From assembly GCA_009773395.1 (NCBI GenBank), contig WRPI01000001.1, positions 124,001 through 188,000 on the forward strand: a DNA stretch of 64,000 nt, given 5' to 3'. The notes below the pieces were generated by a model. It did not search any database. It was not told the DNA's origin and worked only from the letters and a program-made list of their open reading frames with translations. This document shows positions 1 through 64,000 of this stretch, one piece after another. The stretch's first letter is position 1, and each line of letters opens with the position of its first letter. The DNA is from Hyphomonadaceae bacterium (lineage in GTDB: Bacteria > Pseudomonadota > Alphaproteobacteria > Caulobacterales > Aquidulcibacteraceae). A program made the translations under genes and the position numbers.

Positions 1-297
1 GATTATTACGCCGCCAACTGAGTGAACTTCATCGACCACTTTTTTCCATTTGGGTAAAGCGTCGCCGTAAAAATTGGGTATGCTTTCGTCGTTTTTGGAA
101 GCCGGGCGTTCAATAACTGTGCCTTCAGTAATTATTAGGCCAACATTATGCTCTGCGCGGCGCTTGTAATATACCGCAACATCATCAGTTGGAATGCCTT
201 TGGGCGAGAAAGAGCGCGTCATTGGCGCCATTGCGACGCGGCTTTTTGACTTAATGGATTTTATTTCAAATGGTTCAAATAGTGTGGCCAAAGACAT
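1..297 (-). CDS. Old yellow enzyme family NADH:flavin oxidoreductase, N-terminal part
   Basis: The reverse strand reads open from an ATG at 297 to the window edge, giving 99 residues without a stop. The N-terminus LATLFEPFEIK followed by RVAMAPMTRSFSPKG is the characteristic opening of FMN-dependent OYE/NemA-type TIM-barrel reductases, and the following GLIITEGTVIERPAS matches the next barrel strand. Members reduce activated C=C bonds (enones, nitroesters) with NAD(P)H in the cytoplasm. The catalytic and FMN-binding residues further along lie outside the window, so substrate class cannot be judged. The gene is divergent from the HXXEE gene at 371, so the 73-bp gap should hold both promoters. 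The family call is secure. Confidence 0.88.
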   Translation of the reverse strand, partial: MSLATLFEPFEIKSIKSKSRVAMAPMTRSFSPKGIPTDDVAVYYKRRAEHNVGLIITEGTVIERPASKNDESIPNFYGDALPKWKKVVDEVHSVGGVII

Positions 298-370
298 TTA
301 ATGCTCCTGATTATTTTGGAAATAATCACATAGGGTTTGCATTTGAAAAGGTAAATGATAATCAAATTTC

Positions 371-970
371 ATGAGCAGTTTTACGGATGGCGATATGGTC
401 AATTGGCGACAAAGAATATTGGATAATTGGCCGCAAGGCGCGGGGCTTGCGGGGCTGGCAATTATTGCAATGGTGCCAATTGCGCGTGATTATTATCCGC
501 CGTGGCTATTCGCAACCCTAATTCAATTGCCGCTTTATATGCTGCACCAATATGAAGAATAGGACGATAATCGCTTCGGCAAATTTATAGATGAAAATAT
601 CGCGCACTTGGAGGGCGCTTTGAGCAAGGAATTCGTGTTTTTTGTCAATGTCTTTGTAGTCTGGGGGGCGATAATTGGTTCGGCATTCGCATCGCTTTAT
701 TTTCACAAAGGTTTCGCGCTTGTTGCAGGATATTTGACTTTGATAAATGGCGGCCTTCATTTGCTCGGAACCATTGCGATGCGCAAATATAATCCGGGTG
801 TAATAACTGGTGTGACTTTATTCCTTCCGCTTGGTCTTTGGGCAATTATTATGCACCCACCACCAGGAGCACAATGGTATGACCATGTTTTTGCGGCAGT
901 AGTTGTAATTATCGGGCATTTGATGATTTTAGGGTATTTGCGGATGCGGCTAAAAAAACTTCGGCAATAG
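371..970 (+). pseudogene. HXXEE-domain membrane protein interrupted by an in-frame TAG
   Basis: Reading from ATG 371, the frame gives 63 residues ending in LHQYEE, then TAG at 560-562. The same frame continues open for 136 more codons to 970. Joined, the product would be about 200 residues with four to five hydrophobic helices. HQYEE fits the His-x-x-Glu-Glu signature that names the HXXEE family of small membrane proteins, whose function is unknown to me. The downstream part (DDNRFGKFIDENIA, then membrane segments) looks like the normal continuation of the family. TAG is used as an ordinary stop by other genes here (for example tag at 3209), so genome-wide recoding is unlikely. A recent nonsense mutation or a base-call error is the simplest reading. 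No frameshift is needed. Confidence 0.72.
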
Positions 971-1036
971 CGAAAACTTTGCACCAAACTTTAGCCATAT
1001 TTGCAGTAGATATTTTGGACAAAATGGGGGATTCCA

Positions 1037-1588
1037 ATGAATCGGGTAAAAATTATAGCCTCTACATGCGTGATTATATTATTGTGCCAGGCAAATACCG
1101 CATCGGCGCAGACTACCACTACAAGAACTACTGGTGGTTTTACTGTTCAACATAATGACCCCAATAACGAAGTTTTGTGCCGTATTCCTGGCACAGAATA
1201 TTTGCCGCAATGCCAAGCAATTGCTGCAAATTATGCAGCGCGCCAAAGTGATTCCCAGAACCCGCAAAATGAACGCGCCACTCATTTCAATTCACAAAAT
1301 GTGGACCAAGGGACAGTACGCGACTATAGACCTCTTAAAATCATTGAAATCCCCGACCAATTCGTAAAGCCCGACTGGCCGCCATATTGGATGCGAATTT
1401 GCAGGCCAGTGGACCCCTCACGCGGGCCCAGCGATTATGTGACACCGATTAGCGCAGCCTCCGATGGCGGCACACCAACCCAAATCAATGATAGAGGCTG
1501 CACCTATGTGCCCTTCACAAAAAGCCTAATTCTTTCGACCGCTTATGGTTCACACGAAGTCGAATATCAATTTTTGGGGCGTTCCTAA
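1037..1588 (+). CDS. Secreted hypothetical protein
   Basis: This encodes 183 residues beginning with a clear Sec signal peptide (MNRVKIIASTCVIILL, then small residues and an ASA-QTT cleavage site near residue 25). The mature part is polar, rich in Asn, Pro and Gln, with four cysteines (CRIPGTEYLPQC and later CRPVD, CTYVPF) that could form two disulfides in the periplasm. The C-terminal half repeatedly shows Pro-Asp and Gly-Thr turns. I do not recognise the family. It stands alone: it starts 66 bp after the HXXEE gene, and the rpsD leader region begins after it. The ATG has only a weak purine stretch (gggggattcca) before it, which is still acceptable as a ribosome site. Confidence 0.75.
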   Translation: MNRVKIIASTCVIILLCQANTASAQTTTTRTTGGFTVQHNDPNNEVLCRIPGTEYLPQCQAIAANYAARQSDSQNPQNERATHFNSQNVDQGTVRDYRPLKIIEIPDQFVKPDWPPYWMRICRPVDPSRGPSDYVTPISAASDGGTPTQINDRGCTYVPFTKSLILSTAYGSHEVEYQFLGRS

Positions 1589-1609
1589 CACCTTTGTCAG
1601 TCAAATATA

Positions 1610-1638
1610 TTGACAACGGCATATAAATCCTTTCTATG
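1610..1638 (+). promoter_or_regulatory. Candidate sigma-70 promoter for the rpsD leader
   Basis: A perfect TTGACA (1610-1615) is followed after 17 bases by TCTATG (1633-1638), a weak -10. The predicted start near 1645 would lie about 15 bases before the long inverted repeat at 1660, so the whole structured segment would be transcribed. The -10 matches TATAAT at only three positions, so this is tentative. Confidence 0.4.
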
Positions 1639-1659
1639 CGGCGCTTCTTGGGCTTGCTC

Positions 1660-1823
1660 TAGGCTTTGGCAATGCTAAATCGTTGTCAGAGCCGCGATTT
1701 TAGGCGGCAAGATACGAGTAAAAAGACATGCAGGAAGTCTGGACGACTTTCAAATGGCTTTTTGCTTGTAGATTGGCGCATAAAATAGTGGAAATGGCAG
1801 CGATTTAGTGTTGCCAAAGCCTA
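1660..1823 (+). ncRNA. Candidate structured RNA (rpsD leader or independent ncRNA)
   Basis: Bases 1661-1685 pair with 1798-1822 over 25 consecutive positions; the three non-Watson-Crick positions are all G-U. Inside the stem are a GCCGC/GCGGC hairpin (about 1692-1709) and an AAAAAG/CTTTTT stem enclosing an AAGTC-TGGAC-GACTT hairpin (about 1719-1770). A further GTAATGC/GCATTAC hairpin sits at 1856-1873, just before rpsD. The retention of pairing through G-U changes argues for selection at RNA level. Since S4 is a known autoregulator of its own mRNA in other bacteria, a leader sensing S4 is one reading. A free-standing 6S-like RNA, or a small inverted-repeat element flanked by TA, are others. 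Confidence 0.5.
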
Positions 1824-1898
1824 AGTAATGGGAAGTGAAATTCGGCCATTTCAAAGTAATGCATGGGCATTACCCGAACTCACAAATAAGGTATAATA

Positions 1899-2519
1899 AT
1901 GTCAAAACGCCATAGTGCTAAATATAAAATCGACCGCCGTATGGGTGAAAACATTTGGGGTCGTCCAAAATCACCAGTTAACAAACGCTCTTATAAACCC
2001 GGTCAACACGGCGCGACTGCACGTGGCGGCAAATTGTCGGACTTTGGCTTACAATTGCGCGCAAAACAGAAATTGAAAGGCTATTATGGCTCGATTTCTG
2101 AAAAGCAATTCTCCAGCCTTTATGAAGAAGCAGATCGCTTGAAAGGCAATACTGCGGAAAACCTTATTGGTTTGCTTGAAAGCCGTTTGGACGCATTGGT
2201 TTACCGCGCGAAATTTGTGCCGACAGTATTTGCTGCGCGCCAGTTCGTGAACCATGGCCATGTGACTGTTAATGGCAAAAAGGCCAATATCCCTTCATAT
2301 CGCTTGCGCCCAGGTGATGTTGTGCAGATTAAAGAAAAATCACGCACTATGGCTTTGGTGCTTGAAGCACTTCAATCGCCAGAGCGTGACGTTCCTGAAT
2401 ATGTTGATATGGATCCAAGCACAATGAAGGCGACTTTTGTTCGCATTCCAGAATTGTCCGATGTGCCATATGCCGCGCAGATGGAGCCAAACTTAGTAGT
2501 CGAGTATTACGCTTCGTAA
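1899..2519 (+). CDS. rpsD: 30S ribosomal protein S4
   Basis: This is a 206-residue protein with the standard S4 start ([20 protein letters not shown]) and a C-terminal S4 RNA-binding domain ([20 protein letters not shown], then [19 protein letters not shown]) around residues 95-160. S4 nucleates assembly of the 30S body by binding the 5' domain of 16S rRNA. The N-terminus lacks the zinc-ligand cysteines found in some S4 proteins. The gene is monocistronic here, away from the alpha operon as is common in alphaproteobacteria, and is closed by its own terminator. The ATG follows an AAGG-type ribosome site and a structured leader. Length and ends agree with the family. Confidence 0.98.
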
Positions 2520-2545
2520 TTGATTAGTGAGCCATTAAATGAAAC

Positions 2546-2572
2546 AACCCGCCAAGAAATTGGCGGGTTTTT
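2546..2572 (+). terminator. Rho-independent terminator of rpsD
   Basis: AACCCGCCA (2546-2554) pairs perfectly with TGGCGGGTT (2561-2569) around a six-base loop and runs into a T tract to 2572. It lies 27 bases after the rpsD stop codon. Confidence 0.93.
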
Positions 2573-2627
2573 GTTTGCGTTCCAAGTGAATTATATTAAA
2601 CAAGGAATGCAAATAATGGGGTAAATT

Positions 2628-3209
2628 ATGAGTGATGCTTTTATTGCCGCAGATGGCAAACCAAGATGCCGATGGTGTGGTTTTGCCCCGGAATTCCTTG
2701 ATTATCACGACAAAGAATGGGGCTTTCGCGTTCGCGATGACAAAAAATTATTTGAAAAGCTATGTCTTGAAGGTTTTCAATCTGGCCTGTCTTGGCGCAC
2801 AATTTTGGTAAAACGGGAAAATTTCCGCAAGGCTTTTGATGGTTTCGATTTTAACGAGATTGCCAATTATAGTGATGAAGATAGAATTCGTTTGGTTAAT
2901 GATGCGGGTATTGTGCGCCACAAAGGGAAAATAGAAGCCACCATAAATAATGCGCAAAGGGCGCTCGAAATGATTGAAAATGAAGGCTCATTGGCAAATT
3001 TTTTCTGGGGCTTTGAGCCAAAAAACCACGCCAATCCTCAGACCGTATCAACCAGTGTAGAATCGATTGCAATTTCTAAAGAACTTAAAAAGCGAGGGTG
3101 GAAATTTGTTGGCCCCACGACAATTTACGCTTTCATGCAAGCAATGGGCCTTATTAATGACCATGCTGATTATTGCGTAATTAGGGAAAAAGTCGAAGCT
3201 TCGAAATAG
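2628..3209 (+). CDS. tag: DNA-3-methyladenine glycosylase I
   Basis: This 193-residue base-excision repair enzyme removes 3-methyladenine from alkylated DNA. The family zinc site is complete: Cys14, His27 (in YHDKEWG), His179 and Cys183 (HADYC) have the same spacing as the E. coli ligands. FEKLCLEGFQSGLSWRTIL and KRENFRKAF form the helix-hairpin-helix core. It starts at an ATG preceded by GGGG and converges with the glutaredoxin gene, leaving three bases between stop codons. A separate alkylation-repair gene, ogt, lies at 51 kb; nothing links the two transcriptionally. Confidence 0.96.
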   Translation: MSDAFIAADGKPRCRWCGFAPEFLDYHDKEWGFRVRDDKKLFEKLCLEGFQSGLSWRTILVKRENFRKAFDGFDFNEIANYSDEDRIRLVNDAGIVRHKGKIEATINNAQRALEMIENEGSLANFFWGFEPKNHANPQTVSTSVESIAISKELKKRGWKFVGPTTIYAFMQAMGLINDHADYCVIREKVEASK

Positions 3210-3212
3210 AAA

Positions 3213-3533
3213 CTATGCCAATCCCTTGGCTTGCATAAGCTCGGTCAATTCGCCTGCTTCATACATTTCGCGCACGATGTCACAGCCGCCGACAAACTCG
3301 CCTTTGACATAAAGCTGAGGAATGGTTGGCCAGTTCGAATATTCTTTAATGCCTTCGCGCACTTCCATATTGGTCAGGACATTGTAATCTTTGAATGGCA
3401 CACCGATTAAATCAAGAATGCGCACAACAGTTGCCGAAAATCCGCATTGCGGTTGGTCGGCATCGCCTTTCATAAACAATACGACATCGCCGCTATTTAC
3501 CAATTTTTCGATTGTGGCCTGTATTTCACTCAT
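3213..3533 (-). CDS. grxD: Monothiol (CGFS) glutaredoxin, Grx4 type
   Basis: This protein of about 106 residues carries the CGFS active site at residues 30-33 and the glutathione-binding segments [19 protein letters not shown]. Such proteins bind a bridged [2Fe-2S] cluster with glutathione and pass clusters to target proteins or BolA partners rather than acting as reductases. I take ATG 3533 (MSEIQ) over the TTG six bases upstream because GTGAGAA lies at a workable distance. bolA, the usual neighbour in alphaproteobacteria, is not next to it here. Its promoter must lie in the roughly 140-bp divergent gap before 3673. Confidence 0.95.
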
Positions 3534-3672
3534 TTTCAAATTCTCACTTCAATATGTCATTTAGTCGCACTGAACTTAATATCAAGGGCGATTGTCATTT
3601 ATAGTCATTTCTGCAAAATTGTGGTTTCCACGATTTGAAAACTGACAACCAAATGAGTGCAAGGAATCCATC

Positions 3673-4056
3673 ATGCGGAACTTTATTTTATTTTCATCAA
3701 TAGCTTTGGCAATAGCGACTTTGCCAACAAATTCCACAAATGCGCAAGCCCGCGTGAATTGCGACGATCCAAAGTCAGTGCAAGAATCGGCACATTGTGC
3801 CGGCATTGAGTTTCAACAAGCGGATAGGCGGCTGAACCAAACCTATGCCCGTGTCTTGGTGCGCCATAATGATCAAGCTGCTTTGATACGGACAGCACAA
3901 CGGGCTTGGATTACATATCGCGACACAGAATGCGCAGTAATTGGCGCACGGTTTAATGGTCACCCTGGGCGCGCATATGAAATTATAAATTGCAAAATGG
4001 AATTGACCAATGAACGTGAAGCGAGGCTTACTGCAAACTACCTTTTGGCAGATTGA
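3673..4056 (+). CDS. LprI-like (DUF1311) secreted protein
   Basis: This 127-residue protein has an N-terminal signal peptide (cleavage expected after TNAQA, near residue 26). The mature domain carries paired cysteines (NCDD, HCAGIEF, TECAVIG, INCKMEL) and the heptad-like DRRLNQTYARVL and RTAQRAWITYRDTECA segments typical of the lysozyme-inhibitor LprI/DUF1311 fold. Proteins of this family are periplasmic or lipoprotein helical hairpins; some inhibit c-type lysozymes, but many are uncharacterised. It has no operon partner: the next gene begins 127 bp later with its own ribosome site. Confidence 0.8.
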   Translation: MRNFILFSSIALAIATLPTNSTNAQARVNCDDPKSVQESAHCAGIEFQQADRRLNQTYARVLVRHNDQAALIRTAQRAWITYRDTECAVIGARFNGHPGRAYEIINCKMELTNEREARLTANYLLAD

Positions 4057-4182
4057 TTATTTTCGCGCGGATTTTCCCAATCTTGGCAGCAATATCGTTT
4101 TTTGGGCTTGCTTTCGCCATAATCACCATGCAACTTCGCAAAATTCGGCGATTTGAGCCATTTAGTTTTTGGGGGAATGATA

Positions 4183-6111
4183 ATGCGTGCTATATTTTTG
4201 ACAAGTTTTTCAATTGCAGCTTTTTGTGCCGCGAGTGCCGCGAGCGCGCAAACTGCCATTGTTATTCGTGATATCAGCCCGGGCCAAACCATTAATAGCA
4301 CGATGGATGCAACCGATGCGAAACTCGAATCAGATGGTTCGGCTATTGAAATTTTCAAAGTTAGGGTTCGCGCTGGGCAAAGCGTTGTCGCGACAATGCA
4401 CAGCAATGCATTTCAACCGTCTTTAAGTGTTGGCGATGTGCAAAACGCTGGCACATGCGAAAATTGCTCGTTTCCAAGCGAATCAAATGACCATGACGCG
4501 ACAGCACGCAAATCTGCCACCGCCGACGGCTTTATTTACATTCGCGCAAATACTATGAATGCGGGCGATAGTGGCGCTTATAGCCTCAAGGTCGAAGTCG
4601 TCAGCGCGCCAGTGGTTCGCCCTGTGCGCATGACTTATGGCACTTTGGTGCAAGGCAATTTAAGCGATGCCGACACCAAAAATGATGATGGCAATTATTT
4701 TGACACTTATTCAATCCGCCTTCCTGCAAACAAGAGGGTACAAATTGACGCGAGTTCCGAAGCGATTGATAGTATTATCAAACTTATCGGCCCCGATGCC
4801 GAAAATATTATGGCCGAACTGGCCGAAGACGACGACAGCGGCCCAGGCTTGAACTCTCGTATCAGATTCACAACAACCCGCGCTGGCACTTATCGCATCA
4901 ATATGAGTTCAGTTGGCGACACCAAAACTGGTGCCTATACGTTGGTTATTGGTGATGAACCAGCGAGGACACCACTTCCCGCGCCGATTGCTTTGAACTT
5001 AGGCGACCGCCTAACTGGCCAATTGTCAGAAAGCGCACCAAAAGAAGAAAGTGACGGCGAAGAAGTAGCGGTTGTGCGCTATGTCATCAATGCGACCGCA
5101 AACCGCGCTTATTGGATTGCGGTTGATACCACTGCGTTTGACCCAACGGTTGAAGTCGGCCGTTATGGCAAAGTCAATGCGTTTGAATCACTCGTCAGCG
5201 ATGATGATGGTGGTGAAGGAACAAATGCGTTGATGCGCTTTAAGCCCGAAGCCGATGGCACTTATATTGTTCGGGTTCATTCGATTTCGTCAAATCCTGA
5301 AGGCCAAGATACAGGCGGTGACACAATCGCAACTGGCGCCGGTGCGTTCACAATCAGCCTAAAAGAAGCCCCAGTTGCGCCAACGCCGACCACGGCGACT
5401 AGCATAAATATTGGCCAAACAATTGCTGGCAATTTGGCAGATGGTGGCCCGCGTCGTGACAATGATTCGCTTTATGCCATTTATTCAGTTGCCCTCACTG
5501 CTGGCCAACGCATTACAATAACCATGGATAATAATGCCGACGAAAACACCGATGGCTTTGATCCATTCCTTGAAATTGGCACCGGGACACCTGCAACTTT
5601 CACTAAATTGTCAGAGGACGATGACGGCGGCCGCGAATTAAACTCCCGTCTGCGTTTTGAAGCACCAAGCGCTGGAACTTATTTGATAAGGGCGACCACA
5701 GTAGCTTCAACAAATGCTGGGGCTTATTCACTGGCTATTGTTAACACTCCGCCAGCACCACCAGCGCCAACACCAGTTGCAATCCAAATTGGCGAAACCA
5801 AAACTGGCAATTTGGCGCCAAGCGATGCGACCTATGGCAATGATGACAAGCGTTATGATTTATATTCATTTGATGCCAATGTCGGTGATGTTTTCGTAAT
5901 TGAGCTTAACTCACCTGATTTTGACTCGCTGGTTGGCGCGAAAGCACAAAGTGCAGCAGACACAGCCTATGCCGAAGATGACGATAGCGGCGGTGAGTTG
6001 CACTCAAAACTTGAATATACTGTGACCACCGCTGGTCGCCAGCTTATCAGAGTTAGTTCATTTAGCGAAGAAGCCGAAGGCACATATACGTTAAAACTAC
6101 GCCGTAAATAA
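4183..6111 (+). CDS. Exported protein with five tandem PPC-type domains
   Basis: The protein has about 642 residues, with a signal peptide (MRAIFLTSFSIAAFCAASAA, cleaved near SAQTA) followed by five repeats of roughly 110-140 residues. Each starts with a turn such as GQTINSTM, GTLVQGNL, GDRLTGQL, GQTIAGNL or GETKTGNL and ends in GTY/GAYxLxI. Repeats 2-5 carry an acidic loop (AEDDDSGPGLNSR, SDDDGGEGTN, SEDDDGGRELNSR, AEDDDSGGELHSK). This is the bacterial pre-peptidase C-terminal (PPC) beta-sandwich. Here there is no peptidase domain, so the protein is all accessory modules, presumably periplasmic or surface exposed; the Asp-rich loops suggest calcium. ATG 4183 is chosen because GGGGGA lies six bases before it; ATG 4177 is possible. 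Confidence 0.88.
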   Translation: MRAIFLTSFSIAAFCAASAASAQTAIVIRDISPGQTINSTMDATDAKLESDGSAIEIFKVRVRAGQSVVATMHSNAFQPSLSVGDVQNAGTCENCSFPSESNDHDATARKSATADGFIYIRANTMNAGDSGAYSLKVEVVSAPVVRPVRMTYGTLVQGNLSDADTKNDDGNYFDTYSIRLPANKRVQIDASSEAIDSIIKLIGPDAENIMAELAEDDDSGPGLNSRIRFTTTRAGTYRINMSSVGDTKTGAYTLVIGDEPARTPLPAPIALNLGDRLTGQLSESAPKEESDGEEVAVVRYVINATANRAYWIAVDTTAFDPTVEVGRYGKVNAFESLVSDDDGGEGTNALMRFKPEADGTYIVRVHSISSNPEGQDTGGDTIATGAGAFTISLKEAPVAPTPTTATSINIGQTIAGNLADGGPRRDNDSLYAIYSVALTAGQRITITMDNNADENTDGFDPFLEIGTGTPATFTKLSEDDDGGRELNSRLRFEAPSAGTYLIRATTVASTNAGAYSLAIVNTPPAPPAPTPVAIQIGETKTGNLAPSDATYGNDDKRYDLYSFDANVGDVFVIELNSPDFDSLVGAKAQSAADTAYAEDDDSGGELHSKLEYTVTTAGRQLIRVSSFSEEAEGTYTLKLRRK

Positions 6112-6128
6112 AAGCCCTTCCCGCAAAC

Positions 6129-6221
6129 TGTCATCCCCGAAAATCCAATGGATTTATCGGGGATCTCAGGGAATTAAAGGACGAGACCCCCGATATTTGC
6201 ACCGCAAATTCGGGGATGACA
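6129..6221 (+). repeat. Double-hairpin palindromic repeat
   Basis: The outer arms TGTCATCCCCGAA (6129-6141) and TTCGGGGATGACA (6209-6221) are perfect complements over 13 bp. Each half also folds on its own: CCCCGAAAATCC with GGATTTATCGGGG, and CCCCGATATTTGC with GCAAATTCGGGG. It fills the gap between two convergent genes. GTCATCCCCG palindromes are widely dispersed in alphaproteobacterial genomes; no second copy was seen in this window. Confidence 0.75.
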
Positions 6222-6229
6222 ATTGTTAG

Positions 6230-7084
6230 CTATTCCAACTCCGCTATTGCATATTTTGCGTATAATTTGTTTTGCGCAAGGAATGCTTCGGTTTTGGCTT
6301 CATCAAGGCCATCAATGCCCCATAATTCCTCGGCGTGAATGCCTCCTGCAACAAATAAACAATCAAGGCCTTGGTTTTGCGCGCCTTGGATATCAGTTTG
6401 AATGCCATCACCGATGCAAAGAATGCGGCTTCTTTCAAGTTTACGGCTCAAAATGGCTTCGGCTTTTTGCTCCGTCAATTCATAAATTGGGGCGTTGGGT
6501 TTGCCAGGCATGATAACTTCGCCGCCATATTCTTCGTAAATATCGGCCAAAGCACCAGCGCAGGGAATTAAGCGATCCCCCATTTGCACAACACGATCTG
6601 GGTTGGCGCAAACAAAAGGTATGCCTGTTTTTGCCATTTCGCGAAGCTCATCGCGGTAGTCCTCGACTTTATCGTTCAAATCATCGCGCGGGCCCGAGCA
6701 GACAATAAATTGCGCCTCATCAATGTTCACAAAATCGACATCAAGCGCATCATAAAGCCCCAAATCCTTTTCGGGCCCCAATTTATAGGCTTTGCGACCC
6801 ATATTATTGATTATGTTAATGCAAGCATCGCCCGAAGTGACAATTTCATCATAAGTGCTTGGTTCAATTTCCAAGCGGTTCAATTGCAATGGAATTAATT
6901 TCGACGGGCGCGGGGCGTTGGAAATTAAAACAACGGGCTTGCCTCTTTTGCGAAATTCTTGAAGCGCCAAAACTGCGGGGCGATATTGTTTATAGCCATC
7001 ATGAATGACCCCCCAAACATCACAAAATATTGCGTCATAATTATCGGAAATTTGGCTAAGTTTGGTGATTATTTGCGTTTTCAT
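6230..7084 (-). CDS. HAD superfamily class IIA hydrolase
   Basis: This is a 284-residue cytoplasmic HAD phosphatase. Motif I reads FCDVWGVIHDG (residues about 20-30), motif II VVLISNAPRP, the lysine motif is in the GKPNAPIYE cap region and motif IV reads CIGDGIQTDIQGA. The class IIA cap lies between motifs II and III. This subgroup, common in alphaproteobacteria, is annotated as a TIGR01459-like hydrolase; its physiological substrate is not known to me (the wider group includes nucleotide and sugar phosphatases). It is transcribed alone, away from the repeat region at 7.1-7.3 kb. Its 3' end abuts the palindromic repeat at 6129-6221. Confidence 0.88.
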   Translation of the reverse strand: MKTQIITKLSQISDNYDAIFCDVWGVIHDGYKQYRPAVLALQEFRKRGKPVVLISNAPRPSKLIPLQLNRLEIEPSTYDEIVTSGDACINIINNMGRKAYKLGPEKDLGLYDALDVDFVNIDEAQFIVCSGPRDDLNDKVEDYRDELREMAKTGIPFVCANPDRVVQMGDRLIPCAGALADIYEEYGGEVIMPGKPNAPIYELTEQKAEAILSRKLERSRILCIGDGIQTDIQGAQNQGLDCLFVAGGIHAEELWGIDGLDEAKTEAFLAQNKLYAKYAIAELE

Positions 7085-7160
7085 GCCCGCCCATTAGAGC
7101 ATTCTGCAAAAAGTGTGAAGCGGTTTTCGCAAAAAGAACACGGCAAACAATGAAGCCAGC

Positions 7161-7300
7161 GCAGCCTGCTCCGAGGCTAACGGTATGATTAACCCGAACG
7201 AAGTGAGGCAAGGGCGACCGCCCGCCGCGCCGAGTGGCGCGCCCCATCGGAGCGGTTAGGGAATAGCGCGAGCGATGAGCGAGTGCCCCTAACATAAGCG
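7161..7300 (+). repeat. GC-rich palindromic element, family of the imuB insertion
   Basis: This segment between tipF and the HAD gene contains AGGGCGACCGCCC (7211-7223), also present in the elements at 23.4 and 25.0 kb. It also has inverted arms GCTCCGA (7168-7174) and TCGGAGC (7247-7253) and the palindrome GGCGCGCC. It is much richer in G+C than its surroundings. No ORF or terminator is evident in it. Confidence 0.6.
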
Positions 7301-7332
7301 TGAGATAAAAAATGGTGGAACTTTGAGACGCT

Positions 7333-8574
7333 TTAGCTCGCCAACCTTGTGCCAATTGCCTCAATGTCATCTTCAATTGACTGAAGTTCATGCAGTGGTC
7401 TTGGTGGCCCAAATAAATTGCCTTGGGCATATCCCAAATCAAGTTCCAGTAATTCAACAACTGTGCGCTCGTTTTCAACCCTATCGGCAATCAAATCGAC
7501 GCCATAACGCGCAAATAATGATGCAACATCTTGCGCTTCAAATTCACGCGCAAGGCCAGTAACTGGGCGCACGCCTTCGCGCAATAATTGCCGCACCAAA
7601 GTATCACCCGCCACTTTAACATAGCGCACGCCCATACGTTCGAGTTTGCGTAAATCCAAATCAATGGCATCGCAACGATCTATGGAAAAACGAAAGCCCA
7701 AATCGAAAAGCCGGCCCATATTGCGTTCGGCCGTCATCGACAGACGATCAAATGCCTCACGCGGCAACTCAAAAATCATCGAACCCGCCAAATCGCGGTT
7801 TTGCTTGAGGAAATCAACAAATTGCACAAAGAAGTTTTCATCGCCCAAACTGGTTGGCGATAAATTGCAAAACATAGCAATTCGCTTGTCGCGCTTAATC
7901 ATGCGCCTTGCAAGCTGCACACATTTTAGCAATAGCATATTGTCAATTTCAGAAACCAGTCCCGAAGGCTCAGCTACCCGCAAAAACTCACCGGGCATAA
8001 TCATGCCGCCAGTAGCGTCACGAAGGCGGGTGAAGCTCTCATAAAATGCAATCCGCCTTTGCGGCAATGTTACAACTGGTTGCAAATGAAGCTCAACCCG
8101 ATTGCTTTCAATGGCCTCACGCACACTGTTCAAAAGGCCGCGCTCGCTGCGGACGGGCGCCATTGCAATTTTTGGCGCGCTTTGCGAATTTTTCAATTTT
8201 GCTTCGTTAAGCGCGACATACTTCGCAAGGCCAATTGACAGCTCTTTTAATTCATTTGTTAGCCTTTCCTCGCGCTTTTGTGCTTCATCGAGGAAAGTTT
8301 CTTTCATAATTTGCAGGCGGTCGTCCACTTCAATTTGCGCTTCTTTAAGCTGTGCAAATTGATTATCGAGGCGAATTTTCTCGGTTTGCGAAAGTTTGTT
8401 GCCTTTTGGGCTGAGCGCCAAATGGAACAAGCCACAGCTATTTGCAAACATGGCGCCAATGCACACCGAAACTGCTGCCGAATATTCATAAAGCCAATAT
8501 GAAGCCGAACCAAGACCCACGGCCAAAGCAACATAAGTAATTACCAAAATAGCGTGGACTACGACCGCAAACAA
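7333..8574 (-). CDS. tipF: TipF-like flagellar regulator with degenerate EAL domain
   Basis: The protein has 413 residues: two N-terminal membrane helices (about 5-25 and 33-53), a coiled coil (about 65-125) and a C-terminal EAL-type domain (about 150-400). The EAL signature is altered (LQPVVTLPQRRIAFYESFTRL in place of the catalytic EALxR), as in Caulobacter TipF, which binds c-di-GMP without hydrolysing it and recruits flagellar switch proteins to the new pole. Domain order and length match TipF. No other flagellar gene is in the window. A CtrA-type site 72 bp upstream fits cell-cycle control. Another membrane-anchored degenerate EAL protein is the alternative. Confidence 0.82.
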   Translation of the reverse strand: MFAVVVHAILVITYVALAVGLGSASYWLYEYSAAVSVCIGAMFANSCGLFHLALSPKGNKLSQTEKIRLDNQFAQLKEAQIEVDDRLQIMKETFLDEAQKREERLTNELKELSIGLAKYVALNEAKLKNSQSAPKIAMAPVRSERGLLNSVREAIESNRVELHLQPVVTLPQRRIAFYESFTRLRDATGGMIMPGEFLRVAEPSGLVSEIDNMLLLKCVQLARRMIKRDKRIAMFCNLSPTSLGDENFFVQFVDFLKQNRDLAGSMIFELPREAFDRLSMTAERNMGRLFDLGFRFSIDRCDAIDLDLRKLERMGVRYVKVAGDTLVRQLLREGVRPVTGLAREFEAQDVASLFARYGVDLIADRVENERTVVELLELDLGYAQGNLFGPPRPLHELQSIEDDIEAIGTRLAS

Positions 8575-8645
8575 CTTGCTTCCCCCCGCAACTAACCGCT
8601 AAAATGCGAGCTTTCATTGCAGCGCTAAGTTTGACAAAGTTTTGG

Positions 8646-8660
8646 TTAATGATGCGTTAA
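8646..8660. promoter_or_regulatory. CtrA-type binding site between tipF and ileS
   Basis: TTAA (8646-8649), seven bases, then TTAA (8657-8660) followed by C is an exact match to the TTAA-N7-TTAAC consensus of the cell-cycle regulator CtrA. It lies about 72 bp before the tipF start and 150 bp before ileS. Flagellar genes are classic CtrA targets, so tipF is the likely target. Confidence 0.6.
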
Positions 8661-8810
8661 CTATCACCATTTTTTTCATTCATTTCGGGCTTATTCGGCA
8701 TTAGAGTTTCGTAAAATTCGGCGATTGTGCAAACATCACCGCGCATGGGTTTAATTTTTTATGCAAACCAGCTATTAGCGATCATCATTCTGTTTGATTA
8801 GAGATTATTT

Positions 8811-11711
8811 GTGACCACTGAACCGCGCGATTACCGCCCCACGATTTTTTTACCTGAAACCAGCTTTCCTATGCGCGCGGGCTTGCCGCAAAAAGAAGTC
8901 GAGATTTTGTCAAAATGGGGCTCTACGGATTTATACAAACAGATCCGCGCGGCTTCAGCAAACAAGCCAAAATGGGTTTTCCATGATGGCCCACCCTATG
9001 CCAATGGCGCAATGCATATTGGCCATGCGCTCAATAATATTTTGAAGGATTTTGTCGTGCGCTCACGCCAAATGGCGGGCTTTGACGTGGATTTTGTCCC
9101 CGGGTGGGATTGTCATGGTTTGCCAATTGAATGGAAAGTTGAAGAAGAATTTCGGAATGCGGGCCGCGATAAGAAAGAAGTTTCCGCCGTTGAATTTCGT
9201 CAGGCTTGCCGCAAGTTTGCGCAAAAATGGGTTGATATTCAAAAAACTGGCCGCATCCGTATGGGCGTAATTGGCGATTGGGACGAACCATATCTCACCA
9301 TGAATTATAATGCCGAAGCCATTATTGAAGCCGAGTTCCACAAAGTCGTGGCGGCAGGTTTGGTATTTCGTGGTTCCAAACCCATCATGTGGTCACCTGT
9401 TGAGCGCACATCTTTGGCCGAAGCCGAAGTTGAGTATCAAGAAAAGACCAGCCCCGCGATTTGGGTGAAGTTTCCTGTGGTTTCGGGGCAAAACATCGGC
9501 GCAAGTATCGTAATTTGGACCACTACGCCTTGGACAATTCCCGCAAATCGCGCGATTTCCTATTCCACCAAAATTGAATATGGGCTTTATCAAATCGATG
9601 CAATTGAAGCTGGCTTAGAGTTTGTGCCATTTGCGCAAATTGGAGAACGCCTAATTCTCGCTGACAAACTTGCTGAAGCGATATTTGCAAGTGCAAAAGT
9701 TGCAAAATATACGCGTATTGGCTCAGTTAACCCTACTGGACTTGTTTGCTCTCACCCCCTAAAAAATTGGGCGGGCGCAAATGGTGGTTATCAATTCCCT
9801 GTACCCTTACTCGCAGGAGATCATGTCACTGACGACGCTGGTACTGGTTTTGTCCATACTGCGCCATCGCATGGTACTGATGATTATTTGGTATGGATGA
9901 AAAATGGCCTGCCGCAATCGGATATTCCATTCACGGTTGACGAAGATGGGCGGCTAACTAAAGAAGCGCCGGGGTTTGAGGGGCTCGAAATCATGGAGCT
10001 GGAGGGCAAGCGTCAAGGCAAAGAAGGCCGCGCAAATGCTGCGGTAATCGAGGCCCTCGCGCAAACTGGTAATTTATTTGCCAAGGGGCGTTTGGTGCAT
10101 CAATATCCGCATTCGTGGCGATCCAAAGCGCCATTGATTTATCGCAATACGCCGCAGTGGTTTATCGCAATGGACAAGCCAGTGCCGCATTTAGGTGGAA
10201 AAACTTTGCGTCAAGTTGCGATGGCGGAAATTGACAAAGTCGATTGGGGCAATGAAGCCAGCAAAGCCCGGATTGGCACGATGGTGCGCGAACGCCCCGA
10301 TTGGTTGATTTCACGCCAGCGCGCATGGGGCGTGCCTTTGGCAATATTCGTGCATAGAGAAACCTTGGAAGTGCTGCAAGACACCGAGGTTAATGCGCGG
10401 ATTATCACCGCCATGAAAACCAATGGCGCAGACGCTTGGTATGCAACCGACCCGCAAGTCTTTTTGGGCGATAAATACAAATCCGAAGATTATGAGCAAG
10501 TCCAAGATATTTTGGACGTTTGGTTCGATAGCGGCTGCACCCACGCTTTTGTCCTTGAGAGCAGGCCAACTTTGCCGCGCCCTGCCAATATGTATTTTGA
10601 AGGGCTGGATCAACATCGCGGTTGGTTTCAGTCTTCCCTTTTGCAGAGCTGCGCCAGCCGTGGTGTTGCACCCTATAAACAAGTGCGAACCCACGGTTTT
10701 ACGGTCGATGAAAAAGGGCGCAAAATGTCCAAATCAATGGGCAATGGCATGGAGCCGCAAGACATTGCCGATAAAAATGGCATTGAAATATTGCGGGTGC
10801 TTTTTGCCGCCGCCGATTACACTCAAGAATTGGCGCTTGGCAAAACCATGATTGACCAAGCTTCGGAAACTTATCGCAAATTGCGCAATTCCATACGTTA
10901 TATGATGGCATCAACCAAGGATTTCGCGCCCGAAAACGCAGTTTCATACGACAAATTGCCATTGCTTGAAAAATGGCTGCTTGCGCGCTGCGCCGACGTT
11001 CACGCCAAAGTTATCGCCGAATATGATGACTATAATTTCAAAGGCGCATTATCAACAATTGCCGATTTTGCCAATTTGGAACTTTCGGCATTTTATGTCG
11101 ATGTTCGTAAAGATGCTTTATATTGCGACCCAGTGAATTCAGTTAAACGCCGCGCAGCACAAACAGTTTTGCATGAATTATTTGGACGGTTTTTGACTTG
11201 GCTTGCGCCGATTTGCCCGTTCACAACCGAAGAAGCATGGCTTAACCAAAACCCTGAAGGCGGTTCTGTCCATTTGCAAGTTTGGGGCGAAATTCCAACC
11301 CAGTGGCATAATCCTGCTTCAATTTCACGCATGGCGAAGCTGCGCGATTTGCGTAAAGCAATAACTGGCGCACTCGAAATTGAACGCGCCGCAAAAACCA
11401 TTGGGTCATCATTAGAGGCCGCCCCCAAAGTGTATATCACTGACAAAGAAATTCTCGCGGCGATTGGTGACGAAGACTTGGCGGAACTTTGCATAACTTC
11501 GGGGATTGAATTGATAGAAGGCGAAGCGCCTGAAAATGCCTATCACCATGAAGATGTCGCGGGCGTCGGCGTTGTATTTGCGCGCGCAAATGGCATTAAG
11601 TGCCGAAGGTCTTGGAAATATTTTGACCCCGCTACTGCAAATCCAAAATATCCAGATATTACCGCCAGAGATGCCGAAGCGGTTTTAGCGTGGGAGCAAG
11701 CGCAAGCCTAA
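8811..11711 (+). CDS. ileS: Isoleucyl-tRNA synthetase
   Basis: This 966-residue class I synthetase charges tRNA-Ile. The HIGH motif is at 69-72 (MHIGHALNN) and KMSKS near residue 638 (KGRKMSKSMGNG). The CP1 editing domain lies between, with TTTPWTIPANRA and GTGFVHTAPSHGTDDY. The C-terminal zinc-binding segment is degenerate: only one cysteine of the usual set remains (KCRRSWKYFDP). I believe this is common in alphaproteobacterial enzymes. Start is GTG 8811, preceded by AGAG. The stop codon overlaps the ccmC start by one base, so it heads a cytochrome c maturation string; lspA, a frequent ileS partner, is not here. Confidence 0.98.
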   Translation: MTTEPRDYRPTIFLPETSFPMRAGLPQKEVEILSKWGSTDLYKQIRAASANKPKWVFHDGPPYANGAMHIGHALNNILKDFVVRSRQMAGFDVDFVPGWDCHGLPIEWKVEEEFRNAGRDKKEVSAVEFRQACRKFAQKWVDIQKTGRIRMGVIGDWDEPYLTMNYNAEAIIEAEFHKVVAAGLVFRGSKPIMWSPVERTSLAEAEVEYQEKTSPAIWVKFPVVSGQNIGASIVIWTTTPWTIPANRAISYSTKIEYGLYQIDAIEAGLEFVPFAQIGERLILADKLAEAIFASAKVAKYTRIGSVNPTGLVCSHPLKNWAGANGGYQFPVPLLAGDHVTDDAGTGFVHTAPSHGTDDYLVWMKNGLPQSDIPFTVDEDGRLTKEAPGFEGLEIMELEGKRQGKEGRANAAVIEALAQTGNLFAKGRLVHQYPHSWRSKAPLIYRNTPQWFIAMDKPVPHLGGKTLRQVAMAEIDKVDWGNEASKARIGTMVRERPDWLISRQRAWGVPLAIFVHRETLEVLQDTEVNARIITAMKTNGADAWYATDPQVFLGDKYKSEDYEQVQDILDVWFDSGCTHAFVLESRPTLPRPANMYFEGLDQHRGWFQSSLLQSCASRGVAPYKQVRTHGFTVDEKGRKMSKSMGNGMEPQDIADKNGIEILRVLFAAADYTQELALGKTMIDQASETYRKLRNSIRYMMASTKDFAPENAVSYDKLPLLEKWLLARCADVHAKVIAEYDDYNFKGALSTIADFANLELSAFYVDVRKDALYCDPVNSVKRRAAQTVLHELFGRFLTWLAPICPFTTEEAWLNQNPEGGSVHLQVWGEIPTQWHNPASISRMAKLRDLRKAITGALEIERAAKTIGSSLEAAPKVYITDKEILAAIGDEDLAELCITSGIELIEGEAPENAYHHEDVAGVGVVFARANGIKCRRSWKYFDPATANPKYPDITARDAEAVLAWEQAQA

Positions 11712-12439
11712 TGTTCAATTATCTCGCCAATCCTGACCGTTTTATGCGATTTTCAAAAATCGCAACTCCGATTTTCGCTTTGCTGGCATTTGTGATTTTG
11801 GTGTTTGGTTCGGTTTGGTCTCTGGCCTTTGCCCCGGCTGACTATTTGCAGGGCCAAAGCGCGCGCATTATGTTTGTGCATGTGCCAGCAGCGTGGGTGG
11901 CATTTTCGGCTTATTCAGTAATGGCAGGCGGTAGTCTAGTCTATTTGGTTTGGCGCCATAATCTGGCCGATGTTGCAGCAAATGCGGCTTCAACCATTGG
12001 CGCGACCTTCACAGCAGTTTGTTTGTTAAGCGGCTCAATATGGGGGCGACCCACTTGGGGAACTTGGTGGGTATGGGACGGCAGGCTAACTTCAATGTTG
12101 GTTTTATTATTCATATATCTTGGCTATATCGCTTTGCGTTCTGCGATAAGCGACAAGCAAAAATCGGCAAGTGCGGGGGCTATTTTGTGTTTGGTGGGCA
12201 CAGTTAATATCCCGATTATTCGCTATTCCGTAGTTTGGTGGAATACTTTGCACCAACCCGCAGCAATTATTCGTAAAGGCGGACCGAGCATTCACCCCGA
12301 AATATTGCAACCATTATTATTTATGGGTTTGGGCTTTATGTTGCTGTTTGGTGCGCTTTTGCTTTTGAAAATGCGCGCATTGATTTTTCAAAACCGAGCG
12401 GCGGTTTTGGCGCATCGTTTGTTGGACGAAATTAGTTGA
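11711..12439 (+). CDS. ccmC: Heme exporter protein C (cytochrome c maturation)
   Basis: This 242-residue integral membrane protein has six predicted helices and the tryptophan-rich heme-handling motif WGTWWVWDGRLTS on the periplasmic side, plus conserved histidines (VHVPAAW; NTLHQPAA). CcmC presents heme to CcmE during System I cytochrome c biogenesis. The ATG at 11711 overlaps the ileS stop as TAATG, so translation is probably coupled. ccmA and ccmB, which usually precede ccmC, are absent from the window. The next genes are ccmD and ccmG. Confidence 0.96.
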   Translation: MFNYLANPDRFMRFSKIATPIFALLAFVILVFGSVWSLAFAPADYLQGQSARIMFVHVPAAWVAFSAYSVMAGGSLVYLVWRHNLADVAANAASTIGATFTAVCLLSGSIWGRPTWGTWWVWDGRLTSMLVLLFIYLGYIALRSAISDKQKSASAGAILCLVGTVNIPIIRYSVVWWNTLHQPAAIIRKGGPSIHPEILQPLLFMGLGFMLLFGALLLLKMRALIFQNRAAVLAHRLLDEIS

Positions 12440-12441
12440 AT

Positions 12442-12654
12442 ATGTTTATGGCCTCTCAATTCACCAATTTTCAAGAATTTTTGCAAATGGGCGGTTACGC
12501 TGGTTTTGTTTGGGCCGCTTGGGGCATTGCGTTTGTTGCCATTGTCGGATTGGTAATTCGGGCATACCAACATGAGAAATTTTGGCACAGTGAAGTCGAA
12601 AAATTGGAAGCGCAACTCAATCAAAAAAAGCAGGCCGAAAATGAAAACCCCTAA
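12442..12654 (+). CDS. ccmD: Heme exporter protein D
   Basis: This is a 70-residue protein with a single membrane helix (GGYAGFVWAAWGIAFVAIVGLV, about 20-40) and a charged, Lys/Glu-rich cytoplasmic tail, the typical CcmD layout. CcmD is a small subunit that helps release holo-CcmE from CcmABC. I choose ATG 12442; TTG 12436 overlapping the ccmC stop and ATG 12448 are alternatives. It overlaps ccmG by 14 bp. Confidence 0.88.
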   Translation: MFMASQFTNFQEFLQMGGYAGFVWAAWGIAFVAIVGLVIRAYQHEKFWHSEVEKLEAQLNQKKQAENENP

Positions 12655-13168
12655 AATTTGGGCTTTTCTACCCTTTGCATTATTCATCGGCCTTTTTGCG
12701 ATGTTTGCTTTTGGTATGTGGGGCAATCGCGTTTCTAAAGATACAAGCCCACTTATCGGCCAGCCAGCGCCGACATTGCAAATATTTACTATTGATAATC
12801 AAATTATGGATTTGGTCAAATATCGCGGGAAGCCCATTATCGTCAATTTTTTTGCTTCATGGTGCGCGCCTTGCCGTGCCGAACACCCTAGCCTTTTACA
12901 AATTGGGCATGATGAAAGCGTAGTTCTAATCGGCATTGCTTACAGGGACAACCCAACCAACAACCGCAATTATATTGAACAACTTGGCAATCCATTTGCA
13001 CAAATTGGCTTGGATTTACAAGGCGCAGCCGGCGCGAGTTTTGGGCTTTCTGGCGTTCCTGAAACCTACATAATCGACAAAGACGGCATCATTATTTACA
13101 AACACAAAGGCGAAATAACTGCTGGTGATGTGCCGAAATTGATAAGGATTGCGGTTCGCGGTTCATAG
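12641..13168 (+). CDS. ccmG: Thiol:disulfide interchange protein CcmG/DsbE
   Basis: This 175-residue membrane-anchored thioredoxin-fold protein has an N-terminal helix (about 5-27) followed by a periplasmic domain with the WCAPC redox site at Cys75/Cys78 and the cis-proline loop SGVPETYIIDKDG. It keeps the apocytochrome CxxCH motif reduced for heme attachment. The ATG at 12641 (MKTPKIW) is chosen over an upstream in-frame start because it sits at the end of ccmD with the signal-anchor immediately after it. It is the last recognisable ccm gene in the string. Confidence 0.96.
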   Translation: MKTPKIWAFLPFALFIGLFAMFAFGMWGNRVSKDTSPLIGQPAPTLQIFTIDNQIMDLVKYRGKPIIVNFFASWCAPCRAEHPSLLQIGHDESVVLIGIAYRDNPTNNRNYIEQLGNPFAQIGLDLQGAAGASFGLSGVPETYIIDKDGIIIYKHKGEITAGDVPKLIRIAVRGS

Positions 13169-13213
13169 CCGCCTATTGAGGTTTTGTTAAGCCAATTGGG
13201 CCAAAACCGCATT

Positions 13214-13483
13214 ATGAATCCGATTAGCAATAATTCACCGCCAAACCTACGCCCTTTGCCGCGCGTCGAGGCTTTGACCGACACAAAGCAAGCATTCTTG
13301 CGGCAGTTGGAGCAGTTGCGCGCAAATTCTGGGGTGGCGCACACAGCAGCCAAGCCTTTGACAACCGAGGCGGTTTCAAACTCCGATGCTTCAACTCAAA
13401 ATATTGCGGCTTCACCCGCACCCAAATCCGCTGGCAATGAAGGCGGATTTCGCAAGGGTATGGTTTTGGATATTAGGGTCTAA
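13214..13483 (+). CDS. Hypothetical protein, 89 residues
   Basis: The product begins MNPISNNSPPNLRPLPRVEA and continues as a short amphipathic segment (TDTKQAFLRQLEQLRANSG), then a low-complexity Ala/Ser/Thr stretch, ending in GGFRKGMVLDIRV. No signal peptide or membrane helix is seen. I do not recognise a family. It lies 45 bp after ccmG on the same strand and overlaps the convergent MarR gene by four bases. A TTG start at 13184 behind GAGG is an alternative. Being flanked by real genes with clean ends supports coding. Confidence 0.5.
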   Translation: MNPISNNSPPNLRPLPRVEALTDTKQAFLRQLEQLRANSGVAHTAAKPLTTEAVSNSDASTQNIAASPAPKSAGNEGGFRKGMVLDIRV

Positions 13484-14103
13484 TTTCTATTTTTCGACCT
13501 CTTGGCCTTCTTCGCTTTTTTGTTTTTTCCAATTTTCGCGGTTTTATTTGCTTTGGAGGCTGGCGATTTTTTTGCATCTTTGGTTTTGGTTTTGGCGGCA
13601 ATTTTGGGCGCAATCTTTGCCTTGCCCACTAAGCCGATTGCAATTTCAATGAACTTGCGGCCTTTGTTCTCGCCCAATGCCACCAATATTTCATTGTCTA
13701 TTTTTTGAAACCCTGGCAGGCTTTGCTCATATATTTCTGCGCCACTCGCGCTTAGTTTTACGACATTTGCACGGCTGTCAGTGAGTGATTTTTCGCGCTC
13801 AATTGCGCCATTTTTTTCCATCCGACCCAAAATCTCGGCCAAGGTTGACCTGTCAATACCAGTTTCATTGACCAATTTGACTTGCGATGCCGCGCCAAAT
13901 TTAGCCAACACCGTCATTATTGCAAATTGACGCGACGTTATGCCGCCACGCCCAAATTCTTTAATATGCAGGTCTCCGGCATATTGCCCAATGCGGTGGA
14001 AAATATGCGATAACGATGAATTTATGTCAAAAACTGCCGCAGACGATTGCATTGGCAGTTCATTGTCCTGAATGGCATCTTGTTGGTTTTCGGGTGGTTT
14101 CAT
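13480..14103 (-). CDS. MarR-family transcriptional regulator with Lys/Ala-rich tail
   Basis: This is a 207-residue protein. Residues about 28-160 form a MarR winged helix: helix-turn-helix (SQVKLVNETGIDRSTLAEIL) and wing (KNGAIEREKSLTDSRANVVKLS) are both clear. The last 45 residues are a repetitive Lys/Ala/Ser tail resembling histone-like C-termini, which may strengthen nonspecific DNA binding; this is not part of the standard family. It is divergent from the ArsN2-like acetyltransferase gene at 14245, and the 141-bp gap is the obvious place for its operator. The ligand is unknown. Confidence 0.9.
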   Translation of the reverse strand: MKPPENQQDAIQDNELPMQSSAAVFDINSSLSHIFHRIGQYAGDLHIKEFGRGGITSRQFAIMTVLAKFGAASQVKLVNETGIDRSTLAEILGRMEKNGAIEREKSLTDSRANVVKLSASGAEIYEQSLPGFQKIDNEILVALGENKGRKFIEIAIGLVGKAKIAPKIAAKTKTKDAKKSPASKANKTAKIGKNKKAKKAKRSKNRN

Positions 14104-14244
14104 CTGACTTTTCCCACGATGCGATATTGAATAAAATTCCTATATGCCTTGCGCAAACTAGTTTGTTATGATTTGTTTACATTTTCCAGTCACATTTTTG
14201 TGACAATAAGGCAAAAACCTACACACAACAAGGAAAACCGAATA

Positions 14245-14682
14245 ATGCAAATTGAAGTTAAGCCCATTGCCCCCGGACAACTGGACCGACTGCGCATTGT
14301 TTTGCTTTCCGAAGGTTTGCCCGCCGAGGATATATTACGCGCACCAGTGCGTTTTTTTGAAGCCTGCACCGAAAATGGTGCAGCAATTGGTTGGGGTGGT
14401 TTAGAAATTTATGGTGACCAAGCAGTTTTGCGGTCGGTTGTTATTAATTCAGTTTTGCGTGGCACTGGCGCGGGTAAAGCTTTGGTCGAAACTCTGATTT
14501 CTGAAGCTCGCGCGCTAAATTTGAAAAAACTATGGCTTTTGACCACCAATGCAGAAAACTTCTTTGCCAAACTCGGCTTCAGCCATGCAATTCGTTCAGA
14601 AGCGCCAAAAGAAATCCAAAATTGCGAAGAATTCAAATGGCCCAATAATGAAACCGCCCATTGCATGAATATGCGACTTTGA
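14245..14682 (+). CDS. GNAT acetyltransferase, ArsN2-like
   Basis: This 145-residue GNAT-fold protein has the acetyl-CoA loop RGTGAGKALVETL (about residues 70-82) and the features of the ArsN2 subgroup: GWGGLEIYGDQAVLRSVVI, KKLWLLTTNAENFFAKLGF and a C-terminal Ala-His-Cys-Met stretch. ArsN-type enzymes acetylate organoarsenicals such as phosphinothricin-like compounds. No ars operon is near, so arsenic specificity is an inference from resemblance only. The ATG has AAGGAAA before it. It is divergent from the MarR gene, which may control it. Confidence 0.78.
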   Translation: MQIEVKPIAPGQLDRLRIVLLSEGLPAEDILRAPVRFFEACTENGAAIGWGGLEIYGDQAVLRSVVINSVLRGTGAGKALVETLISEARALNLKKLWLLTTNAENFFAKLGFSHAIRSEAPKEIQNCEEFKWPNNETAHCMNMRL

Positions 14683-14862
14683 TCAAATTTCATATCAAGT
14701 TTGTGCCTGCTTTCACCACTTGCTTTTAAGGCAATAGGCTTTATGCAATCCCTTCCTAATTTTGCGCGGAGCGCCAGCGAGCAATGAGCGAGCCAGCCTG
14801 CGTGGCGCCAAAGAAAAATTGAAGGCTTTGCCTTCGAGTTTTTCTGAACGCAAATGAAAGAT

Positions 14863-14952
14863 GGGCAGGTGGCCGAGTGGTTGAAGGCGCACGCTTGGAA
14901 AGCGTGTTTAGGTTTACGCCTAACGAGGGTTCGAATCCCTCTCTGTCCGCCA
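14863..14952 (+). tRNA. tRNA-Ser (GGA)
   Basis: This 90-base class II tRNA folds completely: acceptor GGGCAGG pairs with TCTGTCC (two G-U), the anticodon stem CACGC/GCGTG encloses TTGGAAA with anticodon GGA, a long variable arm follows, then GGTTCGAATCC in the T arm. The 3' CCA is encoded, preceded by discriminator G as expected for serine. A strong terminator follows directly. Confidence 0.96.
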
Positions 14953-14990
14953 TAAACACAAAAGGGCATTTTGCCCTTTTTGTGTTTATA
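14953..14990 (+). terminator. Terminator after tRNA-Ser
   Basis: TAAACACAAAAGGGCA pairs with TGCCCTTTTTGTGTTTA almost perfectly around a TTT loop, starting one base after the encoded CCA. The hairpin contains a T run on its 3' side and should stop transcription of the tRNA. Confidence 0.85.
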
Positions 14991-15002
14991 TTGGCACATG
15001 TG

Positions 15003-15112
15003 GGGTTCGAACCCGAAGCCGAGGGTTCGACAAAACCTATAGGTTTTGGTCGCACAGCCACGAAGTGGCGAGCGCGCGAAAGCGGAAAATATTTGCATTA
15101 AGCAAATATTTT
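15003..15112 (+). repeat. Cluster of palindromes between tRNA-Ser and the symporter gene
   Basis: Four palindromes follow one another: GGGTTCGAACCC (15003-15014), AAAACCTATAGGTTTT (15032-15047), GCCAC/GTGGC (15057-15069) and AAAATATTTGC/GCAAATATTTT (15086-15112). The last one probably ends the leftward symporter transcript. The first three look like a mobile palindromic repeat unit rather than a terminator. The T-arm-like GGTTCGAA strings do not fold into a second tRNA. Confidence 0.6.
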
Positions 15113-15132
15113 AACAATCCCTCGCAACCCCC

Positions 15133-16476
15133 TTATTCCCCATCTCGTTTTTTCGTTTCATAATCCAAGACCGAACCATCAAGCTCAAGACCGGCCCTGC
15201 CGCCCGCAATTGTGTGGCTCGGGGCGTGGGGTAATTCCATTTCGGCGGGCTCTCTTACCTCAAGCATGCCTTCCCATTTGGCGATGCTTGCGGTGGCAAC
15301 TGCATTGCCGATGATGTTGGTGCCGGTTCGGCCCATATCGAGGATTTGGTCTATCCCGAGGATAAGTGCCACGCCTTCCACGGGTAGGCCAAAACTTGAA
15401 AGGGTGGCGGTAACCACAACCAGGCTTGCGCGCGGCACCGATGCAATTCCTTTGGAAGTGACCATCAAAGTCAACAAGATGATAATTTGCTTCTGCCACG
15501 ACAAATCCACGCCATAGGCTTGGGCAATGAATAGAGTTGCAAAACTCATATACATCATCGAGCCGTCGAGATTAAAGCTATATCCTAGCGGTAACATAAA
15601 GCCCGATATTCTTCGCGGCACGCCAAATCTATCCAACTGTTCCAAGAACTTCGGCAGGGCCGCTTCGGACGACGCCGTGGAAAATGCGATTAGAAATGGC
15701 TCGCGGACATAGGCGATTAGGGTCAATACGCTGCGGCCAAGGAATACAAATCCCACGGCAATCAATATGCCCCACAGCAAACCAAGGCCCAAATAAAACT
15801 CGCAAATTAATTTGCCATAAGTCCATAATATCCCAAGACCCTTGGTTGAAACCACGGCTGCCAACGCACCGAAAACTGCAATTGGCGCGAATCGCATCAC
15901 ATAATCTGTAATGACCAGCATGAGTTCGGTTAATTGCTCGCAACCGCGGAAAATCAAATCGCCTTTTGAACCGAGTGCCGAAAGCGCAACACCTGCGAAA
16001 ATGGAAAATACTAATAATTGCAAAACATTATTGGTGGCGAGGGCGTCAAACGCCGAAGTGGGGAATATTTTTAATACGAATTCTCTGAAATTGGGGAGGG
16101 TAGTCGCGATATTTTCGGCGGCCTCAGCGCTCACTTTTGCTCCCAATTCCTGCCCGGGCTGAAACAAATTCGCCAATAACATGCCAAGTGAAAGCGAAAT
16201 AATACTGGCGCACAAAAACCAAATAATCGCCCTTGTACCAATTCGCCCCAAAGCGGCGCTATCACCCAAATGCGCAATGCCGGTTATGATTGTTGCAATT
16301 ATCAAAGGCGCAATAATCATTTTTATAAGGCGCATGAAAATATCAGCAAATAATTTCATGATATCGGCGATTTTTACGGCCATATCTGTATCGCCAAATA
16401 TCAAGTTCACAATAAACCCAACCGCAACGCCCAACAGCATTCCAACAATGATATATTTGGTTTGATTATTGGTCAC
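15133..16476 (-). CDS. Dicarboxylate/amino acid:cation symporter (SDF/DctA-GltP family)
   Basis: This 447-residue transporter has eight or more membrane helices and two re-entrant loops. Family signatures include a serine-rich HP1 (AFSTASSEAALPKFLE), the NLDGSMMYMSFATLFIAQ helix that replaces NMDGT, and the DMGRTGTNIIGNAVAT motif where classical DctA has DMxRTxxNVxGD. It should import a dicarboxylate or acidic amino acid with Na+ or H+; the substitutions prevent naming the substrate. It is a single gene ending at the palindrome cluster. Start ATG 16476 lies just downstream of a GGGGGAGCC purine stretch. Confidence 0.93.
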   Translation of the reverse strand: MTNNQTKYIIVGMLLGVAVGFIVNLIFGDTDMAVKIADIMKLFADIFMRLIKMIIAPLIIATIITGIAHLGDSAALGRIGTRAIIWFLCASIISLSLGMLLANLFQPGQELGAKVSAEAAENIATTLPNFREFVLKIFPTSAFDALATNNVLQLLVFSIFAGVALSALGSKGDLIFRGCEQLTELMLVITDYVMRFAPIAVFGALAAVVSTKGLGILWTYGKLICEFYLGLGLLWGILIAVGFVFLGRSVLTLIAYVREPFLIAFSTASSEAALPKFLEQLDRFGVPRRISGFMLPLGYSFNLDGSMMYMSFATLFIAQAYGVDLSWQKQIIILLTLMVTSKGIASVPRASLVVVTATLSSFGLPVEGVALILGIDQILDMGRTGTNIIGNAVATASIAKWEGMLEVREPAEMELPHAPSHTIAGGRAGLELDGSVLDYETKKRDGE

Positions 16477-16522
16477 AATTTTGGCTCCCCCTGCGATTGT
16501 ATTTCAATGGCAATTTATTAGA

Positions 16523-17686
16523 CTATCTCGTATCCATAACATTTCGCGCCACCACCATGCGATGAACTTCGGACGGGCCGTCATAAATCCGCATATTGCG
16601 AACCCTGCCCGCAAGAAGTTGCAGTGGCATTTCTTTGGTCATTCCCATTGCGCCAAAACATTGCATCGCATTATCCAAAACCTCGGTCGCCATTTCGGTG
16701 GCAAAAACTTTCAGCATTGAGATTTCTTTGCGAACATCGCGCCCTTCATCGAGTTTCCATGCGCAATCATAAGCCATAAGCCTTGCTGCATGGATTTTGG
16801 TGGCGGCATCGGCGGCCCACCATTGCACGGTTTGCCTTTGTGAGAGTTTTTCGCCAAAAGTCGAGCGTTGCGGCGCATATTCGACCATCATATCAAGCGC
16901 ACGCTGTGCCCCGCCAATGCACCAAGCCGCCATTTCCATACGCCTTGTGCCAAGCCGCACTTGCATGGGCCCAAAGCCTTCACCTTCATTGCCGAGGAGT
17001 TTCCAATTTGGAACCCTGCAATCATCAAGAGCGATTTCATATGTAAACTCACCGCCCAGCATCGGAATTTGCCGCATAACTTTGAAACCCGGTGCATCTT
17101 TATCAACCAAAAATGCCGACATGCCGCCTTTGGCACCTTTTGCTGGGTCAGTTATAGCCATTAGGATCGTGAAATCAGCTTCGGCGGCGCGGGTTATCCA
17201 AATTTTGCGGCCATTGATAATCCAATCATCGCCATCACGAACGGCTTTGGTTTGCATGCCAGCAGGGTCTGCCCCGGCCCCGGGTTCAGAAATCCCAATT
17301 GCCGATATGGTTTCACCGCGCGCATAAGGCGCAAGATAGGCTTCAATTTGCGCCCCTTTTGCGGTTTTTTCAAGCATTCGCAAATTTGGGCTATCTGGCG
17401 GCAAAGTATAAGTTGCGCAACTATAACCAAGTGCTTCATTAACGCCAATAAGCGCAACATAAGGAAGGCCCATGCCGCCAAGTTCTTCGGGCGCATCAAG
17501 GCTCCAAAGGCCCAATTCTTTTGAGACTTTATGGAGGCGTTCGAGCTCGGTGGGAAGTAAATATGCGCCTTTGCCAGCGGCATCGCGCACCAAAACAGCG
17601 GCTTCAAGCGGCATAATTTCAGTCTGGACGAATTTTTCGACCAGATCCTTCAACATTTTATGTTCTTCTAATAGTTCAAAATTCAA
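16523..17686 (-). CDS. Acyl-CoA dehydrogenase
   Basis: This 387-residue FAD enzyme has the N-terminal helical domain, the middle beta domain (GISEPGAGADPAGMQTKAVRDGDDWIINGRKIWIT) and the C-terminal helical domain (FGEKLSQRQTVQWWAADAATKI; QCFGAMGMTKEMPLQLLAGRVRNMRIYDGPSEVHR). It oxidises acyl-CoA thioesters to trans-2-enoyl-CoA, passing electrons to ETF. Chain-length class cannot be told by eye. It lies alone between the symporter and the GH3 gene; no other beta-oxidation gene is adjacent. Confidence 0.95.
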   Translation of the reverse strand: MNFELLEEHKMLKDLVEKFVQTEIMPLEAAVLVRDAAGKGAYLLPTELERLHKVSKELGLWSLDAPEELGGMGLPYVALIGVNEALGYSCATYTLPPDSPNLRMLEKTAKGAQIEAYLAPYARGETISAIGISEPGAGADPAGMQTKAVRDGDDWIINGRKIWITRAAEADFTILMAITDPAKGAKGGMSAFLVDKDAPGFKVMRQIPMLGGEFTYEIALDDCRVPNWKLLGNEGEGFGPMQVRLGTRRMEMAAWCIGGAQRALDMMVEYAPQRSTFGEKLSQRQTVQWWAADAATKIHAARLMAYDCAWKLDEGRDVRKEISMLKVFATEMATEVLDNAMQCFGAMGMTKEMPLQLLAGRVRNMRIYDGPSEVHRMVVARNVMDTR

Positions 17687-17733
17687 TTGATGCCCCTAAA
17701 ATGATGGCGCAAATTTGCGATACGAAAATCGAA

Positions 17734-20025
17734 TCATGCCGTCAAAACTACCTTTGCCGCAACCCCGCCGACTGACGATGGTGCAATCCAGACATCAAAC
17801 TCGCCTGCCTCGGCTTCATGGCGCAAATTCGCGCGAACAAATGCCAAATCCTGCTTGGTCAAAATAAACTCAATAGTTTTGGTTTCGCCAGCCGCCAAAT
17901 CAACTAGTTTGAAGTCTTTTAATAGTCGAACTGGTTGAGTAATGCTTGCGACTTTATCATGGACATAAAATTGAACAACTTCGCGCGCTTGGCGAATGCC
18001 GCTATTTTTTATCGTGGCAGTTACAGCTATTTGGCCATTCATCGGCATTTGCGGGCCACTTATTTGGGTTGGGCCATATTCAATTTTTGAATAAGTCAGA
18101 CCATGCCCAAATGAATATAAAGCTTCGAACGCGGCTTCGCGGTAACGCGTCCGATATTCGGTGCCATTAGTTGTGGTTTGCGGGCGACCAGTGCGGCGGT
18201 GGTTGTAATAAAGCGGTTGTTGGCCCGAGCGCAAAGGGAAACTGACTGGCAAACGCGCCGAAGGTGAAAAATCACCAAATATCAAATCAGCAAGGCCATT
18301 GCCCGATTCTGAACCCAAAAACCAAGCCGCCATAATTGCTTGCGCATTTTTTATTGCGCCCTGAAGCTCCAAAGCGCGGCCATGCGTAAGAACAACCACA
18401 ATCGGTTTGCCAGTTGCCGCGATCGCGTCAGCTAAATCTTGCTGTGCTTTGGGGATTGTGATTTCCACCCGCGATTGCGCTTCGCCGGACATGTCTTGGG
18501 TTTCGCCGACAGCCAATATCACGACATCGGCGGCTTGAGCTGCCGCCATTGCCGATGCAATTCCGCCTTCGATTGCCGCGTTTACTTCACAGCCTTTTAC
18601 CACTTTCAGATTAGCTCTATCGACTATTTGCGAGCCAAGGCCTTGCGCCAATGTAACCGCATTATCAAAATCGGGAAAAATAGCCCAACAGCCAAGGGTT
18701 TGGGTTTTGTCATCACCCAAAGGGCCGATAAGTGCGATTTTTTGGCCCGATTTTTTCAATGGCAAAATATCGCCTTCATTTTTTATGAGGACCACTGATT
18801 TTCTTGCAGCTTCGCGTGCCAGCGCAATATTTTCGGGCTTGCGCATGTCTTGGACTTCACGTTCTACCGACATCGAGCGATACGGGTTTTCGAATAATCC
18901 CAGTGCCTTTTTGACGCCCAAAACCCGCCGCACCGCTTCATCAACCACTCGCATTAGCACTTCGCCTTTAGCGACCAAATCCGGCAAATGATCCCAATAA
19001 AGGCCGCTTTGCATCGACATATCACAACCTGCCATGATTGATTTTTTAGTGGCGTCGCGGCCGTCTTTGGCAAATCCATGATTTATCATTTCGGCTTCCG
19101 AAGTGTAATCGGATACCACCAGCCCTTTGAAAGCCCACTCACCGCGCAAAATATCTGTCAAAAGGTGGTGGTTGCCAGTTGAGGGGACGCCCGCAATGTC
19201 ATTAAACGACGACATAGTGGACAAAGCGCCCGCATCAAACGCTGCTTTGAACGGCGGTAAATGAACTTGGCGCAAAGTGGTTTCGGGGATATCGGCTGTA
19301 TTGTAATCCATGCCGCCTTGAACTGCGCCATATGCGGCGAAATGTTTGGCACAGGCCAACACTGTGGTTTCGCTTTTCAAATTATCGCCTTGGAAACCTT
19401 TGACGCGGGCTTTTGCCATTTGTTCGCCAAGATAGGTATCTTCGCCAGCACCTTCGGCCACTCGGCCCCAACGCTGGTCACGCGCGACATCGACCATTGG
19501 CGCGAATGTCCAATGAATTGCGGTTGCGGTTGATTCGAACGCTGCGGCAGCGGCAGTGCGCATTGCCAAATCCGTGTCAAAACTTGCGGCTTCGCCCAAT
19601 GGGATTGGGAATTGGGTTATGCAGCCGTGAATAATATCGGCGGCAAACACCATCGGGATTTTCATACGGGTTTCTTCAAGCGAAATCCTTTGATATTCAC
19701 GCGCACCAGCCGCACCGCGCGCGCTGAATAAAGCCGTGATTTTGCCGCTTCGGATTTGGTTTTTTATGTCGTCTGTTGTTGTGGGTGTGGCATTGGGATT
19801 AATCGGCCCAGTGGGAATTCTTGTGCTGTCAGAAAAAATGCTTAATTGCCCAGCTTTTTCTTGTATCGTCATGCGCGATATTAAGTTTTCGATTTGCCTG
19901 TCTCTTGGTGCTGCCAATGCTGGCCGATAATTCGACGCCGCGCCAAAAATTACAATTGACGAAACCGCACCTTTTAATAAATCACGGCGAGATTGTTGGT
20001 CGTTGGAGGCCATTAGTCTTGTCAT
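17734..20025 (-). CDS. Exported GH3-family beta-glucosidase-type glycoside hydrolase
   Basis: This 763-residue protein resembles BglX. The N-terminus carries a twin-arginine signal (SRRDLLKGAVSSIVIFGAAS, cleavage near ALAAPRD). Domain order is TIM barrel (KVPMVFAADIIHG-type segment, RDQRWGRVAEGAGEDTYLGE), catalytic nucleophile Asp in GLVVSDYTS, then the alpha/beta sandwich (KIALIGPLGDD) and a C-terminal fibronectin-III-like domain. It hydrolyses terminal beta-D-glucosides in the periplasm. Tat export is less usual for GH3 than Sec and fits folding before transport. It is monocistronic, 87 bp before the dnaE2 stop. ATG 20025 has GAGAACC upstream; ATG 20013 is possible. Confidence 0.95.
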   Translation of the reverse strand: MTRLMASNDQQSRRDLLKGAVSSIVIFGAASNYRPALAAPRDRQIENLISRMTIQEKAGQLSIFSDSTRIPTGPINPNATPTTTDDIKNQIRSGKITALFSARGAAGAREYQRISLEETRMKIPMVFAADIIHGCITQFPIPLGEAASFDTDLAMRTAAAAAFESTATAIHWTFAPMVDVARDQRWGRVAEGAGEDTYLGEQMAKARVKGFQGDNLKSETTVLACAKHFAAYGAVQGGMDYNTADIPETTLRQVHLPPFKAAFDAGALSTMSSFNDIAGVPSTGNHHLLTDILRGEWAFKGLVVSDYTSEAEMINHGFAKDGRDATKKSIMAGCDMSMQSGLYWDHLPDLVAKGEVLMRVVDEAVRRVLGVKKALGLFENPYRSMSVEREVQDMRKPENIALAREAARKSVVLIKNEGDILPLKKSGQKIALIGPLGDDKTQTLGCWAIFPDFDNAVTLAQGLGSQIVDRANLKVVKGCEVNAAIEGGIASAMAAAQAADVVILAVGETQDMSGEAQSRVEITIPKAQQDLADAIAATGKPIVVVLTHGRALELQGAIKNAQAIMAAWFLGSESGNGLADLIFGDFSPSARLPVSFPLRSGQQPLYYNHRRTGRPQTTTNGTEYRTRYREAAFEALYSFGHGLTYSKIEYGPTQISGPQMPMNGQIAVTATIKNSGIRQAREVVQFYVHDKVASITQPVRLLKDFKLVDLAAGETKTIEFILTKQDLAFVRANLRHEAEAGEFDVWIAPSSVGGVAAKVVLTA

Positions 20026-20111
20026 AAATCGGGTTCTCTTTTCTTGGGTTTTATGTCTTTGAAGTTGTGATATCTTTCTATAACTTCATTTGGATTTTCC
20101 AACAATCCCAC

Positions 20112-23100
20112 TCACCGAAATGCTGGGTGGGTTTCGTAATTGTGCGTTATAGCCGCATTTGTCTTTTCATTGCTTGGTTTTTGCCATTCTAATTCTGCCA
20201 ATCTATGGCTTATGTCGATAATCCGTATACTGATGATATGAATGACTATGGTTTCTTTATCGCTCACGGCTTGCCGAATATGTCTCGCTCCTTTCGTGGG
20301 TTCGCCTTTTTGCAAATGGCCATAAACAACCACAAATTTGCCGCGCAAACATTCTTTGCGGTATTTTTCCATGGTCTTAGGCCAAACAATAAGGTTCATT
20401 GAACCAAATTCGTCTTCAAGCGTCATAAACAAAACACCTTTGGCAGTTCCCGGGCGTTGGCGCAAAATTACGAGACCCGCAACCCCAACAAAACTGCCAT
20501 TTGGCATATTTTTTATGTCGCTACTTGATTTAAGCCCCTTACTTAAAAACTCTTCACGGAAAAATTCTAACGGATGGCCTTTCAGCGATAACCGCAGGCT
20601 TTTGTAATCATGAACCACTTCTTCAGACCATTGCATTTGCGGCAGCGTGGTTTCTTCTTCATGGCCATATTCACTAATTTGCGCGAATAATGGCAACTCA
20701 CCCGATTTAAGCCCTTTGGCCTGCCACAGCGCACCACGGCGTGACAAATCCAATGACGAAAACGCATCTGCGCTTGATAATAATTCCATTGCCCTGTCAT
20801 TGAGCCGTGCCCCACGCTTAATCTGTTCTGGTGTTTCGAAGAATTCGTCTGGCCTTATGGCAATAATTTTCGCGGCATCAATTTCCATAAATCCCTTTAT
20901 CTGCCGCAAGCCAAGGCGAACTGCATATTTGCCGCTTTCAGTTTTCTCCAAAATATTATCCCATTCCGAGTGGTTCACATCAGGCGGCAAAATTTTTACG
21001 CCATGATTTTTGGCGTCCTGCACCAATTGCGAAGCGGCATAAAAACCCATTGGTTGGGCATTCAAAATTGCCACCAAAAATACGTCGGGATAATGGCATT
21101 TCAGCCAGGCCGAAACATATACAATTAAAGCAAAACTCGCGGCATGGCTTTCGGGGAAGCCATATTCGCCAAAGCCTTCAATTTGTTTGAAACAGCGTTC
21201 AGCAAAATCGCGTTCATAGCCATTTTTCATCATGCCGCCGACCAATTTCTCGCCAAATTCATGGATTATGCCGACTTTGCGAAAAGTCGCCATGGCGCGG
21301 CGCAATCTATCGGCTTCACCCGCGCTAAAGCCCGCAGCAACAATTGCGATTTTCATCGCTTGTTCTTGGAATAATGGCACACCGAGGGTCTTACCCAAAA
21401 CCTGCTCCAGTGCCTTTGACGGAAAAACCACTTTTTCAAAACCCTGACGGCGGCGTAAATATGGATGCACCATATCGCCTTGGATTGGCCCAGGGCGGAC
21501 AATAGCAACTTCAATCACCAAATCATAAAATTCACGCGGCTTAAGGCGTGGCAGCATTGACATTTGCGCGCGGCTTTCAATTTGGAAAACCCCAACCGTA
21601 TCGGCTTTGCATATCATGTCATAAGTGACACTATCTTCGGCGGGAATGGTCGCCATATCATAATCACGGCCATATTTATCCGATAAAATTTCGAAACATT
21701 TGGAAACACAAGTCAACATTCCCAATGCCAAAACATCAATTTTCAAAATCCCCAATGCGTCTAAATCATCCTTATCCCACTCTATGAAAGTGCGATTATC
21801 CATTGCGGCATTGGAGATTGGCACAACTTCATCAAGGCGCGATTTGGTGATTACGAACCCACCAACATGTTGCGATAAATGGCGTGGAAAGCCATGCAAA
21901 AGCTTGGCGATTTCAATGGTTTCCTTTATACGCGGCGCGTCCATATCAAGCCCCGTCATTTGCGCAATAATGGCTTTATCGACCGAGCCACGACCCCAGC
22001 CCGAAACTGATTTTGACAAAGCATCAATAATATCATTGGGCAAAGACAAAGTTTTTGCAACTTCACGCAAAGCCGAACGCCCGCGATATGTCACCACCAC
22101 TCCCGTTATGCCGGCATGGGCGCGGCCATATTTTTCATAAATATATTGAATGACTTCTTCGCGGCGATCATTTTGGAAATCAACATCAATATCGGGCGGC
22201 TCGCGCCTTTCGGGCGAGACAAATCTTTCAAAAAGCAAATCTATTTTTTCTGGATCAACGCTGGTTATGCCAAGGCAAAAGCACACTGCACTATTGGCCG
22301 CCGAACCGCGCCCTTGGCACAAAATGCCTTCTTTACGCGCAAATGAAACAATGTCATGAACCGTCAAAAAATATCGCGCATAATCAAGTTCCTCTATCAA
22401 TTTATATTCATGGTCTATGGTTTCACGCACTTTGGGCGGGATGCCATTGGGATAGCGCTGTTTTGCGCCAATTTCGGTTAGGTGAATGAGATGATTATTG
22501 AGCGAAATAGGTGTTGTTTGCGATACCATCACATCGGGAAATTCATATTTTAGTTCATCGAGCGAAAAATTCACCAAATCAAATAAGGTCTTTTGCGCCT
22601 TTATTGCATCGGTAAAATTTACAAAAATTCGTGCCATTTCTTCGGGCGGCTTCAAATGGCGTTCGGCGTTTTGCAAAAGCAAAAAACCGGCGTGTTCAAG
22701 CGTAGTTTTTTCGCGAATACAGGCCAGAACATCGGCCACAACACGGCGATTTGGTTCGTGCATTATTGCATCATTGGTGGCAATTAAAGTGGCCTTTATA
22801 GCCAGCGCAAATGCATTGAGGCGCGAATTACGCTCAAAATCCGTGCCATCATAAGGGCGAGTTATGGCGATAAATATAGCGCAGTTTGGTGGTGCTTTTT
22901 GAATGCGACTTTTCGCTAATTCAAACCAGTTTTCATCCAAAATATCAGGTGGGATTATGATTGCGCACGCTTCTTCCATTGCCGCCAAAACATCATCTTC
23001 ATAAAGCGTGCATGTCCCTTTTTTTGATCGCCGATTGCCAATTGTTAGTATACGGCATAAATTACCCCAAGCCGTTCGGTTCTTTGGATAAATAACAATT

Positions 23101-23324
23101 GTAAAGCCATTTGTTTCGACCAACCTTGCGCCGACTATAAGGCGCATCCCAAGTTCGCGGGCGGCGGTGTAAGCACGCACAACGCCAGCCAATGTGTTTT
23201 TGTCGGCAATTCCAATTCCCGATAACCCCAATTTATGCGCTTGTTCGACCATTTCACGCGCGTGTGAAGCGCCGCGCAAAAACGAAAAATTAGTGGCGGC
23301 GATGGGTTCAAATATATCGCTCAC
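20112..23324 (-). CDS. dnaE2: Error-prone DNA polymerase DnaE2 (ImuC)
   Basis: This 1070-residue C-family polymerase starts with a PHP domain (FSFLRGASHAREMVEQAHKL). The palm acidic motif PDIDVDFQNDRREEV and the LKIDVLALGML motif are present, followed by fingers, helix-hairpin-helix and an OB fold (VGVAGLVILRQRPGTAKG). It is the catalytic subunit of the SOS mutasome, extending across lesions with ImuA and ImuB. The start is GTG 23324, placed because MSDIFEPIAATNFSFL matches the family N-terminus. This start codon lies inside a palindromic repeat copy (23315-23405), so translation initiation depends on element sequence. It is third in the SOS operon. Confidence 0.97.
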   Translation of the reverse strand: MSDIFEPIAATNFSFLRGASHAREMVEQAHKLGLSGIGIADKNTLAGVVRAYTAARELGMRLIVGARLVETNGFTIVIYPKNRTAWGNLCRILTIGNRRSKKGTCTLYEDDVLAAMEEACAIIIPPDILDENWFELAKSRIQKAPPNCAIFIAITRPYDGTDFERNSRLNAFALAIKATLIATNDAIMHEPNRRVVADVLACIREKTTLEHAGFLLLQNAERHLKPPEEMARIFVNFTDAIKAQKTLFDLVNFSLDELKYEFPDVMVSQTTPISLNNHLIHLTEIGAKQRYPNGIPPKVRETIDHEYKLIEELDYARYFLTVHDIVSFARKEGILCQGRGSAANSAVCFCLGITSVDPEKIDLLFERFVSPERREPPDIDVDFQNDRREEVIQYIYEKYGRAHAGITGVVVTYRGRSALREVAKTLSLPNDIIDALSKSVSGWGRGSVDKAIIAQMTGLDMDAPRIKETIEIAKLLHGFPRHLSQHVGGFVITKSRLDEVVPISNAAMDNRTFIEWDKDDLDALGILKIDVLALGMLTCVSKCFEILSDKYGRDYDMATIPAEDSVTYDMICKADTVGVFQIESRAQMSMLPRLKPREFYDLVIEVAIVRPGPIQGDMVHPYLRRRQGFEKVVFPSKALEQVLGKTLGVPLFQEQAMKIAIVAAGFSAGEADRLRRAMATFRKVGIIHEFGEKLVGGMMKNGYERDFAERCFKQIEGFGEYGFPESHAASFALIVYVSAWLKCHYPDVFLVAILNAQPMGFYAASQLVQDAKNHGVKILPPDVNHSEWDNILEKTESGKYAVRLGLRQIKGFMEIDAAKIIAIRPDEFFETPEQIKRGARLNDRAMELLSSADAFSSLDLSRRGALWQAKGLKSGELPLFAQISEYGHEEETTLPQMQWSEEVVHDYKSLRLSLKGHPLEFFREEFLSKGLKSSSDIKNMPNGSFVGVAGLVILRQRPGTAKGVLFMTLEDEFGSMNLIVWPKTMEKYRKECLRGKFVVVYGHLQKGEPTKGARHIRQAVSDKETIVIHIISIRIIDISHRLAELEWQKPSNEKTNAAITHNYETHPAFR

Positions 23325-23405
23325 GGCTTATTGCTCCGCAATGCCTGCGCGGGCGCGGCGCATGGGCGCCGACGGGCGGTCGCCCTTGCCGCCTGCGGCG
23401 GGATT
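23315..23405 (-). repeat. Palindromic element copy at the imuB-dnaE2 junction
   Basis: On the minus strand this reads CCGCCGCAGGCGGCAAGGGC, then GACCGCCCGTCGGCGCCCAT, ending GCAATAAGCCGTGAGCGATA. It aligns with the copy inside imuB (24904-25048) over both ends and lacks only about 50 central bases. Internal inverted repeats are GGGCGGTCGCCC-type and GGGCGC/GCGCCC. The GTG of dnaE2 is the GTG in its last bases. Confidence 0.85.
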
Positions 23406-23409
23406 ATCC

Positions 23410-25125
23410 CTATCCCCCGCCATGAACATACCATTTAGGGGCAGTTTCGCCGCCATAAAAGCCAGCACGAAACAGAAAGAATCGTGCGCCATTTTGGGTT
23501 TCTACTTGGTAATAATCCCTTATTTTATGGGAATTAGTCGGCATTTCGGCATTGGGGTTTTTGCCCAATAATGGTTCAATTATTCGTTCAGGGCCTTTGA
23601 AGTTTTTGACCTTAAAACTCAAGCTGCGAAATAAAAATTGCCGTGGCGGGCCATCAGGGACTTCGGCAATTGCTTTAATGCTTTCTGGGCGTTTTAGCAA
23701 AAATGGCGGGCGGCGCTTGGCAATAAATTCTGGAATTGAGGCATTTTCATCTTCATTATCAAGCGCCGAGGTTTTGGTTTGCGATTGCTCAGGAACCCAA
23801 TTTTCTTGCGGTTTAAGCCTTATTATGTTTTTGGCACCAATTCGCGCGCTGAGGCGTTCGGCTAATCTGTGTACTGCTTCTGCGCTTTGAATGGCGGCGG
23901 CAGAAAGAGGGTCCAAATCCACCACTTGCACTTGAAGATTTAGGGCAAGTGGCGCTTCGGCACATATTAAATCAACCCCAAAGCCCAAATCCATTTTTTC
24001 CGCTTCGATATCAAGGCGTTCTTTCAAAAGCATAAACCAAGTTTCAGGCTTATTATTGGCCAAACTTGCCGCTGCCTTTATTTCAAAAACCACGCCATCA
24101 ACCCGATAAAAACAAAGCCGCATGGTTTTTGCGCCTTGGTTTTTGCTCGCGAGCAATTGGCAGAGTTTTTTTACCGCAATTTGCATTGCTGGCTCTAAAC
24201 CTTCCCATGTCAAAATCGCGTGTAATATAGGATGCGTAATTTTGTTGGGGATTATTTCGCGCACTGGGCTTATTGCCTCGGCTTCACGTCCTCGGGTGCG
24301 ATTTAGTGCTTGCAGAACCTCTGATCCAAAGCGGCGCACCAATGCATTGGGGGCAATTTGCGCCAAAGCACCAATTTTATTAAGCCCCAAAGCGTGCAAA
24401 TTATCATTGATTTTGCTATTCATACGCAAAGCTTCAATTGGTAATTCATCAATTTGCGATAATTCCGTGCTGCTAATACTGAGGCCATTTTTGGCGCGCT
24501 TGTCATAAAATGCCAAGGCCCAGGCCGAGCCTTTATTGGGCGCACAGGCAATTCGCGCCGATATTCCAAAATTTGCGAGGGATTGCAAAATATCGGCAAT
24601 AAGCCGTGCTTCGCCGCCAAAAAGATGCTCGCAGCCAGTTATATCAAGCAAAATCGAGTATTTGATACCAAAAATATAAGGCGCACAATGCGGGCTATAA
24701 CGTATCATCCAATGCGCGAGTTTTGTTAAATCCTGCTCATCGGCTTTTTCTTGCGTCTCAATTGCTTTTATGTCGGGGAAAAGTGCGCGGGCATGGGTGA
24801 GGCTTTGCCCCATTGCCAACCCCATTTTATGCGCTGGTAAATTAACCGCACTTATTCGCTTCGCGCCCTTTATGCTCTTTATGAGGACAAAGGGTATATC
24901 TTTATCGCTCACGGCTAATTGCTTCGCAAAGCCTGCGCGGGCGCCTCGCATGAGTGAGCGCCGAAAAGTTGCAGACTTTTCGGATGACGCGAAAGGCAAA
25001 GAAAATGACTCGGGCGGGCGGTCGCCCTTGCCGCCTTCGGCGGAGTTAAGCGGTTTTGGGCCAGATTTGAAGTTCATCCGATCGGTTGGCCAAAATGGGA
25101 GGCTCACACAAATTATACGTCTCAT
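23410..25125 (-). CDS. imuB: ImuB, Y-family polymerase-like mutasome protein with in-frame palindromic insertion
   Basis: This 571-residue protein starts at ATG 25125 (MRRIICVSLPFWPTDR), the family's normal N-terminus; the open frame extends upstream but only as overlap with imuA. ImuB is a catalytically dead Y-family relative that bridges ImuA, DnaE2 and the beta clamp. Recognisable parts are DITGCEHLFGGEARLI, GSAWALAFYD, LRMNSKINDNLHALGLNKIG and the little-finger domain. Residues about 27-73 are foreign: they are encoded by a palindromic repeat also present at 23.3 kb, and read through without a stop. The family normally passes from the first strand straight to the DIPFVLIKS-like strand. 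It overlaps imuA by 80 bp. Confidence 0.93.
   Translation of the reverse strand: MRRIICVSLPFWPTDRMNFKSGPKPLNSAEGGKGDRPPESFSLPFASSEKSATFRRSLMRGARAGFAKQLAVSDKDIPFVLIKSIKGAKRISAVNLPAHKMGLAMGQSLTHARALFPDIKAIETQEKADEQDLTKLAHWMIRYSPHCAPYIFGIKYSILLDITGCEHLFGGEARLIADILQSLANFGISARIACAPNKGSAWALAFYDKRAKNGLSISSTELSQIDELPIEALRMNSKINDNLHALGLNKIGALAQIAPNALVRRFGSEVLQALNRTRGREAEAISPVREIIPNKITHPILHAILTWEGLEPAMQIAVKKLCQLLASKNQGAKTMRLCFYRVDGVVFEIKAAASLANNKPETWFMLLKERLDIEAEKMDLGFGVDLICAEAPLALNLQVQVVDLDPLSAAAIQSAEAVHRLAERLSARIGAKNIIRLKPQENWVPEQSQTKTSALDNEDENASIPEFIAKRRPPFLLKRPESIKAIAEVPDGPPRQFLFRSLSFKVKNFKGPERIIEPLLGKNPNAEMPTNSHKIRDYYQVETQNGARFFLFRAGFYGGETAPKWYVHGGG
24904..25048 (-). repeat. Palindromic element copy inserted in frame in imuB
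   Basis: On the minus strand it begins at the imuA stop codon (TAA at 25048-25046) with CTCCGCCGAAGGCGGCAAGG and ends GCAATTAGCCGTGAGCGATA. It shares both ends with the 23.3-kb copy and carries an extra central hairpin GAAAAGT/ACTTTTC. It adds about 47 codons to imuB with no stop and no frame change, the behaviour described for Rickettsia palindromic elements. Confidence 0.88.
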
Positions 25126-25834
25126 CTGAAAACTCCAATTCGAAATTGCCAATTGAACCTTGGCGCGATTTTTCAATATCAATGCCCCATCTTGGTGCGC
25201 CCAAAGGTGAAAGCGCGGAGGGCGGAATATTTTGCGCCCAATCGGGCAGGCGGCTTGGGCGCGGGCCAATTTTGAGCCGCAAATGGGCCGCGCAAAATCC
25301 TTGCGCTCGATATGCTGATGTCAAAAAACAAGGTGCGCCGCCTTGACTTGCGGCAAATTGCAATTTTTGGGCGGATACAAGGTCAAACCCATTTTTTGCG
25401 CAAACCATTCCCAAAACCGCACCAAGGCCATTGGTGCTAGCAGCTTCGCGCATACAGGAATGAAAATGTTCGCGGGATTGTGGGTTAATAATCAAAATGC
25501 GGTGTGGCAAAATACCAAAGCCTTGCAAACCAGCAGCATAAATTTCACCCCATTCCTGGGTGAAATAGGCATCGTTCACAATCACCAAATCCCCGGCTCG
25601 TTTTTGCAATAGGGCGCCAGCAAGCGCAATTGCAAAGCCCAACATTGATAGTTCGGACAAATAGGCATCGGGCCTTAGTTCGGTGATTTTGCCCAAAGCA
25701 ATGCCGCCAAATAAGGCTTTATCAAAGTTTTGCGCACCAGTTGGCAAATTACCATTATTATTGGCGCAGTTATTTTTATAGCCCTCAATGGCATTGATAG
25801 ATTTTCGCAACTCTAGAACTGCTTGAGTTTTCAT
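25046..25834 (-). CDS. imuA: ImuA, SOS mutasome RecA-like protein
   Basis: This protein of about 262 residues is a SulA/RecA-related ImuA. Core segments: NLPTGAQNFDKALFGGIALGKITEL near the N-terminus, RILIINPQSREHFHSCMREA, and the C-terminal Arg-rich SRQGSIGNFELEFSDETYNLCEP, matching the usual W.LEW..ET end of the family. ImuA interacts with RecA and ImuB in induced mutagenesis. I prefer ATG 25834 with AGGTG eight bases upstream; GTG 25843 would nearly abut the SOS box. The last codons run to the border of the imuB insertion, which supplies the stop codon. Confidence 0.92.
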   Translation of the reverse strand: MKTQAVLELRKSINAIEGYKNNCANNNGNLPTGAQNFDKALFGGIALGKITELRPDAYLSELSMLGFAIALAGALLQKRAGDLVIVNDAYFTQEWGEIYAAGLQGFGILPHRILIINPQSREHFHSCMREAASTNGLGAVLGMVCAKNGFDLVSAQKLQFAASQGGAPCFLTSAYRAQGFCAAHLRLKIGPRPSRLPDWAQNIPPSALSPLGAPRWGIDIEKSRQGSIGNFELEFSDETYNLCEPPILANRSDELQIWPKTA

Positions 25835-25845
25835 TTTCGACACCT

Positions 25846-25860
25846 GTTCATGTTTTGTTC
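25846..25860 (-). promoter_or_regulatory. LexA (SOS) box upstream of imuA
   Basis: The plus strand reads GTTC (25846-25849), seven bases, GTTC (25857-25860): an exact GTTC-N7-GTTC direct repeat, the LexA operator of alphaproteobacteria. It lies 12 bases before the imuA ATG and should control imuA-imuB-dnaE2 as one damage-inducible unit. A third GTTC follows at 25863-25866. Confidence 0.9.
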
Positions 25861-25929
25861 TAGTTCACAAACAAAAAAGAGTCGAGTCATTATTTTCAGC
25901 GATTTTTATGGCTACGTCCGAAATTGGAG

Positions 25930-26045
25930 AATAGAAAACCCCACCGCATTTATCGGGGGAGCGGCTTCTTCAGTCCGCTACTTTAGCCGCCCCCCTATTT
26001 ATAGGGGGGCTGTCGAGCAACGCGAGACTGGGGGGTTGTCGGCAA
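25930..26045. repeat. Palindromic repeat between imuA and the M13 peptidase gene
   Basis: A perfect 10-bp hairpin GCCCCCCTAT/ATAGGGGGGC with a two-base loop (25989-26010) is flanked by CCCCACCGCATTTATCGGGG and GAGACTGGGGGGTTGTC. The AACCCCCCAGTCTCGC / GACAGCCCCCC style is a dispersed element in many alphaproteobacteria. It may also end the leftward peptidase transcript, though no T run follows. Confidence 0.65.
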
Positions 26046-26055
26046 GGCGAAAGCC

Positions 26056-28113
26056 TCACCAAACCCTAACCCTATTAGCTGGCGCGACATATAATTTATC
26101 ACCAGGCATAACATTAAACGCCGTATACCAAGCATCAACATTTTGCACCGTGCCATTAACTCGATATTCCGTAGGCGAATGTGGGTCGGCTTGCACTTGG
26201 TTGCGCAAAGCTTCATCGCGTATCAAAGCGCGCCAAACTTGCGCCCATGACATAAAGAAGCGTTGGGTGCCCGTATAACCTTCAAGCACCGGCGCGCGGC
26301 GGCGACCAAGTGAAATATTATAAGCCGCAAGCCCCATAACAACGCCGCAATGATCGCCAATATTTTCACCCAAAGTTAGGCGGCCATTTAGCTTTACACC
26401 AGTAAGCGGTGAAAATTCGCCATATTGCGCCACCATTTTATCGCCTAAGACACTAAAGGCCGCTACGTCGCTGTCTTTCCACCAATCACGCAATACGCCG
26501 TTTTCATCGTATTTCGCGCCTTGATCGTCAAAACCATGGCCCATTTCATGACCAATCACCGCACCGATTGCGCCGTAATTGACCGCAGCATCTGCGAACT
26601 CATCAAAAAATGGTGGCTGTAAAATCGCCGCTGAGAACACAATTTCGTTGAAAACCGGGTTGTAATAAGCATTTACAGTTTGCGGCGTCATAAACCATTC
26701 GGCCTTATCGGTTTTTGTGCCCAAACGCGCGCGATCGCGATTAGTTTGGAAAATTTGTGAACGCCGCGCATTACCCAAAGCATCACCAGCCCTGATTTCA
26801 AGCGCCGAATAATCGAGCCATTTATCGGGGTAACCAATTTTTGGATTAAAAGTCGCCAATTTGCGTTGCGCAACCACTTTGGTTTCGGCGCTCATCCACG
26901 GCAAATCCCTAATTCTTGCCGAAAAAGCACGGCGCAAATTTTCAACCAATGTGATCATCATTCTCTTGGCATTGGCCGAAAAATGTTTGCGCACATAAAC
27001 TTGGCCAATTGCTTCACCCAAAGCACCATCAATTGCTTGAGTTCCGCGCTTCCAACGCGCACGCTGCTCGCGCTGGCCAGTCAATGTTTTGCCAAAAAAC
27101 TCAAATCGCTCATCATCAATTGCTTTTGGCAAAAGCCCTGCCGAAGTGGAAATCAAATGATATGTTAGATATTCTTTCCACGTCGATACTGGCGTATTTT
27201 TGAATAAAGTCGCCAAAGGTGCCATCGCGCTTAATTCGGCAACCACGCATTCTTCGATTCCGTTAAAGCCTGAAGCAGTAAATGCCTTGGCCCAAGGGAA
27301 ATCGGGCGCCATTTCATCAAGGCCGGCACGAGTTTTTAGATTATAGGTTTTTACTGCATCGCGCCTATCTTCAATCGGCCAATGGCGCTGCGCAATTTCA
27401 GTTTCCAGTGCCATAATTCGAGCAGCTTTTGCTTCACCATCAGCAATACCAGCAAGCGTTAACATGCGCGCGATATGTTGCGGATATTTGCCGCGAAGTT
27501 CCGCCATTCTGGCATCGTCTTTGAGATAATAATCGCGCTCTGGCAGGCCCAAACCACCATGACCGATATTTACCAAATACCTATCTGGATTGCCACTATC
27601 AAGGCCAACATACCAACCAATTGGCGATGGAGTTGGCAATTCTGGACGGCCAAAAATCGTGGCAATATCATCATGAGTTTGCGCTGCATCAATCAATGCA
27701 AGTTCGGGCGCAAGTGGTGCGATACCTTTGGCATCAATTGCAGCCGTGTCCACAAACGAATTATAGAAATCAGCAATTTTTTGCTCTACTGAGCCTGGCG
27801 CATTTGTTTTGGCAGATAATTCCAAAATTATTGCTTTCACTTCCTCCTCTGATTTTGCCCGCAATTGATCAAACACACCCCAACGCGTTCTGTCATTCGG
27901 GATTTGGTTGGTGCGCATCCAAGTGCCGCCGCCATAACGGAAAAAATCATCGCCCGGTTTTACGTTCAAATCACGACCTGCCAAATCAAGACCATAGCGG
28001 CCATAAGTTGGACGGCGAGCCGCCGCGAAAACTTCGCTGGCAAGGCCGATATTGGTGGCAACTGCCAGACCAAGGCTGCTGCTACCCAGTGATAAAAATG
28101 AACGTCTATGCAT
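26056..28113 (-). CDS. M13-family (neprilysin-like) zinc metallopeptidase
   Basis: This 685-residue exported oligopeptidase has the zinc motif HEMGH (His522, Glu523, His526) and the third ligand in GENIGD further on. FNEIVFSAAILQPPFFD (with NAYYNP just before) is the substrate-strand region typical of PepO/neprilysin. The N-terminus MHRRSFLSLGSSSLGLAVA has a twin-arginine pattern (RRSFL) with cleavage near VFAAARR, so Tat export to the periplasm is likely, as for the GH3 enzyme at 20 kb. It cleaves peptides on the amino side of hydrophobic residues. It is transcribed alone, divergent from the cytochrome b561 cluster. Confidence 0.96.
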   Translation of the reverse strand: MHRRSFLSLGSSSLGLAVATNIGLASEVFAAARRPTYGRYGLDLAGRDLNVKPGDDFFRYGGGTWMRTNQIPNDRTRWGVFDQLRAKSEEEVKAIILELSAKTNAPGSVEQKIADFYNSFVDTAAIDAKGIAPLAPELALIDAAQTHDDIATIFGRPELPTPSPIGWYVGLDSGNPDRYLVNIGHGGLGLPERDYYLKDDARMAELRGKYPQHIARMLTLAGIADGEAKAARIMALETEIAQRHWPIEDRRDAVKTYNLKTRAGLDEMAPDFPWAKAFTASGFNGIEECVVAELSAMAPLATLFKNTPVSTWKEYLTYHLISTSAGLLPKAIDDERFEFFGKTLTGQREQRARWKRGTQAIDGALGEAIGQVYVRKHFSANAKRMMITLVENLRRAFSARIRDLPWMSAETKVVAQRKLATFNPKIGYPDKWLDYSALEIRAGDALGNARRSQIFQTNRDRARLGTKTDKAEWFMTPQTVNAYYNPVFNEIVFSAAILQPPFFDEFADAAVNYGAIGAVIGHEMGHGFDDQGAKYDENGVLRDWWKDSDVAAFSVLGDKMVAQYGEFSPLTGVKLNGRLTLGENIGDHCGVVMGLAAYNISLGRRRAPVLEGYTGTQRFFMSWAQVWRALIRDEALRNQVQADPHSPTEYRVNGTVQNVDAWYTAFNVMPGDKLYVAPANRVRVW

Positions 28114-28339
28114 GTTAATGCCCCCAAAAGTGAAAATTTTTATTGTTTAACAATATCGTGACTAAATCTCAGTTTTTCGGGTTTGGCAAGCAGTAGGCAA
28201 TATAATTTTTCGTAATGTTGATGCAACTAAGGCGCACTCGCATGTTTTGCGGCACCTTGTCGCGCGACACAAAAGCGAATGTCGTATTGATGGCAATAGG
28301 AATAAAATCGGTGGCCTTTAAGGTTAAGGAGAAAGCACT

Positions 28340-28477
28340 ATGATTTTACTAAAACTCGCACAAATGGATAGTCTTGCAATGATTGCAATCGGATTTCTAG
28401 CATTAACCGTTCTAACAACTTTCGGTCTCGGCATATGGGTTATGCAGCAATCAAAGAGCAAAAAAGTCTCCCATTGA
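28340..28477 (+). CDS. Small single-helix membrane protein, 45 residues
   Basis: ATG 28340 has an AAGGAG ribosome site nine bases upstream and opens a 45-codon frame ending TGA at 28477. The product has one hydrophobic helix (MIAIGFLALTVLTTFGLGIW, about residues 14-33) and a basic tail QQSKSKKVSH, so it should sit N-out/C-in. It is too short for routine gene calls. It precedes the cytochrome b561 gene by 79 bp on the same strand and may be a small subunit of that complex, by position only. No family recognised. Confidence 0.65.
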   Translation: MILLKLAQMDSLAMIAIGFLALTVLTTFGLGIWVMQQSKSKKVSH

Positions 28478-28556
28478 TTGGATTTTGCGGCATCTGCCCA
28501 ATTGATTGATTAGCGAAAAAGCAGGATTGTTCATTCCCGTGACAAGGAGACCTATT

Positions 28557-29321
28557 GTGAATGTTATCAATAATCCTGTCAAAGTTTTTGACCTTCCGAC
28601 ACGCCTTTTCCATTGGGTGTTTGCTTTGCTTTTTGTGGGTGCATTTGCAATTGGCAAATTTGGCGATGATGAGAGCGCAATTTACCCCTATCACATGATG
28701 ATGGGTATGTTGATGCTTTTGGCGCTTAGTTTGCGAATTTTATGGGGCATTTTCGGCACCAAATATGCGCGGTTTTCATCATTCAAACTAAGCCCGAGTA
28801 CATTGATTGACTATTTCAAATCCATTTTCGCCGGCAATAAAAAACCAACATTGGGGCGCAATCCCGCCTCGAGCTTTGCTGCAATTGCGATGTTTGGTTT
28901 GATTATCGCGCTTGGCATCAGTGGTTATTTAATGGCCACTGCCGCCACCGAAGATTCAATGCACGACATCAAAGAAGTGCACGAAATATTTGCGACCTTA
29001 TTTTTATTGATAGTCATCCTTCATATTATTGGCATAGTGGTTCATACAATCACTCAAAAAGACCCGATTGGCTTGGCAATGGTTAGTGGCACCAAGGCGG
29101 GCGTTGATGGCGAAACTGGTATTGAAAATAATCATGCTTTAGCGGCGTTCGCATTTGTGTTGGCTTTGGGGGCTGGCGCTTGGGCTTTGACTACAAATTA
29201 CGATAGCGCGAGCAAGCAATTGAATTTGTTTGGGCAAACATTGCAATTGGGCGAAACTGAACATGGTGAAGGCCATGGTCAAGGCGAGCATGACGAAGCT
29301 GGCGAAAAAGATGAGGACTAG
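28557..29321 (+). CDS. Cytochrome b561-family membrane protein with His/Glu-rich tail
   Basis: This 254-residue protein starts at GTG 28557 behind an AAGGAGA site (28544-28550). Four or five membrane helices carry the heme-ligand histidines: DLPTRLFHW (about 16), YPYHMMMG (about 45), DIKEVHEIFATL and VILHIIGIVVH. This is the di-heme b561 / Ni-Fe-hydrogenase b-subunit fold that moves electrons across the inner membrane, often from a c-type cytochrome or quinol. After a fifth helix the last 25 residues are acidic and histidine-rich (ETEHGEGHGQGEHDEAGE), a likely metal-binding extension in the periplasm or cytoplasm. No partner cytochrome c is adjacent. Confidence 0.88.
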   Translation: MNVINNPVKVFDLPTRLFHWVFALLFVGAFAIGKFGDDESAIYPYHMMMGMLMLLALSLRILWGIFGTKYARFSSFKLSPSTLIDYFKSIFAGNKKPTLGRNPASSFAAIAMFGLIIALGISGYLMATAATEDSMHDIKEVHEIFATLFLLIVILHIIGIVVHTITQKDPIGLAMVSGTKAGVDGETGIENNHALAAFAFVLALGAGAWALTTNYDSASKQLNLFGQTLQLGETEHGEGHGQGEHDEAGEKDED

Positions 29322-29324
29322 AGC

Positions 29325-29825
29325 TTGAAAAATCACGAGCGCTTGGTAATTGGCATAATTTTAAGCGCGATCGCGGTTTTCATTGGCTTGGATTTATTCA
29401 CAGATGCACGCCAAGGGGCAGCTTGGTGGCATTTGGCGTTTGAGCTTGCCATTGCTATTGGTGCAATTTTTGGCGTTCTTTTGCTGTTAATTGGTGCAAT
29501 GCGGCTGCGGGCCAATTTGGCGATTGCCAATATCAACATAAGCGAACACAAAGCCACCACTGAAATTTGGCGAGCCCGCGCCAAAACTTATATTGATGGC
29601 CTTTCAAAAGCTATAAACACGCAATTAGACGATTGGAAATTATCAGCATCGGAAAAAGAAATCGCCTTCATGCTTTTGAAAGGCTTGAGCTTGCGTGAAA
29701 TTGCGCAAATTCGTGGCACCAATGAAAAAACCGCCCGCGCCCAAGCCACCAGCATTTATCAAAAATCAAACCTCAATGGCCGCGCCGATTTAGCCGCATT
29801 TTTCCTTGAGGATTTATTGGGATAG
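29325..29825 (+). CDS. Membrane-anchored LuxR-type HTH regulator
   Basis: This 166-residue protein starts at TTG 29325, three bases after the cytochrome b561 stop, with GAGGA upstream. Two membrane helices (about 8-24 and 36-60) are followed by a linker and a C-terminal LuxR/GerE HTH (LSASEKEIAFMLLKGLSLREIAQIRGTNEKTARAQATSIYQK). There is no receiver domain. DNA binding by a protein held in the membrane, coupled to the b561 gene, suggests it senses something in the membrane or redox chain; that is inference. The arrangement is seen in other alphaproteobacteria as an unnamed HTH regulator. Confidence 0.85.
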   Translation: MKNHERLVIGIILSAIAVFIGLDLFTDARQGAAWWHLAFELAIAIGAIFGVLLLLIGAMRLRANLAIANINISEHKATTEIWRARAKTYIDGLSKAINTQLDDWKLSASEKEIAFMLLKGLSLREIAQIRGTNEKTARAQATSIYQKSNLNGRADLAAFFLEDLLG

Positions 29826-29928
29826 ATTCTCTCTATACTAAATCGCTTCATTATTGATTATCTTTTGCCGTAAAAAAGCCTATCATGCCAAAGAAAATTG
29901 AAAATTATTTTAAACTAAAGGTGAGACT

Positions 29929-30327
29929 ATGAAAAAAGGATATGTAGAAAATATTGAGGCGCGAACGCTGGGCAATGAAAATTTCCGCCAAGTTCTTTAT
30001 ACGGGCAATCAAATCCAATTAGTTGCTATGACTATTCGGCCAGGCGATGATATTGGTGAAGAAGTGCATGATGACACGGATCAGTTTTTCCGCTTTGAAT
30101 CGGGCAGTGGCGAAGTTTGGATCGACGGCGTTTGTAATAAAGTCGAAGGTGATTTTGGGGTGATTGTTCCACAAGGCGCAAAACATAATGTTATTAATAC
30201 TGGAAGCACGCTGCTGAAATTATATACAATCTATGGCCCACCCGAACATTTGGACGGCTTTGTTGCAAAAACCAAAGCAGAAGCCGATGCCGCCCACGAA
30301 CATTGGGATGGGGTGGCGAGCGAGTAG
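29929..30327 (+). CDS. Small cupin-domain protein
   Basis: This 132-residue single cupin has motif 1 GEEVHDDTDQFFRFESGSGEV (about 43-63), whose first metal ligand position is a His, and motif 2 IVPQGAKHNVINTG (about 84-97) with the second His. Such proteins bind a divalent metal; activities range from isomerases to sensors, and this one cannot be assigned. Start ATG 29929 lies behind AAAGGTGAGA. It stands between the LuxR gene and the Rieske oxygenase on the same strand with 64-104 bp gaps, so separate promoters are possible. Confidence 0.88.
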   Translation: MKKGYVENIEARTLGNENFRQVLYTGNQIQLVAMTIRPGDDIGEEVHDDTDQFFRFESGSGEVWIDGVCNKVEGDFGVIVPQGAKHNVINTGSTLLKLYTIYGPPEHLDGFVAKTKAEADAAHEHWDGVASE

Positions 30328-30391
30328 TCCTTGCTAATTCGTCGCACTTTGTTTTATTCCCAATGCGCCCCAAGTCCGCTATAAGCCCATC

Positions 30392-31507
30392 ATGGCCGAA
30401 GATACAACAACCACACTTCCACTTTCCGTTCCAACTGAACACCCGAAAGGTGATGATGGGCTATTGCGGGATTGTTGGTATTTTGGCGGGACTTCGGCGG
30501 AATTAAAGCCCGCCAAACATATTCGCCGCATGATGTTGGGTGAACCAGTTTTAATCGGACGCACCAAATGCGGTAAGCCATTTGCCATGCGTGATATTTG
30601 CCCGCACCGCTTGGTGCCACTTTCCGAAGGGCGGCAGTTGGACCATGAAGGCGAAACTGTTGTTGAATGCCCCTATCATGGTTGGCGCTTTGGCACTGAT
30701 GGCGGTTGCAAACACATGCCAAGCCTGACTGATGATAGCCCAATTGATGCCACCAAGGTCAAAGTGCGCCATTACCCCACCCATGAAGCGCATGGGCTGG
30801 TTTTTGTTTATGTTTCGTCTAACCCACGTTTTTCGGGCGAAGCGCCAATACCGCCGCCCGATTTTGGCTTGCGCGCCGATAAGCCAAAATTTATAGTCTC
30901 GCAGATATTTAACGCGACAATGGACAATGCGGTTGTTGGGCTTATGGATCCCGCCCATGTTGGCTTTGTTCATAATCAATGGTGGTGGCGGCCGCCTTCA
31001 AGCGGGCTTCGCTTAAAAGAAAAGCAATTTGTGCCGCGTCATTTGGGCTGGGCAGTTGAACGCCACGCCCCAAGTGGCAATAGTGTTGCTTATCGCTGGG
31101 TGTTTGGTGAAAAAGTCACAACGGAAATTTGCTTTATGCTGCCGGGGTATCGCTGGGAAGTGATTGAAAATGGCAAAGCACAGTTTTTTACTTTGACTTG
31201 CCTCACGCCGATAAACGAAACCCAAACCCTTATTGTGCAGACAACCTATTGGGACAATGCGCCGCTTCTGAATTTAATGTTGCCAATATTACCAGGGATG
31301 GGCCGCAAGTTTTTGGACCAAGACGGGCGAATGGTTGATATGCAAAATTTTGGCCTTGCGCATCAAAAAAATATGTTGTGGATTGATGATATTGACGTGC
31401 AGGCGAAATGGTATCAACGCCTAAAGCGCGAATGGCGTGAAGCAATTGCCGAAAAACGGGAGTTCAAAAATCCAATAAATGCAACGATTTTGCGCTGGCG
31501 GAGCTAA
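30392..31507 (+). CDS. Rieske [2Fe-2S] aromatic-ring/steroid-type oxygenase, alpha subunit
   Basis: This 371-residue protein has an N-terminal Rieske domain with Cys70-x-His72 (CPHRLVPLSEG) and Cys93-x2-His96 (CPYHGWRF), followed by a catalytic domain with the mononuclear iron motif NAVVGLMDPAHVGFVH (Asp and two His). It hydroxylates or demethylates an organic substrate with O2 using electrons from a separate reductase, which is not encoded here. The family resembles vanillate/carnitine-type and phenylpropionate-type oxygenases, so the substrate is open. It overlaps the next, convergent gene by four bases. Confidence 0.93.
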   Translation: MAEDTTTTLPLSVPTEHPKGDDGLLRDCWYFGGTSAELKPAKHIRRMMLGEPVLIGRTKCGKPFAMRDICPHRLVPLSEGRQLDHEGETVVECPYHGWRFGTDGGCKHMPSLTDDSPIDATKVKVRHYPTHEAHGLVFVYVSSNPRFSGEAPIPPPDFGLRADKPKFIVSQIFNATMDNAVVGLMDPAHVGFVHNQWWWRPPSSGLRLKEKQFVPRHLGWAVERHAPSGNSVAYRWVFGEKVTTEICFMLPGYRWEVIENGKAQFFTLTCLTPINETQTLIVQTTYWDNAPLLNLMLPILPGMGRKFLDQDGRMVDMQNFGLAHQKNMLWIDDIDVQAKWYQRLKREWREAIAEKREFKNPINATILRWRS

Positions 31508-31875
31508 TGCACCACCAATGGACGATCGGAGTAGGGTTCAAACACCATATGCGCAATGCCAAGCTTTTTGGCAGTCTTGATGAGAGCTGCGATTTCAGGC
31601 TCCCAGCCTTCATTTTTTGGCGCAATGGGCAAAACATTTTTCACGCGAATATCGCACCAACCGAACTGGCCCAAAGTTGCGTCCAATAATGCACCAGCAT
31701 CAAGACCTTCATCGACCAAATAATTTTCAAACTGGCCATTACGGTCCAATTCATCGCAATCGACAACACTTATCATTGCACAACGGCAACCTTTGGCAAC
31801 TTTTGGGTTGAAGCCTTCGGATACCACTGTGCCAATAAGAATTATTTGTCCCGAAAATGGATTTTCTTGTATCAT
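31504..31875 (-). CDS. Conserved-looking hypothetical protein, 123 residues
   Basis: The product begins MIQENPFSGQIILIGTVVSE and has an alpha/beta look: hydrophobic strands (IILIGTVV, CAMISVV, CDIRVKNVL), an acidic central part (DCDELDRNGQFENYLVDEG) and a helix (PEIAALIKTAKKLGIAHM). Four cysteines and no signal peptide or membrane helix. No motif is recognised. It is convergent with the Rieske gene (4-bp overlap of stops) and divergent from the uridine kinase, so it is a single transcript. Clean fit between neighbours supports coding. Confidence 0.65.
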   Translation of the reverse strand: MIQENPFSGQIILIGTVVSEGFNPKVAKGCRCAMISVVDCDELDRNGQFENYLVDEGLDAGALLDATLGQFGWCDIRVKNVLPIAPKNEGWEPEIAALIKTAKKLGIAHMVFEPYSDRPLVVH

Positions 31876-31935
31876 AACAACAAAAGCGCAAAAACTGCGC
31901 CAAATATTGGCAAGTGCCGCTGATGTGGCTATTTA

Positions 31936-32583
31936 ATGCGAATGAACAAAAAACCAATTCTTATCGGTATCACTGGCGGCTCTGGCTCTGGCAAAACTAC
32001 AATTGCCGATTGTTTGGCGAAATCTTTTGGCTTGGAAAGCGCTGTTCTAATCAGTGAAGATGATTATTACAAAGACACTTCTTTAATGCCAGGTTTTGAT
32101 GAGCCCGATTTCGATTTCGATACTCCAGAAATTAGGGATCACGAATTGCTGCTTGGTCATATCATTATGTTCAAAGCGGGTGTGGGTTTTGAAAAGCCAA
32201 TTTATGATTTCACTAAACATTGCCGCAGTGAAAATATTCACCTTATTGAACCATGTGATATTTGGATTTTGGAAGGAACCCACGCCCTGCACTGCCCGCA
32301 AATTCGCGCGCAACTTGATTTGAAGATATTCGTCGATACTAGCGAAAATGTGCGATATCGCCGCAGATTACGGCGCGATGTAGAAGAACGTGCGCGAACA
32401 CCAGAAAGTGTTATTGCGCAATTTTGGACTTCGGTGCGGCCAGGCCATGATAAATGGACCGAGCCGCAAAAAGCGTATGCCGACATTATCCTTTCAGGCG
32501 GGCAAGATATTGCGCCAATAAGCGATGCTGAAATGGAACATGCCATTTCCACCATTAAAAAGGCGCTTAAAATAGGTGAATAA
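31936..32583 (+). CDS. Uridine kinase-like P-loop kinase
   Basis: This 215-residue protein has the Walker A loop GITGGSGSGKTT (about 11-22), ISEDDYYKD (the Udk substrate-binding Asp region), the FDTPEIRDHELL helix, IYDFTKH and the C-terminal RDVEERARTPESVIAQF segment that closes the active site. It phosphorylates uridine/cytidine to the monophosphate in pyrimidine salvage. It is slightly divergent from E. coli Udk; phosphoribulokinase-like relatives are the alternative. It lies just upstream of the helicase-derived gene. The second Met (MNKK) is an equally good start. Confidence 0.87.
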   Translation: MRMNKKPILIGITGGSGSGKTTIADCLAKSFGLESAVLISEDDYYKDTSLMPGFDEPDFDFDTPEIRDHELLLGHIIMFKAGVGFEKPIYDFTKHCRSENIHLIEPCDIWILEGTHALHCPQIRAQLDLKIFVDTSENVRYRRRLRRDVEERARTPESVIAQFWTSVRPGHDKWTEPQKAYADIILSGGQDIAPISDAEMEHAISTIKKALKIGE

Positions 32584-32702
32584 ACCCGAAATCAGCATCA
32601 AAAGCCACCACAATTGCATGTTTGCGCAGGGCATGTGTGATTTTATTGTTCTACTTTGGCTAAATGGTTGATAATAGCCACTTACGAGGAAACTTTTGAA
32701 TA

Positions 32703-34133
32703 TTGCGGGAAGCCAATTTGACCCAAGGCGAAGAAATAGTGAATGAAAAATTGATTGCTGAAAATGCAGAGACCCAAGAACTGGTTTCTTCGGGCGATGC
32801 TTTGGTGCAAATTGACGAAACTGCCGCGCCCGCAATTGAATCGCAAACGCCCGAACTCAAGGAAAAGCCAGCAACCCCAAGAGATGTGCCATTGCTCGAT
32901 GATATGGGTTTTGTTTCCTTTAATGATGTTGTCATCGCGAAATTGATTCCAAAGCAACCATTACTTGAGCCTAAATTGGAGCTTATTGGCGAAGAACTGA
33001 ACCAAGAAGAAACAGCGATACTAATTCATGAAAAACTCGGCGCTTGGATGGTCGGTGAACTTAGGCAAAACTTTGCGCCACTGTATCGGCTAAAAAAAGC
33101 AATTGAGTTTGAACCTCCTGTTTCGGCGATCGAAGCGCTCGAAATTGTGGTTGAACCTATCATAGAAATTGAGGACGCCAACAAATTACCCAGCGAAACA
33201 CCAGAAACCGACGGAATCGAAGCCGAAGCGGCCGAAGTGGTTGCCGACGTTACACAGACACCGCCGACAAAAACTGAAATCGCCAAACCGAAAATACACT
33301 TAAAGCCTGCCCCCAAAGCCTTAAGTGAACCCGCCAAAGAAATTGCCCGTTTGGTATTAGAAAATCATGGCGCTGTCGATCGGCAAAATATTAGCGCGAA
33401 AATCGCGGCTTTAACGCCAGAAAATCGGCGTGAACTTCGCATAAACGGCATGCGGTTTGGCCGAAATTCGGTCTATTTGCCGCTATTGTTAAAACCAAAA
33501 TCCGCTAGGCTAAGCGCCATTCTTGGCTTTTATTCCGATGGCGATATTGAAGGTAAAGCGCCATATTTGCCACCCTTTGGCGTAACTTCTTTTGAACTGC
33601 CCGAAGGTGTATCTTCGCGCGCGCTCGATTTAATTGGCTTTAAGAACATTGGTGGGCGTGGGGTTCGCCTCGATATAATTGACAGAATTATTGACGCATT
33701 ATTTGAAGCTGCCAATCTTACCAAAGGGCCTTTTGAACTTCCAACAAATATTGTTTCGTTTTTAGGAACTTCAAACGAAATCGCCGAAAATATTGTCGCG
33801 AGCCTCGGTTGGGAAAGAATTACTGATGACGAAGGCACTATAAAATGGAAAATGATGCGCATTCGGCACAAACCACCACACCGCGATTTCTCGAAAAAAC
33901 CACAAGGCAATGATGGGCAAAAAAGCACCGCGCCAAATCAATCGCAGCAAAAACCTTATGAAAAGCGAGAACGAAATTCGGATAGACCGAAATTTGATAG
34001 AAATAAATCACGCGACAATCCAAGCTCAAACGCACCACGTGATTATAGGGCTGGGCCAAAAACTATTGATGCCGACAGCCCGTTCGCAGTTTTGGCTAGT
34101 TTGAAGGCAAGCCTCGAGAACAAGAAGAACTAG
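32703..34133 (+). CDS. C-terminal part of a Suv3-type helicase, motor domains absent
   Basis: The frame has 476 codons (TTG 32703; GTG 32739 is an alternative). Residues about 205-390 (PAKEIARLVLENHGAVDRQN, NGMRFGRNSVYLPLLLKPKS, GRGVRLDIIDRI) match the C-terminal domain of the roughly 900-1000-residue alphaproteobacterial Suv3/MgpS-like helicases. No Walker A, DExH or motif VI is present; the N-terminal 200 residues are acidic and partly match the region just before that domain. The tail is basic and Asn/Arg-rich, suggesting RNA binding. In relatives the helicase precedes an S4-domain gene, fdxA and carD; fdxA and carD follow here too. Either a gene remnant or a motor-less RNA-binding protein kept under selection. 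Confidence 0.7.
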   Translation: MREANLTQGEEIVNEKLIAENAETQELVSSGDALVQIDETAAPAIESQTPELKEKPATPRDVPLLDDMGFVSFNDVVIAKLIPKQPLLEPKLELIGEELNQEETAILIHEKLGAWMVGELRQNFAPLYRLKKAIEFEPPVSAIEALEIVVEPIIEIEDANKLPSETPETDGIEAEAAEVVADVTQTPPTKTEIAKPKIHLKPAPKALSEPAKEIARLVLENHGAVDRQNISAKIAALTPENRRELRINGMRFGRNSVYLPLLLKPKSARLSAILGFYSDGDIEGKAPYLPPFGVTSFELPEGVSSRALDLIGFKNIGGRGVRLDIIDRIIDALFEAANLTKGPFELPTNIVSFLGTSNEIAENIVASLGWERITDDEGTIKWKMMRIRHKPPHRDFSKKPQGNDGQKSTAPNQSQQKPYEKRERNSDRPKFDRNKSRDNPSSNAPRDYRAGPKTIDADSPFAVLASLKASLENKKN

Positions 34134-34272
34134 AGCGATAAATACTCAAGTCGCAACGCTTAAAGTGGAATGTGCTTGGTTTAGAGGACTCAGCTTTTAC
34201 GCTTGGAACAAGCAGTAATGCTAATGCGGCACAATAGCAATAGATATTATGTTGGTATGAAGAAAGTGCTTG

Positions 34273-34450
34273 GGAATGGTCTTAAGAGCAAGTTTGCCTT
34301 AAGCCCATTCTGTTATTGTCCTTCTGCGCCCTAGGTTTTTGTCAAGCCCGCGCTTTGCGCCCGAAGGCTTTGGGGCTTGACAAAAAACTAGGGCGCACAA
34401 CAAACTTGGTGAATGGTTTTGGTGAAACAAGTTTCAGCATAAACCATTCC
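34273..34450. ncRNA. Candidate structured RNA or element between the helicase remnant and fdxA
   Basis: The three nested hairpins listed for the spacer form one unit closed by GGAATGGT/ACCATTCC at its ends. The central 25-bp arms (34325-34349 and 34373-34397) have a single mismatch. There is no T run, no target duplication and no ORF, so terminator and IS readings are weak. Strand cannot be decided. Confidence 0.35.
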
Positions 34451-34605
34451 AAAGCGCTTAATCTCTCTTTGTCATGACAAATTGTCGAGATCAAAACCGA
34501 GCTTTACCAAACCCATTTGAACATTCGATGCTATGGATTTTTCGCAATAACTTTATCGAAAAGTCTATCAATTTTTTGGCGAATTTCTTGGCATTGCAAA
34601 AACCT

Positions 34606-34630
34606 ATTACATTTTCCGACGAAATGTAAT
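34606..34630. promoter_or_regulatory. Operator-like inverted repeat upstream of fdxA
   Basis: ATTACATTT (34606-34614), seven bases, AAATGTAAT (34622-34630): a perfect 9-bp inverted repeat centred about 75 bp before the fdxA ATG. It has the size and symmetry of a dimeric regulator site. No known consensus was matched. Confidence 0.4.
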
Positions 34631-34692
34631 ATTTGCCACCACGATATTAAACCGCCAACCTCCCCGATTTTGGCAAAACTTATGGATTTCAA

Positions 34693-35034
34693 ATGACTTA
34701 TATCGTCACCGATAATTGCATTAAGTGCAAACTAATGGATTGCGTTGAAGTGTGCCCCGTAGATTGCTTTTATGAAGGCGAGAATTTTTTGGCAATTCAC
34801 CCCGATGAATGCATTGATTGCGGTGTCTGTGAGCCCGAATGCCCAGTGGACGCAATAAGGCCCGATACCGATGACGAACCCGACGGCAAGTGGCTGAAAA
34901 TAAATACTGAATATGCAAAAATTTGGCCCAATATTACGACCAAAGGAACTGCGCCAGCAGATGGCGACAAATATCGAGACGAGAAGAATAAGTTCGAAAA
35001 ATACTTCTCACCTAAACCCGGGAAAGGTGATTAA
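34693..35034 (+). CDS. fdxA: 7Fe ferredoxin FdxA
   Basis: This 113-residue soluble ferredoxin has Cys9, Cys17 and Cys50 for a [3Fe-4S] cluster and Cys21, Cys40, Cys43 and Cys46 for a [4Fe-4S] cluster, the Azotobacter FdI layout; Cys12 and Cys25 are the free ones. The C-terminal extension ([20 protein letters not shown]) covers the clusters as in the family. It is a low-potential electron carrier, partner unknown. It precedes carD, as in most alphaproteobacteria. Confidence 0.97.
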
Positions 35035-35116
35035 GCAGCGAGTATTTATCCTATTTAGGGTGCACACTTCACATTTTGATAAAATTGTGTTATAGAGCCA
35101 AGGTTTAAGGCTTGAT

Positions 35117-35149
35117 GTGGTGCCGATGATGGATTTTACGGCGCACCAC
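35117..35149 (+). promoter_or_regulatory. Hairpin in the carD upstream region
   Basis: GTGGTGC (35117-35123) pairs with GCACCAC (35143-35149), with CG/CG possible inside. It sits between fdxA and carD, with no T run, 158 bp before the carD ATG, so it may be part of a leader or an operator. TTGTGT and TATAGA-like promoter elements lie just upstream (about 35084-35097). Confidence 0.3.
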
Positions 35150-35306
35150 TTTGAGTTTCGTTTAACCCACCAACTGATTTCAAATTCGATTAAAAGCAAA
35201 CATATTGAAAGCGCATTTTAACTAATGCGCAGCGGACTGTTTTTTGCGAACAATTTTTGAATTTTGATTTCGCCAGTTGCTTTGATTTAGTTAGGAAATA
35301 TTGAAT

Positions 35307-35843
35307 ATGGCCGAAATTGAGATGCTTGAGGGCTTTCAAATTGACGAATTTGTTGTTTATCCAGCCCACGGAGTTGGTAAAGTTGTCGGCGTTGAAACTC
35401 AAATTGTGGTTGGCATGAACCTTGAAGTTTATGTCATTGCATTTGTGCAAGATAAAATGACATTAAGAGTTCCCACGCACAAAGCCAAAACTTGCGGATT
35501 GCGTGGTCTTTCAAGCACCCGCACCGTTAATGAGGCTTTGCGCACACTAACTGGCCGCGCACGTGTCAAACGCGCAATGTGGTCGCGTCGCGCGCAAGAA
35601 TATGAAGCCAAAATCAATTCTGGAGATCTTATTTCAATTGCCGAAGTTGTCCGCGATTTATTCCGCGCAACTGAACAACCTGAACAATCCTATTCCGAGC
35701 GCCAACTTTATGAAGCGGCCCTTGACAGAATGGCACGTGAATTTGCAGCAATTGATGAAAGCGAAAAAGATCAGGCAATTCGCAAATTAACCGATGTTTT
35801 GGCATCGCGCGGAACTTCACGCGAAACTAGCGCGAGCGTTTAG
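35307..35843 (+). CDS. carD: CarD/CdnL-family RNA polymerase-binding regulator
   Basis: This 178-residue protein has an N-terminal Tudor-like RNAP-interacting domain (GFQIDEFVVYPAHGVGKVVGVE...DKMTLRVP) and a C-terminal helical DNA-contacting domain (RARVKRAMWSRRAQEYEAKINSGD; LYEAALDRMAREFAAI). CarD/CdnL stabilises open complexes at growth and rRNA promoters and is essential or growth-limiting in several alphaproteobacteria. ATG 35307 is used because AGGAAA lies at the right distance. It follows fdxA and converges with the nuclease gene (4-bp overlap). Confidence 0.97.
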   Translation: MAEIEMLEGFQIDEFVVYPAHGVGKVVGVETQIVVGMNLEVYVIAFVQDKMTLRVPTHKAKTCGLRGLSSTRTVNEALRTLTGRARVKRAMWSRRAQEYEAKINSGDLISIAEVVRDLFRATEQPEQSYSERQLYEAALDRMAREFAAIDESEKDQAIRKLTDVLASRGTSRETSASV

Positions 35844-36661
35844 CGCCGAATAATAAATTCAATTTGTTCAGGGTGGTCGAGCCAAATTTGTGGGCCGTGA
35901 GCGGGATAGGTTTTTCCTTTTTTTGAAGTGCGGGCGGGCTGCGAACCCTGAACCCTTCCGCGCACCCTTATATCAAGGCCCTTTATTGCCATTAATTCGG
36001 GAACACCGCCGCTCCACATTTCCCATGCTCTTTGTGGAATAACTGCGGCCACATTTGCGCCACCGTCACTTGCGAAAATCAAGCGAATTAAATTGCCGTC
36101 TTGCACGACATCGGCGACCTTCCCTTCGACCAATTGAAAGCTGTTTTCGGCACCAACCAGTGCCGAAAGCGTGGCAAACCGAACTTGATAAGCGGGGTTA
36201 GACCAAATTCCGCGTGCTGCGCGACGCGCTTCACGCTCGGCTTGCCAAAGCTCGGGCACCAAAACCCTATTATCAGGATAAGTATGAACCCGCGCATAGC
36301 CAATACGCAACATTTCTTGATTTACCCAAATTGGTTCTTGCAACATACCAGTTGATATAAACACCATTGCAAGGGCGCGTCCTGCCCTATCGCGACGCAA
36401 ACCACCATATTTGAGCTGCACATCTTTTCCACCCACATAAGAATTAAGCGCGGCGCGCGCGGCAAAGCCTTCAGGGTCGTTCGAACGAATACGCGGGGCC
36501 TCGATTTGTGCCATTCTTACAATTAGCCCAGATTCCATGACAAAGCTGTCGCCATCGAGCACGCGCACAACTCTGCCTTTTTCGCCATTCTCCAAAAAAG
36601 CCCCAAGTGCAGCTGTTGCGAAAAATGCTAGAATTACAAATATGGATTGCAATAATTTCAT
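35840..36661 (-). CDS. Exported thermonuclease (SNase)-like protein
   Basis: This protein of about 273 residues has a signal peptide (MKLLQSIFVILAFFATAALG) and an SNase OB-fold: VVRVLDGDSFVMESGLIVRMAQIEAP and DRAGRALAMVFI match the Ca/substrate-binding loop and second motif. The family glutamate after the IDAPE position is not obvious (APRIRSND), so nuclease activity is uncertain. About 110 C-terminal residues beyond the SNase fold resemble no domain I know, apart from a possible second OB fold. ATG 36661 gives the signal peptide a proper N-terminus. Confidence 0.82.
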   Translation of the reverse strand: MKLLQSIFVILAFFATAALGAFLENGEKGRVVRVLDGDSFVMESGLIVRMAQIEAPRIRSNDPEGFAARAALNSYVGGKDVQLKYGGLRRDRAGRALAMVFISTGMLQEPIWVNQEMLRIGYARVHTYPDNRVLVPELWQAEREARRAARGIWSNPAYQVRFATLSALVGAENSFQLVEGKVADVVQDGNLIRLIFASDGGANVAAVIPQRAWEMWSGGVPELMAIKGLDIRVRGRVQGSQPARTSKKGKTYPAHGPQIWLDHPEQIEFIIRR

Positions 36662-36730
36662 GGTTTTGACAGTAGCAATTGCACGCCACACTCTACAAGC
36701 GCAAAAATTATGTCTAAGGACTTTTTGTGC

Positions 36731-36807
36731 GGCTCCTTAGCTCATCAGGATAGAGCATTCGTTTCCTAAATGAAGGGTAGGGGGTTCGAGTCCCTCAGGA
36801 GCCGCCA
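36731..36807 (+). tRNA. tRNA-Arg (CCT)
   Basis: This 77-base tRNA has acceptor GGCTCCT/AGGAGCC, D arm GCTC/GAGC, anticodon stem TTCGT/ATGAA with loop TTCCTAA and anticodon CCT, and T arm GGGTTCGAGTCCC. CCA is encoded after discriminator G. It reads AGG codons. The promoter region overlaps the divergent nuclease start; no terminator hairpin was seen after it. Confidence 0.96.
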
Positions 36808-36852
36808 TTTTACCCTTTGTCCAGACTGGAGACATGGGTGACACTTTTTTCA

Positions 36853-37896
36853 TCATTTTTGCCTCAAATATGCCGCCAAATTTGTAGCATTTTCACCGCG
36901 TAATTGCCATGACATGCATCTTACGCCGCCACCCATTTCGCAAACTTTTGCTGAATCAATTGGTATGACTTCGCGATTTGTGGCGGCTCTTATTTGCGCC
37001 AAGGCGATCGCATCTTCGGGGATGCCAAATTGCGGGAAATAAATTCGGTGCTGCGTTACAAGTGCATTTGTATAAAGCCCACATGCAGAACCAAAGCGAC
37101 TATCATATATTTGCGAGCCAACATAAGGCATGACAATTTCGGTTATTTTCACATTAGGCAGGCCCGCTCGTAAATCGCGCTTCAATTTTTCGGCAAATTC
37201 GGGGTATTCATCATAGTTATTGATAATCACGCTATTTTCATCAACAAAACTGACAACCCCATCGGCATGTTCAAGCCCGCCTTCCTCATCGGCATCGATA
37301 AACGCAATATTGACGGCGCCAGTCTTGGTTCTAAGTATAGCCTTTGCATCGCTTTCGGTTAGTTGATTATCAGCTAGGAATTTGCGGCTTAACACGACAT
37401 TGCCCACATAATCTTCAACCCAGTTGCCGCCGTCATTGATTAGTTCCACATTTTCGTATTTCAAATTTGCGCTTCGAGTTAGCTCGGTCAAATACTCCTG
37501 AACCGCATAGGCTTCGGCTTCACCATTTATTCCGCCGCCTTGCCCTGCTGAACTATAAAGAAACATCCTTGGTGCATGGGGGTTTACCAAGCCAAAATCG
37601 CGCGCCCAAATATCGGCCATTGTTGCAATTGCGACGTGTTTCACATCAAGAACTTGGCTATATTCGGCAAATTGAGCCTCGTCTGTGAGAATAATAACAT
37701 CGTCGTGTTGCGCAAAGGTTTTGGCAAAATTAACTTGAAATTTCATTATATTTTCGCGCATCGGCGCATAATATTCATCGTCCGAATTTGGCGCGATAAG
37801 CACAATCAATTCGCGAGTGTCATTTTCCACGGGCGCGGTGCAACTCGCCAAAATTGTGGCCATGATTGCAATGGCTCCTGATAATAGGGGGCGCAT
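36853..37896 (-). CDS. Lipoprotein agmatine deiminase / peptidyl-arginine deiminase-like protein
   Basis: This 347-residue guanidino-group modifying enzyme has a lipoprotein signal with lipobox ILASC (Cys at residue 19). Family motifs: DIWARDFG, the NDGGNWVEDYVGN loop (substrate-binding Asp/Asn), GLEHADGVVSFVDE (catalytic His in EHADG) and the C-terminal nucleophile Cys in GGGVRCMSWQL. It hydrolyses agmatine or a similar guanidine, or protein arginine as in Porphyromonas PPAD. Lipid anchoring on the cell envelope, rather than cytoplasmic AguA, favours scavenging of an external substrate; the exact substrate is open. It is divergent from carB, which also concerns arginine supply. Confidence 0.88.
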   Translation of the reverse strand: MRPLLSGAIAIMATILASCTAPVENDTRELIVLIAPNSDDEYYAPMRENIMKFQVNFAKTFAQHDDVIILTDEAQFAEYSQVLDVKHVAIATMADIWARDFGLVNPHAPRMFLYSSAGQGGGINGEAEAYAVQEYLTELTRSANLKYENVELINDGGNWVEDYVGNVVLSRKFLADNQLTESDAKAILRTKTGAVNIAFIDADEEGGLEHADGVVSFVDENSVIINNYDEYPEFAEKLKRDLRAGLPNVKITEIVMPYVGSQIYDSRFGSACGLYTNALVTQHRIYFPQFGIPEDAIALAQIRAATNREVIPIDSAKVCEMGGGVRCMSWQLRGENATNLAAYLRQK

Positions 37897-37951
37897 TTGA
37901 AACTCCTTAATTTAAGGACAACGTCATAAATTTCTAATCTCAATTTGCCGA

Positions 37952-38005
37952 ATGTCAAATAGAAGCCGCCCCTTGCCAAAAAACCTTGCGCTTAGGCTTC
38001 AATAG
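37952..38005 (+). CDS. Candidate 17-codon leader peptide upstream of carB
   Basis: ATG 37952 opens MSNRSRPLPKNLALRLQ and stops at TAG 38003-38005. Three of 17 codons are Arg (AGA, CGC, AGG). Its stop lies seven bases before an antiterminator/terminator pair. No good ribosome site precedes it, which weakens the case. Position and composition, not homology, are the evidence. Confidence 0.4.
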   Translation: MSNRSRPLPKNLALRLQ

Positions 38006-38012
38006 TCCTATA

Positions 38013-38066
38013 GGCCAGTGCCTTTAATGGCCCCATGATGCGATTCATCGCTTGTGGGGCTTTTTT
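38013..38066 (+). promoter_or_regulatory. Candidate transcription attenuator before carB
   Basis: A terminator hairpin GGCCCCA (38029-38035) / TGGGGC (38055-38060) with an inner GATG/CATC stem runs into six Ts (38061-38066), 28 bases before the carB ATG. Its 5' arm overlaps TGGCC (38028-38032), which can instead pair with GGCCA (38013-38017), a mutually exclusive antiterminator. The nearest rightward transcript upstream is tRNA-Arg 1.2 kb away, with an opposing gene between, so a plain terminator has little to terminate. Confidence 0.6.
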
Positions 38067-38094
38067 GTGAATAGGGCTTCTATTAGGAAACATC

Positions 38095-41000
38095 ATGCCA
38101 AAGCGCACCGACATTAAATCAATCCTCATAATTGGCGCGGGCCCCATCATAATTGGGCAGGCTTGTGAGTTTGATTATTCGGGCGTGCAAGCCTGCAAAG
38201 CCCTTAAAGAAGAAGGCTATCGCGTCATCTTGGTCAATTCAAACCCGGCGACGATTATGACTGATCCAGATTTGGCCGACGCAACCTATATTGAACCAAT
38301 CACTCCTGAAATTGTCGAAAAAATTATCGCCGCCGAGCGTCCTGACGCAATTTTGCCAACCATGGGTGGCCAAACCGCGCTTAATTGCGCATTGGCTTTG
38401 GATAAAAACGGTGTTCTTGCAAAATATAATGTCGAAATGATTGGCGCCAAAGCCGAAGCCATTAACAAAGCCGAGGACAGACAATTATTCCGCAATGCAA
38501 TGGACAAAATCGGCCTTGAAAGCCCAAAATCGCACGTGGCCCACTCAATGGCGGAAGCCGAAGCGGCGCTGGCCCAAATTGGTTTGCCCGCCATTATTCG
38601 CCCGTCCTTCACTTTGGGCGGCACCGGCGGCGGCATTGCCTATAATCTGGAAGAATTCAAAGCAATTTGTGAGCGCGGCCTTGATGCCAGCCCGACAACC
38701 GAAATATTGGTTGAGGAATCTGTGCTCGGTTGGAAAGAATATGAAATGGAAGTAGTCCGCGATAAAGCGGATAATTGCATTATCATTTGTTCCATTGAAA
38801 ATCTTGATCCAATGGGTGTGCATACTGGCGATTCAATCACCGTTGCGCCAGCATTGACCTTGACCGACAAAGAATATCAAATAATGCGCGACGCTAGTAT
38901 TGCAGTTTTGCGCGAAATCGGCGTTGAAACTGGTGGCTCCAATGTGCAGTTTGCATTGGACCCGAAAACTGGCCGCATGTTGGTGATCGAAATGAACCCA
39001 AGGGTTTCGCGCTCATCGGCCTTGGCGTCAAAAGCAACTGGCTTTCCAATTGCAAAAGTCGCGGCAAAACTGGCGATTGGCTACACTTTGGACGAAATTG
39101 CCAATGACATTACTGGTGGCGCTATGCCCGCTAGTTTTGAACCGACAATTGATTACGTGGTCACCAAAATCCCACGTTTTGCCTTTGAAAAATATAAAGG
39201 CGCGGACACGACTTTGACCACAATGATGAAATCGGTGGGCGAAGCAATGGCAATTGGGCGCACTTTTGCGGAGAGTTTTCAAAAAGCCTTGCGCTCGCTC
39301 GAAACTGGGCTTTGCGGCCTTGATGCGATTGATGATTATTCTGATGTTGGCAGTTTACGCGCGGCATTGGCGATTCCAAATCCTACGCGAATTTTAATTG
39401 TTGGGCAGGCATTTCGCATGGGCCTCACAGTTGAAGAAATCCATGCTGCATCGAAAATTGACCCGTGGTTCTTGCGCGAAATTGAACAAATTATCGCCAA
39501 TGAAAACAAGCTAAAACAACATGGCATGCCTGTCATTGCCGATGATTGGCGCTTCGTGAAAGCAATGGGTTTTTCGGATAGTCAAATCGCGCAATTGACA
39601 GAAACAAGCGAGGCCGAAGTCGCGCAAACTAGGCGCGCTCTCAATGTCCGCCCAAGTTTCAAGCGTATTGATACTTGCGCCGGTGAGTTTCGCGCAACCA
39701 CGCCTTATATGTATTCAACATATGAAACACCACTATACAATGGCGAGGCAGCCTGCGAGGCCGAACCTTCCAACCGAACTAAAATAGTGATTTTAGGTGG
39801 CGGCCCAAACCGCATTGGCCAAGGCATTGAGTTTGATTATTGCTGTTGCCACGCGGCCTTTGCCTGTGAAGAAATGGGTTATGAATCAATCATGATTAAT
39901 TGTAACCCCGAAACGGTTTCAACCGATTACGACACTTCGGATCGATTATATTTTGAGCCATTGACCCAAGAAGACGTAATTGAAATAATCCATAAAGAAC
40001 AAAGCAATGGCAATTTATTGGGGGTTATCGTTCAATTTGGTGGCCAAACCCCATTAAAGCTCGCGCATCCACTTCAAGAAGCGGGCATTCCCGTGCTTGG
40101 CACGAGCGTCGATTCAATTGATGTAGCCGAAGATAGAGAGCGCTTTCAACAGCTTTTACACACAATTGACTTGGTGCAACCACGCAATGCAATTGCCCGC
40201 ACTGAAGAAGAAGCGCTGTTGGGCGCAAATGAGGTCGGCTATCCAATTGTAGTGCGCCCGTCCTATGTTTTGGGTGGCCGCGCGATGGAAATCGTCCATG
40301 ATGACGCAAGCCTAAAACGCTATGTCCGCGAGGCAGTTTTGGTATCAGGCGATAATCCGGTTTTGATTGACCAATATTTGCGCGACGCAATCGAAGTTGA
40401 TGTTGATGCATTATGCGATGGACAGGATGTTTTCGTGGCCGGTGTAATGGAACATATTGAAGAAGCTGGCATTCACTCGGGTGATAGTGCCTGCGCTTTG
40501 CCGCCTTATAGTTTGCCCGAACATATTGTGGTTCAAATTAAGGAACAAACCATAAAACTCGCCAAAGCGCTTCAAGTTAAGGGGCTGATGAACATTCAAT
40601 TTGCGGTGCAAGGCGAAAATATTTTCGTTTTGGAAGCCAATCCGCGCGCTTCGCGCACCGCGCCATTTGTCGCCAAAGCTGTGAATATTCCGATTGCCGC
40701 AATTGGGGCGAAATTGCAGGCAGGAGAGAAATTGGCTGCGTTTAATTTGCATGCCAAGAAGCTAAACCATGTTGCAGTAAAAGAAGCTGTGTTTCCATTT
40801 GCGCGCTTTTTGGGGGTTGACCCGATATTGGGGCCTGAAATGCGCTCAACTGGCGAAGTTATGGGGCTCGACGCCGATTTTGATCAGGCTTATTTGAAAT
40901 CACAAATCGCCGCAGGCATGGCTTTGCCGGAAAAAGGCACAGTATTTATTTCTGTTAAAAATAGCGACAAAAACTGGATAATTGACATCGCAAAAGATTT

Positions 41001-41325
41001 CATTGCGGCAGGTTTTGACATAATCGCGACCCAAGGCACGCAAACGATACTAAGCGAAAATGGCGTCGCCGCTGTTCGTGTCAATAAAGTTCAAGAAGGG
41101 CGACCGCATATTGTCGATCAATTGATAGACGGTAAAGTCCAAATGGTCATCAACACAACAGAGGGCGCGCAATCATTGGCGGATTCCTTTTCCATAAGGC
41201 GTTCGGCACTTATGAATAATATTGCATATTACACTACGATTTCTGGCGCGCGGGCAGTTATTAGGGCGATAAAATCCGACAAAAACGTCGAGATGAAAGT
41301 CAAACCACTGCAAGCATATGCTTGA
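38095..41325 (+). CDS. carB: Carbamoyl-phosphate synthase large subunit
   Basis: This 1076-residue enzyme has two homologous ATP-grasp halves: the N-half with [20 protein letters not shown] and [18 protein letters not shown], the C-half with [20 protein letters not shown] and [15 protein letters not shown], an oligomerisation domain between and a C-terminal allosteric MGS domain ([16 protein letters not shown]). With CarA it makes carbamoyl phosphate from bicarbonate, ammonia (from glutamine) and two ATP, feeding both arginine and pyrimidine synthesis. carA is not adjacent, as is common in this class. A candidate Arg-linked attenuator lies directly upstream. greA follows 54 bp later. Confidence 0.98.
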
Positions 41326-41379
41326 CAAAACCACAATTAACCCCAAATTTATTGGATTATCTAACGGAAACTCCCTAAA

Positions 41380-41853
41380 ATGGAAAAAGCACCTATGACC
41401 GAAGAGGGTCATAAAGCCCTCGACGCCGAATTGAAAAGATTAAAAACTGTCGAACGCCCATCAATAATTGCGGCGATTGCTGAGGCGCGCTCGCACGGCG
41501 ATTTGTCTGAAAATGCGGAATATCATGCTGCCAAAGAAAGGCAGAGCTTTATCGAAGGTCGCATCGCCGAATTAGATGATAAAATGGCACGCGCCCAAGT
41601 GATTGACGTGCGTCAATTATCTGGCGCTAATGTTAAGTTTGGCGCAACCGTAAAAGTGGTTGACGAAGATACTGACAAAGAAGACGTTTATAAAATCGTC
41701 GGCGAAGATGAGGCCGATGTAAAAAGCGGCAAAATCTCAATCGGCTCGCCCATCGCAAGGGCGATGATTGGCAAAGAATCGGGCGATGTGGTTGAAGTTA
41801 TGACACCTGCTGGCGTTAGATCCCTCGAAATCCTTTCGGTAGCTTGGATATAG
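41380..41853 (+). CDS. greA: Transcription elongation factor GreA
   Basis: This 157-residue protein consists of an N-terminal coiled coil with the acidic tip ([20 protein letters not shown], about 34-54) and a C-terminal FKBP-like domain ([38 protein letters not shown]). It stimulates RNA polymerase to cleave backtracked transcripts. It follows carB and is separated by four bases from the ELM1-family gene. ATG 41380 gives the standard length. Confidence 0.97.
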
Positions 41854-41857
41854 ACAT

Positions 41858-42838
41858 TTGAGCAAGCGCCCACCCATAATTTGGGCGGTTTCAGATGGCC
41901 GAGCGGGGATAGAGCGTCAAGCAATTGCCTTGGCGAATGCGATAATCGACCATGTGGGCGGCTCGTTGCAAATAGTTCGGCTAACTCCAAAAGGGGCGCA
42001 AATGATGTTGCCGCCCAATATGTGGCTTGACCCAATTGGTGCTTTGCCCAGCGAGCAAAAAGCCTTTTTCGAAGGCGAAATGCCTGATATTTGGATCGCC
42101 AATGGTCGGCGTTCAATTGCCTATTCTTTATGGGTAAAAAAGCATTTCCCCAAAGTTTTGACTGCGCAAATTCAAAACCCAAAAATACCAAGCAAGAATT
42201 TTGATTATGTTGTCGCGCCAAAACATGACCAAGTTAAAGGCGACAATGTTTTTGAAACCCTTGGTGGATTGGTTTATTATTCGGATGCTGAAATTACGGC
42301 TGCAAAGGCCCAATTCTCGGCTCGGACAACTGGAAACCGATATTTAGTAATTTTGGGGGGTAATTCAAAAACCCATAAATTCACACAAAAAAACGCCCTC
42401 GAAATTTTGGACTATCTAAGAGGTTTATCCCAAAAAGACACTTCGCTTTGGATAACCACTTCAAGGCGAACGCCACCCGAAATCTCTAGTCAATTTCGCG
42501 CCTTTGCGGCGGCGAACAAGTTTATGTTTTTCGAAAACCAAGAAAAAGACGGGGCAAACCCGTATCTTTCATGGCTTTGCCACGCGACACACGCCATTAT
42601 TACCGAAGATTCAGCAAATATGCTCGCCGATGCGGCTTTCTTTAGACTCCCAATAACCCTGATAAAGCTCGAAGGCGGTTCCAAAAAATTTGACCGCCTC
42701 CACCGAAGCTTTGTTGATTGCGGCGCAGCAAAATGGGTTGAAGGCAATCCAAAACCTTGGAACTATGAAAATCCAAATGATGTGTATAAAATAGCCAGCG
42801 CCATTGTATCCGATTGGCAAACGCGCCAAATAAGCTAG
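41858..42838 (+). CDS. ELM1/GtrOC1-family protein
   Basis: This 326-residue protein starts at TTG 41858, four bases after greA. The opening WAVSDGRAGIERQAIALANAI and the later GGNSKTHKFT, WITTSRRTPPE, ITEDSANMLADAAFFRLP and GGSKKFDRLHRSF segments match the family called mitochondrial fission ELM1 in plants and found in alphaproteobacteria between greA and trxB. The fold resembles GT-B glycosyltransferases, and a role in envelope glycosylation has been supposed; the bacterial function is not known to me. It is translationally close to greA. Confidence 0.9.
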   Translation: MSKRPPIIWAVSDGRAGIERQAIALANAIIDHVGGSLQIVRLTPKGAQMMLPPNMWLDPIGALPSEQKAFFEGEMPDIWIANGRRSIAYSLWVKKHFPKVLTAQIQNPKIPSKNFDYVVAPKHDQVKGDNVFETLGGLVYYSDAEITAAKAQFSARTTGNRYLVILGGNSKTHKFTQKNALEILDYLRGLSQKDTSLWITTSRRTPPEISSQFRAFAAANKFMFFENQEKDGANPYLSWLCHATHAIITEDSANMLADAAFFRLPITLIKLEGGSKKFDRLHRSFVDCGAAKWVEGNPKPWNYENPNDVYKIASAIVSDWQTRQIS

Positions 42839-42865
42839 AACATTTTAACAATAAGGTCACCCAAA

Positions 42866-43810
42866 TTGGCACAAACAAAACACACGCAAATATTGATAAT
42901 TGGTTCTGGCCCTGCGGGTTATAGTGCGGGCATTTATGCCGCCCGCGCCATGCGCAATCCGGTTTTGGTTGAAGGCCCGCAACCTGGCGGTCAATTGACC
43001 ATCACCACCGAAGTTGAAAATTATCCGGGGTTTGAACATGAAATCCAAGGCCCGTGGCTAATGGAGCAAATGAAAGCGCAAGCTGCGCGTATGGGAACCG
43101 AAATTATTGCTGATTGGATAATGTCAGTTGATTTTAGCAAACGCCCTTTCACGGCAATTGGCGATAGTGGCATGATTTATAGCGCAGATAGCGTGATTAT
43201 TGCCACTGGCGCACAAGCAAAATGGTTGGGCCTGCCCGAGGAAATGGGGCTTAGCGGTTTTGGAGTTTCGGCTTGCGCCACTTGCGATGGTTTCTTTTAT
43301 CGCGGCAAAGAAGTTGTGGTGGTTGGCGGCGGCAATACTGCGGTTGAAGAAGCAATATTCTTGACCAATTTTGCCACCAAAGTGACCTTAATCCACCGCC
43401 GTGACGAATTGCGCGCCGAAAAAGTTATGCAACAAAGGCTGTTTAATAATCCGAAAATCGAAGTTATTTGGGACAATGCAGTGGAAGAAATTTTGGCAGA
43501 ATCCGAGCCTCGCGGTGTAACTGGCGTGCGGCTCAAAAACCTCAAAACTGGGGACCAAAGCCAAATAAAATGCGATGGGGTGTTCGTGGCAATAGGCCAT
43601 AAGCCATCCACCGAGCTTTTCAAAGGCCAAATTTCCATGAAAGAAAATGGCTATTTAATTGTTGAAGCGGGAACCACAAAAACCAATATCGAAGGCGTAT
43701 TTGCTGCTGGTGACGTTACCGATGAACATTATCGCCAAGCTGTGACTGCTGCGGGGCTTGGCTGCATGGCTGCATTGGATGCCGAAAAGTTTTTGGCTGA
43801 GCATGAATAA
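42866..43810 (+). CDS. trxB: Thioredoxin reductase
   Basis: This 314-residue flavoenzyme has FAD loop IGSGPAGYSAGI (about 12-23), redox CATC at Cys137/Cys140, NADPH loop GGGNTAVEEA and the C-terminal FAD motif VFAAGDVTDEHYRQAVTAAG. It reduces thioredoxin with NADPH. Start is TTG 42866, eight bases past a plausible AAGG site (AATAAGG), and agrees with family length. It sits between ELM1 and the LysR gene, the usual alphaproteobacterial order. Confidence 0.97.
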   Translation: MAQTKHTQILIIGSGPAGYSAGIYAARAMRNPVLVEGPQPGGQLTITTEVENYPGFEHEIQGPWLMEQMKAQAARMGTEIIADWIMSVDFSKRPFTAIGDSGMIYSADSVIIATGAQAKWLGLPEEMGLSGFGVSACATCDGFFYRGKEVVVVGGGNTAVEEAIFLTNFATKVTLIHRRDELRAEKVMQQRLFNNPKIEVIWDNAVEEILAESEPRGVTGVRLKNLKTGDQSQIKCDGVFVAIGHKPSTELFKGQISMKENGYLIVEAGTTKTNIEGVFAAGDVTDEHYRQAVTAAGLGCMAALDAEKFLAEHE

Positions 43811-43831
43811 TCGGTTGGGGGCAAATTAGCG

Positions 43832-44722
43832 ATGGATTGGGATAAACTACGAACATTTCATGCCGCTGCTGCAACGGGTTCCTTGACTGCTGCCGCCGAA
43901 CGAGTAGGCCTATCACAATCCGCAGTTAGTCGGCAAATTGCCGCGCTCGAAGACGGCCTTGGAGTTCCATTATTTCACCGCCACGCGCGCGGGCTTATTT
44001 TAACTGGCCCGGGCAAAGTTTTGCAACAATCAACTGGTCAAATGGCAACGATAGCTTCGGTCGCAGAATCCAATTTGAAAGATGCCCGCGATAGGCCACA
44101 AGGCGAATTATTGATTACCGCTCCGATTGGGTTTGGTGCAACTTGGCTTGCGCCGCGTTTAGGTGGCTTTTTAGACGCCTATCCCGATGTTACTTTGCGG
44201 CTTTTGCTCGACGATAGGGAATTGGATTTAACAACTTTGGAGGCTGAATGCGCGGTTCGTTTGTGGCAAGCAACCCACGCCGATCTAATACAGCGCAAAT
44301 TGTTTTCGGTAAAAACTTCGCTTTACGCCACCCATGAATATATTGCCAAAAATGGCGCACCCAAAACCGTAGCTGAGCTTGATGGACACCGCATTATTGC
44401 CTATGGAGCGCGCGCATCGGATGAGATGAAAGTTCTGGATTTCGCATTGGCATTGGGGCGCGATGGACAAAAGCCGCGTGAAGCCAGCCTTAGTATCAAC
44501 AATGTCTCGGCACTTGTAACTTCAGTGGCGGCGGGGCTGGGCATCGGCGGATTGCCCGATTATTTGGCAATTCTTGAACCAAAATTGCAAAAAATCCTGC
44601 CCGATTTTCCAGGCCCAGACCTTGATGTGTTTTTCATCTATCCTGCGGATTTGCGCAAATCAAAACGGATTGCGGCCTTTCGCCAATATTTGATTGAGCA
44701 AGCCGCAAGCTGGCAGAAATAG
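43832..44722 (+). CDS. LysR-family transcriptional regulator
   Basis: This 296-residue regulator has an N-terminal winged HTH (FHAAAATGSLTAAAERVGLSQSAVSRQIAALEDGLGV, about 10-46) and a C-terminal substrate-binding-type effector domain (QGELLITAPIGFGATWLAPRL onward). It is 21 bp after trxB, a placing conserved in related genomes, and may regulate the same redox genes. The effector is unknown. A candidate sRNA gene with its own terminator follows. Confidence 0.95.
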   Translation: MDWDKLRTFHAAAATGSLTAAAERVGLSQSAVSRQIAALEDGLGVPLFHRHARGLILTGPGKVLQQSTGQMATIASVAESNLKDARDRPQGELLITAPIGFGATWLAPRLGGFLDAYPDVTLRLLLDDRELDLTTLEAECAVRLWQATHADLIQRKLFSVKTSLYATHEYIAKNGAPKTVAELDGHRIIAYGARASDEMKVLDFALALGRDGQKPREASLSINNVSALVTSVAAGLGIGGLPDYLAILEPKLQKILPDFPGPDLDVFFIYPADLRKSKRIAAFRQYLIEQAASWQK

Positions 44723-44876
44723 TTTGAGTTCACGGCAAGCGCTTGCCGCATAAGGCGGGGCAATTAATTCATTGTAAGAGTATCAGCAAAATTCAAGGCC
44801 CATGCCATTAAAAATGTTTAATCATTTTGCCCGAATTGCAACCTTGTTATGCCACAATTGCCACCTACATATAGGA

Positions 44877-44988
44877 TGTAACACGAGCCTCTGTGTTATA
44901 CGCATTCGGTTTTTACCGGCGTTTCCTCCCCCTCTCCCCCTAAGAGGCCGACTTTAAGGGTCACATGCAAATGTGGCCCTTTTTTTTA
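44877..44988 (+). ncRNA. Candidate sRNA with C-rich loop
   Basis: Four consecutive hairpins in 112 bases: TAACAC/GTGTTA with loop GAGCCTCT (44879-44898), CGGT/ACCG with loop TTTT (44907-44918), CCTCT/AGAGG with loop CCCCCTA (44931-44947), and a terminator at 44956. CCTCCCCC (44925-44932) resembles an anti-Shine-Dalgarno sequence. Alphaproteobacteria carry sRNA families (CcsR/cuckoo, alpha-r14) with CCUCC-type loop motifs; the layout is similar. A weak promoter TTGTTA/ACATAT lies 17 bp apart just upstream (about 44847-44876). No ORF explains it. Confidence 0.5.
44956..44988 (+). terminator. Rho-independent terminator
   Basis: AAGGGTCACAT (44956-44966) pairs with ATGTGGCCCTT (44971-44981) around GCAA, with one G-U, and continues into eight Ts (44980-44987). 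It is 234 bp past the LysR stop, too far to be that gene's only signal, and fits the candidate sRNA. Confidence 0.9.
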
Positions 44989-45020
44989 TTGCCTGCCACT
45001 CGCGTCTTCCAATTGCCTGC

Positions 45021-45242
45021 AGGGGAATCGCAAATGGAAATAATCCTCCCATGCGAAACGAAGTGGAGCGGGGGAGGTGGCGCCCGAAGGGTGACGGAGG
45101 GGGCATGAGCGAAGCGAATTTGCGCAGCAAAAACAACTCAGCAAGCTCGCTGCGCTCGCACCCCCTCCGTCTCGCTACGCGAGCCACCTCCCCCGTAACG
45201 CTTCGCGTGACAGGGGAGGATAAACCCATAAGCGATTCCCCT
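45021..45242. repeat. 222-bp imperfect palindrome
   Basis: Several nested arms match: AGGGGAATCGC (45021-45031) with GCGATTCCCCT (45232-45242); GGGGGAGGTGGC (45070-45081) with GCCACCTCCCCC (45183-45194); GACGGAGGGGG (45093-45103) with CCCCCTCCGTC (45161-45171). The arms are separated by unpaired GCGAAGCG-type stretches. CCCTCCGTC/GCCACCTCCCCC motifs belong to dispersed palindromes in many alphaproteobacteria. It ends two bases from the stop codon of the TonB-like gene. Confidence 0.9.
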
Positions 45243-45243
45243 G

Positions 45244-46365
45244 CTATTGCCGGCCACTTGGCAGGCAGGTTATCCCGAAGTTTGAATGTGGGGTGCCGGG
45301 TGGGCAAAGCGGCAGTGGATCGGTTGGTGTTTTTCTCGGAATAACGCTTTTTGGAACTGGCACGTCAACCTTATTGCGGCGGCCGGGTTCAAGCGGGTTC
45401 CAATCGGGGCAACGATCCGAGCGTTCACGGTTAATTTCCGCACATTCGCCAATCCTGCGCATACCTGCCAGACCGCCACTTGCTTCACCATTTTCAAACA
45501 CGTTTCGCCCAGGAACTGGCCCACGCGGTTGGCGCGGAAGTGGCGCAGAGCCGCCAGAGGGTGCGCCACCACTTGCAGCGGGAATACCGCCCCCGACAAC
45601 AGATGTTACTCCTGATGGCCCAGCAGGTGGCCCACCACTGGCAACAGGCGCACCACCGCCACTTGGTGCAAGTTCGCCTCCACTTACTTTGGGCGCAGTG
45701 TTTGGCGCTGCCTCGCTTTGCCTGGCGGCCTCAAGTGCGCGTTGGGCTTCAAGTCGGTTAAGTTCCTCAATGTCGATTGGACGAACATTTGGGGCTTGGA
45801 TTTTTGATATTTGTTGCTTTTTCAGTTTTGATTGGCCAGCAATTTGTTTTGGCACCACTGGCCTTTGCAATTCAATCTGGCGGCTTTGCAAATTCGCTTT
45901 TGGCGTGGGCGCAATAGGGCGCAAATTTGGCACTGTAATTTGCTCTTCGGGTTCATCTTCAATGGTCGGGAGCGTTTGTGTCAATTGTTTTGGCGCTGGA
46001 GTTTTGAGCTTCTTGGCGTTTTCAAGATTTATCGGGTTCACGATTGCGTCAGGCAATGGCGCGTCAAGCGGTGGCGGCTTTATTGCAATATCGGGAACTG
46101 GTTCGAGTTTTTGTTGCGGTGCAGGTTCAGTTTCCACCGTTTTTTCCGGCACTGGTTGCGCCAAATCTGGTTTTGGCTGCGCGATAATTTTGCTTGGCTC
46201 CACGGGCGTTTCATTGGGTATTGGCGCTGGCGTGTTTATAATTTCCACTTTGACAATATTTTTTGGTGGCAATTCAATGGGTGGGATTGTCAGCAACGCC
46301 ATGAAAAACCCAAAATGTAAAATCAGCGCGCTTGCCCATGTCCATTGCCTTGTGTGCGGATGCAT
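45244..46365 (-). CDS. TonB-like proline-rich membrane protein without a TonB C-terminal domain
   Basis: The protein has about 373 residues. Following MHPHTRQWTWASALILHFG, an N-terminal anchor (about 10-30) leads into long Pro/Gln/Glu-rich segments, resembling the periplasm-spanning region of TonB/TolA, then a Gly/Ser/Pro-rich linker (about 225-300) and a C-terminal stretch with two cysteine pairs (RIGECAEINRERSDRCPDW; LPLCPPGTPHSNFGITCLP). The TonB beta domain is missing. Role unknown; a structural link across the periplasm is plausible. ATG 46365 is chosen with AAGAGA upstream. It is 118 bp downstream of the methyltransferase gene on the same strand. Confidence 0.8.
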   Translation of the reverse strand: MHPHTRQWTWASALILHFGFFMALLTIPPIELPPKNIVKVEIINTPAPIPNETPVEPSKIIAQPKPDLAQPVPEKTVETEPAPQQKLEPVPDIAIKPPPLDAPLPDAIVNPINLENAKKLKTPAPKQLTQTLPTIEDEPEEQITVPNLRPIAPTPKANLQSRQIELQRPVVPKQIAGQSKLKKQQISKIQAPNVRPIDIEELNRLEAQRALEAARQSEAAPNTAPKVSGGELAPSGGGAPVASGGPPAGPSGVTSVVGGGIPAASGGAPSGGSAPLPRQPRGPVPGRNVFENGEASGGLAGMRRIGECAEINRERSDRCPDWNPLEPGRRNKVDVPVPKSVIPRKTPTDPLPLCPPGTPHSNFGITCLPSGRQ

Positions 46366-46483
46366 ATTTGATTCTCTTACAATCAAATATGGGACACCAA
46401 TTTTAAGCGCGGTGGCTTTTCTTTTGCCAAAATTATTCCTTTGGCCATTTCGAATTGGCGCAATGTCTTGCCAAAACTGGTCG

Positions 46484-47338
46484 TCACGATTCAAAAACTA
46501 CTCCACTTTTACTTGCCCAGCCAGAAATTGTTATGAGTTCAAAACTTGCATATACGCGATTATCGCCATCACAATATCGTGCTTGATAATAATCAGCAAC
46601 TTTGGCGATTAAATGACGCGAAAGCGGTTTTATATTTTTGTTCGCAAATGCTGCGGCTTCGCCCATGGCTTTGATGTCACGAAAAAGCTCAAAAACATTG
46701 CCATAGCGCACTTTCAAAATCTCGCTCGAACTTACTGGGCTATGAAAACCCGCTCGCACCAAAAGCCTAACCCCAGTTTCACAATTTATCATCGGGGAAA
46801 TTCGCGGGCTTGCGCCACCATAATATTCGGCCTCGACATCAAGAAAACACTGCCGCAATTCCTTTAATGTGCTGCCACCAAGAAAAGTTGCAATGAAATT
46901 GCCTTCTGGCCGCAATGATTTGCGGATTTGTAGCAAAAGCCCTGGCAAATCATTGACCCAATTCAACCCTGAATTGGCAATAATTAAATCATATTTATCT
47001 TGGCCAATTTCCGGCAATAATAATTCGCTTAGACAATTTGGGTTTTTATTTTCTGACAAACTTAGTTCAATTTCTTCCAGCTTTGCCAATTTGCGGCTTG
47101 CGCCCAAAACGCCCGCTTGCCTTGCGATTTGTTGAAATTGCCCATTGCCTGCGAACAATTCAGCGCCACATTCAAAATCTTGCTTTATTGCATGTATAAT
47201 TTCGATTGTGCCTTCACAGGCAAATTCATGCAAAAACCACGGGTTTTTTCCTTCCTTGTGGGCACGCGCCAAAGCCGTCTTTCTACGTTTGAGAAAAAGC
47301 GATGTATCGAACATTATTGGCGCGAAATTATTGGGCAT
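46484..47338 (-). CDS. Class I SAM-dependent methyltransferase, BioC/NDUFAF5-like
   Basis: This 284-residue protein starts MPNNFAPIMFDTSLFLKRRK, an N-terminus shared with the alphaproteobacterial group related to mitochondrial NDUFAF5, which modifies an arginine of complex I. The SAM domain shows AELFAGNGQFQQIA in place of the usual GxGxG loop, DLIIANSGLNWVNDLPG and LLLQIRKSLRPEGNFIATF. The glycine loop is divergent, so SAM binding should be checked. It is divergent from comF, a linkage seen in many alphaproteobacteria. Confidence 0.82.
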   Translation of the reverse strand: MPNNFAPIMFDTSLFLKRRKTALARAHKEGKNPWFLHEFACEGTIEIIHAIKQDFECGAELFAGNGQFQQIARQAGVLGASRKLAKLEEIELSLSENKNPNCLSELLLPEIGQDKYDLIIANSGLNWVNDLPGLLLQIRKSLRPEGNFIATFLGGSTLKELRQCFLDVEAEYYGGASPRISPMINCETGVRLLVRAGFHSPVSSSEILKVRYGNVFELFRDIKAMGEAAAFANKNIKPLSRHLIAKVADYYQARYCDGDNRVYASFELITISGWASKSGVVFES

Positions 47339-47377
47339 TTTTCTTTCATCTAAAAGGCGATATATCTGCACCTAATC

Positions 47378-48151
47378 ATGGCACTTAAAACGATTCTTAG
47401 CTCGTCAGTTCATAAGCTGTCCAATTTAATTTGGCCACCGCGTTCACTATTAAGCGACAAAAGGGTTGAACATCAAGGCACGATCGAGGCCGAACTTTGG
47501 AGCGAGCTGCCATTTATTGCGGGGCCAATTTGTTTTTGCTGCGGCGTGCCAATGGAAGGCGTTTTTCACCCCGAAAGCCTGTGCGGCGTATGTATGGCGC
47601 AGCCGCCTGCATTTGATAAAGCGCGCGCGGTTTTGGCATATGATGATTTAACTCGGCCCTTGGTTTTGGCGCTTAAACATGGCGGACGAAAAGACGGCGT
47701 GAAATTATTTGCCATTTGGATGGCGGAAATTACCCCAAACATTGATGATTTGGACTTAATTGTGCCAGTTCCCGCCCATTGGACACGGCTTTTCGCGCGC
47801 GGCTATAACCAAGCCGCGTGGTTGGCGCAGGCCTTAAGCAAACAATGCGCAAAGCCGTGGCGGCCCGATGTGCTTATTAGGCAGCGCAAAACTGGCAGCC
47901 AAAATGGGCTTAGCTTGAAAGGACGGCAACGAAATGTGCAAGGTGCATTTCGCGTGAAAGGGCGCTTAGACGGCATGAAAATTTTGCTGGTGGACGATGT
48001 TTATACGACTGGATCAACTTTGGAAGCCTGTGCGAAAGTTCTTAAACGCGCTGGTGCAAATCAGATATGTTCAGTTTCGCTACTTCGTGTTTGCAAGCCC
48101 AAAACCATAAATGATATTGATGAACCGATATTGGAAAAACTAAATGCTTAG
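47378..48151 (+). CDS. comF: ComF-family phosphoribosyltransferase-like protein
   Basis: This 257-residue protein has a double zinc ribbon (CFCCGVPMEG, CGVCMAQPP) and a PRPP-binding loop ILLVDDVYTTGSTLEACAKVL (about 202-222). ComF proteins assist DNA uptake in competent bacteria, but occur widely without competence. It overlaps the CPBP gene by eight bases, so they are co-translated. In other alphaproteobacteria it is usually followed by grxC and a nitrilase gene; here those are absent. Confidence 0.93.
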   Translation: MALKTILSSSVHKLSNLIWPPRSLLSDKRVEHQGTIEAELWSELPFIAGPICFCCGVPMEGVFHPESLCGVCMAQPPAFDKARAVLAYDDLTRPLVLALKHGGRKDGVKLFAIWMAEITPNIDDLDLIVPVPAHWTRLFARGYNQAAWLAQALSKQCAKPWRPDVLIRQRKTGSQNGLSLKGRQRNVQGAFRVKGRLDGMKILLVDDVYTTGSTLEACAKVLKRAGANQICSVSLLRVCKPKTINDIDEPILEKLNA

Positions 48152-49031
48152 ATTTGAAGACTTATTGAAAGTAAGCCAACCCAAAAACTTCTGGCCCGCT
48201 TTGTTTGGGCTGTTTGCTGGGGTTTTTCTTATTTTTGTGGCATGGAATGCACCGATAATAGCCGCGGTTTTTGCTTTCAAGCTTGAAATGCCATACGAAA
48301 TCGCCAATTTTGCGATTGAACTTAAATTTCTTATTTTGGTACTGTTTTTCGGTTTTGGCGTGGGCCTTTTGGCTATGATTTTCTATCGAAAAATCATCCA
48401 GAAAATGCTGGTGATTAGTTTATTCACCGCTGCACCTAAATTTCGATTTGGGCTAATGCTGATTGGTATTGCTCTAACTAGCTTGATCACATTTGGTGGA
48501 GTAATATTTTTCGAGCCGAAATATATTGAAAAAATGGCGTCGCGGTTCCTACAACTTGGAACGGTTGATTTTATTCTGTTAGCATCGGCGTATTTAGCAG
48601 CTTTTGCCGTGCAATCAACATTTGAAGAAACCTATTTTCGTGGGTTTTTGACCCAATATTTACGGCGCTTATCCATTCCATTGGCTGTCGTAATTGTAAT
48701 AACTTCCTTGCTGTTTTCGGCGGTTCATTATTCCCCAAAAATGCCAATGCCTGTTTTAGGTGCTGTTTTATTTTCGGCTTTTTTAATGGGTTCAACATTT
48801 GCTATTGCAGCTTTGCGAACCAATGGCCTTGAAGTTACAATTGGCGCCCATATTGCCAATAATTTCATTGTCGGGGGACTATTTGGCGCGCTTGATAATC
48901 AACAAGCCAGCGAAGAAGCATATTTAAGTGCAATTGTTTTTGCCGTGCTTTATTTAGGCGGCCTTGAATTGGCTTTGCGCCTTAGGCCAAAATTCTTAGC
49001 AGATTCTCGCTTAACTGGGACGGCCTCCTGA
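48144..49031 (+). CDS. CPBP-family intramembrane metalloprotease
   Basis: This 295-residue membrane protein has seven or eight helices. The CPBP (Abi/CAAX) motifs are present: EETYFRGFL (Glu-Glu and Arg, about 163-171), FSAVHYSPK (His) and AHIANNFI (second His/Asn). Members cleave prenylated or membrane-embedded substrates in bacteria, often without known substrate. Its C-terminal 27 residues overlap convergently with the rluB-like gene (82 bp). Confidence 0.88.
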   Translation: MLRFEDLLKVSQPKNFWPALFGLFAGVFLIFVAWNAPIIAAVFAFKLEMPYEIANFAIELKFLILVLFFGFGVGLLAMIFYRKIIQKMLVISLFTAAPKFRFGLMLIGIALTSLITFGGVIFFEPKYIEKMASRFLQLGTVDFILLASAYLAAFAVQSTFEETYFRGFLTQYLRRLSIPLAVVIVITSLLFSAVHYSPKMPMPVLGAVLFSAFLMGSTFAIAALRTNGLEVTIGAHIANNFIVGGLFGALDNQQASEEAYLSAIVFAVLYLGGLELALRLRPKFLADSRLTGTAS

Positions 49032-49768
49032 TTGGCCAATTGCTCGAGCAATTTCTTGATTTTGGCAGCCGAAACCTCCATCACTTCACCTCGTTCAAGT
49101 TTGCCCAATTCAAACGGCCCATAAGACAAACGAATAAGCCGATTAACACTTAAACCCAACGCCCCCAAAACTTTACGGATTTCGCGGTTTTTGCCTTCTC
49201 TAAGCGAAAGTGAAATCCATGAATTAGCGCTGCCATCAGTTTCTAATATAGCGTCGATTGGGCCATAGCGCACGCCTTCGACAACCATGCCAATTTTTAG
49301 AGCATCAAGTTGTTTTTGATTGACGCGCCCAAACGCACGCGCCCGGTAAGTTCGGATAAAACCAGTGCGCGGCAATTCCAATGCCCTTGCTAAATCCCCA
49401 TCATTGGTCAAAAGCAAAAGCCCTTCGGAGTTCAAATCTAGCCGCCCGACCGAAATCACGCGGCCAATTTCGCGCGGCAAATGTTCAAACACCGTCGCCC
49501 GCCCCTCTGGGTCACTATGGGTGGTAACCAAACCAACTGGCTTATGATAAAGCCATAATTTTGTAGGCTCGGCTGCGCCAATTCTTTTGCCATCAATTGT
49601 GATAATATCGCTATCGCCAACATTCAAAGCAGGTGAAGTTAGCACATTGCCATTAACTGCGACCCGTCCGTCTTCAATCCATCTTTCGGCTTCGCGGCGC
49701 GAGCATTGACCAGCTCTTGCTATGGTTTTGGCGATTCGTTCTAGTTTTTGTGGGACTTCATTTGTCAT
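48950..49768 (-). CDS. Ribosomal large subunit pseudouridine synthase, RluB-like
   Basis: This protein of about 272 residues has an N-terminal S4 domain (QKLERIAKTIARAGQCSRREAERWIEDGRVAVNGN, about 6-40) and the catalytic RsuA-type domain with Asp in GRLDLNSEGLLLLTNDG. It converts a uridine of 23S rRNA helix 89 to pseudouridine. A Lys/Arg-rich tail follows. ATG 49768 (MTNEVPQ) is preferred; the longer frame would give ten extra residues without homology. It is divergent from tadA, as is usual in this class. Confidence 0.92.
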   Translation of the reverse strand: MTNEVPQKLERIAKTIARAGQCSRREAERWIEDGRVAVNGNVLTSPALNVGDSDIITIDGKRIGAAEPTKLWLYHKPVGLVTTHSDPEGRATVFEHLPREIGRVISVGRLDLNSEGLLLLTNDGDLARALELPRTGFIRTYRARAFGRVNQKQLDALKIGMVVEGVRYGPIDAILETDGSANSWISLSLREGKNREIRKVLGALGLSVNRLIRLSYGPFELGKLERGEVMEVSAAKIKKLLEQLANQEAVPVKRESAKNFGLRRKANSRPPK

Positions 49769-49865
49769 GTCGGTAAGTTTCGAAAATGCGCCAGTCATGG
49801 CGGTGGCGATTGAAGTTCAATCAATAAATGCTACTAGACTAGAGCAATATAAAAGGCAAAGCCAA

Positions 49866-50333
49866 ATGCGAACTGATGAAGAATATATGGCCATCGCACT
49901 CAAACAAGCAGCCGAAGCGCAAAGTCTAGGCGAAGTGCCAGTTGGTGCGATTATTATTGACGAAAGCGGTAATATCATTGCCACGGGCCACAACATGCCA
50001 ATATCGGGCCAAGACCCAACGAGCCACGCAGAAATCAATGCAATAAGGGCTGCGGCACAAAAGCTCGCCAATTATCGGCTTGCACCAAAACTGACGCTTT
50101 ATGTGACATTAGAGCCCTGCACAATGTGCGCTGGCGCGATTGCCAATGCTCGGTTGGCGCGGGTTGTTTATGGGGCAATAGACGATAAAAACGGCGCGAT
50201 TGAAAGCGGCATCGAGTTTTTCAAAACCCGTTCAGCTCACCACAAACCACAGATTACCGGCGGAATTCTTGCCGAAGAATGTGGGAAAATATTGAAAGAT
50301 TTTTTCGCAGCCAAACGGCAAGCATTGTATTAA
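49866..50333 (+). CDS. tadA: tRNA-specific adenosine deaminase TadA
   Basis: This 155-residue deaminase has zinc ligands His54-Ala-Glu56 and Cys85/Cys88 in EPCTMCAGAIANAR. It converts wobble adenosine 34 of tRNA-Arg(ACG) to inosine; the enzyme is essential. The family start is MRTDEEYMAIAL at ATG 49866; the frame is open far upstream, over the rluB start, but the upstream residues have no family match. Confidence 0.95.
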   Translation: MRTDEEYMAIALKQAAEAQSLGEVPVGAIIIDESGNIIATGHNMPISGQDPTSHAEINAIRAAAQKLANYRLAPKLTLYVTLEPCTMCAGAIANARLARVVYGAIDDKNGAIESGIEFFKTRSAHHKPQITGGILAEECGKILKDFFAAKRQALY

Positions 50334-50360
50334 TCTAAACAATACCCAAATTAGTGATTT

Positions 50361-50396
50361 CGTTAACTTGCTTGGAATATGCTACGTTAACTTGCT
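50361..50396 (+). repeat. 12-bp direct repeat upstream of a GNAT gene
   Basis: CGTTAACTTGCT occurs at 50361-50372 and again at 50385-50396, 24 bp centre to centre, ending 25 bp before the next gene. GTTAAC resembles a CtrA half site. Could be an operator. Confidence 0.5.
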
Positions 50397-50420
50397 CTAT
50401 TTTCAAAATATGCAACAATT

Positions 50421-51002
50421 ATGATTATGAAATTTGTGCTTCGAAATGGAAACCTAAATGACATCGGCGCCCTTGCCGCATGCCACTTCAAGTGTTTTGT
50501 CGATGCGCATCAGGATATTCTCCCACAGCCACTACTCGATGATTTTCAATTGCCGCAAGCCTTGAAACATTGGCGATCCGAATTTGTGGCGCAAGCCGAA
50601 GATGAAGATCGTGGAATTTTTGTGCTTGAGGCCGAAAATAACCGCATAATTGGTTTTGCAAATTGTGGGGCAGCACAAGCAAAATCCAGTAATTCACTGG
50701 GGCAAGGCGAGATTTTCTCACTTTTTGTAGAAGCCGATTACCAAGGATTTGGCCTCGGCAAAGCCTTGATGTTGGCGGCTTCACGTTGGCTCATTTGCCG
50801 TGGCTTGTTTTCGGGTGGCATGTGGGTGGTTGAAGACAATGGAATTGGTCGCCGCTTTTGTGAAGATTTGGGCGCAAGAAATGTTGCGCGGCGGCGTGTC
50901 ACTAATAAGGGATATCAAATCACCAAAATTGGCCTTAGCTGGGCAGATTTTTCGGAAGTGGCACAATTAGAATGCGAAGTGCCGCAATGGGGCACAAACT
51001 AA
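50421..51002 (+). CDS. GNAT-family N-acetyltransferase
   Basis: This 193-residue protein has the GNAT acetyl-CoA loop QGFGLGKALMLAASRWL (about 110-126), preceded by GEIFSLFVEADY and followed by GMWVVEDNGIGRRFCEDLGARNV. The substrate is unknown. Start is ATG 50421 or 50427 (MKFVLRN). It converges with ogt, stops overlapping by four bases. Confidence 0.9.
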   Translation: MIMKFVLRNGNLNDIGALAACHFKCFVDAHQDILPQPLLDDFQLPQALKHWRSEFVAQAEDEDRGIFVLEAENNRIIGFANCGAAQAKSSNSLGQGEIFSLFVEADYQGFGLGKALMLAASRWLICRGLFSGGMWVVEDNGIGRRFCEDLGARNVARRRVTNKGYQITKIGLSWADFSEVAQLECEVPQWGTN

Positions 51003-51517
51003 ACATTTGCCTTTTCATGCGCCAATAGCCACTCTTTAATATCAATACCACCACCAAAACCGACCATTTTGCCGTTTTTTCCAATTACCCGATGGCATGG
51101 AACCACCAGTGGAATTGGATTGGCATGGTTCGCGCCACCAATTGCCCGAACCGCCTTTATATTTCCGACGCGCCTCGCTTGTTCTTGATAGGAAATTGTT
51201 TGTCCATGTGGAATTGTTCGCAATGCCTGCCATGATTTCATCTGGAACGGTGTTCCCGCCATTTTGACTTCAATTTTATCAATGCCCGCGAAATTGCCAT
51301 TGAAATAATCTTCAATGGCGCTTTTTATTTTTGGGATAACTTCCGCCTTGTTAAAAGCAATAGGGTTGCCCCAAGATTTTTCCAAAAGTGCCATGGCGTT
51401 TTGAAAATCATCGCCGAAACTTGCAAAATAAAGCACGCCATTATCGTCCCAAGCAAATGAAAGCGCCCCAATGGGTGAAGGTAAAACGCCATATAATAGG
51501 TCTATTTTATCAGTCAT
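50999..51517 (-). CDS. ogt: Methylated-DNA--protein-cysteine methyltransferase
   Basis: This 172-residue suicide repair protein removes O6-methyl groups from guanine. The acceptor Cys141 lies in PLVVPCHRVIGKNG, with the preceding helix SWQALRTIPHGQTISYQEQA and GANHANP. It lies seven bases after the corA stop on the same strand, so it may be read through from corA. A second alkylation-repair gene, tag, lies at 2.6 kb. Confidence 0.95.
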   Translation of the reverse strand: MTDKIDLLYGVLPSPIGALSFAWDDNGVLYFASFGDDFQNAMALLEKSWGNPIAFNKAEVIPKIKSAIEDYFNGNFAGIDKIEVKMAGTPFQMKSWQALRTIPHGQTISYQEQARRVGNIKAVRAIGGANHANPIPLVVPCHRVIGKNGKMVGFGGGIDIKEWLLAHEKANV

Positions 51518-51524
51518 TTTTGCC

Positions 51525-52502
51525 TCAAATCAAACGCGTTAATTTGGCAACCGCAAGCACAATTAGTGACGATAAACCCATTAAGCCCATTGCCAATAGC
51601 GGGCCAATTGGATCCTTAAATAATGCCATATATTCAAAGTTCATACCAAAAATTGACGAAATCAGGGTCGGTGGCGCAAAAAGCAAAGTCACGACCGCCA
51701 TAAAATTGAGGGCTTTGGATTGGCGCGCGCCGACCAAACCCAATGTTGCATCTAGCAAAAAGCTCAAATCGTTAAATTGTGCCTCACACAAGCGTTGCAG
51801 ATCCTTAACATCGTCCAAAAGCGCCGCAAGCCGCTTTCTATCCAAAGCGTAGCGACTAGCGATTGGCCCAAGAAAGTGAATCATGCGCCCCAAATCGAAA
51901 AGGCAGTCACGGCTTAAAGACAATTGCGCACCCAATTGACCGAGGGTTTTGATGCGCGATTCGGTTCTTATCAATTGTTTTTGCGCCAAGATTGGCAATG
52001 AAACTGCGTCTAAATCTATCGCAGTGCTTGCCAATAAATCGGCTTGGCGTTCAACCAATGATTCGAGCAAAACCACAAAGGCCTGACCCGAGGTCGCCAC
52101 CCCTTCCATTCTCGCCGATGCCCTTAATTGGCCAACTTCGAGCGCGCGCAAAGCCGCACTACGCACAGAAATCAGGATTTTCTTTGAAAGCACAAAACGC
52201 AAATTCGCGCGATAATAGACCGATGGCTCAATTGGTTTTTGATAAGGTTCCGCGCCTTTGCGCGCCGGAACATTTATCCGCATAAAAGCAATATCGTTTT
52301 CAATATACAGAAGCGATGATTCTTCAGGGCCAGTGTCATCAGGCTCGGCAATGATTTCCATTGCAAGTTTTTGCTCAACCGCTTCTTCTTCGGCTTTTGT
52401 GGCGCGAAATAAATCAAGCCAAACCACGTCTTGGCTTTCGAGATGTTCGATATCAACATCTGGTTTATTCGGCTGGGAAGTGCGGTGAATATAAATTGTC
52501 AT
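51525..52502 (-). CDS. corA: CorA-family magnesium/zinc transporter
   Basis: This 325-residue protein has a long cytoplasmic domain and two C-terminal membrane helices, the first ending in the signature GMNFEYM (about 288-294) and the second LLAMGLMGLSSLIVLAVAKL. It imports Mg2+ as a pentamer; ZntB-type efflux is an alternative, since the motif context GMNFEYMALF is shared. ATG 52502 (MTIYIHRTS) is preferred to TTG 52520. Confidence 0.92.
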   Translation of the reverse strand: MTIYIHRTSQPNKPDVDIEHLESQDVVWLDLFRATKAEEEAVEQKLAMEIIAEPDDTGPEESSLLYIENDIAFMRINVPARKGAEPYQKPIEPSVYYRANLRFVLSKKILISVRSAALRALEVGQLRASARMEGVATSGQAFVVLLESLVERQADLLASTAIDLDAVSLPILAQKQLIRTESRIKTLGQLGAQLSLSRDCLFDLGRMIHFLGPIASRYALDRKRLAALLDDVKDLQRLCEAQFNDLSFLLDATLGLVGARQSKALNFMAVVTLLFAPPTLISSIFGMNFEYMALFKDPIGPLLAMGLMGLSSLIVLAVAKLTRLI

Positions 52503-52548
52503 GCCGCAAGACTCTGACAAATTATGGTGATGATTGCAATCACATTAT

Positions 52549-53829
52549 TTAATTTGGAGTCCGTTTGAGTTCTTTCGCGCCAATGTCAGTGCGATAAAAT
52601 AAGCTGGGCGCATTGATTTTTTCGATTGCTTTATAGGCCTGATCAATTGCCAATTTTAGGTTTGATGCCGAAGCCGTGACGTTCAAGACTCGTCCACCAT
52701 TTGCGCACAAGCCGCCATCATCACAGAGCTTGGTTCCACTATGAAACACTTTTGCATTGCCACCACTTTCGGCTGCGCCTATTCCGAAAATCTCACCATT
52801 TTTTATGTATTCACCTGGGTAGCCATTGGCAGCCAAAACAATGGTCACCGAACTTTTGCTTTGTGGCCATTGTGCGAGCTTTGCAGGTTTCTCTGTTGCG
52901 ATATCCATAAGGCACTGCGCAAAATCATCGCCAATAAATTGCATTAAAATCTGGCACTCGGGATCACCAAACCTGCAATTATATTCAACCACCCGCGCTT
53001 GGCCATTTTCAATCATTAGACCAACATATAAGACGCCGTTAAACGGAATTTTGTCGTCCTTTAGGCCACGCAAAGTCGGCTCGATAATTTTGGAAATAAT
53101 GTCTTTCTCTAGTTTTTCGTCAACCAAACTTGTCGGTGCGAATGCCCCCATGCCGCCAGTGTTGGGTCCCAAATCATTGTCGAATGCGCGTTTATGATCT
53201 TGGCAAATCGGCAAAGGAATCGCGGATTGCTGATTGCAAAGCACGAAGAAGCTCGCCTCTTCGCCTTGCATGAATTCTTCGATAACAAGCTCTTTCGACG
53301 CATCGCCAAACTTACCGCTAAGCATTTCTTTAACTTCAGTCTGGGCGGTTTCAAAGTCTGGCGCGATAACAACGCCTTTGCCTGCGGCCAGCCCAGATGC
53401 CTTAAGGACATAAGGCGGGCTAAGGGCTTTTAGGAAAGCAATTGCGGGTTCATATTCCTCAAAAACGCCATATTTTGCCGTTGGTATATTATGCCGCGCC
53501 ATAAAGTCTTTCGCAAAGGCTTTGGACGATTCCAATTGCGCTGCTGCTTTACTTGGGCCAAAAGTCGCAATGCCAATAGCGCGTAATTTATCCGCTAAGC
53601 CAAGCGCGAGTGCAACTTCAGGGCCAATTACCACCAGGTCAATTTTTTCGCATTTGGCTAAATTGACCAACCCCAATATATCATCGGCAGCAATATCAAA
53701 TATCTTCGCAATTGAAGCAATGCCAGGGTTGCCGGGAGCCGCTATAATATGAGTAACATTAGGGCAGCTCGCCAGTTTCCAAACCAGCGCATGTTCTCGC
53801 CCACCGCCACCAACAACCATTATTCGCAT
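52549..53829 (-). CDS. purD: Phosphoribosylamine--glycine ligase
   Basis: This 426-residue ATP-grasp enzyme of purine synthesis joins glycine to phosphoribosylamine. Motifs: MRIMVVGGGGREHALVWKL at the N-terminus, YVLKASGLAAGKGV (ATP-binding), GEEASFFVLC, HKRAFDNDLGPNTGGMGA and NCRFGDPECQ. Start ATG 53829 gives the standard opening. It is 46 bp upstream of corA on the same strand, with a divergent-looking 110-bp gap to flp. Confidence 0.97.
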   Translation of the reverse strand: MRIMVVGGGGREHALVWKLASCPNVTHIIAAPGNPGIASIAKIFDIAADDILGLVNLAKCEKIDLVVIGPEVALALGLADKLRAIGIATFGPSKAAAQLESSKAFAKDFMARHNIPTAKYGVFEEYEPAIAFLKALSPPYVLKASGLAAGKGVVIAPDFETAQTEVKEMLSGKFGDASKELVIEEFMQGEEASFFVLCNQQSAIPLPICQDHKRAFDNDLGPNTGGMGAFAPTSLVDEKLEKDIISKIIEPTLRGLKDDKIPFNGVLYVGLMIENGQARVVEYNCRFGDPECQILMQFIGDDFAQCLMDIATEKPAKLAQWPQSKSSVTIVLAANGYPGEYIKNGEIFGIGAAESGGNAKVFHSGTKLCDDGGLCANGGRVLNVTASASNLKLAIDQAYKAIEKINAPSLFYRTDIGAKELKRTPN

Positions 53830-53940
53830 TTGCCACCCAATCAAAAACCAATGCGCTGCATAGGCGAACAATCACAGATTGCAAACCTATCTGTCAGTAA
53901 AATTTGATTCTTTCTGCGGAAATTAAGTCGGTGTGGCGAA

Positions 53941-54108
53941 TTAGCGCCCAGTAACCGCGTTACTAATTTTACCCATAGCGCCCATAAATCCATTGGTGGA
54001 ATTGCCCGCAAAAGCCTGCAAGCCAGCAAGAAGGCCAATAACAACGAAGGTTGCAATCATACCATATTCAATTGCAACTGCGCCCGATTGTGAGGCGCTA
54101 AATTTCAC
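53941..54108 (-). CDS. Flp/Fap type IVb pilin, orphan
   Basis: This 55-residue prepilin contains the hallmark SGAVAIEYGMIATFVVIGLLAGL, with cleavage expected at Gly-Ala and Glu5/Tyr6 of the mature pilin. Start GTG 54108 has AAGG five bases upstream; TTG 54147 would overlap the mutT end. No tad or cpa secretion genes are in the window, so it relies on machinery elsewhere or is inactive. It is last of an argJ-mutT-flp run. Confidence 0.88.
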   Translation of the reverse strand: MKFSASQSGAVAIEYGMIATFVVIGLLAGLQAFAGNSTNGFMGAMGKISNAVTGR

Positions 54109-54127
54109 GAATACCTTGATAAAAAAT

Positions 54128-54550
54128 TTATTTATTTGCTCGTGCAATCAAATAATCCCTTATGCTACCTATCAAGGGAACATCGGCGGGAGGCATCGGA
54201 TATTTTTCCATATCCGCAACTTCTACCCATGCCAATTCTTGTCCTTCACAGGATTTTGGTTCATTTTCCCAAATTCTTAGACCCCATAATGGCATCAAAA
54301 GGTGAAAATCTTCATAACAAAAACTGACAAAACTGATTGGTGCTAAGTCATCTACTTCGATTCTTATGCCCAATTCCTCGAATAATTCACGTTTCAGCGC
54401 GGATGAGGGTATTTCGCCTGCTTCGACTTTTCCACCGGGAAATTCCCACAGCCCGCCAAGCGACTTATTCATCGGCCTTTTAGCGAGCAATACGCGGTCT
54501 TGGGCATCGAACATCGCAACTGCTGCAACGAGGAGTAACTTATTGCTCAT
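54128..54550 (-). CDS. mutT: Nudix hydrolase, MutT-like (8-oxo-dGTP diphosphatase)
   Basis: This 140-residue protein carries the Nudix box GGKVEAGEIPSSALKRELFEELGI (about 38-61, G-x5-E-x7-REUxEE). N-terminal LLLVAAVAMFDAQDRVLLAKRP and WEFPGG are typical of MutT, which removes oxidised dGTP. ATG overlaps the argJ stop as ATGA, the classical alphaproteobacterial argJ-mutT coupling. Confidence 0.92.
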   Translation of the reverse strand: MSNKLLLVAAVAMFDAQDRVLLAKRPMNKSLGGLWEFPGGKVEAGEIPSSALKRELFEELGIRIEVDDLAPISFVSFCYEDFHLLMPLWGLRIWENEPKSCEGQELAWVEVADMEKYPMPPADVPLIGSIRDYLIARANK

Positions 54551-55764
54551 GATCGATAATCAGCGTTTATATCAATATACCCATGGGTTAAATCACAAGT
54601 CCATGCGGTGAAGCTGTCAGTTCCCACACCAACATCAACTTCGATTTCAATCAAATCGCCTTGCATTTTTTCGTCGATTTGGCTTTCATCAAATGCAACT
54701 GCACCGCCAAATTGCGCGACCATTTGCCCGCAAAACCTAATAGACATTTGCGCTTGGTCTATGTGTTCTTCGGACTTGCCAACCGCCATTGCCACCCGCC
54801 CCCAATTGGCATCAGCGCCAGCTATTGCGGTTTTTACGAGCGGAGAATTGGCAATTGCCATGGCAATAATTTTGGCGGATTTTGCGCTAATTGCACCGCT
54901 TACTTGGACTTTGATTAGTTTTTGCGCGCCCTCACCGTCCCGCACAACTTGCAAGGCCAAATCATGCATCACGTCAAACAATGCAGCACTAAAAACCTCA
55001 TCATCGCCGAGTTCATTATTGCCAGCTTCGCCTGTTGCAAATACCAATAATGTATCCGAAGTTGAAGTATCGCTATCGACAGTAATTGCATTGAAAGTGG
55101 TTTCCACATGCGCCGAAACCATTTTTTGCAAAGCCCCCGCAGAAATTTTTGCATCAGTAAAAATATAGACCAGCATGGTCGCCATATTTGGCGCAATCAT
55201 GCCCGAACCTTTTGCAATTCCCGCGATATTTATGGTTTTGCCGCCCAATTCGAATGATTTCCCCGCGCCTTTGAAAAAAGTATCGGTAGTTGAAATGGTG
55301 CGTGCCATTTGCTCAAAATCCGGCGCTGCTAATTTGCGCCAAACTTCGTCAAGAGAATCGGCAATAATATTGGGCGGCAGCGGCACACCAATCACGCCTG
55401 TCGCCGACAAAAAAACTTCGGCTGCGTCGCAATTAGTGAGCGCCCGTGTTTTCGTCACACTCGCTTCATTTTTCGCAATGCCGGCATCCCCAGTGAACGC
55501 ATTTGAATTGCCTGCATTCACAATCAGCGCTTTGGCTTTGCCGAATTTAAGCGCTTCGGCGCACCAATTCACATCACAAGAACGAGTTGATGATTTTGTC
55601 AAAGCGCCCGCGACAACTGCATCGTTTGGGAAATGCACCACAAGCAAATCATCGCGACCCGACTTGTAAAGGCCAAGCGAATGGGTCGCCGCCAAAACGC
55701 CGGCGATTTGCGGCAAGGCAGGGAAATTTTTAGGGGCCAAAGGCGAAATTTGGTTTTTACTCAT
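54547..55764 (-). CDS. argJ: Glutamate N-acetyltransferase / amino-acid acetyltransferase ArgJ
   Basis: This 405-residue bifunctional enzyme of the cyclic arginine pathway transfers acetyl from N-acetylornithine to glutamate. The autocleavage site is KGSGMIAPNMATML (Ala-Thr-Met-Leu, Thr is the new nucleophile), near residue 192. GNSNAFTGDAGI and DSDTSTSDTLL are other family segments. It is divergent from secA; a peptidyl-prolyl isomerase gene often found between them in relatives is missing. Confidence 0.96.
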   Translation of the reverse strand: MSKNQISPLAPKNFPALPQIAGVLAATHSLGLYKSGRDDLLVVHFPNDAVVAGALTKSSTRSCDVNWCAEALKFGKAKALIVNAGNSNAFTGDAGIAKNEASVTKTRALTNCDAAEVFLSATGVIGVPLPPNIIADSLDEVWRKLAAPDFEQMARTISTTDTFFKGAGKSFELGGKTINIAGIAKGSGMIAPNMATMLVYIFTDAKISAGALQKMVSAHVETTFNAITVDSDTSTSDTLLVFATGEAGNNELGDDEVFSAALFDVMHDLALQVVRDGEGAQKLIKVQVSGAISAKSAKIIAMAIANSPLVKTAIAGADANWGRVAMAVGKSEEHIDQAQMSIRFCGQMVAQFGGAVAFDESQIDEKMQGDLIEIEVDVGVGTDSFTAWTCDLTHGYIDINADYRS

Positions 55765-55990
55765 GGCACGCCATTAATTCATTTTTCGCCGCTTGTGAAA
55801 TGCTTAATTTGCCGAATTTCAGTTGAAAAACCGAATTATCGGCATTTTTGCACAAAATGGTGGCAAAAGGACAGGTGATTTGCATCATATAAGTTGACTA
55901 AGGCGCTTAGCATTCCTAACTGCAAATCTGATTTATTATGATATGGTGTGGCGCAATTTGCGCCGCAAACCTGCGCAGAAAAGTAAAAAT

Positions 55991-58726
55991 ATGTTCAAAG
56001 TTATCAAGAAGATTTTCGGTAGTTCCAATGATCGCCGCGTGAAAAGCCTTATGGATCGCGTAATCAAGAAAATTAATCCGCTCGAAGAAGCAATTAAGCA
56101 ATTGTCGGACGAGCAAATGGCAGCGAAAACCATTGAATTTAGGGAAAAATTGGCAAGTGGCGCCGAGCTTGATGACATTTTAGACGAAGCATTTGCCTTG
56201 GTGCGCGAAGCGGCATTGCGGACTTTGGGCCAACGCCATTATGATGTGCAATTGGTGGGTGGTATGGTGCTAAACACTGGTGCAATTTCCGAAATGCGCA
56301 CTGGTGAAGGCAAGACCCTTGTTGCGACCGCTCCCGTCTATTTGAACGCGCTTTTGGGCAATGGTGTTCATGTTGTGACGGTTAATGATTATTTGGCACG
56401 CCGTGACGCCGCTTGGATGGGCAAGATCTATAGTTTCTTGGGGCTTACAACTGGCGTAATTGTGCCAGGATTGTCCGACGCCGAACGCCGCGAGGCTTAT
56501 GCTTGCGATATTACTTATGCCACAAATAACGAACTTGGTTTTGATTATTTGCGCGATAATTTGAAATATCGCCTTGAAGACATGTCACAACGCGGTCATG
56601 CTTTTGCGATTGTCGATGAAGTTGACAGTATTTTGATTGATGAAGCACGCACGCCATTGATTATTTCGGGCCCAACCGATGATAAATCCGAATTCTATCG
56701 CAAAGTTGATGCGCTAATTTATCTGCTCGACAAAGATGATTATGAGCATGATGAAAAGCAAAAATCGGCCGTTTATACCGAAAAAGGCTCAGAACATATC
56801 GAACAATTATTGCAAGAACATGGCATTTTGGTCGGTTCTTTGTATGAAGTTATCAATACGTCAATTGTTCACCATGCCAATCAGGCATTGCGGGCGCATG
56901 TGCTGTTTCATCGCGATAAAGACTATATCGTAAAAGACGAAGAAGTGATTTTAATTGACGAATTCACGGGACGAATGTTGACTGGTAGGAGGCTTTCCGA
57001 AGGTTTGCACCAGGCAATCGAAGCCAAGGAAAATGTAAAAGTAGAGCCTGAAAACCAAACTTTGGCGTCAATTACTTTCCAAAATTATTTCAGGCTTTAC
57101 AAAAAGCTCGCGGGTATGACCGGCACTGCACAGACCGAAGCTGCCGAATTTGAAAGCATTTATAATCTTCAAGTCGTGGAAATCCCAACTAACCGCCCAG
57201 TATGCCGTATTGATGACAATGATTTGGTGTTCCAAACCGAAGAAGGCAAGCATCGTGCAATTATGCAAGATATCATTGAAAGCCACCAAAAAGGCCAGCC
57301 AGTTTTGGTGGGCACGGCATCAATTGAAAAATCGGAAGTCATTTCTGGGCTTCTAAAAGCGCAAAATATTCCGCATAATGTTCTTAATGCGCGCTACCAT
57401 GAGCAAGAAGCCGAAATTATCGCCGACGCGGGCGTTACGGGGGCTGTTACAATCGCAACCAATATGGCGGGTCGTGGAACAGATATTCAATTGGGTGGAA
57501 ATTTTGAAATGCGCTGTGAAAAATCGCGGCGCGAGCGTGAAGCTGCTTGGGGCCGTTCAATGACCGCCGAAGAAGTGGCGTCCATGAACGCGGATATTGC
57601 AAAAACTATTGATGCCGACAAAGAAAAAGTTCTTGAACTTGGCGGGCTTTATGTTTTGGGCACCGAGCGCCATGAAAGCCGCCGCATTGATAATCAGCTT
57701 CGCGGCAGAACTGGCCGTCAAGGCGACCCTGGGCGGTCGCGTTTTTACCTTTCGACTGACGATGATTTATTGCGCATTTTTGGCGGCGATCGCTTCAAAA
57801 ATATCATGACTGCCATGAGCCTTCCAGAAGACGAACCAATCGAAGAACGCATGATGAATAAAGCGATGGAAATCGCACAAAAACGGGTTGAAGCTCGCAA
57901 TTTTGATATTCGCAAAAACCTTATCAAATATGACGATGTCATCAATGACCAACGCAAACAAATTTTTGAAGAGCGCAAGGAATTTATGCGCGATAGCGAT
58001 GTTGAAGAAACCATCGAATTTATGCGCGAAACCGTAATTGACGATATGTGCGAACGCTTTATGCCCGAAAAATTGCTGCCCGAACAATGGGACGCCGACG
58101 GCCTAAAAGAAGCGGTGAAATCTTCATTGGGCATTGATATGCCGATAGATGAAATGATCGCCGAAGATGGTGCAGATGATAAGGACATCAAATTACGAAT
58201 TGAACAAGCTGCCGACGCACATTGGGCCAGCAAAACCGCAATTTTGGGGCCCGAGCAATCGCGCGACCTTGAAAAGCAAATTTTGCTGCAAACCATTGAC
58301 ACGAAATGGCGAGAGCATTTGGCAGTTGTTGATCATTTACGCTCGGTAATTCATCTTCGGGGCTATGCACAGCGCGATCCATTGATTGAGTATAAGACCG
58401 AAGGCTTCACATTATTTGAAAATATGCGCCGTGATTTGCGCACCGATGTGGTGGCAATACTTCAAAATATTGAATTAGTAATGCAACCACCGCCCGAAGA
58501 TGCGGGTCGCGCTATATTTAATGCGGGCCAAGTCGGTGGTGGGGCTGGGTTTTTGGCATCGCACCCTAACCCTGAAACTGGGCTTGATGAAATGGGTGAC
58601 ATGCGCGATGATTTGGTGCATTCACCACTTGGCCCAATGCCACGGGCTTGGCTTGGAACCAATCGCAATGCGCCTTGCCCGTGCATGTCTGGCAAGAAAT
58701 ACAAACACTGCCACGGCGCGATATAA
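55991..58726 (+). CDS. secA: Protein translocase ATPase SecA
   Basis: This 911-residue motor drives Sec-dependent export. Motor domain I shows [12 protein letters not shown] (Walker A, about 98-108) and [16 protein letters not shown]; domain II has [14 protein letters not shown] and [13 protein letters not shown]. The C-terminal zinc tail [14 protein letters not shown] binds SecB. The true start is ATG 55991 ([10 protein letters not shown]), 16 codons into the open frame. A GGCGC/GCGCC hairpin lies just before, at about 55952-55966. It converges with a methyltransferase gene. Confidence 0.98.
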
Positions 58727-58742
58727 AATTTATTGCGAATAA

Positions 58743-59525
58743 TTAAAAATTGGAGTTTTTCAAGCCGAGGATAACTTGGTCACGGCTCCAAAGCACCATT
58801 TCGCGCGGTGGGTATCCTTGAATATAGTCTTCTACCCGATAAATCGCTTCTTTCGGGAAATTATATGGCGCAAGACCCAAATTCATCAAGGCGAAACCGC
58901 CTAAATGCACATCAACATTGGTGAAGCCTGACAAAGTAATATGGCTAGTTGTGAACAAATATTTGATGTTCGAATCGACAAAATTTTGGAAAATCTTCTT
59001 TGCTTCGGCATAGGGTAAATGGAAAAGGCAATCTCGGCACATCATCATGTCTGCGGCTGGAAAAAGCTGTTCGGTTAAATCAATATGCCGAAAGCTGGTT
59101 CGCGAATTGCCGTGTTCTTGGTTTAATTTATCAACAAGTGCAGCGACAATATCACCGCCAATATAATTTATCGAATAGTCTTTCAAAACATGGCGCATCC
59201 AATTAAAATCGCCACAAGGCGCATCAAAAATTGTCTCAATTCCCAGATCTCTGAAAATTATCGGCATTTGTTTGCGCAGGTTTTCGGTATAACGTAAAGA
59301 CGAACCATCTCCACTGACACTTTCCTCATTGGCCCACATATTGGTTTCGAAAATCATTGTGAACAAGTCTTCTTTTTTATTGGCATTTGCTGGCTTTGGC
59401 CCACTTGGCGCCGCCAATTTTTCTTTTGCTTGCTTGGCTAAAGTTTCCACTTCGGGAGCCAAATGAGGGTGATTGTCCAATATCAGACTTATTGTCTCAA
59501 GAACGGTTTTTTCAATGCTTTTCAA
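58743..59525 (-). CDS. Class I SAM-dependent methyltransferase of unknown substrate
   Basis: This 260-residue protein has a SAM-binding loop IFDAPCGDFNWMRHVL (about 100-115), IGGDIVAALVDKL and MCRDCLFHLPYAEAKKIFQN. The N-terminal 80 residues are helical and charged. The GDFNWM context resembles methyltransferases found near sugar/fatty-acid clusters, but the substrate is not known to me. It is convergent with secA (16-bp gap). Confidence 0.85.
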   Translation of the reverse strand: MKSIEKTVLETISLILDNHPHLAPEVETLAKQAKEKLAAPSGPKPANANKKEDLFTMIFETNMWANEESVSGDGSSLRYTENLRKQMPIIFRDLGIETIFDAPCGDFNWMRHVLKDYSINYIGGDIVAALVDKLNQEHGNSRTSFRHIDLTEQLFPAADMMMCRDCLFHLPYAEAKKIFQNFVDSNIKYLFTTSHITLSGFTNVDVHLGGFALMNLGLAPYNFPKEAIYRVEDYIQGYPPREMVLWSRDQVILGLKNSNF

Positions 59526-59739
59526 TTTAGTATTTTTCGAAATAATGTTGTGGTGAAATTTGCTTAACCAATAAGTCAGCGATTTTCTAGCATATTAGGC
59601 AAGATAATGAACCCAATGCCATTAAGTGTCCAAATTTATACTGACGTAAACCCGAATTTAACCATAAATGCCTCATTGAAGCCCTATTGTTAATTTATTG
59701 CTTCTGAGTGTAAAACCCAATTAAAGGACTATATCCGAG

Positions 59740-60426
59740 ATGGAAACCGCCGCGACCTCATTTTCGTTAATTGAGCTTTTTACAAGAGCCGATATAGTCG
59801 TCAAAATTGTTATGGTTGGGCTGGCGTTTACTTCAGTTTGGTCGTGGGCATTAACCATTGAAAAATGGCTGCAAGTGCGCAAATTGGATGCGGGCGCAAG
59901 GGCGGTTGAATTGGCACTCGCCGAAGCAAAAGCCACCGAAAATATTGAAGAATTGAGCCGTCAAGGCGATCCAAGCGCGCGCATTATTTCCATCGGACTG
60001 AACGAGGCGCGTGCCGCACGGCGCGGAGGCACTTTAAGCGAAGCTGGCGCTGCTATGGCAATTGAGCGCATGCAAAGAAGCATGGAAGCGCAATTAAGCC
60101 GCGAAATGGCCAAAGCCGAACGCGGCCTTGGAGTTTTGGCTACAATTGGCACATCGGCAACTTTTGTCGGGCTATTCGGCACGGTTTGGGGGATTATGAA
60201 CTCGTTCCGCGCCATTGCCGCATCGCATGATACTAATTTAGCAGTAGTGGCACCTGGTATTGCCGAAGCGCTATTCGCAACTGCTATGGGTTTGGTCGCA
60301 GCAATTCCCGCAGTTATTTTTTACAATTGGATTTCCGGGAAAATTGACCGCTTTTCAATTCGCATCGAAACCATTGTCGACGATGTAATAACCCGCGCGT
60401 CACGCCGTTTTAGTGAAGCTCCATAA
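59740..60426 (+). CDS. tolQ: Tol-Pal system proton-channel subunit TolQ
   Basis: This 228-residue MotA/TolQ/ExbB protein has an N-terminal helix (ADIVVKIVMVGLAFTSVWSW, about 13-33) and a C-terminal pair (LATIGTSATFVGLFGTVWGI; AEALFATAMGLVAAIPAVIF). With TolR it converts the proton gradient into conformational force on TolA for outer-membrane constriction. Stop TAA overlaps tolR ATG. ybgC, which often opens this operon, is absent; a 214-bp leader precedes it. Confidence 0.96.
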   Translation: METAATSFSLIELFTRADIVVKIVMVGLAFTSVWSWALTIEKWLQVRKLDAGARAVELALAEAKATENIEELSRQGDPSARIISIGLNEARAARRGGTLSEAGAAMAIERMQRSMEAQLSREMAKAERGLGVLATIGTSATFVGLFGTVWGIMNSFRAIAASHDTNLAVVAPGIAEALFATAMGLVAAIPAVIFYNWISGKIDRFSIRIETIVDDVITRASRRFSEAP

Positions 60427-60866
60427 TGGCGAGCCTTGGCCCTTCACACACCAAAGGTCACCGCCGTGGCAGGCGCACCCGCCGCCTTATGGGTGAAATC
60501 AACATCACGCCATTTGTTGATGTTGTATTGGTTTTGCTGATTGTTTTTATGGTTGCTGCACCATTACTGACTGTTGGAGTTCCAGTTGATTTGCCGAAAA
60601 CCGAAGCCAAATCTATGGCAAATGAGCAAGAGCCAATAAGCATTACAATATTGGCTGACGGGCAAATTTATTTGCAATCAGAACAAGTTGCCTTTGACGA
60701 TTTAATGCCGCGCCTTACAGCAGCAAGCGCCGAACAATATGATAGGCGGATTTTTATTCGTGGTGATAGCACAGCCGATTATGGTGTCGTAATGCAAGTT
60801 ATGGCACGCATTAATTCGGCGGGATATCGCAATTTGGGGCTAATAACTGACCCGATATCAAAATGA
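60426..60866 (+). CDS. tolR: Tol-Pal system protein TolR
   Basis: This 146-residue ExbD/TolR protein has a single helix with the proton-carrying Asp in GEINITPFVDVVLVLLIVFM (about 23-42) and a periplasmic domain (PVDLPKTEAK; IFIRGDSTADYGVVMQVMARI). It is coupled with tolQ (TAATG) and with tolA (ATGA overlap). Confidence 0.96.
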   Translation: MASLGPSHTKGHRRGRRTRRLMGEINITPFVDVVLVLLIVFMVAAPLLTVGVPVDLPKTEAKSMANEQEPISITILADGQIYLQSEQVAFDDLMPRLTAASAEQYDRRIFIRGDSTADYGVVMQVMARINSAGYRNLGLITDPISK

Positions 60867-61822
60867 ATGCGCGAACTACTACTCCTTGGATAGTATCCGC
60901 CAGCCTTCATGGTTTGCTCCTGCTTTTGGCAGTTTATACATGGAAAGTGACGCCAATTACCAATCCTGACCCTGCGATTTCAGTTGAGATTATTGCCGAA
61001 GTTGCAAGCACAATTGGGCAAGATACCGAAATAGCTGAAGTTGCAAATGAAATGACTGAGGTAAGTGAGCCGACGCAAGAGCCCGCAAAAACTGAAGATT
61101 TGCCGCAAGAAGTGGTAGCTCCACCGCCACCCAAAGCTCTCCCAAAAATTCCGCCGCCGCCAGTTAAAGCAGTAGAGCCGCCAATTGCAAAACCACCACC
61201 ACCGAAAACTCTGCCAAAAGCCGCGCCGCCAATAGCGAAAGCGGTTGCTAAACAACCCACACCCAAGCAGCCACCACCGCCAATCGCAAAACCGACACCA
61301 GGCCCAACCCCAAAATCCGCGCAACGCGCCCCAACGCCCGCGCCTGCGAGACCAGCGCCAAAAGCACAGGGGCAGACATCGCCGATGTTTGATATTGCAG
61401 CGGCAACAAAAAGCGCAAGCGGTGTAAACGCGGGCGGTAGGCGCGCGCCGCAATTGTCCAAATCGGCGGGCGCTTCCACCAAAGCACGTGGCTCTGGCTC
61501 AAGACTACAAGGCAATTTGGCAGGAGCTTTGCGCCAACAAATTAAAAATTGCTGGTATGAACCAGCCGATTTATCTAACCCTGGGCGACTGATAGTCGAA
61601 ATTGCGATTGAACTTTCACCCGACGGAAATTTGGCAAGACCGCCGCGATTGGTTACACCAGCGTCACGAAATGGTGCCGATTCAACATTATTAATCGCAA
61701 TCGACAATGCAATTCGCGCAGCACGGCAATGCGCACCGTATGATTTACCAAGTGACAGATATGATGAATGGCAATCATTTAATTTTCGGTTTGATCCGCG
61801 AGAAATGCGGCGACTGCCCTAA
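60863..61822 (+). CDS. tolA: Tol-Pal system protein TolA
   Basis: This 319-residue protein has an N-terminal helix ([19 protein letters not shown], about 6-24), an extended Pro/Ala/Lys-rich periplasmic arm (about 70-180) where E. coli has a helical one, and a C-terminal TonB/TolA-type domain ([40 protein letters not shown]). It links the TolQR motor to TolB-Pal. The Pro-rich arm replaces the Lys/Ala helix, a known alphaproteobacterial variant. Confidence 0.93.
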
Positions 61823-61866
61823 TTTCGCCGATTTTCGATTTGATAAACAAAATGGGACATGAAAAA

Positions 61867-63192
61867 ATGAAAATAAAACTAGGAAGCCTTTTTTCTCAAC
61901 TCACAATTTTCATGTGGGTGGCTTTATCACTTTTGCCTTTTTCCAGCGCTTTGGCGCAAGCCCCAGCGCAGCGCATGGTCGTTGATGTAACCGAAGGCCA
62001 TAGGCGGCCAATGCCGATTGCAATTGCCGATTTTGCAGGTCCAAATGGTGCCAATATTGCCCAAGTTGTGCGCGAAGACCTTGAAAGATCTGGCCTATTC
62101 ACAGTGCAAAACCCACAAAGTTTCGCGGGGCGCATTCCCGATGTCAATGTAACCCCGCGCTTCACCGATTGGCGCGCAATAAGCACTGAAGCCCTTGTTA
62201 TTGGTCGTGGCTCGCAAACCGAAGAACGGTTAAGGGTTGAGTTTCGGCTTTGGGACATTTATGGTCAAAGCCAATTATTGGGGCTTGAATTTTCTTCATC
62301 CGATGTGAATTGGCGCCGCATTGCCCACAAAGTTGCTGATGCCATATACGGACGGCTTACTGGCAAGACCGGCATGTTTGATAGCCGCGTAATTTTTGTA
62401 TCCGAAACTGGACCGCGCACCAATCGCATAAAGCGCTTGGCAGTCATGGATCAAGACGGCGCGAACCCGAGCTTTCTAACCGATGGCGATGAGCAAATTT
62501 TGAACCCAAGATTTAGCACGTCGGGCCAGCAAGTTGTCTATACTTCATTGGGCCAAAGAGGTTTGAAACTTTGGGTGCTGGATATTCCAACTGGTCGCCG
62601 TGAAGCCGTAACTGGCCTTGGCAATATGGTTTTTGCCCCGCGTTTTTCGCGCGATGGGCAATCGCTGATTTTTAGTTCGGATCGTGACGGCAACACCGAT
62701 ATTATGACCAAAAACCTCAGAACTGGCCAAGTGCGCAGATTAACTGATAACCCTGCGATTGACACTTCGCCCGATTTTTCACCTGACAGCAGTAGAGTTG
62801 TTTTCACATCGGATAGATCTGGCAATCCGCAAATTTACAAAATGAATGCGCAGGGCACTGGTGTTGCGCGGATTTCATTTGGATCTGGCCGTTATTCAAC
62901 GCCTGTATGGTCACCCGATGGTACTATGGTCGCATTCACCAAACAAGCGGGCGGGCAATTCCATATTGGGGTTATGAATTCAGATGGTTCAAATGAACGG
63001 ATATTGGCGAGCTCATATTTGGTCGAAGGCCCCAGCTTTGCACCAAATGGACGGGTTATTGTTTTCCAACGCGAAGAAGGCCCAGGGGCTTCTCCAAGCA
63101 TTTGGACAGTTGATGTGTCGGGGGCAAATTTACGTAAAGTATCAATTGGTGTATCAGGTTCAGATCCTGCATGGTCGCCAATGTTGGAATAG
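61867..63192 (+). CDS. tolB: Tol-Pal system beta-propeller protein TolB
   Basis: This protein of about 441 residues starts at ATG 61867 ([20 protein letters not shown]) with GGGA upstream and a signal peptide ending near ALAQAPA. An N-terminal alpha/beta domain (about 30-160) is followed by a six-bladed propeller with repeated [40 protein letters not shown] and [15 protein letters not shown] blades. It is periplasmic and binds Pal and TolA. Confidence 0.96.
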
Positions 63193-63228
63193 CTTATAGA
63201 TAGAAATGTGAAGTTGAAAGGAAATCAA

Positions 63229-63822
63229 ATGACTTATTCAAAATTGAATTATGTTGGGCTATCGGCCTTCATATTGCTGGCGGCTTGCGCAAGCAAACCA
63301 CCCACTACCAATACTGCCAATACTGGTGCTGGTTCACGCTCAACTGAAGCGGCAGCGCTTCCACCTGCTTCTGCTACGAACCAAGGCGCTGGCCAAGGCG
63401 GAAATCAAGGCGCGAATTCGGGGCTTTATGGCAATAATTATGGCGCTGGGCAAAATGCTGCCAATCCATATGCGGGGCAAGTTCTGGCCACTTTGGGCGA
63501 TAGAGTATTTTTTGCGACGGATGCCTACAACCTTTCAGAAGAAGCGCGGGCAACTTTAAGCCGCCAAGCAGCGTGGCTTAATGGCAATCCCAACTCAAGG
63601 CTTTTGGTGGCTGGGAATTGCGATGAGCGCGGGACACGCGAATATAATTTGGCGCTTGGCGCAAGGCGTGCCAATTCGGTCAAAGATTTTCTAGTCAGCC
63701 TTGGCGTAAATGCGAACCGCATTGAAACTGTTTCATATGGCAAGGAGCGCCCGATTGATGACCGGCCAAATGAAAGTGGTTGGGCAATCAATCGTAACTC
63801 GCACTCTATGCCAATCAATTAG
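63229..63822 (+). CDS. pal: Peptidoglycan-associated lipoprotein Pal
   Basis: This 197-residue outer-membrane lipoprotein has lipobox LLAAC (Cys near 22), a Gly/Asn/Gln-rich linker (about 45-80) and a C-terminal OmpA domain (DRVFFATDAYNLSEEARATL; GNCDERGTREYNLALGARRANSVKDFLVSLGV). The end (INRNSHSMPIN) departs from the usual NRR-rich end. It binds peptidoglycan and TolB. ATG 63229 has AAAGGA upstream. Confidence 0.95.
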   Translation: MTYSKLNYVGLSAFILLAACASKPPTTNTANTGAGSRSTEAAALPPASATNQGAGQGGNQGANSGLYGNNYGAGQNAANPYAGQVLATLGDRVFFATDAYNLSEEARATLSRQAAWLNGNPNSRLLVAGNCDERGTREYNLALGARRANSVKDFLVSLGVNANRIETVSYGKERPIDDRPNESGWAINRNSHSMPIN

Positions 63823-63833
63823 AAAGCCGCATA

Positions 63834-64000
63834 ATGGTAAATCCTAAGGCGGCTTCGACGTGGCTTGTTTTAACTGCATTAATGGCACAGCCAGTGGTCG
63901 CACAAACTCGGCCACCTGTCACTGTGCCTGCACCAACAATTGTCGAGACACCAGCTTCGCGAGCATTGATTCGGGTCGATGAATTAGAAGTCGAATTTCG
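63834..64000 (+). CDS. cpoB: Cell division coordinator CpoB/YbgF, N-terminal part
   Basis: ATG 63834 opens 55 codons to the window edge. A signal peptide (MVNPKAASTWLVLTALMA, cleaved near VVAQTRP) is followed by PTIVETPASRALIRVDELEVEFR, the start of the trimerising coiled coil that precedes the TPR domain. Position directly after pal is standard for this Tol partner. Confidence 0.88.
   Translation, partial: MVNPKAASTWLVLTALMAQPVVAQTRPPVTVPAPTIVETPASRALIRVDELEVEF

Follow-up and report, generated by a model that had tools for sequence, protein, structure and literature searches.

A TA-bounded palindrome in the 5' leader of rpsD in a Hyphomonadaceae bacterium: a probable lineage-specific insertion next to a conserved candidate S4 leader

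In the genome of a Hyphomonadaceae bacterium a long imperfect palindrome lies between the promoter and the start codon of rpsD, the gene of ribosomal protein S4, which raises the question of whether it regulates this gene, constitutes an RNA of its own or has reached its position as a mobile element. All three options had been put forward in an original prediction made from the letters of the DNA, namely an S4-binding autoregulatory leader, a 6S-like ncRNA and an IS630-type mini-element. We followed them up in the window, i.e. the whole analysed stretch of 64,000 nucleotides (contig WRPI01000001.1, positions 124,001 to 188,000), and in genomes of related bacteria. The features discussed below are compiled in Table 1. 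The S4 protein encoded here is 79-81% identical to its best Parvularculaceae and Aquidulcibacter matches. As originally predicted, a TTGACA promoter box is located upstream of the palindrome. Of 108 regions upstream of rpsD from alphaproteobacteria, nearly all contain a TTGAC motif. A consensus promoter scanner did not list the rpsD promoter because of its poor -10 box. The rpsD transcript is predicted to start near position 1645, which would place the beginning of the palindrome about 15-20 nt further downstream.

Table 1. Features at the rpsD locus (positions refer to the window).
Feature	Position	Strand	Details
rpsD promoter	1610-1638	+	TTGACA 1610-1615, 17-nt spacer, TCTATG 1633-1638
Imperfect palindrome, TA-bounded, 164 bp	1660-1823	.	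arms 1660-1729 / 1754-1823
Left arm of 25-bp stem	1661-1685	+	sequence
Right arm of 25-bp stem	1798-1822	+	sequence
Conserved rpsD leader of Caulobacterales type; candidate site of S4 autoregulation	1826-1887	+	model R1 match, covariation
Pseudoknot 5' strand ATGG	1828-1831	+	complementarity; partner CCAT 1846-1849
Helix P1	1835-1883	+	fold, covariation; 1835-1838 with 1880-1883, 1841-1845 with 1874-1878
Hairpin P2	1856-1873	+	fold, covariation; 1856-1862 with 1867-1873
rpsD, ribosomal protein S4, 206 aa	1899-2519	+	ORF

The original prediction had described a stem of 25 positions deviating from Watson-Crick pairing solely by three G-U pairs. This stem is clearly present in the sequence but forms only the outer part of the palindrome, whose arms reach 70 nt each and comprise 54 Watson-Crick, seven G-U and nine purine-purine positions. 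With a strict palindrome score of 30, where 80 kb of Markov-1 sequence of equal composition gave no more than 14.5, the palindrome is far above chance. No long open reading frame extends across its 164 bp. Folded as RNA, the plus strand of the stretch from 1640 to 1840 (201 nt) yields -108 kcal/mol, compared to -55.0 ± 3.8 kcal/mol for shuffled sequences (z = -14.1) and to -60.6 kcal/mol for the minus strand of the same stretch. The predicted shape is a single long rod with small internal loops rather than the proposed branched fold with two internal hairpins, and the modelled helix runs on imperfectly beyond the TA bounds. The TA dinucleotides claimed to flank the stem are found at positions 1660-1661 and 1822-1823. 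Taken alone, this pair is a weak sign of target duplication because TA is self-complementary and, hence, any palindrome ending in TA exhibits both.

Three more inverted repeats were observed within the window. A second long palindrome (45019-45244; -151 kcal/mol when folded) is likewise imperfect and comparable to that upstream of rpsD in size and stability. Unlike the latter, it is a multi-copy mosaic repeat with copies of up to 90% identity on other contigs of the genome. An imperfect inverted repeat at 6126-6224 has arms of 42 nt and contains TGTCATCCCCGA within its ends, while the 28-nt arms of a repeat at 34322-34400 are 93% complementary, the right one harbouring a TTGACA box.

The origin of the palindrome was examined by comparison with rpsD upstream regions of other bacteria, drawn from 80 genome contigs as well as from 41 genomes that had been searched as relatives. 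None of the other rpsD upstream regions examined, those of the four congeners included, contains the palindrome. The distance from the -35 box to the ATG amounts to 127, 127, 128 and 128 nucleotides in the four congeners compared to 289 in the window. The difference between 289 and 127 is 162, which equals the TA-bounded palindrome counted with one TA. Similarly, among 61 measurable leaders TTGAC lies 39 to 82 nucleotides before the conserved leader and its pseudoknot in 60 relatives and 218 nucleotides before it in the window. Between promoter and leader the congeners possess nothing but a short hairpin (5-6 bp), and in most relatives with sufficient room the same place is occupied by a hairpin that measures about 5-12 bp and varies in sequence and length. 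If the flanks of the palindrome are rejoined at one TA, they are predicted to form a short hairpin resembling that of the congeners. The conserved leader remains intact 3' of the palindrome arms. Since the jump in spacing, the match of 162 bp and the short hairpin in both the congeners and the joined flanks coincide, a discrete insertion is the simplest reading. The palindrome is therefore probably a lineage-specific, TA-bounded insertion of 162 bp of MITE- or foldback-like type within the 5' leader of rpsD. TA is present on both sides of the palindrome and the excess of 162 bp would agree with a target duplication, the corresponding sites of the congeners being too diverged to display a single TA. 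Such ends would suit a target of IS630/Tc1 type, though a palindrome ending in TA shows both regardless.

Whether this insert belongs to a family of mobile elements was addressed by searching for further copies and for a partner transposase. In the genome the palindrome is single-copy; other copies of the arms with varied flanks, by which according to the original prediction a mobile element might be recognised, were not found. Nor is there a second copy in 60 genomes of the family, 398 of the order and 385 of the class (overlapping sets), the order and class genomes offering no copy at an E value of 0.001 over any useful length. Phages, plasmids and viral contigs (IMG/VR) contained nothing relevant to the palindrome, and the terminal 21-mer, allowing for up to three mismatches, matched the family genomes at about chance level only. 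The DDE_3 (IS630-type) transposase domain was not found in the genome. Weak BLAST matches in G001, G069 and others were rejected as chance, and the loci L115, L116, L120, L147 and L148 lack a matching palindrome. The search of the class genomes also produced one 33-base match in G671. Accordingly, of the features that define a MITE, shortness, lack of coding capacity and terminal inverted repeats are present, while multiple copies and an autonomous partner with matching ends were not found. The palindrome thus behaves like a palindromic insert, its membership in a MITE family being unproven. The proposal of an IS630-type mini-element gains from the precise addition of 162 bp relative to four congeners and loses from the lack of a further copy and of an IS630-type transposase. 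Nevertheless, a mobile mini-element is the best supported of the three originally proposed candidates. RUP, Correia/NEMIS and ERIC are MITEs of 107-155 bp which reside in untranslated regions and are transcribed (PMC2229807), and the palindrome is akin to them in being short, in carrying no transposase gene and in its terminal inverted repeats and TA ends. In contrast to the palindrome, which is single-copy and without a known partner transposase, they constitute families of many copies.

The small hairpins of the relatives also make a different origin conceivable, in which such a short, variable hairpin was enlarged in place without the help of a transposon, through template switching or inverted duplication in the course of replication. 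Their occurrence in most relatives at exactly the same site would suit this reading, as would the presence of a single copy without a partner, which agrees with a local origin, and the imperfect extension of the helix outside the TA bounds. The excess in size, however, corresponds exactly to the TA-bounded unit, and the closed flanks retain a small hairpin of their own. Moreover, intermediate lengths were not observed, the next longest spacing after 218 being 82. On balance, we regard enlargement in place as unlikely, albeit as the most serious competitor of a discrete insertion.

A further possibility is that the long hairpin itself is a selected RNA, which might be bound by S4, serve as a control site for RNase III or give rise to a processed small RNA. 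The original prediction had taken the G-U pattern of the stem to favour RNA. Read on the plus strand, all 16 non-Watson-Crick positions of the arms are indeed either G-U or purine-purine, with not a single A-C or pyrimidine-pyrimidine mismatch among them (two-sided p = 3e-5 against an even split, in a test devised post hoc when the data had already been seen). The bias is thus real and wider than originally stated, and in the broader register 1660-1741 it amounts to 22 versus 4 positions (p = 5e-4). In the comparison palindrome at 45019-45244 the ratio is 13 to 7, i.e. the strand bias does not occur to the same degree. This asymmetry reflects a strand-specific history, either selection at the RNA level or a mutation or composition bias of the transcribed strand. 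As strand-biased mutation in a transcribed region yields the same pattern of mismatches, it explains the observation equally well. Judged from these mismatches, the palindrome has probably resided in a context transcribed in the plus direction, and a long residence there would agree with them. Selection as an RNA would also be in line with the far higher stability of the plus strand fold and with the modelled ability of the rod base to capture the pseudoknot strand AAUGG of the adjoining leader, from which its forced separation is calculated to cost about 4.5 kcal/mol because the hairpin base takes up bases of this strand. On the other hand, an orthologue of the palindrome exists in no congener, and between palindrome and rpsD there is no terminator-like site, hence no obvious free RNA. 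We consider a selected hairpin improbable. Searches of Rfam, which had been suggested along with the RNA candidates, revealed no family match for the palindrome at the gathering score and, at E 10, nothing besides a chance microRNA match of 16.6 bits with respect to a cut-off of 83. The 6S-like ncRNA of the original prediction, to which a long rod-like fold of less than 200 nt beside a promoter would conform, can, barring a second 6S gene, practically be dismissed since the palindrome does not match the RF00013 covariance model and the genome has its own 6S candidate on another contig. This probable 6S RNA (L001, G000:C4:143418-143577) scores 42.5 bits, just below the cut-off of 46.4, with an E value of 3.2e-7.

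That the stem itself represents an S4-binding leader is contradicted by the relatives, none of which has the palindrome. As regards the location this proposal comes close, a conserved rpsD leader directly adjoining the palindrome at 1826-1887. The structure of this leader, common to 62 distinct rpsD upstream sequences from Caulobacterales and near relatives (L005-L113), consists of an outer helix P1, a hairpin P2 and a conserved loop between them whose CCGU pairs with an ACGG 5' of P1. The two strands of this pseudoknot, which were located independently of each other, are complementary in 62 of 62 sequences, with ACGG/CCGT occurring 50 times, ATGG/CCAT seven times and CTGG/CCAG five times, as counted by a motif script, the respective columns being out of register in the MAFFT and model alignments. 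These three combinations follow clades, which suggests few independent changes, though at least two. Taken together, P1 and P2 show pairing in 90.3% of the cells and changes on both sides in 217 cells. The covariation score is 0.580, compared to 0.184 for shuffles and at most 0.151 for slid controls, with the proviso that fitting the alignment to the model works in favour of the structure. A conserved, covarying structure upstream of rpsD, as expected of an S4 leader, is thus present at 1826-1887. The window's own leader is divergent. It matches model R1 with 17.2 bits (E value 1.1e-4 in a search of 331 bases), its sequence having been part of the seed, and was not reported by the model in wider searches. 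The model built from the leader sequences finds matches in nine of the 385 class genomes, including all four other genomes of the same order. At the gathering score, Rfam 15 yields no match in the window or in 13 alphaproteobacterial rpsD loci.

The ligand of such leaders is usually inferred from the downstream gene, and in this way the gene points to S4 as the ligand of 1826-1887. This leader is a better candidate for S4 autoregulation than the palindrome. If there is any regulation by S4, it most likely operates through this leader rather than through the palindrome. With the S4 leader of the E. coli alpha operon it shares a pseudoknot, and like the B. subtilis rpsD leader and the S4 leaders listed in PMC7247131 it is a structured leader of rpsD. 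In contrast to known S4 leaders, it matches no Rfam model, and the palindrome forms no part of its structure. The S4 leaders given in Table 1 of PMC7247131 come from Bacteroidia, Clostridia, Flavobacteria and Fusobacteriales only, none being alphaproteobacterial; an earlier report outside the open-licence literature is possible. Two further types of rpsD leader were noticed, a Rhizobiales-type (L041, L045, L056, L062) with conserved AGGAGGGCGCGTTTCCTT...AAGGAAA and a Rhodobacterales-type (L066, L069, L086, L090) with conserved GGACAACGCCCTTC...GAAGGAG, both apparently able to mask the ribosome-binding site.

For the palindrome as a discrete insertion, we envisage an arrival by TA-targeted transposition or by some other one-step insertion. 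A transcript from the rpsD promoter would then contain the hairpin first and the conserved leader thereafter. RNase III may cut the hairpin, as general knowledge and the case of the NEMIS stem-loops, which are proposed RNase III targets, would suggest; for ERIC an effect on mRNA stability has been proposed (PMC2229807). The palindrome would be tolerated since the downstream leader still folds independently, and P1 and P2 are indeed predicted to form with the hairpin present. A slight interference of the hairpin with the pseudoknot is possible according to the fold calculations. That the palindrome has been co-opted into a two-part leader, in which the giant hairpin tunes the S4 leader via its base overlapping 1827-1831 or via RNase III cutting, appears very doubtful to us.

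By itself the palindrome is a modest curiosity, a natural test of how far a very stable hairpin is tolerated within the leader of a ribosomal gene that is essential. The more interesting result is the leader at 1826-1887. The rpsD gene of alphaproteobacteria is located away from the alpha operon, and why this is so has been described as open (PMC10931766). With a separate leader at this locus, S4 would have a means of autoregulation.

Follow-up and report, generated by a model that had tools for sequence, protein, structure and literature searches.

Helicases are usually seen as motors with accessory domains. The closest described relatives of the gene reported here are the Suv3-like helicases of Alphaproteobacteria, which share their motor with the mitochondrial RNA-decay helicase and to which MgpS of Brucella melitensis (BMEI0275) and Sinorhizobium meliloti (SMc03877) presumably belongs. 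MgpS figures among the genes reported for attenuated mutants of Brucella melitensis (PMC4070974) and, in Sinorhizobium meliloti, among the helicase genes upregulated by acid stress (PMC4941405). A literature search, mostly outside subscription journals, returned no motorless Suv3-type protein. The window, i.e. the whole stretch of 64,000 nucleotides that was analysed, is part of a 2.63 Mb genome (99.86% complete) of the genus Pseudaquidulcibacter, which is placed in Aquidulcibacteraceae, order Caulobacterales (PMC12700997 and PMC13109427). Here the motor of such a helicase appears to have gone and the accessory part to have stayed, repeatedly and under constraint.

The gene and its surroundings

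An open frame of 476 codons starting with TTG, which an earlier note on this DNA had described as keeping the C-terminal domain of a Suv3-like helicase without its ATPase motifs, is present at 32703-34133 and carries the basic tail ascribed to it. The gene, its parts and its neighbours are as follows (positions in the window):

32718-34133, + strand: motorless helicase-tail gene encoding 471 aa (another possible TTG start at 32703; stop at 34133)
32718-32879, + strand: N-terminal acidic stretch, residues 1-54, replacing the motor part of ~550 residues
32880-33116, + strand: block A, residues 55-133, corresponding to full-length helicase residues ~553-629 (pLDDT about 70-95)
33117-33314, + strand: ~65-residue acidic insert separating block A from block B
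33315-33842, + strand: block B, residues 200-374/375, corresponding to full-length helicase residues ~629-799
33843-34061, + strand: basic low-confidence tail, net charge about +12
34062-34130, + strand: C-terminal motif DADSPFAVLASLK, predicted helix 455-470
34134-34692, no strand: noncoding gap of 559 bp at the position of the relatives' Hsp15-like S4 gene
34322-34349 and 34373-34400, no strand: arms of an inverted repeat in the gap (28-nt arms, 93% complementary, 23-nt loop)
34693-35034, + strand: fdxA (ferredoxin), conserved neighbour
35301-35843, + strand: carD-type regulator gene, conserved neighbour

TTG as the start codon was borne out, a TTG start being possible in all five genus genes, and only its position shifted: the true start is probably TTG 32718 (471 aa), in register with the TTG starts of four congeners, and not TTG 32703, where the 476-codon frame begins. 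Of the two, TTG 32703 has the better upstream GAGGAA. In the structural model, pLDDT is mostly >90 at residues 60-130 and 200-380, followed by the C-terminal helix at 455-470; block B, likewise mostly >90, contains a winged-helix-like part at about 270-381. Residues 1-54 are poorly conserved, with a net charge of about -9 and pLDDT mostly <50. The retained part consists of two blocks split by the acidic insert, together with the basic tail and the conserved C-terminal motif; blocks A and B are slightly acidic overall, and the tail is the only clearly basic part.

Homologues were searched for in the window's own genome and those of 60 relatives, and 58 of these 61 gave a match. The stop-to-stop frame spans 428-477 codons in the five genus genomes and ~750-1160 in the others listed, frames cut by contig ends apart. 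Against L042, a relative's full-length helicase of 1042 aa (Suv3 DEXQ domain 12-141, Helicase_C 165-269), block B aligned with residues 629-799 at 49% identity (E 1.7e-44), and block A was also matched (556-629 in this comparison, ~553-629 overall); that the protein is related to the C-terminal part of the helicase is clear. As the match is confined to ~553-799 of L042, the window protein lacks the motor as well as the stretch that follows it (~270-552). Blocks A and B are contiguous in the relatives and parted by the acidic insert in all five sampled genus members, in four of which it is shorter than in the window protein; it is absent from the aligned full-length relatives and from the protein of G433, a member of a second alphaproteobacterial order. 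An insert at this place suggests that blocks A and B can be set apart without harm.

A Pfam search of the window protein gave no family at E<=1, with the DEXQ-box ATPase domain (PF22527) and Helicase_C both absent, and an NCBIfam search no telling match (best E 0.13); the C-terminal module belongs to no family of either collection. A detached motor elsewhere in the genome was considered and rejected: the PF22527 profile located no Suv3 motor in any of the five genus genomes, the window's own included, and the full-length helicase as query recovered only the module from these five, barring weak RecA2 similarity to other helicase-like frames of ~531-540 aa in three of them (E 3e-4 to 8e-4). In the window genome, weak Helicase_C similarity lies in a frame of ~531 aa elsewhere, and no full helicase was found at another place. 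Taken together, the comparisons show the gene to be the in-place orthologue of the alphaproteobacterial Suv3-like (MgpS-type) helicase, with both RecA domains and the stretch following them lost.

Across the order Caulobacterales, PF22527 is present in 286 of 299 genomes. The 13 without it are the five of the genus, G172, two whose module breaks off at a contig end (G259, G288), and five that lack module and motor alike (G026, G138, G252, G291, G249); since G026 and G138 are 99% complete, not every member of the order can depend on the gene.

The full-length relatives examined mostly carry an Hsp15-like S4 gene that overlaps the helicase gene or comes after it (e.g. L042:10319-10699), in the order helicase-S4-fdxA-carD. 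In the window fdxA and carD are in place, as the earlier note had stated, and the S4 gene that it had reported absent is found neither at the locus nor elsewhere in the genome. Relocation was rejected as well. The window genome has five S4 domains, all in frames (209-398 aa) that exceed the small S4 gene in length. Among the 41 genomes searched for this gene, four of the five genus genomes gave no match and the fifth (G003) one of E 0.339 only; in g17, where the full helicase is present (loci L051, L068), G039 gave E 0.231 and G047 none. Loss of S4 was rejected as a general cause of motor loss: G172 lacks the motor and keeps S4, whereas G039 and G047 keep the motor without a convincing S4, so that the two losses are separable.

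The gap left at the S4 position, first described as noncoding and hairpin-rich, is noncoding and holds the inverted repeat listed above. Neither an Rfam match nor an S4 remnant (best tblastn E 0.28) was found in it. It measures 559 bp, versus 132-133 bp in two congeners, and such a long gap is peculiar to the window's species among those compared. The 13-base core of the inverted repeat has one further partial match in the window, at 57093. The carD gene lies 3' of the motorless gene in the window and in two congeners. In G002 (L038) and G004 (L037), the downstream gene matches window 7333-8574 (- strand) and is not fdxA or carD, i.e. the gene order is broken within the genus. On the 5' side, a gene for a secreted-looking protein of 145-188 aa stands between a uridine-kinase-like gene and the motorless gene in L036 (G001), L037 (G004), L038 (G002) and L039 (G003); the window has a gap of about 119 bp there.

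Recurrence and conservation of the motorless state

Beyond what the earlier note had claimed, the motorless state is shared by all sampled genomes of the genus, recurrent in Alphaproteobacteria and always accompanied by the C-terminal motif. It was seen in 5/5 sampled Pseudaquidulcibacter genomes and, in another family of the order, in G172, where a module of ~552 aa without motor lies directly before S4-fdxA-carD and is sister to the full-length protein of G094. A class-wide sample of 142 genomes, 89 of them with the module, contained a frame of 404 aa in G433. In the order of G433, the module was found in 85 of 114 genomes, 70 of which are motorless (frames of 186-628 aa, few at contig ends; the genomes are mostly drafts and some matches lie near contig ends) and 15 full-length (frames of 851-1130 aa). 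Those 15 are the sole genomes of this second order with a confident motor (E<=1e-9); five more PF22527 matches are weak (E 3e-7 to 1e-3) and at other places, and no motor was detected in the stretches around the motorless genes. Of eight second-order frames inspected, six have an ATG no more than two residues away from the module's first matched residue, which points to a cut at much the same boundary. No S4, fdxA or carD was found near the second-order genes examined (37 motorless, 13 full-length), apart from one weak S4 match at L163. Short frames in G273, G283, G264, G259 and G288 were rejected as cases of motor loss, as they reach the contig end, and G411 (L100, G411:C12) was rejected because a motor frame of 193 aa directly upstream of its 675-aa frame was read as the product of a frameshift.

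For phylogenetic analysis, 112 module loci were available, of which L048 and L064 were omitted because their frames reach the contig end. A quick tree of the remaining 110 rows (43 motorless, 67 full-length) required 12 state changes, at least seven of them forced by supported branches. A careful tree of 58 rows (34 motorless, 24 full-length), hand-picked from the 110 after the first tree had been seen in order to thin near-copies, required 11, at least six of them forced (bootstrap range 10-12). A single origin was recovered in none of 200 bootstrap trees of the 58 rows, in a bootstrap that had not fully settled. AU tests rejected one clade for all motorless rows of the 58 (p 1.2e-109) and likewise one clade for the second order's motorless rows (p 4e-51). 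In the careful tree, the genus protein is joined to full-length proteins of its own family (100/100) and G172 to its full-length congener G094 (100/100), and the second order stands as a group by itself. Counts of state changes alone cannot separate loss from regain, and loss is preferred as simpler, since a regained motor would have to be an orthologous one fused on again. On these trees the same module is shown to have lost its motor several times independently.

Conservation was assessed in an alignment of 102 rows (43 motorless, 59 full-length; eight full-length rows were left out). The comparison covered 21 module positions, the majority of them invariant or almost invariant in either set, with R237, K259, R317, D319 and R323 (window numbering) unchanged in 43/43 motorless proteins, all of which keep the two-block folded module. 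The motif SPFAxLxxLK is present as a strict pattern in 43/43 motorless and 52/65 full-length proteins and as a loose pattern in 64/65 of the latter, two further full-length rows being cut short at the 3' end. Sharing of the motif with other proteins of the window genome was tried as a clue to a partner and rejected: of seven sites matching the DNA pattern, only the one in this gene lies near the end of a long frame.

The earlier note had proposed that the protein may still work, and the substitution pattern agrees. In two close genus pairs, dN/dS over the gene is 0.072 and 0.089, falling to 0.006 and 0.039 in block B and to 0 in the last ~20 codons, with the N-terminal stretch loose (0.44 and 0.60); comparisons with the window's own copy were left out owing to dS >2, near saturation. 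Over the module, six motorless-motorless pairs gave 0.035-0.091 versus 0.030-0.107 in three full-length pairs, with dS saturated in several pairs and no value obtained from a fourth full-length pair. The frame is open in all five genus genomes, and identity between lineages is 41-49%. The motorless gene is thereby shown to be under strong purifying selection in its genus.

Possible roles of the module

Models of the window protein and of the G433 protein (pLDDT about 97 for residues 1-255) were compared with known structures. Foldseek gave nothing convincing for either (all E >0.1). In a second fold search, SelB SECIS-binding winged helices ranked first for both, with Z 5.6-7.6, i.e. <8 and below the level of a telling fold match or common descent; SelB aligned with the window model over 98 residues at 3.5 A (Z 7.6) and with the G433 model over 89 residues at 4.0 A (Z 6.2).

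On balance we favour, by a little, a stand-alone motorless C-terminal module of a Suv3-like helicase that would act as an ATP-independent adaptor binding RNA or the ribosome, binding being judged from predicted features. Structured RNA would be gripped by the basic tail and by the winged-helix-like module, which has invariant Arg/Lys residues, and a partner protein would be contacted through the C-terminal helix; the motor of the full-length relatives would then be accessory to the adaptor. The pattern suggests that the tail, not the motor, performs the job these bacteria cannot spare. More broadly, the chances appear evenly divided that the module represents an undescribed, self-sufficient alphaproteobacterial family of RNA- or ribosome-binding proteins, in which the Suv3 motor is an optional part shed at least six times and the C-terminal helix marks a nearly universal partner.

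Less probable, though it deserves serious attention, is a role as targeting or activating subunit, with a DEAD-box helicase or ribonuclease recruited via the C-terminal helix to give the motor in trans. A motif near-universal in full-length and motorless forms is what would be expected of a docking peptide, other helicase-like frames of ~531-540 aa with weak Suv3 RecA2 similarity occur in three of five genus genomes, and partnerships between helicases and ribonucleases are known (review PMC5818665). However, no candidate partner is specifically tied to the gene, which in the second order stands away from S4, fdxA and carD. That the winged-helix-like module is instead a DNA-binding or transcription factor unit, tied to transcription like its neighbour carD, we regard as improbable: many entries following SelB in the fold list are DNA-binding winged-helix regulators and carD does follow in the window and two congeners, but the RNA-binding domains of SelB come first for both models, and the link to carD is broken in G002, G004 and the second order.

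Gene exchange is common between Alphaproteobacteria, and a motorless gene that arose once and spread by horizontal transfer would inflate the count of independent losses; this is very improbable, as motorless proteins group with their own full-length kin (100/100) and a single clade is rejected. Hardly credible, too, is that the helicase gene is dead and its decaying remains have merely not yet disappeared: the motor, the middle region and the S4 gene are gone, the start is TTG, and G026 and G138 of the same order do without the gene, but decay predicts broken frames and dN/dS near 1, whereas open frames (5/5), dN/dS of 0.07-0.09 (0.006-0.039 in block B), residues and motif kept in 43/43 proteins and the repetition of the motorless state elsewhere rule out a pseudogene at the level of sequence.

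The lineages that differ in the motor constitute a natural experiment on what the motor contributes, and through the near-universal C-terminal motif the partner of this widespread, little-studied helicase can be sought.

Comparison with known systems

The closest likeness is to the Suv3-like (MgpS-type) helicase, with which the window protein has in common the orthologous C-terminal module, the place before fdxA-carD and the C-terminal motif; it differs from it in lacking the DEXQ-box motor, Helicase_C and the region ~270-552, and in the added acidic insert. Mitochondrial Suv3/SUPV3L1 (3rc3, 6f4a) is related to the full-length bacterial helicase over the motor only (residues 13-301); as the retained module lies outside the aligned part, mitochondrial Suv3 and the motorless protein have nothing detectable in common in these searches. 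The S4 gene beside the full-length helicase L042 matches the model of Hsp15, a ribosome-associated S4 RNA-binding protein, with 46.6 bits against a cut-off of 148, and has no counterpart in the window genome. The best structural neighbours are the C-terminal winged helices of SelB, which bind SECIS mRNA (2pjp, 2ply, 4zu9; ~90-99 residues aligned); identity is 5-15% and the window protein has no GTPase, and the likeness may be one of the common winged-helix arrangement only.
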